Origin: Papiliotrema nemorosa
Lineage: Eukaryota; Basidiomycota; Tremellomycetes; Tremellales; Rhynchogastremaceae
Assembly (NCBI GenBank): GCA_032158125.1
Contig: JASKOT010000014.1
Span: 186,001-250,000 of the forward strand
Length of the DNA: 64,000 bases
Direction of reading: 5' to 3'
The notes beneath the pieces are model-generated. The model saw nothing but the letters and a program-made list of their open reading frames with translations, made no database searches and was not told the DNA's origin. Below, piece by piece: positions 1 to 64,000 of this stretch. Within the stretch, counting starts at the first letter, position 1; each line of letters begins with the position of its first letter. The position numbers were made by a program, and so were the translations under genes.

Positions 1-1063
1 CCGTGTCCACCTTCTCTCCCTCTTCCTGCAATTCGCGATACTCCCGTCGCTCAGCCACTATCCTCTCTTCCCAGGTCTTGACACTCTCGCCGGGAGTTGC
101 GCCTTGTGCCATAGCATTGATATTGTAGTCCTCTTCTTCTGAATCGTATGCCTCGGCCTCGGTGAAACTGGTGGATGTCGGCCTCGTCGATGAGCTGCCC
201 ATACCTGACGAGCTACTGCTCCTATCGGGCGACATGACCCTTTCACTCGTTCCATAATCCGACTCTGATGGCGCATAATCGATTCTCAGCCTCTCTTCGA
301 GTACCCGTAGACCAGCAAGTACCTCCAGAGCACATCTTCGTAGGTCCGCCTGGGGATCTTCCTTTGTGCCGTCGTCACTCAGCTTGCTCCTCTCGCGGTG
401 CGTATAACTGACAGCTCTTGGCATTCCACTGGAAGGCCTTGACGGGGTCGAAAACCCTTGTCGATGTCGAGCCTTGATCGAGGCGGGTGGTGGGCCAGAG
501 ACTCTCCTAGTTCCAGTTTGAGCCACTACCGACAGTGCTAAATCTCTGACCCTCCGTATCGTCTTGGCGGTGTCGACCAAAATACCACCCGTTCCTCGTG
601 AGCGTCCACTTCCAGAAGGAGTCATAGGTGACTCTGGGAAATTTGCCATCGAGGGGGAGATGACCATCGACATGGAGCTTGACATTCCCATCCCCCACCA
701 ATTCCTAACTCTCGCTATGATCGCCCGAATTTCCCTCCTTGCCACGACCACATCCACTCGGGGCATCTCAACATCTTTCCAAGGTCTTCTTATCCGACTC
801 GAGCTCGATACTGGAGGGGTATTCTCTTCATCCCCTTCTGTCTCTGACACCGATCCCAGACCATGGAGACCCACCCCAACCCCCGGTTTGTGTTCCACTA
901 AACCTGCTCGCGCGAAATGAAGTTGAAGATCTTTGATGGATCCTAGAAGTTGAACGGATTCTCGTTTGGCGGCTGAACGGGAAATGTGGCGGTACTTGGG
1001 GTTCTGAAGTGGAGCAAGTGGAGGGAGGGGCGAGGTGGATCGAGCGGTGTCTGATGGATCCAT
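1..1063 (-). CDS. Unrecognised protein, 3' part cut by window edge
   Basis: An uninterrupted frame runs from an ATG at 1063 leftward off the window: 354 codons with no stop and no intron needed. I do not recognise the family. What can be seen is a Ser/Arg/Pro-rich, probably largely disordered protein with an N-terminal segment around residues 35-60, a more hydrophobic helical stretch near residues 105-125 (VVVARREIRAIIARV), another predicted helix around 165-180, a long Ser/Thr-rich acidic stretch, and a charged helical stretch (WEERIVAERREYRELQEEGE) close to the edge. It is divergent from the TFIP11-like gene with about 325 bp between start codons. Sustained open frame over 1 kb and normal codon use support a real gene; function is unknown. 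Confidence 0.7.
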   Translation of the reverse strand, partial: MDPSDTARSTSPLPPLAPLQNPKYRHISRSAAKRESVQLLGSIKDLQLHFARAGLVEHKPGVGVGLHGLGSVSETEGDEENTPPVSSSSRIRRPWKDVEMPRVDVVVARREIRAIIARVRNWWGMGMSSSMSMVISPSMANFPESPMTPSGSGRSRGTGGILVDTAKTIRRVRDLALSVVAQTGTRRVSGPPPASIKARHRQGFSTPSRPSSGMPRAVSYTHRERSKLSDDGTKEDPQADLRRCALEVLAGLRVLEERLRIDYAPSESDYGTSERVMSPDRSSSSSGMGSSSTRPTSTSFTEAEAYDSEEEDYNINAMAQGATPGESVKTWEERIVAERREYRELQEEGEKVDT

Positions 1064-1387
1064 GATGTTTGTCGTCTGAAATCGGGCGCAAGGGGAGCTG
1101 CAGCACTGGGATATTGATCGTGGTCTGTCTTGCAGGCTGTTGAAATGAGTTTGTTGTCAGATGAGCAAAGTGTGAGATGTTGTCCGTGCTGGACGTCTTC
1201 ATGTCCGGATGGGTCTCTGTTTTGACTTTTCCCCTTTGAAACGCGTCCAGAGCGCAAAAGTAGGCGCGTGAATATCACCTGTACCCGATAGGCATGCTTG
1301 ATTTTATCGCCACCCAACTCCTTGAATCTCAATGACCATACTGGTCCACAGGTTACAGGGTTACTTGTGTCACCATTTACCGCCAGC
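1064..1387. other. Divergent intergenic/promoter region
   Basis: This 324-bp gap lies between two divergent start codons (1063 minus, 1388 plus). A minus-strand reading frame crosses it (943-1728) but it is only the antisense of the TFIP11-like first exon plus leader. A non-ATG upstream frame in phase with the plus gene exists from 1298, but the conserved-looking N-terminus begins at the ATG at 1388. I see no strong TATA or repeat. Confidence 0.4.
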
Positions 1388-4300
1388 ATGGCTCGCAGAA
1401 AGTCCGGATTCATGTCTGATGGTTCGGACTCTGGCGATTCGGAACTAGAAGGCTCGGATGGAGGATATAACTCGCAAGAAGATGGGGATTCTCGAGCTGA
1501 GCGAGCACTGTTCGAATACAATGGGAACAAGCGACGGCGCATGGCGGGTGGTAGGAGTAAAGAGTCTGCGTGGGAAGGGATATTTGGTGAGGATGATGAA
1601 GATTCGGGACGGGGTGCAAGGGGTCTGGGATCTAGACGTGGTGGACGAGGGGGGAGGAGCGCCGTTGGTGCCAGGAGTGATGTGACAAAGTGAGCTCCTT
1701 TCCCATTTACACACGGCAGAGCTAACAACGCAGAGCGCCGACTTTCGTTACAAAAGCTTCGTCTAGCTCAAACATCCTGGATAAAGAGCCGATGGCCATT
1801 GAGGAGGCTCCCGAGGACGATGATGATGACGATGATGTTGACGATGACAGCGAGGGCAGTGATGATGATTCCACTACTACCGTTGCGTCACCTCGTATAC
1901 GGGACGAGGAGGAACAAGATGGAGGTTCCGGAACACCTCATGTTGGTCTCGGAGGAAGGGGCTTTCGTCCGGGGGACAGCCTTTCTACCAACACGCCCGA
2001 ACCGCCTGCGAAGGATGAACCTGGACCTTCTCGGAAAAAGGGAGGTCGATTGGGTATAGGTGCTCGTCCCTCCGCTGCATCGTCTTCCCGAACTGGACTC
2101 GGTGCTCGTGATCTTGATGCCGATCAGAACACCGCCTCGACATCCGCTACACCTGAACCCGAGAGACAAAGGTCCGCCTTTCAAGGTCGTGCTCCTGAAC
2201 CCATCGCCGCACCCCGTTTCGCTCGTCCAGCAGCGCTTACCGCTCAGGACGCGGCACATCTGAATTCCGTCTCCAACTCGTTCGGGGCGAAATTCTTGAA
2301 GAACTTTGGTTGGAACGCGGGTGAAGGTCTGGGTAAAGACAAAGATGGGAGAGCGGTACCTATCGCTGTTGGGAAGCACATGAAGGGGCAAGGTATAGCG
2401 AGTGGGATCAGGACGGAGGATTCCAAGAGGGAAGCCAGGAGGAGAGGGGAGATTGTCAGTGATAGTGAGGACGAGAAGCCGAAGAGGAGAGGGACAGGAC
2501 CGAAAAAGGGCAAAGAGGGAAAGAGACCAGAGGCAGATACGAGTTGGAAGAGGCAGAAAAAGGTCAAGGTCAAAGTGGAACACAAGACGTACGAGCAGCT
2601 ATTGGCTGAAGCCGGGGAACAAGGCAGTGGTATTGGGCTGGTGTTGGATGCTCGAGGTGGAGAGGTGAGTTGTCAGAACTGCCAATACTAGGACTGACGG
2701 CAGCTTCGCGAGGTCGAATCGCTGTCTGCGCTTGATCTTTCCGGCTGGACACCCACGGGAGATAATGCTCAGCTTCCTGAGTTGCGGCACAATTTGCGTC
2801 TAGTCGTCGATGTGACGAAAGGAGACGTTGAAGCACTGGTCAAGGAGGGTAGATCGGTCAATGAAAAGAAACGCTGGGCGACGAGGGAGGAGCAGGTGGC
2901 GAGGGCTAAACTTGAAGATGGAGCCAGACGTGAGCTGCCTCTTTTGAATCGTCGTCAAACAGCTTACATGGCAGGTATCGCTCGCTTGGAGAAGATTCAA
3001 ACCCACATTGCAGAGATCTCGTCTCTTGCAGCCGCACAAGCGCAACAGTCTTCTCCTTCATTGCTGCCACTCGCTACAGCATTCGATGCTCTTCTGCAGG
3101 GCTTCAAGGAAGAATACTCCAAGCTGGATCTTGACGATGTGGTGGTCGGTGCAATCGGTCACGTTGTGAGTTGACCAGATCGCTGTTGAGATCTGACTGA
3201 TGGTTAGATGCGGACTGCGTTTGCGGAATGGCAGCCGTTTGATATATCATCAGACGTGTTGCTATCCAATTTGAAATCTTGGAGACATGCGTACCGTCTA
3301 CCGGGCAACGACGCCGAAGTCAGCCGGGATCAAGGGCGAGGCATGACAGCTTGGGAGAGTTTATTGTCTGCTTTGTGGCTGCCAAAGGTCCGGGCCTCGA
3401 TCAAGTGGGTTTTGTTCCCAATCACAGGATGCAATGCTGATGTACAGCAACGAGTGGTCTCCTACTTCTCCCCGACCGGCCGTTCACTTGCTCGAATCTT
3501 GGGATCCCGTACTGCCTGCTTATATCCGCGATAATATTCTGGATCAGCTCATCTTGCCGAAAGTCAAACAAGCCATCGAGGAATGGGATGGTCGACCTTC
3601 CAAGTCTGGCAAGACGAGGTCTTTGTCTGGTATTGTCTTTCCATGGCTTCCTCTGCTTGGACACCGGATGGAAGATATCCTCGATGGGTCCAAACGTCGC
3701 ATTCGGTCCGTCATGCGCAAATGGGTCGTACGCGATGGCGTACCCGAAGAGCTCTCACGCTGGAGGAAAGATGTAAGTTTGCCGGTGCATTGTCGGACAG
3801 GGCTGACGGCCAGATCTTCACAAGCAAAGAATGGGACGAGCTCATGCTGCGCAATGTCGTACCCAAACTCGGTATATCACTCCGGGACGATTTCTCTATC
3901 AACCCCAGAAAACAAGACATGGTCCCACTGGAAGAATGGGTCTTGCCATGGAACAAGCTTATCCGATCTTCGGTCTTTTCCCAATTGCTCGAAGTCAATT
4001 TTTTCCCCAAATGGCTTGATATCTTGTACATTTGGCTCGTTCAACCGAATTTCAAGGCTGATGAAGTGGCCAATTGGTGAGCTTCTCATTCTTCGTCTTT
4101 GGGGCGAGAGCTGACGGTCAGGTTCACATGGTGGAAGAGCCGTTTCCCCGAAAATGTCCTTTCGATGCCTGGTGTCTCGCACGGGTTTACATCAGGTCTG
4201 GAACTCATGCAAGAAGCCATGCAGTTGGGCTCGGAAGCGCCTACCAAGCTTCGCAAAGCAGTCTACAATCCACCTAAACACTCCACTTCATCTTCCGCCT

Positions 4301-4593
4301 CAAAGGCAAAATCCAAAACTACCCCAGTGGTACGGCGCGAACAACCCGAATCGACCGATATCACCTTCAGATCGTTGGCAGAAGACATTGCGGCGGAGAA
4401 CGACCTGGTCTTCTTCCCTATCGGGAGATCGCACGACGTTACGGGTAAACCGTTGTTCCGCGTGTCGAAGAATGCGGATGGACGGGGAGGGGTCTTGGTG
4501 TATGTGGGCGAGGATGCCGTGTTTGCGCAAGGGGAAGATGGGCAATTCAAGGCCATCTCGTTGGAGGGAATGGTGCAGCGAGCTCTGGCTTAA
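1388..4593 (+). CDS. TFIP11/Ntr1-like G-patch splicing factor
   Basis: Exons 1388-1689, 1734-2664, 2704-3165, 3208-3404, 3448-3772, 3814-4076 and 4122-4593 give 983 aa. The N-terminus is acidic and low-complexity (a run of Asp near residues 125-135). A G-patch lies around residues 283-328 (FGWNAGEGLGKDKDGR). The remaining two thirds match the GCFC/TFIP11 C-terminal domain, with hallmark aromatic motifs such as WDP, FPWLP and FTWWKSRFP. Family knowledge: TFIP11 (yeast Ntr1/Spp382) recruits and activates the Prp43 helicase through its G-patch to take apart spent intron-lariat spliceosomes. That suits a genome with this many introns. All six introns are 38-45 nt with GT-AG ends. The start at 1388 is the first ATG of the conserved frame. 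Confidence 0.9.
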
Positions 4594-4683
4594 TATGTCT
4601 TGCTGTGACAGCTATTACATGCATTTTATAAAAGCGATCTATTCGGCCAGGACCACTGGAATCATTTTCCTCTACGTCGCTGA

Positions 4684-6785
4684 TCACACGACTACCGGAG
4701 CGGGCTTTGTTTCTCCCGCCTGGCTCTGCCTCGACATGGCTTTGTGCAGCTCGCTGCCTTCTGCTGCCCTACCTGCTCGGAAGAACACCAAGAAGATGAT
4801 CAAGTTGAACAAACACCATCCGAATTGGAACCAGAACGAAGCCTGAACATTCGAGTAATTGACAAAAGTTCCTTCGTGTAGAGTCAACAGACCCGCTTGT
4901 ACCGAGAGACCGATGACGGCTCCGACTTGAAGGGAGACTTGCAGCATGGCACCTGCGACTCCGGACATGGCTGGAGGTACAGACGTCATGATGGTGATGT
5001 TTGTACCGAGGAAGGAGGCCATAGCAGCGCCTGAACCGATAATCTGGGTGTCAGTTCCGAACACGTCTCAATGGCATGTAACTGACAAAGCCGGGGAAAT
5101 ACCATCGCCAGTATTGGTTGTTGTGGATTTCACCGTCCGAGTAGATGAACAAGAGGTAGGCGGCCGCTCCGACCAACATACCAAAGGCGATAGGCAATCG
5201 AGGTGAGCCCAGCTTCTGGAGGAGGGGTCTTGCCGTCAGCCACATAACACGTTGCATAGAAAGGAGCTCACGGGATGACCATGGCAGTGGCGAGAGCTGC
5301 AAGACCTTGAGGAAGCATTCTGAGCGCGGCGATGATTGGCTTCTCGCCAAAGACGGCCAAGAATCGTTCTACCAGAGGAAGTTGGGACACGGCCCACCAA
5401 GGGTAGATACCTAGCGCGAACTAAAGGTGAGCGCACGCCCCAACCAAGAATGTAATTGACTCACGACGATTAGCAGAGTCACGTTGGGGATCCTCCAGAA
5501 TGAAGGGGGAATCAACGCATAGCCTTCCGGCAGCTTGGCCTCCCAGATGAAGAAGGCGATGAAAATTGGCCAGGAGAGCAAGAAGGGGACAAGAAACTTG
5601 GCCGTCTTGAACCCGTACGATGCGCCAAGGGTGAGACCGAGGATGAGGAGAATGATCGAGATGAGCATCATGAAACACCCGACAAGATCGAGTCGCTTGA
5701 ACTTTTCTCGTGGAGTGACGCTATCGGCTTGATGGCCTTTTGTCTTGGGGACGAGGGCGAAAGCGGCGAAAGAAAAGGGGACGATCACAATGGTGATCAT
5801 CCGGAAGAACTGCAAGTCAGCATGACAGTAATTAAAGGAAGTGGCGCGGTGACTTGCCCATCGCCATGCGGCTTGTTGGCCTCCTGCAGTGATGAAGCCG
5901 AAGAAACCAGCAATGATGAGACCAGTGACATTGGCCAGTGCGCCACTGAGACCGAACAAGGTTAAGGCGACTTGCAACTCTGCAGGCTCAAAGATGGCAA
6001 GAATCAATCGGAACGCCGAGGGGATCTACGGTCAGCCATAATCTCTATGTTGGTGGGGTCGCTCACGGTTGCTGCACCAAATATACCGGAGATGGCTCGG
6101 AAAATAAAGTAAGAATATTTCTCTGGTAGGAAGGAAATGATGAGGTTTGTGATCCCCAGCCCTGGCCGTCAGTTCTGAGCGCGCGAAGGGCAGAGGTCAA
6201 CTAACCAAAGAAACCGTAGGCGAAGACTGGCTTGGCGGAGTACAGATCAGACACCCGGCCCCAGAGGAGGAGGAAAGCAGCAAAGGTGACCGAGTAAGCG
6301 GTCTGCCGTGAGCTGGAATCCAACCTGAAGAACATGCCAACTCACAATGATCCAGGAAGACGACTCGTATTTAATGTCCAGATCATTCAACATGGCATCG
6401 GTGAAGATGAACTACCGTAAGCAACGCTCCTCGCCTTAGGTCTACTCACTAGACCCGAGTACGAGGCGATATCCAGGTACTGTGCGACGGAGAATATAAA
6501 GAGTAAAAACCATTTTCGACCTTGACTCAACTTGATTTCGGCTCCTGCTGGACCGTCCTCCTTGGCGGCATTCTCGGCGATACCTCTTGTGGGTTCCTCC
6601 TCGGATCGAACCCAGTCTCGCTCCGCCTTGTGTAGCGCCGACTCGTGGGTGTTGCCATTGTTGAGGTCCACGGCGGTGTGGGAAGGAGAAGGAGGGGTAG
6701 TCGACTCGTTCATCGTTTCAGAACGGGAGAACGTGGTCGACTCGTACCCGGCGGGAGTGGTCGTGTTGATTGTGTTGTGGCTCAT
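4684..6785 (-). CDS. MFS drug:H+ antiporter, DHA2-like (14 TM)
   Basis: Nine exons (6450-6785, 6346-6411, 6206-6302, 6067-6161, 5858-6025, 5465-5809, 5272-5420, 5087-5228, 4684-5043) encode 585 aa. After a roughly 85-residue hydrophilic Ser/Thr-rich N-tail come many hydrophobic helices. The A-motif-like segment between TM2 and TM3 is LLLWGRVSDLYSAKP, and the spacing suits the 14-TM DHA2 group of major-facilitator transporters. Family members export drugs, polyamines or siderophores across the plasma membrane; the substrate here cannot be read. The intron at 5810-5857 needs a GC donor (gcaagt): the nearby GT alternative breaks the frame. Intron 5229-5271 uses an AAG acceptor. The gene converges on the TFIP11-like gene with 90 bp between stop codons. 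Confidence 0.88.
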
Positions 6786-7720
6786 GTTAGAGAGCTTGAG
6801 CGATAAAGGGATGCAGAAGACTTGTAAGTTGAGGTTTAGTGGTGAGATGAACAAGAAAAGAGGAAGAGAAGGGGTTAAAGGAGCTTGTTATATAGTCTTG
6901 AGAAGCGTCTGACGCTTGCGAAAGTGGTGTTTGGGATGAGTCAGTCACCTCTCGACAGAAGTCTCGTATGGGCCATCGGGGATCAGTCCTGAGACCACCC
7001 CCGACACCCAGTTTAATCAGATCCATCCCCGTCCTTTCAGCTTGCCTCCACTCTCGGGACACGGCCATGCACAATGGCCGAATCATGCTTGATCATCTCT
7101 AGCAGCATATAAAAGAGTAGCGAGTCGAGTGGGGTGATATGGGAATCAGAGTAGGCCCAAGTGGAGTGTCGTCTTCGGGCATTCGGCTATCGTGGCCAGT
7201 GGGATGAGTCATCAAGAACTGTGAATCGTCGGAATAGTCGTCAATCCGTGTCGCGATCTATACTACCTGGTAATGCACCCAGACCAGACAGAGGACAGTA
7301 CTCTACTCTGCGGAGAAGTCGACGTTGGGCATGCGATATGCGTGAGATTGCCTCCGAGATGGGAACCCAGGCCGGACTCCTCGCGCTGACACCGTCATAG
7401 GTGGAAAAGGCCTCGGAAGATACAGTATTCTCTTTCCTCTTGGGCCTCAAATGAGGTACAGTGAGACGGTAACCGATGGCGGCATTCTCATTGAAAACAT
7501 CGAATCAATGCATGAACACCAAAATCATACGAGTAGCGCCGCAGGCCTAGCCGTGCTGAACCATCGGCCAATCGGCCAATTGCCCGTTTTTGCCCAGCGT
7601 TCAACGTAGATTGCCCGCTACTTCGACAACCCCTTTCGCCCAACCGCTTCCCGCTTTTCATCTTGAATATCATACCTTTCTCTAACACTCATTCTTCTCC
7701 CTTCGTTGTGATCGCTGGCG
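6786..7720. other. Intergenic region between divergent MFS and RidA genes
   Basis: This 935-bp gap separates two divergent start codons. Besides the TATA-like element near 6890 there is a second TATA-like string (tataaaag) near 7108. Short reading frames on both strands lack splice-consistent structure and family signals. I see no RNA gene or repeat. Confidence 0.4.
6887..6896 (-). promoter_or_regulatory. TATA-like element upstream of MFS gene
   Basis: Read on the minus strand this is ACTATATAAC, about 105 bp upstream of the MFS start at 6785. The distance is suitable for a TATA box of an inducible gene. The assignment is by position and sequence only. Confidence 0.4.
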
Positions 7721-8262
7721 ATGCCAAAGGAGATTGTGCTCACTGATAAGGCCCCCGCGCCATTGCCTGGGATCGTGAGAGCTCGGCCCTAGCCCGTATA
7801 AGATCATACTGACACACAGTACTCCCAAGGAGTCCGAGCTGGGAATATGTTCTACACGAGTGGAGGAGTGGGTATGACTCCAGAAGGACAGATGGTCGAG
7901 GGTACCGTGAGTCTCCGACTGGCATTGATGATGGAGTTCATGTTGACACGTCCAGATTCAAGACAGAACTCGACAAATCATCCAGAACCTCGAGGCTATC
8001 TTGAAAGAAGCTGGTCTCAGCCTGGGTCACGTTGTCAAAGCCAATGTGTTCCTCTCCAACCTCTCGCAAGATTTCAGCTCTTTCAACGAGGTACGTGGAC
8101 TCCCATCTGTCTCACTTTCTACACCGCGTCTACCCCCGCTGATGATAGGTCTGGAAAGAGATGATGCCTGAGCCCAAACCCGCTCGAACCTGTATCGGAG
8201 TCAAGGAGCTTCCAGCAGGAGGAACGGATGTGGAAATTGAGTTTGTGGCTTATGACGGGTAA
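7721..8262 (+). CDS. RidA/YjgF family enamine/imine deaminase
   Basis: Four exons (7721-7774, 7820-7906, 7956-8090, 8149-8262) encode 129 aa, the standard length for the family. RidA proteins (yeast Hmf1/Mmf1) hydrolyse reactive 2-aminoacrylate and other enamines/imines released by PLP enzymes, giving keto acids and ammonia. Family signatures are visible: YSQGVRAGNMFYTSGG near the N-terminus, NLEAILKEAG, VVKANVFLSNL, and the C-terminal P-x-R-T-C-I-G-V-K-E-L-P block, whose Arg (near residue 105) is the substrate-carboxylate ligand in characterised members. No obvious mitochondrial presequence is present, so a cytosolic (Hmf1-like) form is more likely. It converges on the HIUase gene, with 129 bp between stop codons. 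Confidence 0.95.
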
Positions 8263-8391
8263 TCAAGGCTAGAGTTTGGTTCGAACGGAAGAGCATATAC
8301 AACTTTTGATGCATTGGCAATGTTGATTCATGAAGATGTATCCCCTGAGCTTAAAACACTTTCCCAGCCATCCGTCTTCCACGTGCTAGCG

Positions 8392-8891
8392 CTAGCTTCC
8401 GCGGTATGTGGTGTATGAAAAGGGACTGACAAGCAGGGGGATGTGGTAATGCTGCGAGGGGTCTGTATAGTTGAACACGATCTAAAGTCACTACAGCACT
8501 GATTGCTCCGACTGAGAGCTCACCTCGACGTAGGGGTGAAAGTGGGCAGTGTTGGACGCCGCAAAGTATGGTCCCGTCTTGAAGACCATCTTGTACACTC
8601 CGGGAGATAAGCGGAAATCGGGCGCGAGGAGGGTCGAGCATCGTCCGTCTTTGTCCGTTTCGCTATACGTTAGACACGAGTTCATCGAGTGAGGTGACGT
8701 ACCCCTGAGCCAGGGCTTGAGGCAGTTCCAACAATGTCTGCCCGTCTGGGGGTGTATCGTCTAGAGCCAAACATTCCAGAGTGACCGCGACGCCCGCCGC
8801 AGGTTTACCTATCGAAGCGTCGAGCACTACCCATTAGCATCAAATGCACCATCGTGCACCCACCATGGCAGGTGATGGGGGACTTGGACAT
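8392..8891 (-). CDS. 5-hydroxyisourate hydrolase (transthyretin-like)
   Basis: Exons 8864-8891, 8703-8826, 8524-8662 and 8392-8481 encode 126 aa. The enzyme opens 5-hydroxyisourate, the product of urate oxidase, to OHCU in the urate-to-allantoin pathway. Family landmarks are all present: ITCHVLD with the N-terminal catalytic His (residue 9), DGRC with the catalytic Arg, HFHPYVEI, HYHIPLLVSPFSYTTY, and the invariant C-terminal YRGS. There is no C-terminal or N-terminal peroxisomal signal I can recognise beyond this. The second exon boundary splits codon 10. The gene is divergent from the RING gene and shares its short promoter. Confidence 0.95.
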
Positions 8892-8998
8892 GGTGGACGT
8901 GAAGAATGCTGTCGATCTCGAAGGGGGGAGATAGCCAATCTGAACTAAGTTGTGCCGCTTACCCCGGATCTTCTTGGCCTTTACCCCACAGTTCGGTC
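8892..8998. promoter_or_regulatory. 107-bp shared promoter, HIUase/RING genes
   Basis: The start codons at 8891 (minus) and 8999 (plus) leave only 107 bp for both promoters. An in-frame upstream ATG at 8906 would extend the RING protein by 31 residues but would leave only 14 bp between coding regions, so I prefer 8999. No clear TATA element is seen. Confidence 0.4.
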
Positions 8999-10455
8999 AT
9001 GTCCACCTCGGTCACCCCCCCATCGGCCATCTCGTTGCTCCACCATTCCGACTTTCTGCAGTGTGCATCATCCAAGTCGACGTCGAGCAGGTCATCGTCG
9101 CTCGTTCTATGGCGAGGTATGGCAGAACCAGCATCGCCTATCAAGTCTAATAGGCGAGTTAGAATGGCTGCGAGTGAGTCGACGCGGCAGATCTCCTTGT
9201 CAGAAGGATCACTGGACTGACGTACAGGTCAAGGTGACGATGTGACAGTAGTGGACGATGCTGCGCAACAGACAGCGTCCAAGGGCACAAAGAGGAACTC
9301 TACAAGAGTTATAAGAACGTTTGAAGAGGTCCAAGTGCTCAAGCATATCGTCGGAGAAGAGTGGTATGAGGAACTAGAGTGCGGAATGTGCGTCTTCCCT
9401 TCCGCCCGAGTGTGTCGGTCATGGCTGACAGTGTGGCAGATGTTCAGGCATATTGTTAGCTCTCCGCAGCCCCCCCCATTCTATAGCTGACCATTCAGAG
9501 GTGCCACGCAGGTACTAGTCCCTTGCGGGTAAGCTTGTAGCCAGCTCCTCACCTAGATTGCGGCTAACAAGTTAGTCACTCTTTCTGTGGCCCCTGCGCT
9601 TGGCAATGGATCATAGTCAACAAGGTGAGCTCTGTGATTTCTACTTGTAGCAGGGCTTGACTCACATCCAGAACATCACGTGTCCACATTGTAGAGCTCA
9701 GGTCATACCTGAGACCCCCCTTGTGCCAAACATTATAGTAGACCAGATTGTCGATAGGAAGTTGAAGGGTCTGCCTGACGGAGTACAAAAGACGGATCTT
9801 TTAGCTGAGAGTAAAGCCAAGGCAGAGTGAGTCGTCCTCAACAAGCTCTTGCTGCATGACTCTTCTTGACTAAAGATTACTAACGTACAGAGCGTGGGGG
9901 GTATTACAGGCCGGAATGATGCGATCAAAACCCAAGCGCCGGACAAAAGGGTTTGAAGAATGGTTTGGCCTGTTCGACTCTGCTCCTGCCCCTCCCTCCG
10001 CCACAGAGCCCAGTTCACAAGGACACCGACGTCGAGCTTCAAGGCATATAGAGCTGGGTAGTCCCATAGGCGGAGAGCGTCAATTGCTGGCGGAAGGAGG
10101 TATGACGCTGAGCGCTATTAGGCGGATGGAGGCGGAACAGGCGGCGATTTTCAGGCGGGTAGGGATGAACATGGGAATGGAGACTACCACGTCGCCAGAG
10201 GATATCGCGCCGAGAACGGTACTGGATAGACAAGTCCAGACGGCGCATCGTGTTCAGCTCGTCAACTCCCCGACGCCATCCCCACCGGTTCAATCGCCGA
10301 CTCGACGACCGCAGTATCAACGAGCAAATACCACACCACACGGTAGACCAACCCCGTTGAGATCTCAAGCGCTAGTCGCGAGGCAATCGAGGTATCGGGC
10401 AGGAGGGACAAGGGATGACGCGCTGGTCGTGTCGTCCGATAGTGAGAGTGATTAG
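8999..10455 (+). CDS. C3HC4 RING-finger protein (CHFR/RNF8-like RING)
   Basis: Seven exons (8999-9173, 9228-9387, 9440-9454, 9499-9528, 9576-9624, 9672-9826, 9891-10455) encode 382 aa. After a Ser-rich N-terminus, the RING sits near residues 108-150: CGIC, then PCGHSFCGPC, then CPHC, i.e. the C3HC4 zinc ligands. This predicts an E3 ubiquitin ligase. The C-terminal half is basic then disordered, ending in an acidic Ser/Asp tail (SDSESD). The RING is cut by four introns, so two exons are only 15 and 30 nt (9440-9454 and 9499-9528); both are needed to join the first Cys pair to the GHSF core in frame. The start is uncertain (8999 or 8906). Substrate and partners cannot be inferred. Confidence 0.85.
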
Positions 10456-10768
10456 GCGGAGGGAGGTGTCGACGACTTCCAACGTGTTGTTGTGCTTGAG
10501 CAAGTACTGTTTGTTATTGATGACCTTTCATGAGGTAGCCACGGAGAACGCCACGGGGAACGCAACTCTACTTGACATAATATGTGCATTGATGAATAGT
10601 CCATGATCGTTATGAAGTCCTCTGCAACGGTTTCCGCCTGCTTGCTCTTGGTTGACTAAGTTCGCCCTCGTCTCCGTATCGAGCCAAATTATAGTGTCCC
10701 TTCCACGTCGTCCGCTGAATCGTGAATAGTCCATTGCGCCTTGCCCTTCCGCCTGTCCGAGTCACCCA
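10456..10768. other. Convergent 3' intergenic region
   Basis: This 313-bp gap lies between the stop codons of the RING gene and GNA1. It contains only short frames without family resemblance. It presumably holds both 3' UTRs and terminators; no specific polyadenylation signal stands out. Confidence 0.3.
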
Positions 10769-11502
10769 TCACAGCTTCGCAGTAGTCGTGGAAGCATAAG
10801 CCTCGGTGTATTTGACCATTTGAAACTCTTTATGTTTGAACCCGCATTTCTCATAGAACGCTAGAGTACCTATCAGCACCCATCTTGACCGATCCCAGAC
10901 AGACTCAGGACTCACGAATGTTATCTCTTGAACAATCCAATATGATCTTATAACATCCCATTCTCTCTCCTACTCCACTGAGCGCATGGATCATTCTCAA
11001 TCCCAACTTCTTCCCTTGAACAGATTTCGATACGGCTATATCTTCTATATGGCCAATCACCCCTGCTCCACGCAAGAATTTCCTCTCGAGAATGATCGAT
11101 CCGGAAGCTACGATTTTGGAGGTGGGTTTGTGGAGAATGACGATAATGAAGTATGTCGATGGACAGGATTTCATCTCGTTGAATACGCCTTTGGGTCAGT
11201 CTTGGCACAACACTCATGGTTTTACGCATGGATGTAGGGGTATGCGATGCAGTCGAGGTTGGAGGAAGAGCCGGACAAGTACTCACGGGTGTAAGTCTGA
11301 GGAGTGAGAGTAGGCGCTACGGTCAAAACAGACAGGATCTCTAGGTGATTCCTGGTATGATCGTCAGCCACCAACGGGCGAACCTGTCATCAGCTCATCT
11401 CGACACCTCCTCATATCTGCTCACCTCGTATTCCTCCCCCAGTTGTTGCTGAATCTCATCAGGTATCAGAACCGGATCGAAGAGATAGTCTAACCTCGCC
11501 AT
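10769..11502 (-). CDS. GNA1: Glucosamine-6-phosphate N-acetyltransferase
   Basis: Exons 11425-11502, 11287-11383, 10916-11188 and 10769-10869 encode 182 aa. Gna1 transfers acetyl from acetyl-CoA to glucosamine-6-phosphate, a step to UDP-GlcNAc for chitin, N-glycans and GPI anchors. GNAT-fold signatures are clear: an N-terminal HLEILSVLTVAPTLTP segment, IIVILHKPTSKIVASGSIILERKF, the GHIEDIAV motif, the acetyl-CoA loop QGKKLGLRMI, CYKIILDC, and FYEKCGFKHKEFQM at the end. Intron 11384-11424 must be spliced with the CAG before GTTCGC for the frame to fit. Intron 11189-11286 is relatively long (98 nt) and uses an AAG acceptor. The protein is essential in characterised fungi. Confidence 0.95.
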
Positions 11503-11718
11503 GTTAAGAGATGGAGACAGCTGAAAGACAGGTGAAAAGGAGAGGTGGAAGGTCAAACGTTGAAAGGTGGAAATTACGCTTGCTCGCTCGCCCAACCTGA
11601 AACATGGCCATCCGATTCACCCATTTCAGTCCAACACCTGTCAAGACCGCAGACCATCACCTCGTCATGCATCGTAAAATCTCGTGTATGTCCGTACAAC
11701 GTGTTTGACACGGGCCCT

Positions 11719-14700
11719 CTACTTGCGAGCCTTGACGGTCCCATTGAGCAGCTTCTCCAACATATCCTCTATCCTCTTCTGACCCTCTTCAATCGCCTCC
11801 AACCTTTCCCTCCACCCTGCATCCTCTTCGTCCCGCTTGATGACGCTCCCGCCCATGTCCGACTCTCTCGCCTCGAGATCTGATGCTTTCCCGATGAATC
11901 CACTACCCGTCATCGTGGCAGTAGTAGGCACCGCACTGGAGCTCCCATCTCGCAAGGGGAAGGGCATCCCACCTCGTCGGCTGCCTGTCGGTGCAGGAGA
12001 GCCAGGTCGAGAAGTTGCAGGGGTACGATGTGGGGTGACGAATGACAATTTCTTTCCCTCTTCGATCGGGGGAATGAACGGCTGAGGTATCGGTCGCTTG
12101 GGTAATTCTTCGGGTTCAGGTTTTGGCAGAGGTTTCGGAGCGGCAGGTTGAGAATCAGTCCGTTTATGATACATGGCCCGGCCTCTCGGCGAGACTAAGC
12201 TGGCCAGCATAGGTTGCGACTGCGAAGCCGGCATCGCCAGTCCGATCAGACTCTGTCGTCGTTCCCGGAGTCGGTCAATCACCTCGGTTTGATCACCTGA
12301 AGCTCTAACAAACAACCTGGCCAGCGGACTGGGCTCGTGGATCGACGAGTTTCTCCTAGGCCGAAAGGCGGGCAGATCTCGCACGGGAAGGACTGCAGCG
12401 GCGGGGGAGCCAGACCGAGATGAAGTAGATGGCATTGAATTGCGTCGGTCACGTTTGACAGCGCTTTCAGTCTCGCGAGAAAAGTGAACCGCCGATGGGG
12501 AAGCGGTTAGCGGGGCGGTGTTGGGTTGTGCATATAGCGTGTCATTGTGCTGGTCTTTGTCAGGTGATTCGGCGGTGAAGTCCTCCTCGTCGAAAGCGGG
12601 CGGCAACTGCAGATCATCTTCTGCGTCATCATCCCAACCACGGTAGAACGATCCGACCTCTCGCTCAATCTCAAACACCATGTCAAAGTCGTGCCTGGAT
12701 CCAAAGTTGTCAAAGCCAGCTACAATTAGCTTCCTCGAGGATCGAGACTTACCAGCTGCTTTGAGTTTTCTTGGGAGGCTGCCAATGTATCTTTCGACAA
12801 AGTCGCCTAGGCGCTCCATCAAGCTCGACTCGCTGTACTGCTGCCTTTCGTAGAGGGCGATGGCAACCAGAACAGGGAAGTTGGACGCCCGGATCATGAA
12901 GACTGCTGTTAGCTTTGGCGCAAGAGTCGACTCACCATTCAGCTTGTGAAACCATCGAGGGTTCAAGATGTAGCTCATGGGCAGCATGACAATGACAGCG
13001 ACAATGTTGAATGGGAGCTGGTAGCTAAACACAGCGTCTGATCTTCAGTGTCTCACAAGAGTGCTCGTTCTGCACTGACCTGATTTAGACCCCTCGATCG
13101 TGGAGACGGCTTTACGGAACATTGACTGAACATCAGAAACCTGTCCGGGTTGGTGACTTACCTCTGCAGCGGCATCTGCATTGATGATAGCAAAGGTATT
13201 GCCCAAAATGGCCACGAGCACCGTCAAGAGCAGTGTATTCGATAACAGGGCGTAGATAACAATCACGATAGGTCCAAGAAATGGGTGTAGGTCGTCTGGT
13301 GCCATCAACAAGGTGACTCGACGGCTCCTACGACTTACGAGCGTTCTCAAAACCAGACGCGTCGAGACCAAAGTATACTTCCAACAACCACCACCCAATC
13401 GTGGACAGTTCAAAGCTTCCACGTAAGCTCTTGCGCTCGGGCCACCGTGCTAACGCCAGCTTACCGTCCTTGACCAAGGGTGAACAGTGCGTATAAGAAC
13501 CCTGTTTGTAAGACGTACGACATGATGGGTTCCACGATACGCACCAAGGAAGCAGAAGATCCCAATACTCATCAGGACTGGATACTTAGCTCTGAGTTCG
13601 AGTTCTCGTGAGAAACTGACAGAAGAATTCAGTCAACATCGACCGGATACTGAGAACCATCAGATTGTTTGCCAAAGTCACGAAAGCCAATCGAGGGAAG
13701 ATCAATACCGCCCCTGGCATCAGCTCAGTCAAAGAGGCTTTCTCACCAATTGCCAGCCAGTCCGCGCCAAGTGATAGAGCTTCCGCATTGTGATAGTGAA
13801 AGCCATATGATCGCGCGCCAAGGTAGACAAAGTAGATGATCATGAAGACAAAGTCGAATCCATTGACCAGGGAGCTGCTAAACACTGCCGTCAGCACAAG
13901 CGCATGAATCTCGATCTCACCTTTGAGACCCCTTTCTCTAATCGTCGCGAGCTTGTCCAGTGAATAGGCTGCCGAGTTAGTAATCACCGTCCATGACAGA
14001 AAACGGAAGCTCACCCAGGGCATAGATGATGAAGATCAACTCTCTCCAGTTGAGCTGCTCATCGTCGATCCCCTCAACTGCGACAACGTATAGGATGAAG
14101 AGGATGACAAAATTGGTGTATTCCAAGAACGACCGGACTTTTGGAACTTTCAGACTGACCGTCAGCTATAGTTTATGAAGAGTAGGAGGCAGCTGACCGA
14201 TAGTGGTCTAGTAGAGGCGCTTTGTGAGGGTTGTATATTTGAATGGGCTTCTTCTTGTAGTTCTATTCATCAGTTGAGCCCGACATCATTCGAATGACTG
14301 ACATCGGCGATAAGAGCATGCGAATTGACACCCGAGTAGATGATATGTCCAGACCAGATTCCTTCGATGACTTTCTGACAAGATGGACTCCGGATGAACC
14401 GTTTGGAGCTGCTGACAATGGCCATCTGCCGTGAGCTTCTTCGGAGCTCTGAAACGGCCTACTCACCTCCAGAGCGGTACCTCCTTCTGTGAGCACATCA
14501 TCGTCCCCTTCCTCTTTCGCTCTCTCGATAATCTCCTCTGAAGCGCCTTGGAACAGAGCCCAGGGGGTCAAAAGCACCATAGCAAGGGGTAAACTCCGCT
14601 CTGACCATCCTCCTATACATCAGCTCGAGCCATTATCAAGGCTTGCGTGAACTGACGCAAGACACGGATGGCTAAAATCTCGCATAGTGTAGCTCGGGAT

Positions 14701-15281
14701 AGGGACAAGGTGTTGATCGACAATTGAGCTGAGTCGCGGACAAATTGAACTTTGTTGAGCAAAAGACAGAAGACTGATTGTGAGCTGGCGTCTTGTGAGA
14801 AGCTATAATCTCACCTGTAGCTTGATTCTGCAGTGCTAGGTATTTCTCGGTTAGCGGTCTGAGCGTCAGGTCATCCCTCTTTCCGGATTGTGTCTTGAAC
14901 AAGATGGGGGAAATGAAATATGCCGAGGATGATAAGCTTGAGAAGAAGAGTGTTCACCTGATGATAGTGTATGTACAGTCGGGCGCGACAAGTTGATCGT
15001 GCGTCAAAGGCGTGTCTGCTGTGAGCGTCTCCCCAATGACTGAAGCACCAATACTTACCGATATGAGTCAGAATATCCACTCTGATGAGGTGGATGAGAG
15101 GATACACTTTGGTCTATGTGTGAGGTGTGAGAGAGCGCAGGAATCTCGCGGTCAAACGGCAACATACCTCGCTGAGAACTTTGGAAGAGGGTCCACAAGC
15201 TGAAGCGGGACCCAGCAATGGTGTCCTTTCTTCATCCAAATTCAGGGGAAACGGCGTCTCCCTTCCTCTTAGCACTGACAT
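11719..15281 (-). CDS. Yvc1-type vacuolar TRP cation channel
   Basis: Twenty exons encode 898 aa: 15168-15281, 15059-15113, 14958-15015, 14815-14858, 14657-14749, 14467-14612, 14303-14425, 14198-14262, 14015-14154, 13921-13968, 13747-13884, 13621-13713, 13545-13577, 13465-13501, 13339-13415, 13162-13295, 13080-13125, 12936-13037, 12753-12902, 11719-12719. The N-terminal cytosolic part carries TYTIIRPLTEKY; six or more hydrophobic helices follow (e.g. FVFMIIYFVYLGARSYGF, LIFPRLAFVTLANNLMVL, FLYALFTLGQG, FLGPIVIVIYALLSNTLLL, VLVAILGNTFAIINADA). The aromatic re-entrant region GFENA precedes the last helix, as in fungal TRPY channels that release vacuolar Ca2+ on hyperosmotic shock. The last exon is a 333-residue Ser/Pro-rich tail ending in a predicted coiled coil, longer than in yeast Yvc1 (about 675 aa). 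Introns 12903-12935 and 12720-12752 are both 33 nt and stop-free. Confidence 0.88.
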
Positions 15282-15548
15282 TACTACGCTCAATCTAGGA
15301 GGGCCATCGATAATCTAATGCAAATGTCGAGAAGAGGACAAGGGAGATGGAACACAACGACAAAATGCAAGATTACCGGAACGTTTCATAATCTCTTGAC
15401 GTCACGACTTTGCACTTGGCATGGGCAGGCAAATGGTAAACTTCTTGCATCTCGACTTGCTTCTGAGCATTATAAAATATGGAACAACGAGCTACTAGGA
15501 CCAAATTTCAGCCTATGATCATCTCTTCTGCTCATCCCTTGGAACCGC

Positions 15549-16539
15549 TTAACCCATGAAGGCCGGGTTGGAGTCCCAAGCGGAGAAGGGAGCGTTGAGG
15601 ATGGCGGGACCGGCAACAATGTTGTCGGGCGAGACCTCGGTAGCGTTGCCCGAAGTGGAGATGACGACGTAGTAGATGCCTTGCAAGTTGCTGGGGATGG
15701 TAGCCATGTCGTTCTCGTCCAATTGGCAAACGGCAGTACCGAGACCCGAGTAGAAGACGGCATAGTTTGTAGTGGTGTGAGAGTCGTCGAATGTGAATTG
15801 GACGTTGTCTCCGGGGTTACCAGTGACGGTCAAAGCTGGGAAGGCCTTGACTGGGAGGGCGGCGTTGGAGTCTGGGCAGCCAGTGATGAAGGCCGAGGCG
15901 ATGGTGTAGACCATGTCGAGACCGAGAGGGGTGTCGTATGGGCCAGACCAGGCGGGGCCAGATTGGACGGCAGAGTTCTCCCAAGCTTGGTGTCGAGCCT
16001 CGACAGAGAGGATCGAAGCAGCGACGGTGAGGTAGGTCTTGTCTTGAATGTATTGGGCCGCACCGGCGTAAGCGGACACACCGACGTTTTCGATGATCGA
16101 GGCGAGGCTGATGAACGAGGAGACATCGGTGTAAGGGCTGAGAGTGAGCTGGCATCTCCAAGGGACGGGGGAGAGGGCGGAGTTTACTTACAACTTGTAG
16201 GTACAAGCTTGAACGGCGTCACCTCCCAAAGCCCCAGACAGAAGCGAGACGTGGTCGGCTTCATGGCTGGCGATTTGGCTCAATCGACCTCGGACCCAGG
16301 CTGGGCATCCGGCATTGGCAAAGTCGTCCTCTGAGAATTGGGCCAAGGCATCGGCACTGACGTTAGTTTGATCTTGCCGCGGGGAGGGCTACTCACTAGA
16401 ATGACTTTTCCAGATTCTCAAGGGTGAGAGCGTACTGCAAGACTTGGGTGTCGGTGGGTCCGTCGGCTCGCTTGACGGCGGGCAGGGCAGAGGCACCGAG
16501 CATGGAAGCAAGGGCAAAGAGGGCAGTGAAGGACTTCAT
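15549..16539 (-). CDS. Secreted ferritin-like (Rds1-type) protein
   Basis: Exons 16397-16539, 16192-16356 and 15549-16137 encode 298 aa. A signal peptide (MKSFTALFALASMLGASA) is followed by a Kex2-like KR at about residue 24. The core matches the ferritin-like family of fungal Rds1 stress proteins. Candidate ligand residues sit in the expected four-helix pattern: Glu in ENLEKSFYADAL, the HEADHVSLL motif, Glu in IIENVGVSAYAGAA, and EARHQAW. The C-terminal third looks beta-rich. Homologues are stress or development induced and their chemistry is not settled. The upstream region has a TATA-like element about 98 bp away, consistent with inducible expression. No GPI signal is apparent; the protein ends NPAFMG. 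Confidence 0.85.
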
Positions 16540-16634
16540 TTTGGTAGTGCTGAGTGCTGAGTGGTAAACTTGGCAAGTTCAAGTGATAGAATGGAAAAGG
16601 GGATGAAGACGGATCCTCAGCGGTCTGCTCGACC

Positions 16635-16641
16635 TTATATC
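16635..16641 (-). promoter_or_regulatory. TATA-like element upstream of ferritin-like gene
   Basis: The minus strand reads GATATAAGG around this position, about 98 bp upstream of the start codon at 16539. The call rests on position and sequence only. Confidence 0.35.
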
Positions 16642-17085
16642 AGATTCCAGCGACCGTTTGGTCCACATGATCATGTCCTCGTCAAAGCTCGTACGATAAA
16701 TGGTATCTACCCAATCGAGCCGGTAATTACATGAGTCTCACTCATCGATGCGGTCATTGTGAAATGGGGGTGCGAGTACAACCCGGGTAGGGTGAAGGTT
16801 ACGAGCGGGTTGAGATCAGATAATCTAACTATTCCGGGCAAAGCAATCGCCGGTCAGAGTGGTTTATCACCCATTGTAGCAATGTGGGGCAAGTTGAGGC
16901 GGTGAGGGGGTGGTTGCAATATGACTAGTTACATGGTGACCCCCCTATCAAGCATTTAACCTCCCGGGAAGGAGGAATAGAGTAGACGTCTCTGTATGTA
17001 ACGATGAGTGAGACCTTTTGATCAAAAGTGGTGAAAGGGGATTCGACGCACTAGGCCGAGGCGGATTATTTCGGTAAATTAAATT

Positions 17086-17102
17086 GGGGGGGGGGGGGGG
17101 GG
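17086..17102. repeat. Poly-G tract (17 nt)
   Basis: An uninterrupted run of 17 G on the plus strand, followed by short A/G-rich sequence. The exact length may be affected by sequencing error. Confidence 0.8.
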
Positions 17103-17223
17103 AGAGGTGACGGGGGGGTATCAGTTGACTTTCCGGATGATCGAAAGGCGTGACGGCATATGCCTAAAAAGGGCAGATCTGTCCACATTCCTTGGAACTG
17201 GTAACGGAGTCCATTCCGGGAGA

Positions 17224-17237
17224 GGGGGGGGGGGGGG
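17224..17237. repeat. Poly-G tract (14 nt)
   Basis: A second G run about 120 bp from the first, in the same intergenic region. Confidence 0.8.
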
Positions 17238-18176
17238 ACTCCATATGTCACGTTGCAATCGTGAGACAGGCTTGATCGATGAATGACGTGGTGGGCCGAC
17301 GTTCCGGCGCCACCCATAATAGCCCATGTCTCGATGGGCTGCCGCTCTCTGGCCGATCTGCTTGTAGGATCATACCCATCGGCACACTCGGCAATCGACC
17401 ACAAAGTGGGACGATACTGCTAAAGACATGGACATGACATGAACACAAGGACCGACTGTTACGCCCAGAATCAACCGTTACAATTGCGGCAGGCGCGAGT
17501 GTTACGCGTGCAGCGAGAGCACACATAATTGGGCGACAGGCTCAACTTGGTCGCTCGCAGAGGCAGTGTATTGCTCGTGATCTAAGCTCGAGTCTGGTAT
17601 TTGCCATCAGCTTGGCGCTTCTCTCGCACGTGACTATTTCATGCACTTGGACCTTTCATCCTGAGTCTCCTCCCATGTACAAGTACTGGACAGGCGGAAA
17701 TACGACCTTGAGCACCCTTGCATGAGGCGACCACCCAACCAGGGATGCAGGCTACAAGCTTACTTCCGAAAGGTGTTAGGCGACGGCTAATTCCTCGAGT
17801 GGCAAATTGGGTTCTGTGAGGCGGGAGATCTCAAGGCAAGAGAGGGTTGCGAGAGATTGGAGAAAACCTCGTTGTACTCTACTAGGAGCCCGCCGCCCCC
17901 GTTGTCGATGGTGAGAGCGTAGATAAGCCCCATCCTCGATCCCATCTCCGCCGTTTTATCTTGCAAGCCCTTACCAAGAGAGATGTTCCTGATCAACGTA
18001 TATCCATGCAAAGGTATATATGCGCGTGTGGGCAGACTAGACTACCAGTACAACACCATCATGTTCCCGCCTACAGACCTTGGAGCGAGTCTGAAGCGAT
18101 CACTTATTCTCTAGCTTGCTCTATCCTTTATAATGATCTTTGCGCTACTAGGATGGGCCGTGTTTTCAGTGTGGCT

Positions 18177-19836
18177 TTACTTGACCCTCTTGCCCAATTC
18201 ACCCAGCTGCCTGCCGTCTTTACCCAGGCCATTGTCCTCTGGTGAAGGCATTTTCATCTGTTGGCTCTGGTACCCCGAGTATGGCGCGCTGTTCCCCGGA
18301 GTCTGAGGGGTCGGTGCCGGGGCGTATGTCTGTCCCTGGGGTGTTCTCTCATCGATGGCTAATCTAAGTGGAGGCAATGTCAACCCTCCTGGAGTGGTCG
18401 TCGGTGCAGACATGGGTTGGCCCGGTGCAATGCTGACTCCAGAGTTGAGGAGATTCGAGTCAACCGACATTTTCGGCGATTTCCCTCCCGAAGCATCTTG
18501 CGGGGGCATCAAATGCGAGGGTGCGGACTGATGTCGATCGTGTGTATACCCATCGCTCCGAAACTTGTCTTCCTGGTAACGGTTCATCCCGTCGTAATAT
18601 GTTGCGCTGTTTGAGGTGGGCATCTCGTCATAGAAAGGCTCGCGTTTGGGATATGTCCGCCCGTACTGATCATAGGCATACGCTTGTGAAGGGTACCGCC
18701 TGTCGTCAAAGAAGCCATCTTGAGGCGTGGCAGGCGCAGGAATTGGCAGTGTAGAAGAAGATGAAGCGGCAGAGGAAGGTTGAGCATAAGGTCGAGAGCG
18801 GGTCGGATCAAGATACGGGTTGTAACGTTCTTGCCCCGGTGGTACTGAATAAGGCGCAGCGTGCATCAAGGGTCGACCGTACATGTCCCGGTCGGTCGAT
18901 CCGGGCTGGGTTGGCGGAGTGTAGGGCTGTGGGTATCGCACTTGATTCTGCGAAGGGGAAGCTCGAGCAGTGTAAGCGTCGTGCTGAAGGCTTCGGCCGC
19001 GTGCTGCATCTACATCGGGCGAGGCGGTAGCGGTCATCGGGTTGGACTGCGCATGTCCAGGAGTAAAGCTGGTGGCACGTCGGGAGGCCGATTCTGGATC
19101 GCGACGATGTTCCCATTCGGGCCAAATACCTGGGGTGATCTTTATCGACGCGAGGAGCGGCAGTTGTTGTGGCAGCGGTAAAGGGTTGTTGGCATCCCCT
19201 TGGGGGTTATGCTAATATTAGTATGGTTCGCGATGTATTCTCACCTTGGAAGAGTACGCTACGACGTGAAACTTTTTAGCCTTTCCGGTGGACGGATGCG
19301 TCATGGTGGTCGAGTAGGTTTGCTTGATCAAGCTTTCAGGTTTCAATGCGGACCGTCCATAAGGTGCATAAGGGTGTCCACCGTTGTGCGGTCTCGGCGT
19401 GAATTCAGCCTGACCTCCAGAACCTCTCGAAGGCGGTGGTGATAGATTGTCCGATGACCTGACGTCAGTCGAAGCCGGGTGCGGGTCTGCCTCGACCAAC
19501 TCGGTGTAGACCAAGAATCCACCTCCTCCAACCCGCGAGGCGCCCCATCTTCTGCCATCGGTCCATCGCCTCATATTTGTCTCCTCTGGCGATCAGTAGG
19601 GCTCAGAACAGGAGGCTCACCTTCTTCCCACACCCAGACAGTCCCGGGACGTATCATGGACCTCTCATGACCAGTCAGACGACGTGTCACCCGAGGTACC
19701 AGGCCAAGACGGACCGCTTCAAGGATATGGATACTGTTGGTAAGCTCTATATTCTGCCAATAAGAACTCACGCGTCGGCTGGTGACTTGAGTGCGCAGAT
19801 CGCAGCTGGCTGCTGAGTCGATGTCGAGGGATACAT
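18177..19836 (-). CDS. WOPR-domain transcription factor (Wor1/Gti1/Pac2 family)
   Basis: Exons 19772-19836, 19621-19733, 19245-19585 and 18177-19211 encode 517 aa. The split WOPR DNA-binding domain is near the N-terminus. The first half (about residues 16-80) carries ILEAVRLGLVPRVTRRLTGH, ERSMIRPGTVWVWEE and RRWTDGRRWGASRVGGGGFL. The second half (about 135-173) carries LIKQTYSTT and KKFHVVAYSSK. The rest is long, Pro/Gln/Ser/Tyr-rich and likely disordered, typical of the family. WOPR proteins are master regulators of morphogenesis and development (Wor1 white-opaque switching, Pac2/Gti1, Ryp1; Liv3 in Cryptococcus). The ATG at 19836 is set by the frame across the first intron. Nearly 1.9 kb upstream is gene-free. 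Confidence 0.9.
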
Positions 19837-21350
19837 GGTTTGATATGTACCGGAACGGTGTGTTGAAGTAGCGAGTGAATGTCAAGCTTCAAAGTTAAGA
19901 GCGATATGGATTATGGGAGGGCGGAAGATGCGTTCCGGAGCGTATTGTGAATGAACGTTGAAACGATGGCCAAGAGAGGGTATGGGTAAAATATCCTTGA
20001 TCGAAGTGACGACCCAACAACTGGAAAAGGGATACTTTGGTCGTTCCTCTACGACTTTGTATTTATTATTCGGTACGCTTCGAGATTTAAACCACGAGTC
20101 TAAAAAACAACGATGATCAAGTCTAGACGGACCGGAAGTGGGACCGAACACGGATGGAGGGTAAAGAGGCAGTGCTGGAATTGGGGCAAAGAAAGAGATC
20201 TGCGCCAAAGAAAAAGAGATCTGGTAGTGTGTCGTAGGTAAAAGGGCCGAGGTTGAGTGCGAGCACCACCGAAGGTAAAATTAACGTTCTAGTCGGCGTC
20301 TCGGAGTACAGATGTCCGAGGGGAGTGAAGGCGAGTGTCGAGATGGACGAGTGACGTGTGGAAGTGAGGAGATCTCGTGGTGAGGAGGTTGTGAGATGAT
20401 GGTGGATGAGACGGTCGATGCAACACGCGGTGATCTTGTCTCTGATCTCTTTGATTGTCGAGTGCAAGGTTGGTATTGAGGTTAACAGAGAGAAGAGTAG
20501 AGAGAGTAAGAAAGATAACCTTGTCAAGGAAAGAACGACCAGGTGGTGGGTGGTAGGGTGGTTGGTGTCGGTCGACCAAAAACCGGTAGTTTCGATTTTG
20601 ACTTTTTATTCCTCAGGGGCGCGAAGGGGGGGGGGCCAGAGCAGAAGGAACGGGCGTTGCTAAAAAAGGTCAAAAAGGCTATGCATGCCCCTGGCGGATC
20701 AGCCGAGACTTGCAACAGTGACGGGATCAAACCGCATTCCTCTCGTCATCCGCCTACTCGCTTGGTCTGCCCATGTGCTGGGCCTGAACCACCACAGGTG
20801 AATAGTGCGGACAAAGCTTCCCCAAAGGGGGAATTTGATTTTATTGAGCAAAAGAGATCTGCTTTTCGAGTGGACGGCCTCACGTCATTAGCACCAAAGA
20901 ATGGGATTTCCTAATTAGAGAACAACCACGCTAACAACAGCCTCTGCCCTCACGCCGTTCAGCTTTTTGGGCCCGAAGGTTAACTCGGTTGAGCATTCAC
21001 CGAAAAGAAGCTTATCTCCGATCAGCCGCCCCGTCACCTGTCGGCTCTGCCCAAACCTTGGTCCCGGTCCCACCGGAGACCACTCTCTGTGCACATCGAG
21101 TCACTCGAACTTGTCCTGTCGAAGACTCACCTTGGAAGCTGCTTACCTGATGATCCTGTCGCACTCGTCAAGCGCCTCGTCTCATCCCCTTCATCCCCCG
21201 GTCCGAGGGGATTTCCATGCAGAGGACGGCAGAAACGCCGGTCACGACTCTCGGCGGATCTGCGGAGCTTCGCTATTCGGAACAGACTTGTATTTGCTTC
21301 CGATGGAGACGTGCGTTGCGTCGCGTGAGGTCTACGCCGCGGACGAACGT

Positions 21351-21388
21351 GCAAGATATGCAAGACACGCAGAACACGCAAGACACGC
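21351..21388. repeat. Short tandem repeat, ACACGCAAG-like units
   Basis: Imperfect repeats of a 9-10-bp unit (caagacacgc, agaacacgc, aagacacgc) follow one another. This is a minor low-complexity patch within the gene-free region. Confidence 0.5.
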
Positions 21389-21449
21389 TGATTTTACTGC
21401 CTGTGAAGGATGCAGATCCGGTCAGTGCCGTCATGCTCCATCTGACGCC

Positions 21450-21496
21450 CCCTTGATCCCTTGATTTCTTGATCCCTTGATCGTTCGATCCCTTGA
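21450..21496. repeat. Tandem TTGATCCC repeats
   Basis: Four or five degenerate copies of cttgatccc with spacers ttgatttc and gttcgatc. The GATC-containing unit is regular enough to be a tandem duplication product or a clustered binding site. Confidence 0.55.
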
Positions 21497-21691
21497 GCAA
21501 AGGGTGGCTTCAGGATGATCGGCTGAATAGAAAACACTCGATAAGCGAGACGCAAATGTCAAGCTTGAAGATTGTAAGGTGGAGGGCGTCATATATGCCT
21601 ACCCTGCGGCGCCGTTCAGATCCGTTCTTGCAAGTGTCATGAAGTGCATTCACTGGTCGTACTGTCATTGCTTGATATGAGATCCATCCGT

Positions 21692-23332
21692 CTATTGTCC
21701 ATCCGACTTCCAACTACCCCGGACTTTTGTCAGCAATGATGCTCGCACAACATGCTCACAGTTGTGTATGACGTTTGCCTGAGGGGAGTCGGAGCCCTCT
21801 GCGCCGAAGTCCTTCTCTCCACCCGGCGAGAAACCGGTGATGGGCAACACCAAGACGTCACCTATGCGCAGGGGGTGATCCAGCCCTCTGAAACGATGCC
21901 ATGTCACATGGTACCTTGCCAAAAGGAACCTGCAAATCAGCCTCTGACGACCGAGCGACCCACCCCATGACAGCGTCCGTAAACAATCCCGGACCGGTCC
22001 ACTCCAACACGTGCATGGCCTGGTCTCGCCCTTTGGACTCGAGCTGCGAAATTTGTTTTTCATAACCTGGAGGTTGCTCCAGTTGGAGTCTCGAAATCTC
22101 TGCTGCTCGATCCATCTCCCAAGCCTCGACCACCCTTGTCGCGTTGACCACGCGTCGCACCGCGTCGAGGTAGATTGGATGGTAGGGGGATGAAGACAGT
22201 GTCCATTGGCAAATCCCCAACGCTCGTGGCCATTGCTGCCACCAATCCATTTTGGCATGTACGTTGACATCGATGGAGACGATGACCGCAGGGTGGGTAG
22301 CGAGTTTTGATTTCCAATCCGGACCGTCGGTTCCTGACAAATCGAGGTACTCGACATTGATCAGGCCCCACCGTTCGATGGGTCGAATCGGGAAAGTCTA
22401 ATATGAGCGTGGATGTAGTGATCACTCACATCAGTGTCCGAGTATACACCCCCTTCCAGCAGTGGCAACAAATACCGCAGAAAATCTGCACGCAAAACCC
22501 CTCGGTGCATGTACGACCAGGCCCACTCGACATCTGTCCCTGGAAATTTGCTCTGGACCCATTCCCAAGCCGCATCATCGTCCAAGAAGTTTAGACTCCA
22601 TCCATCCTTTTCGTTCATACTGACCCATTGACGTGTCATGCTGTTGATCTCGCTGGTCTTGTCTGTTTGGTGTATCGTCTTGTAGGAGATCATGGATGGC
22701 GGGCCGATATGTGGCCGCTCAGGCTCGTCAAACAGTCCATTCAGATTGGAGGGTAGATGTTGGTAAAGGTTGTAGAGAAGGGGGCTAGCAATAGAAGGGT
22801 CCAGCTTAATGGCAAAGTCGTACAGTTGTCGAAAATACCTTTTCTCAGCGAAGCTCACCAGCTCGACTCACAATGCTGCACCGTCCTCATCAGGTGTAAT
22901 ACCTAAGCGGTATTGCTCCTCTGCTGTGTCACCCAGGTCGACCAGACCTTGGATACTTTCCTCTGTCCAGCCTTGTTCCTCGGTCATTCCCCATTGAGCG
23001 GATACTGTCGAATCCTCGACATCACCAGACTCCCCAACCCTAAGCGGCAGATCCTGGGCATACTGCGACATATCCGAACTTGCCCCTCGCATACTTCCCA
23101 GAGCGACAACAGCCAGAGCAAAAGCCGATCCAACTCCAATCTGTATCAACCTTCTCCGTGAAGGCGCACTCCGGCCTGCATAACCGTCTGGGCTGCCAGA
23201 ACTGGGCAGAGCGGAATATCGACCTCGAATAGCCCACCCAGGTAGCCATGACGATCCCGAAGATTCGGAAGAAGAGCTGAATATCGATATCCTGGGTCGA
23301 CCGCGAGAAGCCATCTCGTAGCTGTCCGCCAT
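21692..23332 (-). CDS. Och1-like GT32 mannosyltransferase (type II membrane)
   Basis: Exons 22872-23332, 22430-22838, 21964-22397, 21760-21929 and 21692-21723 encode 501 aa. A cytosolic N-tail of about 60 residues is followed by one hydrophobic anchor (about residues 62-79), a stem, and a GT32 catalytic domain with P-x-x-I-x-x-x-W-like SYKTIHQTDKT, a conserved HRGVLRADFLRYLLPLLEGGVYSDTD block containing the DxD metal site, and a tail ITGFSPGG...HNFRGSWKSD. Och1-type enzymes transfer mannose from GDP-mannose to N-glycans in the Golgi; the exact linkage here is not deducible. The intron at 21724-21759 is needed to restore the family's H-x-F-x-G-S-W-K ending; without it the frame stays open but the motif is lost. 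Confidence 0.88.
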
Positions 23333-23874
23333 GAATCAAAGTGCGAAAGTGGGAAGAGATGCCAGGGACGCAAAGCCTGAAATCCCTCAGTGCCAAGTCA
23401 CAAGTCACAGCCAGAGCGAGAATTATGTGAGAATGACCAATGCGGATTCTCACTCCGAGCTTTCAGATAATGCTGTAAGTTACGATTGGGGTCGTTGGAT
23501 CAGACTAGAAAGTCGTTGTTTTCGATATTGGCTGCTTACTGCGTCGAGGCTAGTTCGCAGTCTTGAGCCCCGCGTTTTCAGTGGCGAATTATCGCCACAC
23601 TGCTTTCATCGGCTCTCGCCGCTTTGTCCCTCCCCCCTATGGGTGGCAAATCCCTCCCCTCTCGGCAGGGCTCCACGAAGTTTTCATTTCACGCTCAGAC
23701 TTTTTCGCCATCCCCCCCCCCCCCCCTTCTTCTCTCTTTTGTGTACCTACCTTTCCTTTATACCTTTTCACCCTACTCCTTTGCGAGCACATCCCATCTC
23801 TAGAGCAACAACATCAGGTATTGCAATACCTCCTACACTCTTTCTTCCTTAGCAACCAAGAAAATTCGATAACC
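23333..23874. other. Divergent promoter region, GT32/DBP2
   Basis: This 542-bp region lies between divergent start codons. It contains a run of 15 C (23712-23726) about 150 bp upstream of DBP2 and CT-rich sequence after it, as common in strong basidiomycete promoters. No gene is supported. Confidence 0.45.
23712..23726. repeat. Poly-C tract (15 nt)
   Basis: Uninterrupted C run on the sense strand of the DBP2 upstream region. Confidence 0.8.
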
Positions 23875-26227
<2,353 letters not shown>

Positions 26228-26579
26228 TCATCTCGTCCCTTACTGACTGACCCTCTTCTCTCGGCCATTATAGACTTCCTTAGATACCCCTCGCGCAGTA
26301 TATTGACCATCCTTCCGCGGTTTACACTCTCTATAGGCATTACCACTCATGCCATCATGCATGGTTGAGTACAGACTCGTCTTGGTGCATTCTCGTCGCC
26401 GAAAGCCTGGTGAGGGAAATGATTTGACGCGTGCCGATTCAGCCTCAACCTCGGCTATTCTGTATCTTGTATTTGACCCGAAGCGAGGTCCACTTCGGTC
26501 CTATGGCTGACCCCTCGAGATTCCCGACAGCATCGACTCGTCTCGACGCTCTACATTCACACCCTATAGTTGAGTCAGG
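26228..26579. other. Intergenic region DBP2/nitrilase
   Basis: This 352-bp gap holds the DBP2 3' UTR and the promoter of the co-directional nitrilase gene. Nothing else is recognised. Confidence 0.3.
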
Positions 26580-27747
26580 ATGGTAGCTCGGACGATCAAG
26601 TTTGCTCTGGCGCAGACTTGCCCCGTTGCGGCCAAGGAGAAAACGGCATTGCACGACGATATAGCTTCTGCGGATCCTTTCCCGACTTTGAGGCAGAATC
26701 TGGCGGAGGTGGAGAAGTACGTCGAGGAGGCCAAGGGGAAAGGAGCAGATATTGTGGTGTTCCCAGAGTACTTTCTTCAGGATATATTGAATCAAGACAG
26801 GCAAGTGAGTGGACTCTGCCTTTTGCCTGAACTGAGCAGCTCTTTTTTGGCTGACAGGCAGTATCTGTCTCTGCCCTCAATCCACCTCGAATCCTATCTC
26901 TGCGACCTGGCCAAGAAGTATTCGATAGGAATAGGAGGTACAATTGTCCATGGTCGAGTCCAAGGCGAAGGCATCCCTCAAATCCCCTCTTCATCACCAT
27001 TCACTTCCGAATCTTCCATGAAAGAATGGCACGATTACTTATCTAAACACACCACCGCCATCTTGGAGAACGTATCGCACATCGCATTAGAGAACGAGGC
27101 TTTCCTTATCGATACTCAAGGTGAAGTATGCGGTAGATACGTCAAACGGAACCTTTGGCATCCTGAACGGGATTACCTTTCGCCCGGGTCGGAAAAGGGT
27201 CAAGTGTTCGATACGCCTTGGGGAAAGATTGGGTTCTTGATCTGTAAGTCTTGGGCTGGGAAAATGTGACTGATAGGAGGCTGGGATCTGTCACACCCCA
27301 TCTTATCGCAACATCTCGTAGAACAAGGAGCAGACTTGATCATTGCTCCTACATATTGGCTTGGAACGGATAGCGAGCCGTAAGTCCCCTCCTCAGAATA
27401 CGTCTAATGGCCAGGATGGTATCTCGGTACAACAAGGATCCAGATTACGAACTCAAAGTTGTACGTTCTCTCGCGCTCGCTCGGTCGTTTGAGAGCGAAT
27501 TGGCATTGGTCATGGTCAATGCGGGTGGTCCGAAAGAGAAAGGGTTCATGGGTGGAAGTGGAGCTTGGGCGCCATTATTGGGTAACATTGGAGGTTTTGA
27601 GGATTCTCAAGTGGGCATCAAGATGATAGATGTCGACCTGAGTGTCTTGAAGGTGAGGCGAGTCGGACTGGGCGTAGTATTGATGTACAGGATGCGAGAG
27701 ACACATACAAAATCCGGGAGGACTGGTCGAACGAGGAGGTCAGGTAG
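26580..27747 (+). CDS. Nitrilase-superfamily carbon-nitrogen hydrolase
   Basis: Exons 26580-26804, 26862-27243, 27280-27379, 27415-27652 and 27691-27747 encode 333 aa. The catalytic triad of the superfamily is readable: Glu63 in VVFPEYF, Lys170 in YVKRNLWHPERD, and Cys203 in LICWDLSHP. The Cys codon is split by the intron 27244-27279, whose acceptor is GAG. Such enzymes hydrolyse nitriles, amides or carbamoyl groups through a Cys-thioester; the closest fungal relatives are generic amidohydrolases and the substrate cannot be named. No signal peptide is seen, so it is probably cytosolic. It converges on the Doa1-like gene with 146 bp between stop codons. Confidence 0.9.
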
Positions 27748-27893
27748 CCAGGATATCGTGAAGTCACATCATCATCAGCATGTATTCTCTGCTAAAGCCG
27801 AGCTGTTGCAGGCACGTGAGAAGAGGAGCGGGATAGCGCGATGGGCCGTCATCCATGTATGCATCGCGTTCATCACATTTCGAAGATTATAGG

Positions 27894-29450
27894 TTAGGGG
27901 TCGACCTGGTGAATCGTAGGGGAGCCGAGGTGAAGGCGAATAAAATCCTCAATCCTCTCTATATAGCTCTCTGGCAGTTGATGCTCTCGAGCAAATGTTT
28001 CGGCTACTTCACGAGGATCTTCTGAATGTTCAGATCAGTTCTATCCCAAGCAGACTCACCATTAGATCGAATTGACAACTTTAACGGAGGAGTGTCATCG
28101 CTGTGGTGAGTAAGTACAGTGCGCAGGTCATTATTTACCTGACATCTATATCGATCACCAGATCCTGAGGCTGGTTGTTGACTACAGGAGTGCTGACTCT
28201 TCATGATCAGCTTGGTAGCCCAATATGATATCTCTCTCACTTCATCGCGCTCTCGACAGCAGAGTGATAGACCTGTACAGTCAACGCGCAAACTTGGGCC
28301 GCCATACTGGACTCGCCTTTCTGCAATTCTCGCTAGCCATCCTGTTGCAATCACGGGTCCACACTCTGACACGTCCGTCCGATCCCGCCGTGACCACGTC
28401 TCCGTTGGGCAACATGTCGACCGACCAGACCGTCTGACAAGGATGCAACAGCTTGATCGCGGCCTTGCCTTCCTTGTTCCATATACGCTGCAGTAGTTAG
28501 TACTCAGATGATATAGCGACTCACCGCCGAGTGATCTTCACTACATGATAAAATCTGGTCATTTGCTCCTACAGCCACTTGGTACACCGAATCCTTGTGC
28601 CCGCGTACTGTTGCCAATACAGTTCCCGTCAGATCGCATACCCGTATGAGACTGAGATCAGCGTTCAGCAGACACTGGCCTCACCCATCATTGCAGGCGC
28701 TAACAAACGTCTCATGATCCGATAGCAATGCAAGCCCTCGGACAGGTTCAGGATATCCCTTGAACTTCGAGATGGGTTGACCGGTCTCGTCCCACAAAAT
28801 CACTAGTTGATCGGCCGAGCCTGGCGTCAAGCAGGTAACATACACAGCAGCAGCACTCACCTGTGAGATAATGTCCAGCTTTTGAACCCTTCTCCAACGC
28901 AGCAACTCCCCAGACAGCTTGATCGTGTCCCTCGAGTACAACATCGCAGCTCCACTCTCCCTCCTTCTCGGACCATACCCGAGCGGTACAATCCCAGCTA
29001 CCGCTGATGAGTCGGCGCGATGATCCAGCATACGATAATACGCAAACGTTGAGGGAATGACCGATGAGGCAATGTACCGATTCTGGGTTCAAGGTGTCGA
29101 GTGAGTGAAGCAAAATCAGGGATGAGTTCCCGCCCGACGCGACGAGAGCTTTGTGTGAGCTGACATGACATCCTTCGTTACGCTTACGACCTGAAGGTGT
29201 CTCCGGGATATACGCTAAGGAGTTGACATATGCGTTATGACCACTCAGAAGAGCTTGAAGAGCAAAGCCCTGCTTGTCAATGACGTCGAAATCTTCTTGG
29301 ACGCACCATAGAACCACTCTCGGCCGCCCATATACCGACCGTCCCATCGCGAGAGCAGCTGGCGATTCGAGACTCGTCTATAGCCAAGACACACTTGGCA
29401 TCCTGGTCATGTCTCGGCTCAAGTTCTACAGCGAGATCGTACTCCATCAT
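27894..29450 (-). CDS. Doa1/Ufd3/PLAA-like WD40-PFU protein lacking PUL domain
   Basis: Nine exons (29307-29450, 28861-29269, 28685-28820, 28525-28651, 28317-28487, 28241-28272, 28139-28198, 28060-28100, 27894-28021) encode 415 aa. Seven WD40 repeats fill residues 1 to about 320 (e.g. RIASCSRDGTVGIW, RLISGSWDCTARVW, QILSCSEDHSARIW, DVVTAGSDGRVRVW). A PFU ubiquitin-binding domain then follows without the usual long linker (DLVIDIDVSDDTPPLKLSIR, EVAETFAREHQLPESYIERI). The frame ends TIHQVDP-stop. Doa1 relatives are about 700-800 aa and carry a C-terminal PUL domain that binds Cdc48; there is no room for it before the nitrilase gene. Intron 28273-28316 needs a GC donor (gcgagt). Two in-frame ATGs lie at 29450 and 29447. 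Confidence 0.8.
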
Positions 29451-29578
29451 ATCGCTTAGAAGAAAAAGAAGACGAGGTCAAACACGAAATGCATCGCCCT
29501 CCACTTGCAGATAAGATTAGATATCCTCTTCCTTCTTCACTCTCATTCAACGCGAGGCTTCTACACATCCAATTCTCG

Positions 29579-30073
29579 CTAGTGGTTATTGTCAGCTGGT
29601 AGGCTGACTCCGAATCGTCTCCAGCTTTCTCCAAATCGCATGTCATCAATCGAAACAGATTGAGTGCAGGAGAGCTGGAACAGGTTGGAATCCTGCTCTT
29701 CGAGCTGCGTGGTAAATGTGAAGGTTGACCGGGTTTCCACATCCACCCCACGCTTCAGTTCAATATCGAGCCTGTCCAGTGTCTCAGGTATAGACCTTTC
29801 AAGTCTGGCAGTCAGGCTTGCGAGTGCTGCATCCCACTTTCGAATGGATGCAGTTTCTGGTCGGCGAAACTTTCGCAGCGCTTCTCTGACCGTGTCAATG
29901 AGACAAGTGGATTTGTACACCTCTTTTCTAGATGTCTGAAGTGGGATGCAGTCGACACTGACGGTCAAGGTCTTTTCGTCCTCAGAAGGAAGGCTTCTCT
30001 TTTCGTCGAAACGCCATCGCGTCTGAGAAGGGTAACCCTCTACCGCATCTGCCAGAGCCGTAATGATCTCCAT
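29579..30073 (-). CDS. Orphan single-exon protein A
   Basis: An intronless frame of 164 aa starts at an ATG at 30073 and ends TAG. I do not recognise the family. It has a Trp near the N-terminus (TRWRF), a beta-like segment (TLTVSVDCI), a central pair of amphipathic helices (LIDTVREALRKF, KWDAALASLTARLERSIPETLDRLDIEL) and a C-terminal beta-rich part ending GVSLPADNNH. Its size, absence of introns and strand match the two paralogous genes directly upstream (30406-31846), and the order of helical and beta segments is similar, but sequence identity is too low for me to call it a third paralogue with confidence. Confidence 0.55.
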   Translation of the reverse strand: MEIITALADAVEGYPSQTRWRFDEKRSLPSEDEKTLTVSVDCIPLQTSRKEVYKSTCLIDTVREALRKFRRPETASIRKWDAALASLTARLERSIPETLDRLDIELKRGVDVETRSTFTFTTQLEEQDSNLFQLSCTQSVSIDDMRFGESWRRFGVSLPADNNH

Positions 30074-30405
30074 CTTGCTTGGATTGTTCCCGCTGCTGTG
30101 TTCGAGTAGACGAATGATATGGGCAATTCTGTGTCATTTTTCAAGAAGGAGTCAGGGAACACCCAGCTGACACCGAAGCGGCTTCGAACAAAGGGCGATG
30201 CAAAGTGCTTATCGCGCTTCGTGTATCAGAGTATGCCTTATCAATTATGTGCTGACAAGGTATGCAGCATAATCAGCTGCAACATGACTACTACGCCTCC
30301 TATGATTCCGTGATTCTCCCATGCATCATATACGCCTACATCAACGATCAAACCCTTTGCGAAACCATGACACGAGCTGAGGCTGGGTCCAATCCGGAGC
30401 ATCGC
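30074..30405. other. Intergenic region between orphan genes A and B
   Basis: This 332-bp gap has only short plus-strand frames that I regard as chance. It presumably holds the promoter of gene A and the 3' UTR of gene B. Confidence 0.3.
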
Positions 30406-30900
30406 TCAGATCGCAGACCGATGCCCGATCATTACGGTCAATCCACCCTCTTCGGCTCTGACAATGATGACGCTGGGCGTCTGCGACTCCTCTATCCATT
30501 GGTTGGTATTCGCCCTACCGGTCGAATCAACCGTCTCGTAATCGTACAAGACTTCATTTCCTGGATAGCTCGGAGCGCATAAAAGGGGGAAGCGCACACC
30601 TGTTGCTGCGTTTTCCAGGAATTTTCGGGAATGCTCAAGCCATGAGTGAGCATCTTTCGAAAATTGCCTCGACAACTCAGTCTCGTCACGGAACAGTGAA
30701 GTGTACAGATCGGTGATATTCTGTGCTATCGCCGTTTTAAGCTCTTCGGTCACCTCGTTGTCTGATGCTTGATGTGTTTGTTGATAGCCAAAGAACTTGG
30801 ACCACATCGTAACACTCTCTCCATCTCGGGTTTCCGTCGACTGGACTGTCCAGCCATCGACATCTTCCGCTTCAGTTCTGAAATCGTATATGTTCGTCAT
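30406..30900 (-). CDS. Orphan tandem-paralogue protein B
   Basis: An intronless frame of 164 aa runs from an ATG at 30900. The frame extends further upstream only through a non-ATG codon. It aligns with protein C (31289-31846) from the first residues: VDGWTV versus VADWTI, SKFFGYQQ versus SKQYKYTN, ELKTAIAQNITDLYTSL versus RLKTAIKTDVDSLRAYL, and ANTNQWIEESQTPSVIIVR versus SDTNQWIENEYIHDVARIR, followed by a Gly and a hydrophobic TV-x-L/I-G strand. No signal peptide, membrane segment or known domain is seen. A TATA-like element lies about 53 bp upstream. Function is unknown. Confidence 0.7.
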   Translation of the reverse strand: MTNIYDFRTEAEDVDGWTVQSTETRDGESVTMWSKFFGYQQTHQASDNEVTEELKTAIAQNITDLYTSLFRDETELSRQFSKDAHSWLEHSRKFLENAATGVRFPLLCAPSYPGNEVLYDYETVDSTGRANTNQWIEESQTPSVIIVRAEEGGLTVMIGHRSAI

Positions 30901-31288
30901 GTAATGGGTGTGCTGTAGTGGCGAGAGCAAAGTGTCCAAGGCTTTCGAAGCATATATATGTTTTTTTGTGACTTGGCCGTCGTCGCTGGCGGATTGGAAA
31001 GAGGTAGCCTTCCTTTCGAACCAGCGGGCGATCGAGCGGAATGCTAGGATGTATATGAGTATGAGACGCGTATCATCTTCCGTCGTCTACAGCAGTATGA
31101 CTGGATCCTTTCACAGGTTGACAGAGTGGCAATACTGTACTCGATGAGCGGACATTCGCCTTTCGCTCACTTCCGCTTTACCTCTTGCTGACAAGCGCCA
31201 TGCGAAACGTACCCTCTGAAGTGATGCATCGCAAAAAGTTACTGTACATTCTCGCCACTCTGTCCGCGATACAGTACAGTATGCGTAA
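30901..31288. other. Intergenic region between orphan genes B and C
   Basis: This 388-bp gap contains the TATA-like element of gene B and the 3' UTR of gene C. No further frame is supported. Confidence 0.3.
30953..30959 (-). promoter_or_regulatory. TATA-like element upstream of orphan gene B
   Basis: A TATATAT string about 53 bp upstream of the start codon at 30900. Confidence 0.4.
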
Positions 31289-31846
31289 TCACCGTTCGCA
31301 GGTCTCTGCTCCGCTCGATGCCTCCACTTGGACACCACTGTCTCGTACACCAAGCTGGACAGTGATTCCATTTCGACCATATCGGATTCTCGCGACATCA
31401 TGAATATACTCATTTTCGATCCACTGGTTGGTATCACTCATATCAGTCACATCGATCGCTTGCATGCCACTCAGGTCGGTGACAACGACGGATTTCCCCG
31501 GTGCTTCACTGGCTTGTTTCAGGGTAAAATCCAATCCTTCGCTGACCTTTGAGCTCAATTCCCGGAGTTGTTGGAAGAGCCGTATACCAGAGGGGGTATC
31601 AGACAGCCAGTCTCCACGTTCGTCCTCGCTCAGGGCATCTTTGGAGAGATAGGCACGAAGCGAATCCACGTCCGTCTTGATGGCTGTCTTCAGTCGATCA
31701 CTGAGTGCGGCAGTCTTCGATTCGCCATTGGTATATTTGTACTGCTTGGAGAAGAGCAAGACATCTTTGTAGGCATTGCTATTTGCTCTTTTAATCGTCC
31801 AGTCAGCGACCGTAGAGTTGCACTGGGTTAGGACGTAGTCTCGCAT
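31289..31846 (-). CDS. Orphan tandem-paralogue protein C
   Basis: An intronless frame of 185 aa starts at the ATG at 31846. It is the clear tandem paralogue of protein B (see there for the matching motifs); the N-terminal Trp motif falls at the same distance from both start codons, which supports both starts. Relative to B it has an insertion in the middle (a Val/Thr/Asp-rich loop including KSVVVTDLSGM) and an extra Ser/Glu-rich tail of about 18 residues. No known domain, signal peptide or transmembrane helix is recognised. The two helices around LSDRLKTAIKTDVDSLRAYL look amphipathic. Confidence 0.7.
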   Translation of the reverse strand: MRDYVLTQCNSTVADWTIKRANSNAYKDVLLFSKQYKYTNGESKTAALSDRLKTAIKTDVDSLRAYLSKDALSEDERGDWLSDTPSGIRLFQQLRELSSKVSEGLDFTLKQASEAPGKSVVVTDLSGMQAIDVTDMSDTNQWIENEYIHDVARIRYGRNGITVQLGVRDSGVQVEASSGAETCER

Positions 31847-32352
31847 GCTTGTTCAGTAATGGTCGATATCCGTCGCCGTCGAAGAACTTGACAGGTCAAT
31901 AATCTGTAGGGCGGAACACTGTGGAGCCTGGACATACTCTTATACGAGGAGTCTCTGGTGGCCACCCCTCACGTTATCATCGATGCTTGCCTACCTTTGT
32001 CCTGAACAGAAGAAACATGCAACTCCGCAATCGCAGGACAAGCGATGTGCGTCATCTTTCATTTACAGCGAATCCAGCCTTTCAGATCTGGCTCCTTGTG
32101 GGGCTGGCAATCAAGGGTACCTTCAGAGTGTCAGCCCGCTTTATCGCCGATGGTCAGCATCGCGCTTCTCGACCTGACGAAACGCCATATCGCGATTACC
32201 AATCGAGAAGAAAGGCCACCAGTCTTCCAGCACTTTCTTTGGCCAAGTCCGCCCGTCAATGATCTGCTGAAGGGCTTGAAGCTTTGAAGACAAGGCTCGG
32301 AATGGGGAAAGTTGAGGATAGACTGCAGGTTATAGCATCAGTCACCTAGGGC
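31847..32352. other. Intergenic region, orphan gene C/UBX gene
   Basis: This 506-bp gap lies upstream of orphan gene C and downstream of the UBX gene. A TATA-like CGTATAAG (minus strand) is near 31940. Short plus-strand frames around 31921-32287 show no family resemblance. Confidence 0.35.
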
Positions 32353-34030
32353 TTACTCCACAATTTCTTCGTCGCTATCCTCCCCCGCAGCAGCTCTCTC
32401 AGCATCGCCCCAAACGCTACCTTCTTCCTTTTCAGCCACCAATGCTCCGCCCGCTGCCTTGACTGTCTCCCAGATAGCTTCTCCCTCTGTCTCTGTTCGG
32501 TCGACATTACGTCGAGGATACGTAGTGACAATCTGGAAATCCCACTCGTGATCGTAGCCTGGAGGTGGTGAATCCGGATCAGTGTCGGGCGAGTCGGTGG
32601 AAGGGATGAGGAGAGTCTCGGCGTAGATGAACAGAGGAAGAGTCGAAGGTCCAGGTGTGAAATTGCGTATATTTCGCTCCGCACCGAAAGGTGTACGAAG
32701 GGCTACCCGGATAGGCCCGGAAGAAGGAGGTAAGAGATGTTTCCTAGCGTATCTTCGCCATTCTTGTCGATCAGAGATCCTCTTGGCCTTCTCTTCTGCT
32801 TCTCTTTGCGCACGCTCCGCTTTCGTCCTTTCCAGCTCTTTCGCTTGACGTTCCGCCCGCATGCGTTCACCATCTCGGCGTTCAGCTTCTTTGAAAGCTC
32901 GATCTTGCTCTTCGCGCAGATGACGAGCCTCTTCAAGAGTCAATCGTTCTCGCTTGAGTCGATTGAGGAAAGGTGTAGCTCGAGGTAGGACAGATGTGGT
33001 GAGGGTTTGTATGATGGAAGAGGCGGAAGTGGTGGTGGAGGGAGGACCGGAAATCTGGGTGATGATAGATAGCTTGGGGGTGGAGCTGGACTGAGATTGC
33101 ACCGGAGGCGGAAGGAGCGAGGTGAAGGTGATGGAAGGGTAAGTGGTCGTGAGCAGGGTCTGAGAAACTGCTGTTAGATTGATTGTATCACACGACCTAC
33201 CTTGATACCCTTCTCGAGAACGGATATCCGCTCCCCAAACCATCACGTCCTTCTCCTTGAATGTCCTCACGAGCTCCTCGTCACATAATACTTCTCGCTT
33301 AAACTCTTCATCGTCCTCGTGTTCCCCGCAGACGAGAATGACAACGCCTACTTTACCCTCTTTGCGCACATTACTCATAAACTCTCTGTAAGGGCCGATA
33401 TAAAAGTCGGGAAGGTTGTTCGTTGCGCTCGAGGCGCCAGTAAACGTCTCGAGGTCTCTCACAAATGATAGTGAAGTCGCTGTCGGGTTGAAAGGTCGAG
33501 CGTGAGATGAGGATGGCCCCGACGGAGGGAGGAGGAATCGTGGTAGACGTGGATATGCGGAAAGGGGTATGAACGTCCGGGCTGATCATGAGTTTCTCCG
33601 CATCAAATGGCGGTGAATACTCACCTAGGAAGTACCAAGTACCCGTGATCGCACCGACGACGATCCTAACGGGAAGAGCGAAAAGCAGCCACAATATGGA
33701 CGTCTGACCTGTGCTGTTTGCCCGAGGACGTGGATGCGACCCTGACAATCTTCTCGAGCCAGGTGGAGGATGCACGTCTCCGGGCTCCGCATATTCCATC
33801 GTGGAGCTTCTAGACGGTCCAGCATCGAAGGCTGGTCGGTCAGACTGAGTGAAGATGATTTCTGCGGCGGTCTATCGTGAGCTCATGGCATGAAAGGGAC
33901 CTACCTGGACGTTCCAGCCGCAATCACGTAGGATGCGTTCGTCTCGTTCTCTGGCTGCCTGCTTTGTACTTGCTGTGACAGCATGAAGCTGTTCCAAGGC
34001 CAGCTGCTGGGTGACGGACAGACTTGTCAT
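32353..34030 (-). CDS. FAF2/Ubx-type UBX-domain protein
   Basis: Exons 33905-34030, 33625-33871, 33201-33581 and 32353-33167 encode 522 aa. Order: a UBA-like N-terminus (LRDCGWNVQTAAEIIF, residues 34-50), a hydrophobic hairpin-like membrane segment (about 100-122, ILWLLFALPVRIVVGAI), a UAS thioredoxin-like domain (about 165-290, VILVCGEHEDDEEFKREVLCDEELV), a charged coiled coil (LEEARHLREEQDRAFKEAER), and a UBX domain that includes IRVALRTPFGAERNIRNF. This order is that of FAF2/UBXD8, an ER/lipid-droplet adaptor that brings Cdc48 to ER-associated degradation. Intron 33872-33904 fits only with the TAG acceptor. Intron 33168-33200 is 33 nt and stop-free. Confidence 0.88.
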
Positions 34031-34244
34031 GGCTTCGCAGGCGGAATGAGACGTGAATGAGAGATGCTTTGCGACGTGACGGGGTGACCGGATTTGCCGG
34101 CTCAGACCGATGACAGACGACCAAGTGGCAACAGCCCCCTCGCAATACCAACGCTGCCTCTTGTCTGCCGATGGCTCAGATGCATGCGTTGCAAGGTCAG
34201 GTAACCAGGGAGAAGATGCTATAGCCTTCATACGCCCTCGGCAT

Positions 34245-37200
34245 CTACAACTGCTCCAGGACGTGCCTAGCTTTCGCCAACGCCCGATCGCCCAATACCT
34301 GCGCCACTTGATCCAACCTTCTCTCCTTCTCTTCATCTCCTATAATCCCCGTCCCAAGCTGTTTCGGGTCACGGCTGGTATCCAGGTCAAGGAGCAGTAC
34401 TTGCTTGATGACATTCTTCGGCGCAGTCGCCACGATCGCTCTCATCAATCCTTTTCGCACTTCCTGCGCCGCATCTTCATTCCAGAATATCGAGGCGAGA
34501 TGCCATTTTGCAACCCGGAACAAAAATTCGGTGCGTTCGCTCACCCAGCCATTGATGAGCGCCCGAGCATACCCAGCCAGTACATCCGCGTCTCTCTCCG
34601 CGGGAGAGAAGAAAGGCTTCAGCGAGCCGTGCTCGCATGGCACATCGTAGATGTCGGATCGGATCGATCGAAGGGCTGTAGGATGGTCGACCCAGAGAAG
34701 TTTTCGGAAGTCCGTAGGATACAGCATGGATAGCGGAGGTAATACAAGTGCGGAAAACATGGGATCGGAGAATGAGATGGCCTCGTACAACGCCACAAAG
34801 TCTGTGTAAAACTGGAAGAAAGGCGTCTCCGGCCCGAAAAACGACTTGGCGTAAGTTTCCATCGTTTCGGTTTCCTGGGTATTTGAGACAGCGGGGTAAC
34901 CACGGAGGTATCGGAGGGACGAAACGACAGACTCGTCTCGGAACGCTTCTGGGTGATCGCCCGAAGATTGTGTGTTGTGCTCCAGCATGAAGACCTTCAT
35001 CAAGTTGAACGAGATCCCGGAACGCGAAATCGGCGTTGCCCGTCGCGAAACCCTAGCGAGAAGCAGAGTTGCACGAACAATGTCGATTTCGGATGGATCC
35101 CAATCTGGCGGCGCTTGAGCAAAAGCGGGGGACGATGAAGAGTCGAGAAGTTCGTTGACTGGGCTGAAAACCCAGTCGATGGGCAAGGGCAAGCCAGGTG
35201 AACGTTTGAACGTCGGTTGAGGCTGTTGGAATAGGCTTGTAGTCGCTTTGAGGTAGAGGTGATTTGGGATCGAGGGCCCGACGACAGCAGAGGCAGAGGG
35301 GAGTATCGCATAATGAAGCAGCGGCCGGAGAATCTGCAGTCGGTCTGGATGCGTGATACCGTTCAATGCTTGGGCAAACTCTGCATGAGGGGCGTAATCG
35401 TATCTGAGCAGCTGGTCTACCAGATCAAGCGCTTCCGGTTCGTCGCCTGGTAGGAAAACCGGCATATTATGGAAAGCATCCTCGACCAGATCGTACAAAG
35501 CATCTGATCGTATCCGCAAGCACAGAGCATGATAGCGGTGCTGGGCATCTGCGCCTTGTTGATCGAGTAGTCGAGTACGCATTTCGGTACCAAGGATCGA
35601 TTCCGGAAACAAGAGCGATTCCAGTCGGAGCAGGTTGGTGTTTACATCAGGCTGCGTATCGACGTCTGCTGTCGCCATACGATTTCGGATCTCCGATGCG
35701 AGTTCTCGTTTACTTTCGACTGCGTCTGCGTCATTGATGTTGATACCAGTGACCCACGCTGCTAGTAATCCTAGAGGGGTTGCTGCTTGGGTCTGCAGAG
35801 CCTCCAATGCCTCCTCTGCCCATCCCATGGCTGAGACTTGCGCCCACGTGAGAGCATGCTCCGGCGTCGTCTTGTGAGGGTCGATCGCGCAAGTCGTCCA
35901 TGTTGCGAGGAGGTCAAAGTAGGCGGCTGTGAGGGGTGATCGATTAATCTTGACGAATTGACCGAGCGATCGGAAGAGATCTATGGCTGTAGTCGCAAAA
36001 GACGCAGCGAGGCCATAACGACCAAAAGAGGTGAAAATATGGAGTGCTTCCGCAGCTAGAGCTATACAATCGGGTGTCGAAGGGACGACGAGGAAGCGCA
36101 GGAGAATGTTGGGTAGATCAGAGTTCAGTACAGTTTCGGCAGAAGCTCGTGAGATGGATAAAAGGTCATCAATGAGTCGCAAAGCATCGAGATAGGGCTG
36201 ATCGTGTTCCTCGAGAGGCCATGGGGGTGCTTTGATGCACTGGGAGATGATTGTCGGCAACAGAGCTAGCACGTCTTGAGCAATCTCTGGGCTGTATCGG
36301 ACTGCCCGTCGAAGTATGAGCAGCACACGGACAATAGTCGGCGAGTTGCGAAGACCATTATCTCTGTCGATGACTGTTTTGATCGGCTCGAGCAGGTCGT
36401 AAAGGGGTACGAGTTCGCAAAGCGGGTCTGGGGAGTAGACTTTGCTGCCAAATGTCCAGGTCCGACCGCCCAAAGCCTCATACAGCACGTCGACCCCCGC
36501 TCGAAGCAAGTTGAGCGAACGTGAAGTGATTAGAGCATCTACTGCTAATTCGACCGCTTTGTGTCTGGCCTGGGCGTCATCTACCACTTTTCGAACTTCC
36601 ACCGATCCATCATAGTAGGAAGCCAGAATGTGTCCCAATACGCCAAGCATAGTGACTCGTTGTGAAGGAACGGTCGAGCGACAGAGCATGAAGACCTCGT
36701 CGATAGTGTACCCAGCGAGGTCGGGGGATGATCCGTGATGATGTAACCCGGCAGAAATGGGTATCGAAGCCATCTCTTCCGCTGAGAGCAATTTGCCAGA
36801 CAAGTTGAAGCGAGCCGCATTGCCGGCGGATGAACCAGAAGAAGAAGCCTTCATCCAGGCCATTTTGGCAGGTTCCGAGGGGACATTGGGAAAGTACTTT
36901 GTTTTCAACTCGTCGAGCGAATCCGGCTCTGGTTCCTTCGACAATGCAGGCGCAGCTTTGAAGTCCTCCTTTTCGCCTTGCAGCGTTGAAGGTCCTGCTT
37001 CAGCTTGACGTTGTGCCTGATGTCGTTCTCTCTTTTCCTTGCGCTTCCTCATAATCTCCATCAACCCCGGCCCGAAGCGTTCCAGCAATTCTGCCTTTTC
37101 CTCCTCCCTCTCTTGCTCTGACATAGCCGCGACTCGAGCAACATTCTCTTCTTCCGTCTGCCGCCTTATCTCGTCTGCTTCGGAAAGTCTATCGGGGAAA

Positions 37201-37412
37201 GGATGTTGGAAGTTGATATGTGGTACGGCCTCGCCGAAGGAGGAAGCGGCAGTGGGGCGAGATGAAGAGGAAGATGAGGGTTTAGGTGGAGGTGTTTGAC
37301 GGACGGGTCTCCGTTTCGGTAAAGGGAAGCCAGTCTTGTGAGTAGGTGGTTTGGGAGGTTGAGGTGGGGCAGGTGTACTTGTCGGACGTTCCACTATCTC
37401 TCGAACGATCAT
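34245..37412 (-). CDS. RPAP1/Rba50-like RNA polymerase II assembly factor
   Basis: A single exon of 1055 codons runs from the ATG at 37412. The frame continues upstream only without an ATG. The N-terminus is Pro/Ser-rich. The RPAP1 N-terminal motif is around residues 80-145 (MSEQEREEEKAELLERFGPGLMEIMRKRKEKRE), and the RPAP1 C-motif around 230 (AARFNLSGKLLS). The remaining roughly 800 residues are helical, HEAT/TPR-like. RPAP1 and yeast Rba50 help assemble and import RNA polymerase II. It is notable as the only long intronless housekeeping gene in an intron-dense window. The UBX gene follows on the same strand after 214 bp. Confidence 0.9.
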   Translation of the reverse strand: MIVREIVERPTSTPAPPQPPKPPTHKTGFPLPKRRPVRQTPPPKPSSSSSSRPTAASSFGEAVPHINFQHPFPDRLSEADEIRRQTEEENVARVAAMSEQEREEEKAELLERFGPGLMEIMRKRKEKRERHQAQRQAEAGPSTLQGEKEDFKAAPALSKEPEPDSLDELKTKYFPNVPSEPAKMAWMKASSSGSSAGNAARFNLSGKLLSAEEMASIPISAGLHHHGSSPDLAGYTIDEVFMLCRSTVPSQRVTMLGVLGHILASYYDGSVEVRKVVDDAQARHKAVELAVDALITSRSLNLLRAGVDVLYEALGGRTWTFGSKVYSPDPLCELVPLYDLLEPIKTVIDRDNGLRNSPTIVRVLLILRRAVRYSPEIAQDVLALLPTIISQCIKAPPWPLEEHDQPYLDALRLIDDLLSISRASAETVLNSDLPNILLRFLVVPSTPDCIALAAEALHIFTSFGRYGLAASFATTAIDLFRSLGQFVKINRSPLTAAYFDLLATWTTCAIDPHKTTPEHALTWAQVSAMGWAEEALEALQTQAATPLGLLAAWVTGININDADAVESKRELASEIRNRMATADVDTQPDVNTNLLRLESLLFPESILGTEMRTRLLDQQGADAQHRYHALCLRIRSDALYDLVEDAFHNMPVFLPGDEPEALDLVDQLLRYDYAPHAEFAQALNGITHPDRLQILRPLLHYAILPSASAVVGPSIPNHLYLKATTSLFQQPQPTFKRSPGLPLPIDWVFSPVNELLDSSSSPAFAQAPPDWDPSEIDIVRATLLLARVSRRATPISRSGISFNLMKVFMLEHNTQSSGDHPEAFRDESVVSSLRYLRGYPAVSNTQETETMETYAKSFFGPETPFFQFYTDFVALYEAISFSDPMFSALVLPPLSMLYPTDFRKLLWVDHPTALRSIRSDIYDVPCEHGSLKPFFSPAERDADVLAGYARALINGWVSERTEFLFRVAKWHLASIFWNEDAAQEVRKGLMRAIVATAPKNVIKQVLLLDLDTSRDPKQLGTGIIGDEEKERRLDQVAQVLGDRALAKARHVLEQL

Positions 37413-38293
37413 AGTGAGATGGAAGATTGGTTGAAGGTAGAATGGCACATGGTTCAAATTGTCAACCAAAGAGTGGTTCACCTCCACCAGCAATTCTCGG
37501 AGAGTGGACTAGGGCCTGAAATGTTATCAGACTTCGACCTCTCGGACAGTGCAGAGTTACACTCGTGGTACCATTCAGAGTTTGTGTTTATCGAGACGAT
37601 GCATGGTGCAGGACTATGGAATATCGACAAGACTGATTAGTCCCATGTCCAGTGGAGACGTAACGTAACAGAGACATGCCCAGTCAAGACGCCCCTTATA
37701 GAAAGAGGTCTTTATTCGCTTCTACAACCTAAAGGCTGAATAAAACCCCAAATGACAACATGGAAGAGACAAAAGGTCCTTCTTGTCGTCTTGGGGGACT
37801 GGAAGCGGTAGGGAGTAACGGGGGAGAATTGGGGTCAGAACGAAATATGGGCCCAATATCAATAAATGCAATGCATGATCTGTGGGTCAGCAAGATCCTC
37901 TTTAGCTAATGCTATGAGGAGAAGAGGAGGAGGAGGTCAGATATGTGCGAAAGTGTACGCCTTCAAGGGGCTCGAACCCGACCCAAAAGTCGAGGTCGAG
38001 CGATCCTTGTCATACTGACGTGCAAATGTCGAATAGCAAGTTTCGTCCGGAGAAGTAGGAGGGGATTAGAGAGACTTCGGATCGACTCACATATGAGATA
38101 CAAAGACGCTTGGGTGTCATACTGCCTCGAAAGGCGAGATGAGCGACAATGGGCACAGAAGACCAAAGACTTTCGACTGTTTCAAAGGGTCGAATGAGCG
38201 GAACCAAATGTCAACAGCGCGAGCCTATCTCCCTATAGAGCCACTTCAACCCCATCTCCAACTTTTTCCAAAGTCATCTATACCACACTCGCC
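37413..38293. other. Intergenic region RPAP1/TIM8 (divergent)
   Basis: This 881-bp gap separates divergent start codons. A tRNA-like T-loop string (ggctcgaaccc) near 37970 was examined and does not fold into a tRNA. Otherwise there are only short frames and A/G-rich stretches near 37920-37940. Confidence 0.4.
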
Positions 38294-38747
38294 ATGTCCA
38301 GTCAAGCCCAACTACCTCAGCTCGATGCTGCTTCGAGGGTGAGTACGACTTGCAAGAACATGAGCTGACGAGCAGAAAGAGATGGAGGAGTTTTTGGAAC
38401 AAGAGTAGGCTTTTGATCCCGATCATGGCTGATCTTGTTAGACAAGCAAAGGCAAAGATGCAAGCTACGGTCCACGAGCTCACTGATACTTGTGAGTGTG
38501 TTTGACGAATATTATCGCTGATATCAGGTTGGAAAAAGTGAGTCGGTGGCACCGTTGTTATCTGACTATAGGTGCATAACGGGTGGCATTTCTACCAAAT
38601 TCTCCAGGTGGGTCACCGAGATCAACGCCTCGTCACTGACGATTCAGAGGAGAGGCTAGCTGTCTCGAGAACTGCGTAGACAGGTTTTTGGATTCCAGCT
38701 TGTATATCGTAAAGCAAATCGAGGCCCAGAGGAACCAACTGCACTAA
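38294..38747 (+). CDS. TIM8: Mitochondrial small TIM chaperone Tim8
   Basis: Six exons (38294-38338, 38376-38404, 38442-38491, 38528-38537, 38572-38607, 38648-38747) encode 89 aa, close to yeast Tim8 (87). The twin CX3C signature is complete: Cys42-WKK-Cys46 and Cys62-LEN-Cys66, followed by VDRFLDSS. Tim8-Tim13 hexamers escort inner-membrane precursors (for example Tim23) across the intermembrane space. The exon 38528-38537 is only 10 nt and carries most of the first CX3C motif; the codon for Cys42 is split by the intron before it and a Lys codon by the intron after it. Coding sequence is 270 nt across a 454-bp locus. Confidence 0.93.
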
Positions 38748-38900
38748 GCATGTATCGATATGGTAAGTCGACTCTCCGATCCCCCCTCGACAGGATGTTG
38801 TCAATACGATATGTTAGACTACTGCAGGTATACGTTGCGGATAACATGATAAACGACTCTGATCACAACAAAATTACATTCGAGCTAGAAATGGCGCTGA

Positions 38901-40807
38901 TCATAGTAATGGCTTGACCATGAGTGGCATCTGTAGACCGGCTGATTCTTCTCCCACCACTCGAGATCGCATCACCACCCTAAAGTCAGCGGGGTATTAT
39001 GTATAACGTACGAAGATTTCTTCTCGATCTGCGGTGCACTTGCGAGCTGGTCAAATGTGAAGCTGCGTAATAAGATGAAGAGGATGGCCTTGATCTCTAC
39101 CAATGCGAATCGATAGCCAATGCAATTTCGATTGCCTCCCAAGAATGTGAGGAGATTACCCCATACTCCCGGAACGGCATTTGTCGATTCTTTAGTAGTA
39201 GAATATCGATCAGGATTGAACTCGGCCGCATCAGGACCCCAAATTTCAGTCGAGGTGTTGATATTGAGGATAGCTGTTTTCAGCGGGGCACCTAGCCTTA
39301 CTCACGAATGAACAAGGTCGATCCACGAGCGAGTTTGACCGAAGTATGCGTTTTGCCATTGCGATCTGTGATCGGCTGTCCCAAGGGGACAATGACGTCG
39401 CGGACCGCCTCTCGAATGGTGCTAGGTGCAGGAGGCAAGAGACGGAGACCTTCTCTGACCACTGCGTCCAGGTAAGGAAGTGCGTTCAGCTCATCCCTAT
39501 AGTCAGCTCGGCTCGAGCGGCATACGCACATGGTGAGTCGATCATTGAGATCGATCATTTCCGCTCGGAGCTTGTCCTGGGCGTCGGTGTGCAGTGAGAG
39601 GAGGTACAAGATCCAAGTAAGCGCAGTCGAGGATGTCTCGTTTCCGGCCAGCATCTGCCGTCAGCCTTGATTGTCGCAGCGGAACTCACGAAAGTGGTGA
39701 TTTGGGCCAACACTTCGTCATCTGACAATCGCTGCTCAGGAGGGAGATCGGCGGCCATATTGGCTTTGATGACAATGGACAGGAGGTCTTTGCCGATATC
39801 AGAGGCCTTTTCCACTGATCCGAGGGATCGAACAGCTTTCTTCTTCTCTTCTACCAAATGCTATTTTCAGCAGACAACAAGTGCTGAACGTACCCTTCCC
39901 ATCCTGATGGTGGTGTCCCGAGCGCGTTTTGTAGTACGCATTCGAGCGGTGGGCTGTCATAAGCTCAAGGACAACAAGATCAACCCGCCACATACGATGA
40001 GTCTGGCACCGGGTACGAGCGCTTGAAACACGGCCATAAAGGTGAGGCTTTGCCCCAAAGCGAACATCTCGCGGTACGCCTCTGCAAGTTCATTCTTTGG
40101 ATCTGTCAGAGCGTTGAAATCGTAATCGAAACCCGCGATACCGATCACATCGAGCGTAGCTTGAGCAAGGTACTTCATCACGTCGATTTTCCTTCCTCCA
40201 GGTACTTTATCGCTCTCCAATGTAGGTGTCGGTGCACACTCGATAGACTCGTCATCTATCATAGCGAGCATTTTGTCCCGGAGCTGATACCCTTTCTCAA
40301 AGAAGATGGGTACCATATCCCTCACGGCCGCTGGGGAGAAGGAAGAGTTGAGCACCTTGCGTTGTCGTTTATGATCGTGTCCCTCGGCTACGAGTAATCC
40401 ATTACCCAACATGTCCGCCAGACCTTTCCGAGTTTGTGAAGGCTTTTGGAACAAGTCAGAGTGAGAGAGGATGTATGCCAAGGCGGTGGTATCTTCCGTG
40501 TAGAATCGTTGAAGGTTGAAAATGGTGGAATATCGGAACGTCGAGCCGTACTCTTTAGCCCAAAGGGCATGTTGTGCCATAGGCGGAGCATCGATAATCT
40601 TCTGCAATGAACCCCAGAACCAGTGATCTCGACGTGGACCTGACACGTAAGCGGCACTCCCGTCGAAGGGTACTTGCCTTTAAGATGATGGAAACCGGTA
40701 GTGTACGGCTTGTAGAATCCAAAGTACGCGAGTGCTCCGATGATGGGAGTGAGAATGAGCAGACCAATGGTCGACCACGACAGTCGAAGCAAGCTGAGAA
40801 TCGACAT
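38901..40807 (-). CDS. Cytochrome P450 monooxygenase
   Basis: Eight exons (40678-40807, 39996-40639, 39894-39953, 39690-39860, 39530-39654, 39306-39496, 39012-39273, 38901-38979) encode 553 aa. An N-terminal membrane anchor (residues about 10-32, STIGLLILTPIIGALAYF) places it on the ER. The oxygen-binding I-helix is MLAGNETSSTAL, the K-helix ExxR is REGLRL, and the heme loop is FLGGNRNCIGYRFA with Cys491 as the heme ligand. The first intron (40640-40677) requires a GC donor (gcaagt). The last intron (38980-39011) restores a typical VVGEESAGLQMPLMVKPLL ending. Substrate cannot be inferred; the nearby aminotransferase and Tim8 do not suggest a metabolic cluster. Confidence 0.92.
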
Positions 40808-40861
40808 GATGCTTGGCAGTAATGAGCTCGGTGTGAAGAGGGCTCAATGCATGGGTCCAAG

Positions 40862-40871
40862 TATATATATA
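40862..40871 (-). promoter_or_regulatory. TATA box of P450 gene
   Basis: TATATATATA about 55-65 bp upstream of the P450 start codon at 40807. Confidence 0.5.
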
Positions 40872-40966
40872 CCCCTCGCTGGCCATTGACGGTCATGAGT
40901 TGACCGTTCCAGCGAATGACATGCCCGAGTTCGGTCATCACTTTTAACCGAGTTAGGCGCGCAAGT

Positions 40967-40981
40967 CCCCCCCCCCCCCCC
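40967..40981. repeat. Poly-C tract (15 nt)
   Basis: A C run on the plus strand, i.e. G on the sense strand of the P450 promoter, about 160 bp from the start codon. Confidence 0.8.
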
Positions 40982-41326
40982 GGTGGCTTTCCATGAGGCC
41001 GACCCTCACCTGGCCTCGCTGCATGGATCGTGTCATCATTCAGGACATGGAGTGACACTTAACAGGCGATAGAGAATCCTGAGGCTAAAGACAGAACCAT
41101 CAGCGTTTATTGGTAGGCAGAAGGAACACAGAGTTTCGCCACGATGAGAGATGAGCGGGTGGGCAGGTTGGGCTATCCATGTTGACTCCGGCCGTCGAAT
41201 CACACCAGATTCGCAGCTCCTTACGAGCCAGCAGATCGCTATATGTATCTTTGCATGGATGATGTGTCTGATCTACGTCCGAGATGTACAAGAATACGCC
41301 TGCGCGGCGTTCTCCCCGTGCCCTGC

Positions 41327-43061
41327 CTAGGCCTGATTGCTGCTCTGCCATTCTCTGATAGCTTCCGCCAGCCTCTTCATACCCTCCTCTGCATCCGACT
41401 TGAGGTCGACCAGAGAGAAACTCAATCTCATTTGACTGCTCACTCGACCATTTGGGAAGAACCTGCTGGTAAGCGCCGTCTGCGACAGTCCAAGGTGGAC
41501 TCACGAGAATCCCGGAACGGCCAAAACCCCCTTTGCCAGTGCCACTTTTTTGATCAAATCTGCGCTATCCTTGACTCCGGCGGGAGAAAGGTCCATCCAC
41601 AGGAACATACCCGCTGAAGGGCTCACCCATTTCGCCATACCGTCCAAGTGCTTATGTGCCAGAGCCTCAAACTTCTCTCTCCTACCTGCGTAAAAGTCGG
41701 CAACGTGTTGACCGTGGTTTAAGAAACCCTCTATTCCCCCTACCCGTCAACCCGACTCAGACTCGTCTGGGCGAGTACTCACAGTGCTTGCAGAGCCTGA
41801 ACGCAACAGCTTGAGATACTGCACTGCTGTGCAAGCATGCACCGGCCGTCAAAACGTCGATAGCGTGGATAATCTCCTTTGGCCCAGTTGCGAATCCCAT
41901 TCTCATCCCCGCCGCGAGCAATTTGGAAAACGAATCGAATCTGACCACGTGTCCTCCTTCGGGGAATACTTCAGTCTCAAGCTCAAAGTAGGACGGGATG
42001 AGCGTTTGTGCGAGGAAGTCTAGTATTAGCTATGCGGTGGGTAGCAGACGCACAGTATGGGTCATCTGTCGTCAGCCAAGCTCAACAGTCCATGTGCTCA
42101 CCTTCCATGATGAGGAGATTGTACTTTCTGCACACCTCCAAGACGGCCAGTTTCCTCTCTCTGGAGTGAGAACATCCAGACGGGTTGCATCCGGTTGGAT
42201 TGACACTATGGTCAGGTCAGTCCGGGATGTTCACCTACTATACGACTTTTGGCTTCTTTTCTCCTTCTGGCCAGTTTGCCATGGTCTGTTCGAGGTTCTC
42301 CGCTGAGATGCCTTGATCATCTACCTCCACCTCTATCATCAGTCATATCTCTGCAGCGCGACTCACCGATGGTCCTAGCCTGCAGAGCCTTGAGCGGAGG
42401 GAGGATACCAGCATAGACTGGTGTTTCGATCAATACTGGATCTCCGGGATTCAACAGCACCCCGAATGACTATCTCGTCAGCCATTGGACACCTGCTTCA
42501 TAGCTCGGAGGGTCACCTTTGCCATGAGATCTTGACTGCCCGTGCCGACATTGACGCTCCAGCCTCCTGCTTTTCGCTTATGCACCGATGACTGAAAGTC
42601 TTGTAACCAATTGACGAAACCCGTTAGACCGGGTGTAGGGCCATACTGCAACGCGGAATCCAAATCGGGTCCTTCGATAGTCAAGCTTGTGGTTTCGGTG
42701 CTGGAAGACCCGAGAGGGGGTTTGACCTTGAGCGTGATAGATTCAAAGGGGAATGTTTTCGGGTTAGGCTTGCCCGCCCTGACGTGAGCTGCTATGATGG
42801 ACGACGGGCGGTAGACTCACAACTGTCGTCAGTCATGTAGCGACGAGTACTTACAAAAGACACAACGCCTGGTTTCTCATGGACCAACAAACCACGGACT
42901 CTCGTCAGCCACGTTCAAGCTCAGTACTCACTCCCGTCAATCTCGCTCACTCGAGCCTTATCGTTGAGAAAGTACCCCTTGTGGTAGGTATCAGCATGTT
43001 GAGGCGTGTTTGTACCGTTGGTAGGTCGAGTGATATCGATTCCAGTGGTATCTTGGATCAT
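41327..43061 (-). CDS. Aro8/kynurenine-aminoadipate type PLP aminotransferase with 2-nt exon
   Basis: Eleven exons (42932-43061, 42855-42898, 42821-42822, 42517-42778, 42367-42469, 42239-42332, 42102-42205, 42054-42065, 41783-42019, 41505-41739, 41327-41465) encode 453 aa. Fold-type I class I/II signatures: VVSFLAGKPNPKTFPF, YGPTPGL, VNVGTGSQDLMAK, VVYVNPTGCNPSG, the PLP lysine Lys283 in DSFSKLLAAGMRMGF, and an Arg near RLSFSLV. Relatives transaminate aromatic amino acids, kynurenine or 2-aminoadipate. Joining VVSF to AGKPNP in frame requires a two-base exon (42821-42822, TT) flanked by consensus GTAAGT and GTGAGT donors; skipping it gives an early stop. A second tiny exon (42054-42065, 12 nt) encodes DDPY. 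Confidence 0.9.
42821..42822 (-). other. Candidate 2-nucleotide exon
   Basis: Two bases (TT in sense) sit between an intron ending gacgacag (42823-42854, 32 nt, donor gtaagt, branch-like ctgac) and an intron starting gtgagt (42779-42820, 42 nt, ending gtcag). With the next G they form the Leu codon of SFLAGKPNP. This is a model inferred from frame and family; no transcript was available. Confidence 0.7.
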
Positions 43062-43521
43062 GGTGAGACAAGGTCGAGTTGGCGAGCGTTTCCTCCTACT
43101 CGAACGCTTTATATATATTTCACTCAGCAAAAGTCAGCTGACGCCAAGTCGACTAGGTCCCGGAAGGATCTCGTCTCTGTGTGAGAGTCTCCGCCGAGTC
43201 GTCTTCAGAATGACAATCATGATAATTCGGAAATCCGAGTCGAGAGCGGCCAAGTGGGCATCGGCGTCATCCGATAATCATCATCGAGCTAAGCGCGAGG
43301 TTCGCTTATCAAGAGATCTGAAACGCTTCAGGTGGCAGCCGCCTGTAACAACACCCTCGAGCCGTTTATACATCCATGCTAGTGACTATATATGGGTACA
43401 ACAGTTGATGTGACATTCCAGGAGATCTAAATGAATGTGAAAATGGTGTATCAACCGATGCTGATCGTAGCGAGCAGACCTCCAGGAAGTCTCCTCAACC
43501 CTCCTCCTCCCTCTTCCATAC
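43062..43521. other. Intergenic region aminotransferase/membrane protein
   Basis: This 460-bp gap contains the aminotransferase TATA box and the 3' end of the next minus-strand gene. Nothing else is recognised. Confidence 0.3.
43110..43118 (-). promoter_or_regulatory. TATA box of aminotransferase gene
   Basis: A TATATATAT stretch about 50 bp upstream of the start codon at 43061. Confidence 0.45.
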
Positions 43522-44129
43522 CTATCTCGGCAAGTAAGGTATACTACTGGCTTTTGCCTTTTCCTTCTCCAGCTCAAACTTCTGCTCGGCTTTCCGCTTC
43601 TTCTCTTTCCTCCGTCCGCTGATCCATTTATAGAGGAAGTATGCAATTGCGATCAAACCCACACCTGTATCGTCAACAGTGTCAAATCATCCAGATCCGG
43701 GGGGTTGGACTCACCAACAATGATGAAAGCCCACCAATGCGTCTCGATCCACCCTTGTGATTGATTTTGACACTCTGTAGATGTCCATCCCGCAGAGGAG
43801 CATTTCGCCTTGACACCCTTTGCGTCATCTATCGCTCCGGCTGTAGGGCTCGTATCTGCCGGAGGAGTGGTTTTGGTCGTTGTAGTTGTATCTGCCGCTA
43901 CTACGCCCTTGCGTTGGGTGGTTGTTGTAGTCTCAGTGTTAGTATTAGTGTCAGTGTCGGTGTCGGTGTCGGTGTTGGTGTTGGTTTTTGCCTTTGTCTT
44001 TGTTTCCGTGTCGATATCGAAATCGGTATCTGTCGTTGTTTGGGTATGGATGGTCGTTCTATGGGCAGTAATGTCGTCCTCCGCTCTGATCAATAGGTCA
44101 GCGCTCGTTGTCGCAGTGACGACTGGCAT
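43522..44129 (-). CDS. One-pass membrane protein with Thr/Asp repeat ectodomain
   Basis: Exons 43715-44129 and 43522-43664 encode 185 aa. The N-terminal 120 residues are dominated by Thr, with an alternating T-D/T-N stretch (TDTDTDTDTNTNTE) and a Thr/Lys region likely to be O-glycosylated. A short Cys pair follows (KCSSAGWTSTEC), then one transmembrane helix (about residues 131-151, WWAFIIVGVGLIAIAYFLY) and a basic cytosolic tail (GRRKEKKRKAEQKFELEKEKAK). The layout recalls fungal wall sensors and other type I proteins, but no classical signal peptide precedes the Thr-rich part, so topology is uncertain. The intron 43665-43714 splits a Gly codon in the helix. Family unknown. Confidence 0.7.
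43936..43986. repeat. Hexanucleotide repeat (gtgtcg/gtgttg)
   Basis: Degenerate 6-bp repeats in the coding sequence encode the alternating Thr-Asp/Thr-Asn stretch. Unit number could vary between strains. Confidence 0.7.
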
Positions 44130-44358
44130 CGCGTGTGCCGTCGTCGTTTTTCGTCAATACAGTTGATCAGCTTGCTCGAATCAAATTGACGTTCATCGCA
44201 TAACAGTTCATCGTGAAAGTGGCAAGCTATTAGCACAGTGAGGTCAGGGTTGACATCCTTTCGCCTAGCACCTGCGACGCGTCGCAGAACCTGTCAGACC
44301 ACCACACAAAGGATATGACATGTTTGCAGATGGAATGGCTATCCTCGTCACATCCACG

Positions 44359-45818
44359 TCATATCGGCCCCTTTGGCTGGTATTGGCTCATTCGCCATCG
44401 GACATATTCCATAGGCAATATCCCTCCCCACCTGCCATTATCGTCCACTCGGGTCGCACGATACAACTCGCATCCGCGTTTCGGGACAAAGCTGAATCGC
44501 CAGACGACCGCTTCGGGCAGTTGTTCTTCGTCTCCCACGTATCGTGTAGGATCAGAAGGCAAGACATGTGAGAGCACCAGGTGAAGTACGTCGTGTAAAA
44601 AGTGAAGGCAAGGCGAGGGGTGCCAGATGGGATTACTCGTGGACGTGATACTGCCATCAGCTAGAACAGCGGCATTCTACTCACAATCTAGGGATGTCTT
44701 CGGTATGAAACCGTTTCAACGACCTGACCTCCCCGCTATCCGTCCGAAATCCAACTTCCACAGTCTGGATTGAGCTTCACCTTGTGTTGCACCTACCGGA
44801 ACGCCCAACAACCACGACTGCGCCCAATGCTTGAGCAATTTTCTGATGTCAGGCCACATGGATATGCCCGACTCACTTTTGAAAGATGATATCATTCCTC
44901 TCATTCTCAATCACCTTGTTCGTCTTGAGCTCCATACATTTCTCCAAACCCGGATGCGGTGTCCCTGGTTCAGCTACGATTAGCTGGAAGCGCTCAGTGA
45001 TCCCTCACCATCTATACAGTCCACCTCTCCACCTAGATACAATGGGATTTCGCCTATAGCAGACCTCACGACGCTTTCGTCAGTCACGCCTATGGCTTGC
45101 TCGAGACCCACTTGCACCACTATCATCAGTGCTGCCTGGAGCTCGATATTGCACCACGCACCTGGACATTCGTATCTACATTCCCAGACCACCCTTCTGG
45201 ATCTCCTTCCGACCGTTCTGATCCACTCGCAGGTATTGTCGAATATGATTCGAAAGCGTAGCCCATGTATGTCTGCCACGCCCATGAACTCTGATCTTTT
45301 TGCCTGAAATCAGCTCGGCTGGTGATACGACTTGCCTCTTTTGTCTGACATCTGGTGGATCGTGTAGCTCAATGTAGACGGACCCGTTGAGCGGTACAGC
45401 CGTCATTTCCCATCCGTCCCGTTCTTCAAAAGGGGCAGTCATGATCCTAGGATAAGCTAAGCCTTTGCGAACCATTCTGGATGCTGCACCTGGTGATCAT
45501 TCCCCTCCAAGTAACGATTCCTCCCCGTCTCTCTCCTCCTACCTTCTGCAAGACCTCACATAGCCCATCGAGATGTTCGTCTAGGTCTTCTCGCTCGATC
45601 TTGTTGTCGAAACCATGGTTCAAGTCACTACCAATCGGACAAGGCGAGTAATACGCCATGGAAGAATCGTCATGCCTGATCGACCTGTCTGGCTGATGAG
45701 AATATGTCGAGACGAGCGTTGGCTTGCGATAAGATGGACCAGGAGCGGTGAGCGATCTAGGAGGGAGAGGTAGGAAGATGTGTTGTGGAGGTGGTGCGCC
45801 TCTGGGCTGGAAAGACAT
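44359..45818 (-). CDS. RAI1: RAI1/DXO decapping nuclease
   Basis: Nine exons (45490-45818, 45336-45446, 45162-45303, 45112-45119, 45009-45073, 44877-44973, 44797-44842, 44685-44764, 44359-44650) encode 389 aa, the usual length. Family features: YDDSS-like [51 protein letters not shown], the catalytic GGEVDC and ELKTNK motifs, [10 protein letters not shown], and FHTEDIPR. Rai1 hydrolyses incomplete or non-canonical 5' caps and partners the Rat1 exonuclease. Intron 45304-45335 needs a GC donor (gcaagt) because the GT four bases downstream breaks the frame. Exon 45112-45119 is only 8 nt (codons WC plus two bases) and is needed to reach the VVRSAIGE...GGEVDC frame. It is divergent from the GDP-mannose transporter. 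Confidence 0.92.
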
Positions 45819-46170
45819 GACGGTCAAATGCGAATCGTAATAGTGGCTTGTAGGAAGCCTCTGTAGGGTCTAGCGGAGTATGCATACCACGCATGTAGGA
45901 TGTGCATGTCTCTGCTCTGTTTTTGATACCCATTGACAACTCGACAAACCTTGTATCGGTCGATAGGAGATACCGCAGAGTGAAGAGCCTGTTCCCCGTC
46001 GAAAGATATCACCCCCAACGCGTCGAGCTGGAACTTGACCCATTTTTAGCTTTCTCCCATCGACCAACCATCCCCGTCTCTTCTTCATCTCTTTACTCGT
46101 GGACTCGGACTGGTCGTCGATCCCTCTAGACATCTTCACACTGACTCACCATCGACGAACCAGTTCAAGC
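45819..46170. other. Divergent promoter region RAI1/GMT
   Basis: This 352-bp gap lies between divergent start codons. No TATA or repeat is evident; minus-strand frames through it are short. Confidence 0.35.
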
Positions 46171-47538
46171 ATGTCGAAAGCCAGCTTGTTCGCCCCGACA
46201 CCCGTGGGCTCACGCCCCACTTCCCCTCCGGCCTTTCTATCTGAAGAGGATAAAGACCGACAGGCACTCATGATGGGTCCGCTGGGTTCTCAACCCAAGG
46301 AGACTCCAGCAGCTCCACCCACACAGAACCAAGGTGAGTCCCGCATGAGGATCAGATCTGGAGGTGGTTTGTAGCTCATGTCAGTGTTGCCCATTTTGAA
46401 CTACTGTGCGGCTAGTATCATGATGACCGTCGTGAACAAATACGTCGTGTCAGGTCGAAACTTCACCATGACCTTCTTGTTGCTCGCTATACAATCTGGA
46501 GTGTGTGTCCTGGCTGTATGGTCGGTCAAGCGACTGGGAATGATCACCTGTGAGTGGGAATCTCGGGATGGTCCTGATGGTAGTTCGAGATTTCTCGGCC
46601 ACCGATGCCAAAGCTTGGTGGCCCATCTCTACTCTGCTCGTCGCTGTCATTTATACTGGATCGAAATCTCTCGTACGTTGAGCGTCTGGTCACAAGGGTC
46701 GTTCGCTGATTACAGCAATTCCTATCGATCCCCGTTTACACGTGAGACCGTGCACGAGTCTGAGCTGACTGAAGTATCTTTAAAAATCTCACCATCATCC
46801 TGATCGCGTATGGAGAAGTCATCATGTTCCAAGGCATGGTCACTGGCCTCACGCTCGTCTCCTTTGCGCTCATGGTCTGGTCGTCGATCATTGCCGCATG
46901 GGCCGACATCTCCTCCGCCTGGACCACTGCCGACTCGATCGATCAGACTACAGGTTTAGAACTCGCAGCCAAGCCCACCGTCGGTGGTGTCAACATTGGC
47001 TACATCTGGATGGCGCTCAATTGTCTCGCTTCTGCCGCTTATGTGAGTGCACCAGTACACGCCATCACTCCTCTGATGGCAGGTCCTGTTCATGCGAAAA
47101 CGAATCAAGGTGACCGGATTCAAAGATTGGGATTCGATGTTCTACAACAACCTCTTGTCCATCCCTGTTCTCGTCGTAGCCAGTATCATCATCGAGGACT
47201 GGGGATCTGAATCCCTCGCCCTCAATTTCCCCGCTTCGAACCGATTCATCCTTCTCTCCGCTATCGCCTTTTCTGGCGCAGCAGCAGTGTTCATCTCTTA
47301 CTCTACCGCTTGGTGTGTCCGAGTCTGCGGCTCGACAACGTACTCGATGGTTGGTGCGCTCAACAAATTGCCAGTGGCCGCTTCGGGCATGCTGTTCTTT
47401 GGTGACCCAGCGAGCTTTGGAAATGTGTCGGCGATTGGGGTGGGAGGATTGGCAGGGCTGGTGTATGCCGTTGCAAAGACCAACCAAGCAAAGGTCGATG
47501 CTGCGAATAAAGCAAAGCTGGGAGGTGGACGGGCGTAG
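46171..47538 (+). CDS. Golgi GDP-mannose transporter
   Basis: Exons 46171-46333, 46385-46549, 46584-46672, 46716-46741, 46775-47042 and 47083-47538 encode 388 aa, normal for Vrg4/Gmt proteins. A short hydrophilic N-tail leads into about ten hydrophobic helices. The two hallmark motifs are FYNNLLSIP and GALNKLPVA, the latter being the GDP-mannose-binding signature. The carrier exchanges cytosolic GDP-mannose for Golgi GMP and so feeds enzymes such as the Och1-like GT32 protein encoded at 21692-23332. One exon (46716-46741) is 26 nt. Cryptococcus species have two paralogues (Gmt1, Gmt2); which one this is cannot be told here. Confidence 0.94.
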
Positions 47539-47730
47539 AGTACAGCGCTGCTCGATGGGTTGCGATTATCCGTGATAGATGATCGACCCGAATTTTTGAC
47601 GATAGATATGCACCTGGGATACGTCCGATTCTCATAGTCTAGCCTAGAGAAATGCTCAAAGCGTAGTCAAATGCAACATTGCTTTCTTGCATGGTATCTA
47701 AATGCTGGGTATCTTGGTACACTTTCCTCT

Positions 47731-48481
47731 CTACTCCTCTACAAACTCGAGGTATGACTCGTCGCCCTCGTCTACACCTTCATCGACACTAGGCGCTTTA
47801 CTCTGGTCCCCATCTACTTGCTCATCCCCATCTCTTGGCACAATATCGATGAGAAAGTCAAACATGTCGGAATGAGCGATTGCCGCTGCCACGTCTGATT
47901 TCTGCAACGTCCTCCTTTTGTGCGACTCGGCGACCAGCCACGCTCGACATGTGAGTTCGGATATGAAGACTGATATGAGCTTTCAACAATTCTGGAACCC
48001 ACCTTCGCAAGCTTTGGAAAACATGATCGGAACTTCAGCCGAGATCATCTGTAATCAGAACCCGGAATCATAAAGCCAAGAGGGGTCCACTCACCTTGAC
48101 CTCTTCATCGCTCTTCATGACTTTTTTGATCCTCGCCAAAGGTAGCGACACGTTGACCTTTCCATCTTGCTCTTCCCTCTCTACTATATCCATCTGTCTC
48201 GTCCAGAACTTTTCTAGGAAATCGTTCAGTTCCTGATGAGGCTCTACGAACGGTCCCCCATTTATCGGCGGTCTAGAGACGTCATGCGTCGATTCAGAGG
48301 ATGGACTGGAGGCGAAAGAAGGTTGAGCAGAGGGGTAGGCGTAGTCTGCGTGTTGTGCGTGGTGAGAAGGCCCAGCTTGGTTTTGGTCCCCTTGACCGTG
48401 AGGAACAGGTGTTCGACCTTGAGTTTGGGCTTGAGTGTAGTTCTGATTCGGATAGGCGTATCCTCCTGGTAGATTGAACAT
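47731..48481 (-). CDS. HAP5: CCAAT-binding factor subunit Hap5/NF-YC
   Basis: Exons 48095-48481, 48003-48048 and 47731-47969 encode 223 aa. The N-terminal half is Gln/Pro/Ser-rich. The histone-fold core spans about residues 85-185: [76 protein letters not shown]. This is the NF-YC signature. The subunit dimerises with Hap3, recruits Hap2, and binds CCAAT boxes to control respiration, iron and nitrogen genes. An acidic tail ends the protein ([13 protein letters not shown]). It is divergent from ALG9 with 223 bp between start codons. Confidence 0.95.
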
Positions 48482-48704
48482 GATAAGTCCTATTGAGGAC
48501 TTGAATGCTCGAGATGGATCGTGTCAATATACGCACAGGTCAGGTCACGGCCGATTGTGTGGACCCACGGCGTTTAAATATCCGACCCCGGATCCGAGAA
48601 GTACATCACGTGTCAAGGCTTAAGTGGGCGCGACTTGCTTCTACGTCGCCTCGGGTATTTGTAAGGACGAAATTCACCCCACGGCAGTACAGAAACCTAC
48701 AAAG

Positions 48705-50984
48705 ATGGCATTACCAGGTACAGAGACTGTCAGATTCCGACGACCGACGTCCGGACCCAATGCTGTAGCTGCGAAAAAGGTCGTAGAGGAGAAGGACCAA
48801 TTTGGGTCTTTGGCACCTCAAGGATGGAAAAAGCGACACCAAGGGTTGCTACAGGACAAACTCGGACGGTGAGGTTGGACTTCGTCTTTCACTGATGACA
48901 GTGCAGAGCGAGGTCCGATGGTCCCGTCCTTATCCGTGGCTATCCGTATGTTGGCTTTGATCAGGACGGCCGGTGCGATGTATAGCATCATATCCGACTG
49001 TGACGAGGGTGAGCTGCCGCAAACAGGCATGCAGGGTCGTTAGCTCATTGGCAGTATTCAACTTCTGGGAACCATTGCATTACTTTCAACATAATGTGGG
49101 GTTCCAGACGTGGGAGCTGTCACCAGAATTTGCCATTCGAAGCTGGTCTTACATCCTCCTCCATTGGCCTCTGGCGGCTCTCGGTCCCAAGCTCTTGCGT
49201 CTGGGCAAGGTAAGATGACTGCACTATAAGAAGTTCATGGTAGCGACAACAATTCTTCGCTTTGCGGATCCTCCTTGGCTTCATCTCGACTTTCTGCGAG
49301 GCCAAATTCTATCGCGCGGTAGTCGAAACTGTCAACGAGCGAGTGGGCCGATATGCCCTCTTTTCCCTTCTCCTCTCGGCAGGCATGTGGAGCTCTAGCA
49401 CAGGTAAGACCCCTCTTACAGGACATTGCTGACTGTAGCGTTCCTCCCCTCCACCTTTTCAATGTACACGACTATGCTTGCCGCTTCATTCTGGTTCCAT
49501 CCTGCCACCTCCACTCCAACCGGTATTCAACGAGCCAAGCGAGCGACCCTTTGTTTCGCTGCCGGCGCCATCATTGGTTGGCCGTTCACCGCGGTTTTGG
49601 GGGTACCTTTTGTCCTTGAGCAGCTGTTCACTACTGGAGGTGAAATTGCGACCGGTGAAGCACGACTTGCATTGCGAAATAAGAGGATCCAAACGATGAG
49701 CAAAGCTATCGTCCAAGCTGCTCTGCTGGCGGTGAGTCGCAATGTAGGCGGTGCTAATTCAAGGTCCCAGTGTTCCTTGTAGATGCCTGGGCATACGGTC
49801 GGACGACCTTCCCCATGCTCAATATCATCCGGTACAACCTCTTCTCTGACCACGGCGCCAACCTCTACGGCACATCCCCACCCTCGTTCTACTTTGCCAA
49901 CCTTTTCCTCAACTTCAACTTCCTCTTACCCTTTGCCCTTCTTTCACTTCCTCTCCTCGCCGGTACCTACTTTGTCGATCGGCGACGGTTGGGTAAGACT
50001 CAACAGTCCCCCGCCCCTGGTGAGACCTCGCCGTACACTCTCCTGGCGACCCGATTGGCGCCATTCTACCTGTGGCTAGTCATCTTGACCCTTCAATCCC
50101 ACAAGGAAGAGCGATTCGCCTACCCTCTTTACCCCCTTCTCTGCTTCAACGCAGCGGTTGGAGTGTATCTGGTAAAAGGCTTGATGGAGAATGTCTACAT
50201 CAAGCTCACCGCCTCCCCGTACAAGGCCTCGCGATCCAACATCTTTTCCAACTTTGCCCTCTTTGCGATCTTGGTCCCAGGAATCATCTCTCTCGCCAGG
50301 ATCTTTGCCCTCCATCAGTATTACCACGCGCCCTTTGAAGTCGTTCATCATTTCCAATACAACACTGTCCCTGAAATCCTCACCTCTCTTGGATACTCGC
50401 CCAAACCCCTCCCGGCCAACTACAAGCCTTACAACAACGAGATTCCCACCCCAGAGTGGGACTTTACCCCGCTACAACACTTGGAAAATCCTATCACTCT
50501 GTGTTACGGGACAGAATGGCATCGATACCCGGGCAGTCACCTCGTTCCGTCCGGTATCGATGTGCAGTTTATTCAAACAGAATTTTCAGGTATGATGCCT
50601 CGCAAGTGGGAGTCTAGCCCCGAAGCCATCTCTCAATGGCCACGGTCCGAAACCAAGATAGTTAGAAAGGGTCGATTCAACGGAGAAAACAAGCCATCTT
50701 CCGAGCCGGGCACTTTCGTGAGTCTCAAAAGCGCATCATGTCGCTGATAGCAGGTCAAGCCTGAACAATGCGACTACCTCGTTGCCTTGCATCTCCCTTC
50801 GCACGCTCCTACACCGCTTGAACCGGATTGGGCGTCCAAGCCAGAGTGGCAGAGAGAGTTTTGCACCACATTCCTCGATGCTGCATCTAGCAAGTGGTGG
50901 GCGCGATTGTTGTGGTTGCCAGGGGGGGTCCTTGAGGAGAACAGGACATATGGCGAGTATTGCCTGTTGAAACGTAAAGTGTGA
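48705..50984 (+). CDS. ALG9: ALG9 alpha-1,2-mannosyltransferase (GT22)
   Basis: Exons 48705-48868, 48902-49008, 49055-49209, 49244-49403, 49439-49731, 49764-50717 and 50754-50984 encode 687 aa. The GT22 signature SDCDEVFNFWEPLHYF near residue 85 marks the luminal catalytic loop. Further family motifs are FQTWELSPEFAIRSWSY, ILRFA-like ALRILLG, GWPFTAVLGVPF, NIIRYN, and SHKEERFAYPLYPLL. Multiple hydrophobic helices fit an ER polytopic protein. Alg9 adds the seventh and ninth mannoses to the dolichol-linked N-glycan precursor. Intron 48869-48901 fits only with the first CAG (gatgacag); the next CAG, 5 nt on, breaks the frame. Confidence 0.94.
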
Positions 50985-51662
50985 TCGTCGTAGAGTGGAT
51001 TGCGACTTTTGCGAATTATGCATCGTGAACAGGTGCGACGACTTGTTTCTATTCCGAGTCAGTCTGGATCATGAAAATCAAAGATCCATGATAGAAACTA
51101 CGCGGTACTCGCAGCTTTTAGTGCACTCGTCTCTACAAAGCGCATCGCTTGCCATTATGCATCTCCCCTGTTCGTTCTCCACTGGACCCAGAGGCTGTGC
51201 CAAGGTGAATTGCCGAGGGTGCGCAGTTCTGGGCGTGAAGAGAGAGGGGCAAGGGGGGGATCTCGCCACCCGGTATTTGCCACCCACCCAAATTCAATAA
51301 TATTCTTGCGGCGCAGTGACGCAGCACACCCCAGGGGAGGGGGAGGGGGGCAGACATCATCATCATCGCCCTCGTCGCTCGTCGATGGTGTAGGGAGAGG
51401 GTGCAAGAAAAAAGTATATATGTATACAGACCTCCAAGTCTGGTCTTTGTACCATTAACACCCACTTGCGTCGATATCTTTTCCCAGCAACGACGATCAA
51501 GTCCCAACTGAAACGTCCCACTTGGTGACTCTCCCCCTTTGCCGAACTCAATCAAACACAAAAACACCGCTTCCATACCATCCTCTTGGCCACGCACTTG
51601 GCACAATCCATCTTACCTCTTCATCCCAACCCTCCATCTTGTACTTTCACCATCTATCCATC
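50985..51662. other. Intergenic region ALG9/aspartic protease
   Basis: This 678-bp gap holds the ALG9 3' UTR and the aspartic protease promoter. A TATA-like string (tatatatgtata) starts at 51415, about 240 bp from the start codon, and the leader is CT/CA-rich. Frames on both strands in 51078-51606 have no family resemblance. Confidence 0.4.
51415..51426 (+). promoter_or_regulatory. TATA-like element upstream of aspartic protease
   Basis: tatatatgtata on the plus strand, followed by a pyrimidine-rich leader. Confidence 0.4.
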
Positions 51663-53331
51663 ATGTATTCGCTCCAGCTAGTCGCTCTCCTCACTCTCCT
51701 CTGTCATTCCTCCGCAGTCGTCATTCGCCCACCGTCATTACCTTTCACTGGCAAAAATGTCGTTCGATCCGTAGAACACGATTCCGGAGTCCGGATACCA
51801 CTCTCAATACATAATTCTCAGCAATACAGCGATGATCTGGAAGTCAGACAAGAGTGGTTGAAAGCTCAAGGAAGGGGACTGCGCAGTAAATATGCGAGAC
51901 ATTTGGGAGAAGAAGGTCGGAAACTCGTCGAGAGGGATAACAGGGAGAGACTGGCCAAAAGGGCCTCGGGGTCCGTCACGTAGGCTCATCCACCTTTTCT
52001 GGAATTATAGTGCTGATCAAGCAGGTTGACAGATGTGGGCACAGACGCTAGTTATTCTGGTCAAGTCAGTATAGGGTGAGTCGCACAGCTGCGTATTTAC
52101 GACCGATGACTCATCCTCAGCACACCGGCGCAAAACTTCTTCCTCATCTTTGATACTGGTTCTGCCGATCTTTGGGTCGCCGGAACAGAGTGCACATCAT
52201 CTTCTTGCCGGTCTACAAACCGATACGACGCCTCGTCCTCTTCCACCGCTTCTTCCACCGGCATCCCCTTCCAGATCACCTATGGATCCGGCGCAGCAGC
52301 TGGGATTGAGATCAAGGATACAGTCACCATTGCCGGTTTCACCGTTTCTCAGCAGGAATTCGCCGATGTGAACCAGACTTCGGCCAACATCATCGGTTAT
52401 CCTCTCTCGGGTATCTTTGGGCTCGCTTTCGAATCGATTGCGCAGACGCAAACACTACCACTATGGGAGGCTGTCATGCAGAGTGGACAAGTCACCGAAC
52501 AGGCCATGGGCTTCTTCTTGAAGCGATACAGGGGCGACGCATCGGCTTCTACGATTGAAAGCGATGGAGGAGAGTTCTCGCTCGGCTCGTTGGATACGTC
52601 CAAGTACACTGGCGATATCAACTATGTCTCCATTTCTTCAAGCGATACTGACTACTGGCGAATCCCCACCGAGGCTGTGACCATCAACGGCAACCTCATC
52701 AGCGGTGTCGTAAGTTTCTACCCTCCTCTTCATGCCTTGTACTGACAACTAGACCAACCGAGAATCAGCCATCGACACTGGAACGACCCTCATTGGTGGT
52801 CCATCTTCCGACATTCAGGCCATCTACGCTCAGATCTCCGGCGCCGAAGCCATGTCCCAGTCATCAGGATACGAAGGTTACTGGCAATATCCTTGCTCTA
52901 CCAATATCAACGCTACATTGCAATACGGTGGTCTCGCATACAGCATCTCCAATGCCGATTTCAACCTCGGTCCATTCACCTCGGACCAATCAATGTGTAC
53001 CGGTGCTTTCTTTGAGATGGACTTGCCCTCGAGCTCGCCTATCAGCTGGATTGTCGGTGCTAGTTTCTTGAAAAACGTCTACTCGGTCTTCCGATACAAT
53101 CCCCTCGCCATTGGTTTTGCTCAATTGAGCGGAACGGCCCAGAGTGTGTCCAACGGAACCAGCGTTTCGGGTTCGAGCACAAACTCTACCGGTACCGGAG
53201 GTACATCAGGGTCAGGATCAGGTAGTGGAAGTGGAGGTACCTCTAGCTCTGGGGCCGGACACGGCGCAGTGGCCTGTATGGGTGCTATCGCTCTTGGATC
53301 GGTGGGCGCCATCGCCGCCGCCTTTTTGTAG
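51663..53331 (+). CDS. Secreted/GPI-anchored aspartic protease (A1)
   Basis: Exons 51663-51979, 52025-52075, 52121-52709 and 52753-53331 encode 511 aa. A signal peptide (about residues 1-19) is followed by a roughly 85-residue propeptide ending in a dibasic AKR. The mature part starts just before TDVGTDASYSGQVSIGTP. Both pepsin-type active sites are intact: Asp134 in FDTGSADLW and Asp327 in AIDTGTTLI, with the flap Tyr in ITYGSGAAAG. A Ser/Thr/Gly-rich stalk and a final hydrophobic tail (IALGSVGAIAAAFL) suggest a GPI anchor at the plasma membrane or wall. Such fungal yapsin- or CtsD-like proteases process cell-surface proteins. It converges on NSE3. Confidence 0.93.
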
Positions 53332-53511
53332 TAGACGACGCGATAGAGCTCTTGTCAGAGACGAACATCAAGTCGAGGTCATGTATGTAGTATATAGCAC
53401 AACATATCTCTATAGTGAATGCATCTACTCGTGTAGTGGGTGAACATATGTCTTCTCTGCCCTGAGTCTGCAGAGCACAGCATTCTCTCTGATGATGCAT
53501 ATGCCCATATG

Positions 53512-54852
53512 TCACGTCTGCAATTCGCTCCCTGCAGCTTTGGCAATATCGCTCCGCAACCTCTTCTTCTTCGCTTCAATCTCTGCAGCGATATTCCTTT
53601 TCTCTCTTCGACTACGTCCGCCCTCTTCCTCTGCAAGATCTTCTTCGTCCTCCTCTCCTGCCATGAATCTACCATCAGCCTTTGCATCGTTTACGGGGCA
53701 AATATGGACTTACATGGCCTCGATGAAAGCTGCGGCTGCCTCTTCGCTGAATTCAGCTTCTCGACTACCCCATCTCCACTCTATGACTGATCCTTCTTCT
53801 TGACCGTTTGGGCCCATGATTTTGGCCTTTTCCAGGTAAAGCTGTTTGGCGAGTAGCTCGAGGTATTTGTCCAAGGTCATGGTGGGTTCTTTGTTGTCGG
53901 TAGAGTTGTAGGGTAGGATCGTGTCTCTCTCCAGATTCAACCGACGCAGCAATGCGTGCAAATGGTCTGACGTCAGCCCAGAAGCAGAGGGCCACTCACC
54001 GTCCTGGATGACCCTTCCTGAGCACAACACCAGACTCAGGATGACCGTACGTATACCCATCAAAGCGATATGTCCCGAATTGGTTGCATCTCCTTTCTCC
54101 CACCTCAACAACGCCCCCGAGTCTGGACGATCGTCGTCTTCTCTGTACTCATCGGGCTCATATTCGATATGAGGAAGCGGTCTCGGATCGTTCATCATTT
54201 CCACCAATTCCATAGGCAGAATCGAGCGAAGGATATAAGTATTTGATTTGGCTATCATCAGTTGGGCATTTTTGACAATGGGCGAGCTCACCTGCCCTCT
54301 TCTCGGTGGAAGGTTGAGTTTCTTCCTCTTGTCCATCTTGAGCATCGACCTGGACATTGCTGGCTCTTCCTTTCCCCTTTTGAGTCTGAGCCAACGTTTC
54401 ACCCGCTAGACCAATCTTGTGTTTGGCCCTTAGTTCCACAATCTCCATCCCGAACACATCGCGTAGGCGCGTGTTAGCCACAGAAAGGACTTTGTTGAAT
54501 GATCGGCCATGTGAGGGAAAGGCTATCATCAGGATTGACAACCGTGTCGATGTGGGAGGGCTCACCGGCTGCTACAATGTTCCCCCGGTTCATCGTCTTC
54601 TTCTTGTACTCCATAAACAGGGCGTATCGGATCACTTGGGAAGCCATAGCTTCGATCTCCTACAGATTAGCTGTACGACCAAGCTGTTTGTGAACTACCA
54701 CGTACCTTGTCAGACGATCCACCCTGCGTCGCAGCATCCTCTACCCGATCTGCATACTCCCCTTCAGACTCATCATCCGATACGGAGACTTCTCTCCTTC
54801 TTCCACTGCCTGTGGCTTGAGACTGGGTGGCTTCCGATCGTCTGGGTGCCAT
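53512..54852 (-). CDS. NSE3: SMC5-6 complex subunit Nse3 (MAGE domain)
   Basis: Exons 54706-54852, 54566-54659, 54292-54522, 54000-54251, 53714-53966 and 53512-53668 encode 377 aa. The MAGE homology domain is in two blocks: MASQVIRYALFMEYKKKTMNRGNI with VLSVANTRLRDVFGMEIVEL, and TYILRSILP...HIALMGIRTVILSLVLCSGRVI...LHALLRRL, followed by TMTLDKYLELLAKQLYLEK and IEWRWGSREAEF. Nse3 binds DNA and pairs with Nse1 and Nse4 in the SMC5-6 complex for repair of stalled forks. The last exon is an acidic then basic tail rather than a domain. It is divergent from RRP42 with 211 bp between starts. Confidence 0.9.
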
Positions 54853-54960
54853 ATGGTTTGGTTGCACACTGTGCAGATCAGAGGGAGCCGAGACGCGTCA
54901 AAAGGTTGAGGTGATCAATGTTCATGTTTCAGATTTGACCACTTTCCCACGGTGCACACC

Positions 54961-54970
54961 GGGGGGGGGG
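54961..54970. repeat. Poly-G tract (10 nt)
   Basis: A run of ten G in the NSE3/RRP42 divergent promoter, about 95 bp before the RRP42 start codon. Confidence 0.7.
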
Positions 54971-55063
54971 ACTCACTTTCATCGATCTCCTCGACTTTCT
55001 AAACCACCTATTCATCCACTTGATACCCCGTCGACAGTTTGTCACCACCCCGAGGAACCCAAA

Positions 55064-56173
55064 ATGGCGACGGTATCACCCTCCGAGAGATCCTACATCA
55101 TCACGGGTCTCTCGCACCCCACGCAACCTACACGTTTGGATAACCGACCATTACTCTCCCCTCGACCCATTCAAATCTCTTACGGCGACGCACCTCAAGC
55201 TTCCGGTTCCGCCCGGGTAGTCTTGGGAGAGGGAACGGAAGTGATAGCCGGGATCAGACTAGAAGTCGTCGATGTCGACCCCAGCTCCAAAGGGAAAGGT
55301 AAAGAAGGCTGGAGATCGACCGTCGAGGTGGATGTGTGAGTGGATGTGTGTGGCTCAGCTAAAGGCTTAGTACCCCACAGGCTTATCCTCAATTGAACAA
55401 TTCAGCTTTGCAGCATTTATCTCTCATTTACGCTTCCATAATCCAAGACCACTTTGTACCCTCCATCCCTGCACTTCCAATCTTACCCCCTACAAAGTGA
55501 GCTACACCACCTCACCCGGGAACAACAAGCTCAGAGCAGATACTTTGTCCCCCAGATCCAACTCACTCTCCTCTCTGCCACATCCGGAAACCCTCTTACC
55601 GCACTGACCATCGCTATCCGAGCCGCGTTGGCCGATCTGAAAATCCCCAAAACGAAGAGGATAGGATGGGAAGGATCGGAGAATACACTGGAAATGGGTG
55701 AAGGGGATTTATCAGGGATCAAAGCAGCTTTGAAACTTGGTAAAGGGGGCAACAATGCCAAACAAGCGAGAAAAGTCAGAGGAGGTGATGATTGGGATCT
55801 GGATTTGGAAGGTGATGGAGTGGAGAGTTTACAAGGGAGAGAAGATTTGCCTGTCCTCGTGACGCTCAACTTGGTTAGTTCCCCGCTTATAGTGGAACCT
55901 GACGTGCTAGGTACCTGGAAGTGAAGCCGTCTTCATCGATGCGACACCGCAGGAGGACGCCGCGTGTCCAGACAAGGTGCATCTGTTCTTTACTGCTTCA
56001 GGCAAGGTGTGCGGGATCAGAACAGAAGGTACAGAGGGTCTGGACGAGAAAAGGATACGTCCGTTGTTACTCGTCAGTTGTTCCTTCGGCGATGAATCGA
56101 GCTGACGACTCAGGAGGGCAAGAGGATAGCGCAGGAATTGACACAATCTCTCAATGCCCAACTCCCAGCTTAG
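55064..56173 (+). CDS. RRP42: Exosome core subunit Rrp42
   Basis: Exons 55064-55335, 55371-55496, 55540-55873, 55911-56072 and 56114-56173 encode 317 aa. RNase PH-like fold of the exosome ring: RLDNRPLLSPRPIQISYGDAPQASGSARVVLGEGTEVIAGIRLEV at the N-terminus, VDVTPQAYPQLNNSALQHLS, YFVPQIQLTLLS, ALTIAIRAALADLKIP, and a C-terminal LPVLVTLNLV...VHLFFTASGKVCGI. The subunit is structural in the nine-subunit exosome that degrades and processes RNA. Intron 55336-55370 fits with the TAG acceptor; using the later CAG breaks the frame. An Asp/Gly-rich insertion lies near residues 200-225. Rrp42 rather than Rrp43/Rrp45 is favoured by the N-terminal motif. Confidence 0.85.
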
Positions 56174-56413
56174 GTGTACGAGGTATCGCGATAGATGCAT
56201 TTCTCGAGATATCCCAAAATCTCACAAAAGAAATGCCACGATCCCAACTACTCGCTCTGCCCTCTCAAAGCGCAGATCGTCACATCATACATAAAAGCTA
56301 ACAACGGATCATACAGATAATGTATAAAATAAAAAAAGGCCGTAAGGTACATGACAAGTCCAAAATAACAGAATCAAATCATCAAAGTCATCGGGTCATC
56401 CTACCCATCCCAC

Positions 56414-59307
56414 CTAAAGCTTCGACTCGAGGATCAAGAAACTGGCCGAAGAAGGCGCTCCACCACCCAAGATCAATGCCGTAGCGCTATCTCCTACCGT
56501 CTTTCTCAACTCTGCTCCGATGGAAGGATTGAGCGATCGTTCAGAGAGCCATCTCGTCACTTCCTCTCCAAAATGTATCGCCGCACCTCGTCTTCCTCGA
56601 CCGAGAACAATGAGCATGGGTCTCCACTGATTGATCCTTCCTTGAGCCGATGATTCAGCAGTGGCGTAAGCCTGAGCGAGTGGGGTATGCGTCTTTTGCG
56701 TGTAAAAGGTTATTCGACCCAGAGCAGTCTCGATGTGACCCGGTCGTGGCGGTGAGACATTGTGTGAAGTGTAGTATGCCCAAGCGAGATCGTCCGCAGT
56801 CTCTGAAGCGACTCGATGTTCTGTACCGGGGTAGACACCACTAGCAGGTCCAAGCGTCAATTGATTCGATTGCAATGCCGCTTGATGAGCTCGCTCATTT
56901 TCCGACATCTCTGCCTTGTTGCTCGAGGCAGCATCACTTGTAGTCTCCTCGTCCGCCTTGGCGATCCTGACAACGGTTGCGGTAACGTTGGAGTGTTGGC
57001 AGAGCTGTACAACAAATCGGAGCGCAAGTCGATCATCCGGTCCACCAAAGAATGGTAGGAAGACATGCTGACCTGCTCCTGGAGAACCGCTCGATCCAAA
57101 ACCTCGATCCACAAACAGTGCAAGATCCGTCGGCGTCTCGCTGAAGACTCGACGTAAAAAGTGAGAGTACATTGGTGAACCGGTCGACTCGGATCCAAAG
57201 ATGGCGTCAAACGTCGACAACGCTCCTGAAGTGCTTGCTACAATACCCTCCTTTTCGTGAGAAGTCGCCGGGTCGATCAGAGCGGTGGAAGACCCAACGA
57301 CGGGTATGGTCCATGGGACAATGACGAGCTCAGTCTCGAGACCTCCCGCATAGTCTGCCACGCTCGACGGGAACGAATCAGTCTCGACGATGGAGATATG
57401 AGGTGTGATGTCCAGACCACGAAGTCGACCAAACTGGCGATACAACTGCAAAGCGTCATCGGTGTGTAAGAGCTGATCTTTCTCAGCCGACTGCATGACC
57501 GAGTATGTTCGGCCAGTGAGCTCGATCAGCTTCAGAGCGTCGATACGAACAGCCGAGCCAGTTGGGCGTGTCGCGTCGGGCAATCGACTTGTAGTCGCCT
57601 TGAGAGACAGATCGTGTTCCTCCACAGTCGATGTCCTCTTGGAGGAAGCGTTGGACGAAGGGGTTGGCGGCTCGAGCATTTGAGTCAGGAACATGACAGC
57701 TGAGAGATGCTCTAATTTTTGCAGGACCACCAAAAACCTAGAGGTTTGCGCTCGTCCTCCGGCACCATTGGCATCGATTCTGTGGCTTGTGGCTTCTCGG
57801 TCCGTCACGGCCTTGTTGGATCCCGAGTGACTTTCCCGATGTCGAGTGGGGTAGATCCATACGGTGAAGGGTGTAGTGATGAAAGTGAGAACCAAGGCGA
57901 CAATCACAAACATGGAAAATAGTCGTTGGTTGATGATGCCAGCGCTCAGACCCACGTTCAGCACGATGAGCTCGACAAGACTACTGTCAGTGTCATCTAC
58001 ATGACAGACTCACCCTTTGCAAGACATGAGCATCCCGATGGCACCACTCTCCCGATTGGAGTATCCGAGTAACTTGGCAGTAGCTCCGCAACCGACAAAC
58101 TTGCCCAGCCATCCGATGACACAGAGGGCGATAATATAGCCCCAATCTTCTCCCCGATCGAGCAAACCGAGGTTGGTGGACAGTCCTGAAAGGACAAAGT
58201 AGATGGGGATGAAAAGCATGGAAATCAAGTCTTCAATCTTCTCCACGAATGCAATGGCGAATCCGCCTTCGTGGGGTACGATCAACCCAGCCAAGAATGC
58301 GCCAAAGATTGGGTGAACACCTGGGGTCAGCTATGATGTGCTGTCCCGACTCACCAATGATACTTGTCACGAAGGACGAGGCGAATACAATCAAGAGTGT
58401 GACCACCATCATACCCGGTGTCGGGCCATGATCCAGAGATCCGCTTCGTCTTGCCAACCAGATGAATCCCCATCGGATAGGATACAACAAGATAATGGAC
58501 CACCCTACCGCACATAGCAAGACGTACACCGCCGTAACTCCCGCATCGGCGTTAACGAGCGCCAAAGTCAATGCGAGCAAGATCCATCCGACCACGTCGT
58601 TACCCACTCCAGCGGCGAGAACGATTACTCCGACTTTATCATCCAGCAATTTCGTACTGGTCAAGATTCGACACAACACCGGGAAGGCGGTGATACTCAT
58701 GGCGACACCGACGAACAGGACAAAGTGACCAAAGGTAGTAGCCGATTGATCGACATATGAGTGATAGATGGGGACCGATATCGCTGCACCCAGTCCAAAG
58801 GGCAAGACCATCCCTGCTACAGAGATGATGGCTGAGTTTCGACCATTCTTCTTCATCACTCCCACATCGACTTCCAGGCCGATCAGAAAGAGGAAGAGGA
58901 TCAGTCCGATATTGGCGAGAAGGTTGAGGTAAGAGACTGATTGAGTGGGGAAGATCCTATATGTGAAATCTGGGATACGTCCCATGACCGTCGGACCGAG
59001 AATGATACCCCCAATCACCTCTGCGATGACTTTGGGTTGTTTGATCAAACCGAGCAGCCATCCTAGACCTTGGGTGAACACGAGGATGATGACGAGTTGA
59101 ATAATAAATAGGTTGATGGGCTAGAGAGTTAGCGTATTATCACACGGCAGGGAGGGTCAACCAACATGAGACGCGTCGAACCATGTTGGGTTGTAGCCAG
59201 TGATCACCGATGACTGGAAGTTAGCGATGTCTCCCTATTGAACTCACTGAGATGCTCCGCTTCAAAAGATCACCACTGGCGGTGAGGTGATCGAACAGGT
59301 TGGTCAT
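56414..59307 (-). CDS. KHA1: K+/H+ antiporter Kha1 (CPA2 family)
   Basis: Exons 59248-59307, 59166-59213, 58355-59120, 58014-58320 and 56414-57980 encode 915 aa, near yeast Kha1 (873). The N-terminal half has about 12 hydrophobic helices with CPA2 motifs: [47 protein letters not shown], the ion-site GVGNDVVGW, and [15 protein letters not shown]. The C-terminal half is a large hydrophilic regulatory region with two Rossmann-like/USP segments (e.g. [33 protein letters not shown]). Kha1 acts in Golgi or other endomembranes to set K+ and pH. It converges on RRP42 with 240 bp between stop codons. Confidence 0.93.
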
Positions 59308-60348
59308 GGTTGATATGGAATACAAGTGGGAATCGATCTTGAAAGGAGAAGTCTGTCGACTCGTATATGTATGTAGATACCGGTTAGTCGATCGAGAGTG
59401 CCGGTCCGACACGCAAAAAGGGGTACCGGTTTGGACGCAGCGATACGGGGTAACTCAACTGCCGATCAACAAGGACGGACAAAGGGGAAATCAGCTTCCG
59501 AGTCAGGAGACTTACAGATCCTTTGTCCGCCCCACGCTCGATGAAGCGAGATCTTCAAGGAAGACAACGAGGACTCTTATATCTATCGTGTGCTCGTACC
59601 GGCGCGTCAAGGTGAAACTGCCAAGAGGAATAGGTGCGGTGAGAAAGGAATGATTGGGTTTATTCGAAACTCAAACCAATCTGTTACCAATGGCGTGTGA
59701 CTCGAGTATAGAGTGCTGAGGACCTGCAGCAGCGGGTGGAACGTGATGTTCGGTGTTGATTATAGGGATGTGAGTTGAGTTTCGAATAAAACGGCGGGAT
59801 GGATTGGATGAAACTGATGGCGGCGAGAGGAGAGGCGAGGTGGAGATGGAGGGATGCAGGTGTATCTTGCGGCCTTGTGTGTGAGTTGATGGGCGAGCTT
59901 GTCGAGCCTGTCGATAGCTTTCCACGAGTTCGAATATCTATGTGGTGGTCGAGGTATGAGAGAGAAGAATGGACATGACAAGTTGTCGTGACAGTGTGCT
60001 CTCGCAGTCCACGCCAGAGAGGATCGGCGACGAAGTTCTCACAACAAATCTCCCCTCCGAGTACCGCCAATTCCCACTTTCGGATATTCCACCCTGTTCA
60101 CTCCCACGCCAAGACCTGGAAACGTGTCGCTCGTAGCTGTCTATGCACAGCAAGTGGATCTCTACAGTAGCCTCTCTCTCACGTCGAGGCATACACAGAT
60201 ACATGATGAGAATACCTAGATCATCATTACATATCGTCTCCATCGTTCCCTTCGTCGCGACGTTTGGTCTTTCGTAATCATCGCCGTCGTCGCTTCCGTC
60301 TCATCTCTCAGCGTAACATGTAGTATACATTCCTCGCGTCTCGTCCAT
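59308..60348. other. 1.0-kb intergenic region KHA1/DUF2828
   Basis: This gap contains the KHA1 promoter and the 3' UTR of the DUF2828 gene. Several overlapping frames of 53-130 codons occur on both strands around 59670-60250. None has a family match or a splice partner that I can support. The most gene-like is a 53-codon plus-strand frame at 59975-60136. Confidence 0.4.
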
Positions 60349-62849
60349 CTAGTCGAGAATGGTGACTCCACCGAGGGAATCAGCCCGGAGAATCTTCTTG
60401 ACCAGATCCAAGGGATTCTTCTTTGTCTTCTTCACCTGCCCTTCCGGTTTCACGTTCAGATCCGACAATCCCTTCTCAATGTCACCAGTGATGGCTTCCC
60501 ATTCATCCTCATCGCCATCTTCCACATCTTGACCCATGAAATGTTTCATGAGTGACCCCGAGAAGCCCGACATCAACTCGACCCCCTCGGTATCCGCTTG
60601 AACAGGTTTACTGGTCGGCTGTGTTGAGTCATATTGCGCTGCAAGATTCCAATAGACAATGTGAGGCAATTCGTAACCCGCTTGAGCGTATTCTCGAACA
60701 AAGAGCTGATGTTCCGTCTCACCATATTGTTTGTTGCTGGCCTGGTCGAATTGCATATCCGAAAAGACGAAGAGCTTCTTGATCATCTGATCCGGGGCAA
60801 GTTTTTGACGTCGAGCAGTGGACAGAATCAAACGGAATACCGCGGCGATATTGGTTGACAGCCCCCAGTGAGCACTCGCGAGGGAATGATATTTATCACC
60901 GAGGGGCAGAGCCGGATCGATAGTCTCGAATGAAGGTTGCGAAGAGAAAGTGAAGAAGCCGCCGTTCCAGGGAGGGGAAGCGAGCTCTCCGAGAAGGAGA
61001 GTCAAAGCAATGCAGACTTCGATAGGTTGCGGTGGCTTGGGTCCCTGGCCCTGTATCGGGTATCGGAAACAGCCCATCGAGCCGGACACATCGGCAATAG
61101 CCATACAGTTTGTCAAGAGGGGGTTCGACGATCGGACCGAATCGACCATGCTTTTCCATTGCAGATCGGCCAGTTGTTTAAGCATTGGATCGGTTTGATA
61201 CAATGCGTCTTGCAACATCTGGTGAGGGAACATCGAGGCGCCTGAAATGGTCATGCGGCTGCTCGCTTAGCTCCTTCTTAGGGCAGGCCTCTGGACTCAC
61301 CCTGCAGTGACCTTCCTGATGTAGTCTGAGAAGCCCTTGGCATCGTGTGCTCGGAAATGTCCGGCGTTCCGTCGCATCGATCGGGCTGGTACCTTGGCAT
61401 AGTCGATCTTCCAAGCACCTTCGACCATTCGAGATTCGGGTATCTGCTGAGCCGACCGGAGTGGAGTCAGGACTTCCTTTTGGAGCATCTGACCATAAAA
61501 GTGGTCTTGTCGACCGGGGAAGAGGACCTTGGTGAGGGCTTCTACAAAGTGGAGCTGACGATCGGCTCCCTTGCCGGGCGAAGGGCACCACTTGGCCGCA
61601 TAGGTCATGCCGAAAAGGTGAGGCGAGTCGGCGGGGCCGTATGGCTTCCGGTCAGCCTCTGGAAGGGTCAAGAATGCTTGGTGAAGCTTGAGCTTTTCCA
61701 GATCTCTCTTGATAGCTTGGGCAAAGAGGTTGACTACGGTGAGGTACAACGCCTGGAATTTCTTGTCCCTTGCCAGCGCATCAGCCAGACGCTTGCCCAA
61801 CAGCGCATGTCGAGCTTTCTCTAATTGCGTCAGTGAAGGACGATGGGCTAGAGGTGACTCACTATCAGCAGCATGGAGAAGCTGCAGCTCAAAAGGCATA
61901 CTCGCGGGATTCTTCTTTGCCTTCTTCTTGGCTTCCTTGCTTAGCTTCGCATACTCGGGATGCTTCATGTTGATCCCCTTGGCAATCACCTTGTACGCTG
62001 AACGATCCCCCTTGATATCCACTTTGGCGGTGTTGAGTCGTCGCTCCTTCATGGCGTGCTTTTGATGTGCAGGGGCGATCGACTCGTCGATGGCGTACAG
62101 CGGTCCGACGTAATTGGTCGTCAACTGACCGTGTAGATGGAGGATGAGCAGGTCGATCAGACTGGGATCAGCTGGTCCCAGCAACTTGATACTTACTCCT
62201 TGTATGTGCCATGAGGCCGAGATGGATACTCGATGGGGTCCTCTTCCGCCATCACCTCATCCTCGGGAACTTTACCCCTTTTGAGAGCCTGTTCGGCTAG
62301 TCGCTTCGCCTTGGCCTCGTCTCGGACTTTTGACCTATCTCGTTTACAGGTAGGGTCGACCAGCATGTGAAGATTGGCGAGGAAGGTACGTGGATGGTGT
62401 TGCCACAACCAAGCCAAGGCTTGGAAAGACTCTTCCTCGGCTCCCTTTCCTTCGTGGATTGATCTTGCGTGAAAGATCAACTTGACGGTGCTGGATGTCA
62501 GCGACAGCATGATACGGTGCACTCACGCGAGGTGATCTTCGTCCCATGCCTTGTCAAGTAGTTGAAAGAGTCGGGAAGGGGTCACACCTGGGGTCAACTC
62601 GTAAAAGAGGTCGACCAGAGCAGACTTGGTATCTGCGTGAGCGGTAGCTCCGTTCCAGGTTGTGGCATTGCCGATAGACTGCATTGCAGTGAAGAAGGGA
62701 TGCTTGATGGATGAGGTGGTGGCAATGGGGTTCGATGGGCGGTAGGGAACAAGGGTGTTGAGGTTGGTCTCGAGATCAAGACGTAGACGCGAGATCAACG
62801 AGGGGGGAAGCGTGTAGTCCAGTGAGGAATTTTGATGAGCTTCACCCAT
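60349..62849 (-). CDS. DUF2828 protein with von Willebrand A domain
   Basis: Exons 62527-62849, 62197-62490, 61863-62161, 61301-61820 and 60349-61258 encode 781 aa. The protein matches the conserved plant/fungal/bacterial DUF2828 family: an N-terminal helical part (ELTPGVTPSRLFQLLDKAWDED, VKLIFHARSIHEGKGAEEESFQALAWLWQHHP), a central part (HFYGQMLQKEVLTPLRSAQQIPESRMVEGAWKIDYAKVPARSM), and a C-terminal vWA domain whose MIDAS is IADVSGSMGC with later STNIAAVF and KLFVFSDMQFD. The architecture resembles TROVE/Ro60 vWA proteins; the function of DUF2828 proteins is not established. Intron 61259-61300 needs the AGCAG acceptor before CCGCATG. Intron 61821-61862 is stop-free and 42 nt. Confidence 0.88.
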
Positions 62850-63078
62850 GGTCAGAATGGCGAGTGAGTGAAAGAGAGAGAAACAAGAGGGGATACAGTC
62901 TTCCTTTTATGTATGGGGAGAGTGAGCCTCGAGGCCACTCGACTCGAATCATCCTGTCCCATCCCATGCCTCGAGGTAGCCGGGGCGGTTGAGTGGATGA
63001 TTGGGGGTGGTCTGTGCGGGTACCACCTGGGTAATCGGCATCCTCCGCCAGAGATTTGCCACCCCACCCTTCTCCCAA

Positions 63079-64000
63079 ATGTCATTTTTTGATTCCGTTT
63101 CCCCTCTGATTGAAAATGCCAACCGTCCCTTTCCCCCCTTCCATTCTGTCCCCGTTGGATCCCAAAGTGGAGGAGGTCCACCCCTGTACTCGGCTCGAAT
63201 GGATCACTCGGGTCAACCTATCACCTACCCTGCCCCTACCCTACCCTCCTCTGGCCCCTCTGCATCGACCACTACACCCACCATTGCCGTCCCTGCACCC
63301 CCGAACAGCTCGTCATCTCAAGTTGCCGGCCCTTCCTTTACAAATGGTCATGCGGAAGCAGGCCCTTCCCAACCTCCACCTCTCGAGCCGATCGATGTCG
63401 GTAGGCAAGAGGTGAGAGAGGAATGGGACAAGCATGTCGCCGGGAGGAAACGAAGATGGCGAGCATTGGGTTTCAACGAGCATCAGCAAAAGGACTTGGA
63501 AGGAGTAGCGCTCAGGTGGGTCACCCGGCTCATTCCGTCCGTCCGAGATCAAAGACTGACGTCCTAGCCATCGGATGGCCTTGCTGCAGGATCAGATTGA
63601 CGTCCTGTACCCTGCCGCCCCCACCGCATTCACTTCCGCGGAAGATGCGATCCAGCGATTGTTGCCTTATCACATCTATCAGCTGTGGGATGCAGAATTG
63701 GACAAGACGGGTCACGACGAGCCACCAGAGAGTATCGCCGAGAGACGTCAAATAGGTGCGTCCGCAAGATACTCCTTCTGGCTCCAGCTCATACCTCACA
63801 GAGACCAATCTCGCCTCTAGAATCGACAAAGTATCCGAAAGGTATTTCAAGATTCGGCGTAGGGAAGGCACAGTGAGTATCTTCCACCCGTCTTAAGAGC
63901 CCTCGCTTATCACAGCAACCATCGCACTTACCTAACCTGGTCGAGATGCTCAGGATGTCCAAAAACATCTTGAACGCAGATTTGGCCAGAGTACAAGAAC
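63079..64000 (+). CDS. GLTSCR1-like domain protein, 3' part cut by window edge
   Basis: Exons 63079-63515, 63568-63755, 63802-63872 and 63916 to the edge give at least 260 codons. The N-terminus is Pro/Ser/Thr-rich. From about residue 120 comes a helical segment (EEWDKHVAGRKRRWRALGF), then QDQIDVLYP...PFTS-like TAFTSAEDAIQRLLPYHIYQLWD, which resembles the GLTSCR1/BICRA conserved region of chromatin-remodelling (GBAF-type) subunits, followed by RYFKIRRREGT and EMLRMSKNILNADLARVQE. The start could also be the in-frame ATG at 63202. Assignment is by the DA-x-x-RLLPYHxxQ signature; confirm with the missing 3' end. Intron 63756-63801 has donor gtgcgt. Confidence 0.7.

Follow-up and report, generated by a model that had tools for sequence, protein, structure and literature searches.

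The gene and its model

The window, i.e. the whole stretch of 64,000 nt analysed here (positions 186001 to 250000 of contig C14, in a genome of 19.19 Mb and 68 contigs), carries on its minus strand an aminotransferase gene which we modelled by hand. The start ATG lies at 43061 and the stop ends at 41327, a genomic span of 1735 nt. When the coding sequence is reassembled from the coordinates alone, it has 1359 nt and 452 aa, and its sole stop is the terminal one. The ten introns are all GT-AG and measure 33, 32, 42, 47, 34, 33, 36, 34, 43 and 42 nt. The features used below are the following:

41327..43061, minus strand: aminotransferase gene, ATG to stop (hand model, 11 coding exons, 452 aa)
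42899..42931, minus strand: intron 1, 33 nt (hand gene model)
42855..42898, minus strand: exon 2, 44 nt, ending with VVSF (sequence and rebuilt model)
42823..42854, minus strand: intron A (second intron), 32 nt, gtaagt...ctgac-gacag, phase 0, summed score 25.5
42821..42822, minus strand: exon TT, 2 nt, bases 1-2 of the Leu59 codon TTG (frame and paralogue)
42779..42820, minus strand: intron B (third intron), 42 nt, gtgagt...ctcac-gtcag, phase 2, summed score 19.1
42517..42778, minus strand: exon 4, 262 nt, starting with G-GCG-GGC (AGKPNP) (sequence and rebuilt model)
42470..42516, minus strand: intron 4, 47 nt, gtgacc...atag
42054..42065, minus strand: second micro-exon of the gene, 12 nt, inside the conserved EDDPYY (hand model)

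The protein matches the Pfam model PF00155 (Aminotran_1_2) above its cut-off (E=9.8e-27), while none of the best 25 of 57 NCBIfam models reached its own cut-off. Its best solved relatives are chains of the human kynurenine/alpha-aminoadipate aminotransferase (KAT II), with an E-value of 9.2e-71. By its full-length similarity to solved members, the product is a putative class I/II (kynurenine/aromatic type) PLP aminotransferase.

A 23-nt intron considered in this gene was rejected: it is the 3' part of the 47-nt intron 4, whose removal restores GSQDLMAKSFGVLLNPGD. The donor of intron 4, gtgacc, is poor by the genome's own matrix (-2.7 bits). By eye, one can notice that this intron holds an in-frame gtgtcc, from which a 23-nt intron would result as a possible alternative splice.

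An exon of two nucleotides

On the minus strand the DNA reads GTT GTG TCT TTT, gtaagt...ctgacgacag, TT, gtgagt...ctcacgtcag, G GCG GGC AAG, and the coordinates and letters that the original prediction had given for TT and for both introns are exact. With TT included the translation is VVSFLAGKPNPKTFPF, in which TT and the next G make up Leu59 of VVSF-L-AGKPNP; the predicted spliced junction with the exon kept is GTGTCTTTT-TT-GGCGGGC. The codon TTG had been said to give the form expected of the family, and it does so: in an alignment of the best 120 of the 2111 homologues found at E<=1e-20 (7998 candidates scored), the Leu59 column holds L in 97 rows and a gap in 9, and the alignment with human KAT II, which runs from query residue 46/47 to 428, is ungapped over the TT junction.

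When TT is skipped, the reading becomes VVSFGGQA followed by a premature stop, i.e. the frameshift and the stop within a few codons that had been announced. Retention of either intron had been claimed to fail as well. Indeed, retaining intron B gives VVSFL and a premature stop, and retaining intron A shifts the frame and leads to a stop inside exon 4; if both are retained, a stop follows 20 further codons on. The TT exon is needed both for the reading frame and for the conserved residue.

Splice sites were scored with weight matrices built from 175 motif introns of a sample of 264 kb (the window and positions 1-200000 of contig C1, both strands), the query gene being left out. Donor B belongs to the top 0.9% and donor A to the top 1.9% of the GT sites on the minus strand of the window, acceptor A to the top 1.7% and acceptor B to the top 8.1% of its AG sites; the branch-point match of intron B is weak (CTCAC). 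Both introns are complete: each has a donor, a branch-site match and an acceptor to itself, and none of these signals is interrupted. We also enumerated all the single introns which would lead in frame from exon 2 to exon 4 (GT or GC donor, AG acceptor, at least 25 nt). There are 27 such readings, none of which restores SFLAGKPNP, and the TT exon is supported: of the readings found, it alone recovers the conserved motif.

A census of the same 264 kb gave 242 well-scoring motif introns, versus 41 in the reversed sequence, with thresholds that miss weaker introns (the 12-nt exon of the aminotransferase gene escaped). The sole well-scoring pair of introns 1 to 5 nt apart, on both strands, is the pair A/B. 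Pairs 0 to 30 nt apart occur at spacings of 2 (A/B), 6, 10 and 22 nt, the 10-nt spacing being two overlapping calls of one site; the reversed-sequence control holds no pair in this range.

Other small exons

Tiny exons of 6, 10, 12 and 22 nt also exist in the genome, as judged from the frame. In a Tim8-like gene (window positions 38294-38747, plus strand; PF02953, E 4.9e-23; five introns of 34-40 nt), a 10-nt exon at 38528-38537 (plus strand) encodes part of the CWKKC motif. On contig C1, minus strand, two successive in-frame exons of 6 and 22 nt lie at 82546-82541 and 82490-82469, in a gene which by eye resembles a heat-shock-factor DNA-binding domain. As to the 12-nt exon of the aminotransferase gene, two records of Cutaneotrichosporon oleaginosum (P0019 and P0026) show a four-residue deletion in its region, as if the exon had been missed.

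A paralogue with the same layout

Searching the genome with the aminotransferase protein yielded a second gene, in pieces at C41:79259-80059 (53%) and 80394-80663 (44%). Its full model has 436 aa and eight introns of 40-54 nt. It is identical to the query at 210 of 436 residues (48%), in an alignment from which P0011 (781 aa) and P0038 (a fragment) were omitted, leaving 36. Mapped by way of the protein alignment, its eight introns all coincide with introns of the query (positions 1-7 and 10), and the phases are identical. The DNA reads GTGTCTTTC, gtgagt...gctaatatttcag (42 nt), CT, gtcggt...cctgacaatgcag (44 nt), A ACT GGT CGA CCC AAT, so that a 2-nt exon CT gives SF-L-TGRPN and occupies the same codon as TT in the query: the leucine comes from CT+A in the one and from TT+G in the other. 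The introns around CT are unrelated in sequence to introns A and B of the query. By the DNA of this paralogue, the ultra-short exon is conserved in a related gene.

The consequences of mis-splicing were read off here too. Skipping CT gives SFNWSTQSSYFSH and a stop, and retaining the intron before it gives SFVS and a stop; with the intron after it retained, the frame stays open for about 50 codons before a stop. Only 5 single-intron readings keep the frame, and SFLTG appears in none of them. Here too both introns are complete, each having a donor, a branch site and an acceptor; their sums are 23.3 for A versus 12.1 for B, whose donor GTCGGT is weak (0.8 bits).

Annotation indels in related proteins

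We counted the indels at each junction in three groups of the 120 aligned homologues, omitting P0011 and P0038. The first one, P0001-P0030 minus P0011 (n=29), stands for the Tremellales/Trichosporonales and was delimited by names, match rank and a fork of 22 rows with support 100/98 in a tree of 35 chosen rows (33 of the 120 homologues, the query and the paralogue). The second is P0031-P0037 (n=7, including Naganishia, Filobasidium and Mrakia). The third, P0039-P0120 (n=82), is the more distant set by match rank and yet contains a few Tremellomycete fragments.

At the TT junction, 20 of the 29 Tremellales/Trichosporonales rows have an indel at most four residues away, 7 are clean and 2 start past the junction; it should be kept in mind that these rows are protein records, that the Kwoniella rows and close species are not independent of each other and that an indel may also arise in some other way. 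At the remaining eight junctions, the rows with an indel number 2, 0, 0, 0, 4, 4, 1 and 0 of the same 29 (the first junction is not covered by two of them). The TT junction carries an indel in 1 row of 7 in the second group and in 0 of 82 in the third, where two rows do not reach it; P0041 (Cutaneotrichosporon cavernicola), a member of the third group, starts past it. An indel close to a junction need not be an annotation error: 76 of these 82 rows differ in length at intron 8, which we take for a natural change of length.

In the faulty rows, introns seem to have been read through. Three Kwoniella rows go on as F-LYV, which is what reading through TT and then GTAYGT would give, and six Tremellales/Trichosporonales rows go on as F-V (GTN). 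FL is lost in four faulty rows, and seven more are of other kinds. Such a pile-up of indels at a single junction is as expected if annotators failed on one exon.

The clean rows are P0001, P0004, P0009, P0016, P0019, P0020 and P0026; Cryptococcus gattii (P0009) and Cryptococcus sp. DSM 104549 (P0004) are among them. P0016, counted as clean, reads ISFRGGLPNP. By eye, P0019 of Cutaneotrichosporon oleaginosum has the expected motif, while P0026 of the same species has a different stretch there and was scored clean by its alignment despite letters unlike those of P0019. P0001 (476 aa on a contig of 1672 nt) and P0020 (457 aa on a contig of 1664 nt) both read SFLAGKPNP; they are probably transcripts, because the gene of the query, at 1735 nt, is longer than either contig. 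A search of viral contigs for relatives gave no match.

Age of the arrangement

In the tree of 35 rows, the nearest relative of the query is P0001 (support 95/98). The paralogue branches within the Tremellales/Trichosporonales clade, outside the query and P0001, on a long branch (1.58) between weak forks (87/64 and 84/81), which makes its placement unsure. Used as a search query, it finds the same orthologues as its closest matches, at most 54% identical (best 120 of 278). Most simply, the 2-nt exon would be older than the duplication that gave rise to both genes, and the annotation indels suggest that the Tremellales/Trichosporonales ancestor may already have had it. P0035, from outside this clade, reads like one phase-0 intron left in. 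At a guess, this would fit an intron A that is older and an intron B gained later, two bases further on.

Alternative explanations

If there were one ordinary intron, plus an assembly or sequencing indel which shifted the frame, the TT between AG and GT would be a coincidence. A single small indel is indeed enough for a one-intron model to fit, and a genomic sequencing indel had been named beforehand as a way in which the exon could be spurious. Such an error would leave unexplained why a strong acceptor stands 2 nt from a strong donor, and the paralogue answers the objection: as the 2-nt exon recurs there in the same two-intron layout with unrelated introns, an indel or chance is very unlikely. 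Equally improbable, in our opinion, is the splicing of a single intron to some other in-frame site. Two variants of it, of 86 and 110 nt, are open and in frame. In one, GTAAGT is joined to an AAG located 10 nt into exon 4, which gives VVSF-PNPKTFPF; this acceptor scores -5.8, and its use loses LAGK and with it the conserved A (111 of 120 rows) and G (113 of 120 rows). In the other, the donor is a GTTGGT within exon 2, weak with its score of 1.8; this gives IRG-LAGKPNP at the cost of GLLVHEKPGVVSF, most of exon 2. The best of the 27 single-intron readings sums to 10.7, versus 25.5 for intron A and 19.1 for intron B, and the five readings of the paralogue fare no better in restoring its motif.

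One could also think of a stwintron (spliceosomal twin intron), where one intron interrupts a splice signal of another and the two must be removed in a fixed order. The fungal host, the two adjacent short introns, their sequential removal and the frame shift caused by using the distal sites, as described for [D1,2] stwintrons (PMC9024468), all recall this arrangement. Here, on the contrary, both introns are whole and two coding nucleotides lie between them, and we give this explanation next to no credit. Finally, partial inclusion might serve regulation, skipping or retention lowering expression through decay of the frameshifted RNA, which would add to the main reading instead of replacing it. 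The products of skipping and retention end early in the query, as do those of skipping and of retention of A in the paralogue, and alternative splicing has been described as regulating expression in Cryptococcus (PMC5851062). Skipping, however, requires introns of 76 or 88 nt, lengths without excess in our sample, and we regard such regulation as unlikely.

The main reading: intron lengths and probable mode of splicing

From the frame and the paralogue we infer that TT is included in the mRNA, and we are highly confident that it represents a real coding exon, probably a constitutive one, flanked by two very short GT-AG introns of an ordinary kind. The lengths of the motif introns in the 264 kb sample (GTRNGT/CTRAY introns only) have their peak at 33-35 nt and a shoulder at 42-47 nt, and above about 60 nt they show no excess over the control. 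The distance from branch point to AG peaks at 6-8. Joining the distal sites takes an intron of 76 nt in the query or of 88 nt in the paralogue, and at neither of these lengths do motif introns of the sample exceed the control. Because introns A and B are normal for this genome while composites of 76 and 88 nt are not, they would be spliced by intron definition, one at a time, each being recognised across itself; the size of the exon would then be irrelevant to recognition. Intron definition with stepwise removal is what had been predicted, and it fits the very short introns of this genome.

Only 2 nt separate the acceptor of A from the donor of B, so that their simultaneous use seems hardly possible and sequential removal is to be presumed. 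Intron A probably goes first, which is the better guess because it outscores B in both copies. A limit on intron length may be what prevents the skipping of the exon, which would shift the frame. We infer this order and this limit, like the age discussed above, from DNA and protein records. The limit cannot be the same throughout the clade: the introns of C. neoformans average 65 nt (PMC5851062), and those of bglA in Sirobasidium magnum have 57-139 bp (PMC9142197).

Comparison with known ultra-short exons

The original prediction spoke of exons of 1-2 nt as known from plants, where conserved and misannotated 1-nt exons of APC11 and VPS55 have been described (PMC4674806, PMC8831610); ultra-short exons are, however, found in fungi as well (PMC12940212, PMC9142197). 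The aminotransferase exon, like those of APC11 and VPS55, appears to be old, conserved and widely misannotated, but the latter are plant exons of 1 nt and ours is fungal, with flanking introns of 32-44 nt. CYP621A of Fusarium has a 1-nt exon whose inclusion was confirmed by RNA reads (PMC12940212, which also cites earlier finds of 2-5 bp exons in Arabidopsis, Drosophila and humans). In both cases an ultra-short fungal coding exon lies within a conserved motif and is required for the frame; the one has 1 nt, in an ascomycete P450 gene, and the other 2 nt, in a basidiomycete aminotransferase gene, in two paralogues and known from DNA. Exons down to 6 bp are reported for P450 genes of Phanerochaete (PMC1184071).

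Closer to our organism, the bglA micro-exons of Sirobasidium magnum (5 bp) and Rhodotorula minuta (6 bp) were determined against cDNA, and their authors suggest that micro-exons are common in basidiomycetous yeasts (PMC9142197). Ours too is a micro-exon of a basidiomycetous yeast and, as in the Sirobasidium case, of the Tremellales, the order to which the family Sirobasidiaceae belongs. The bglA exons have 5-6 bp and introns of 55-139 bp, whereas we have 2 nt and introns of 32-44 nt. MPC1 has a constitutive micro-exon of 4 bp, its length, like that of TT, being no multiple of three (PMC9929638); it is non-fungal and the title of that paper refers to exon-definition regions, whereas we presume intron definition for ours. 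In the Hypoxylaceae [D1,2] stwintrons (PMC9024468), adjacent fungal introns leave in succession, as we presume for A and B, and distal sites likewise shift the frame, but there the internal intron interrupts a donor, whereas here both introns are whole and 2 coding nt lie between them.

Among the open-licence PubMed Central matches listed, no title or abstract mentions the aminotransferase exon or any 2-nt exon in Basidiomycota, and the smallest Basidiomycota exons in the cited parts of those papers have 5 bp (PMC9142197) and 6 bp (PMC1184071). Ultra-short exons are already in print (1 nt in plants and Fusarium, 5 bp in a Tremellales yeast) and the aminotransferase exon joins them; its case gains strength from the paralogue and from how widespread the annotation indels are.

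Significance

Two paralogues with different introns and one and the same 2-nt exon offer a natural experiment on the role, if any, of exon length under intron definition. The case also points to a repeated failure of annotation: of the 29 Tremellales/Trichosporonales proteins listed, 22, including those of Kwoniella and of some Cryptococcus species, have an indel at the conserved-motif junction or start past it. It is conceivable, although we would sooner bet against it, that one 2-nt exon has persisted as a constitutive exon while the Tremellales/Trichosporonales, Cryptococcus and Kwoniella included, diversified, owing to a spliceosome which pairs sites over short introns only, and that many exons of 1-5 nt are hidden behind frameshifted models in this class. 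We lower the odds of this reading because the Sirobasidium introns reach from 57 to 139 bp. If it is true, the size of an exon would have no lower bound as long as intron length is limited.
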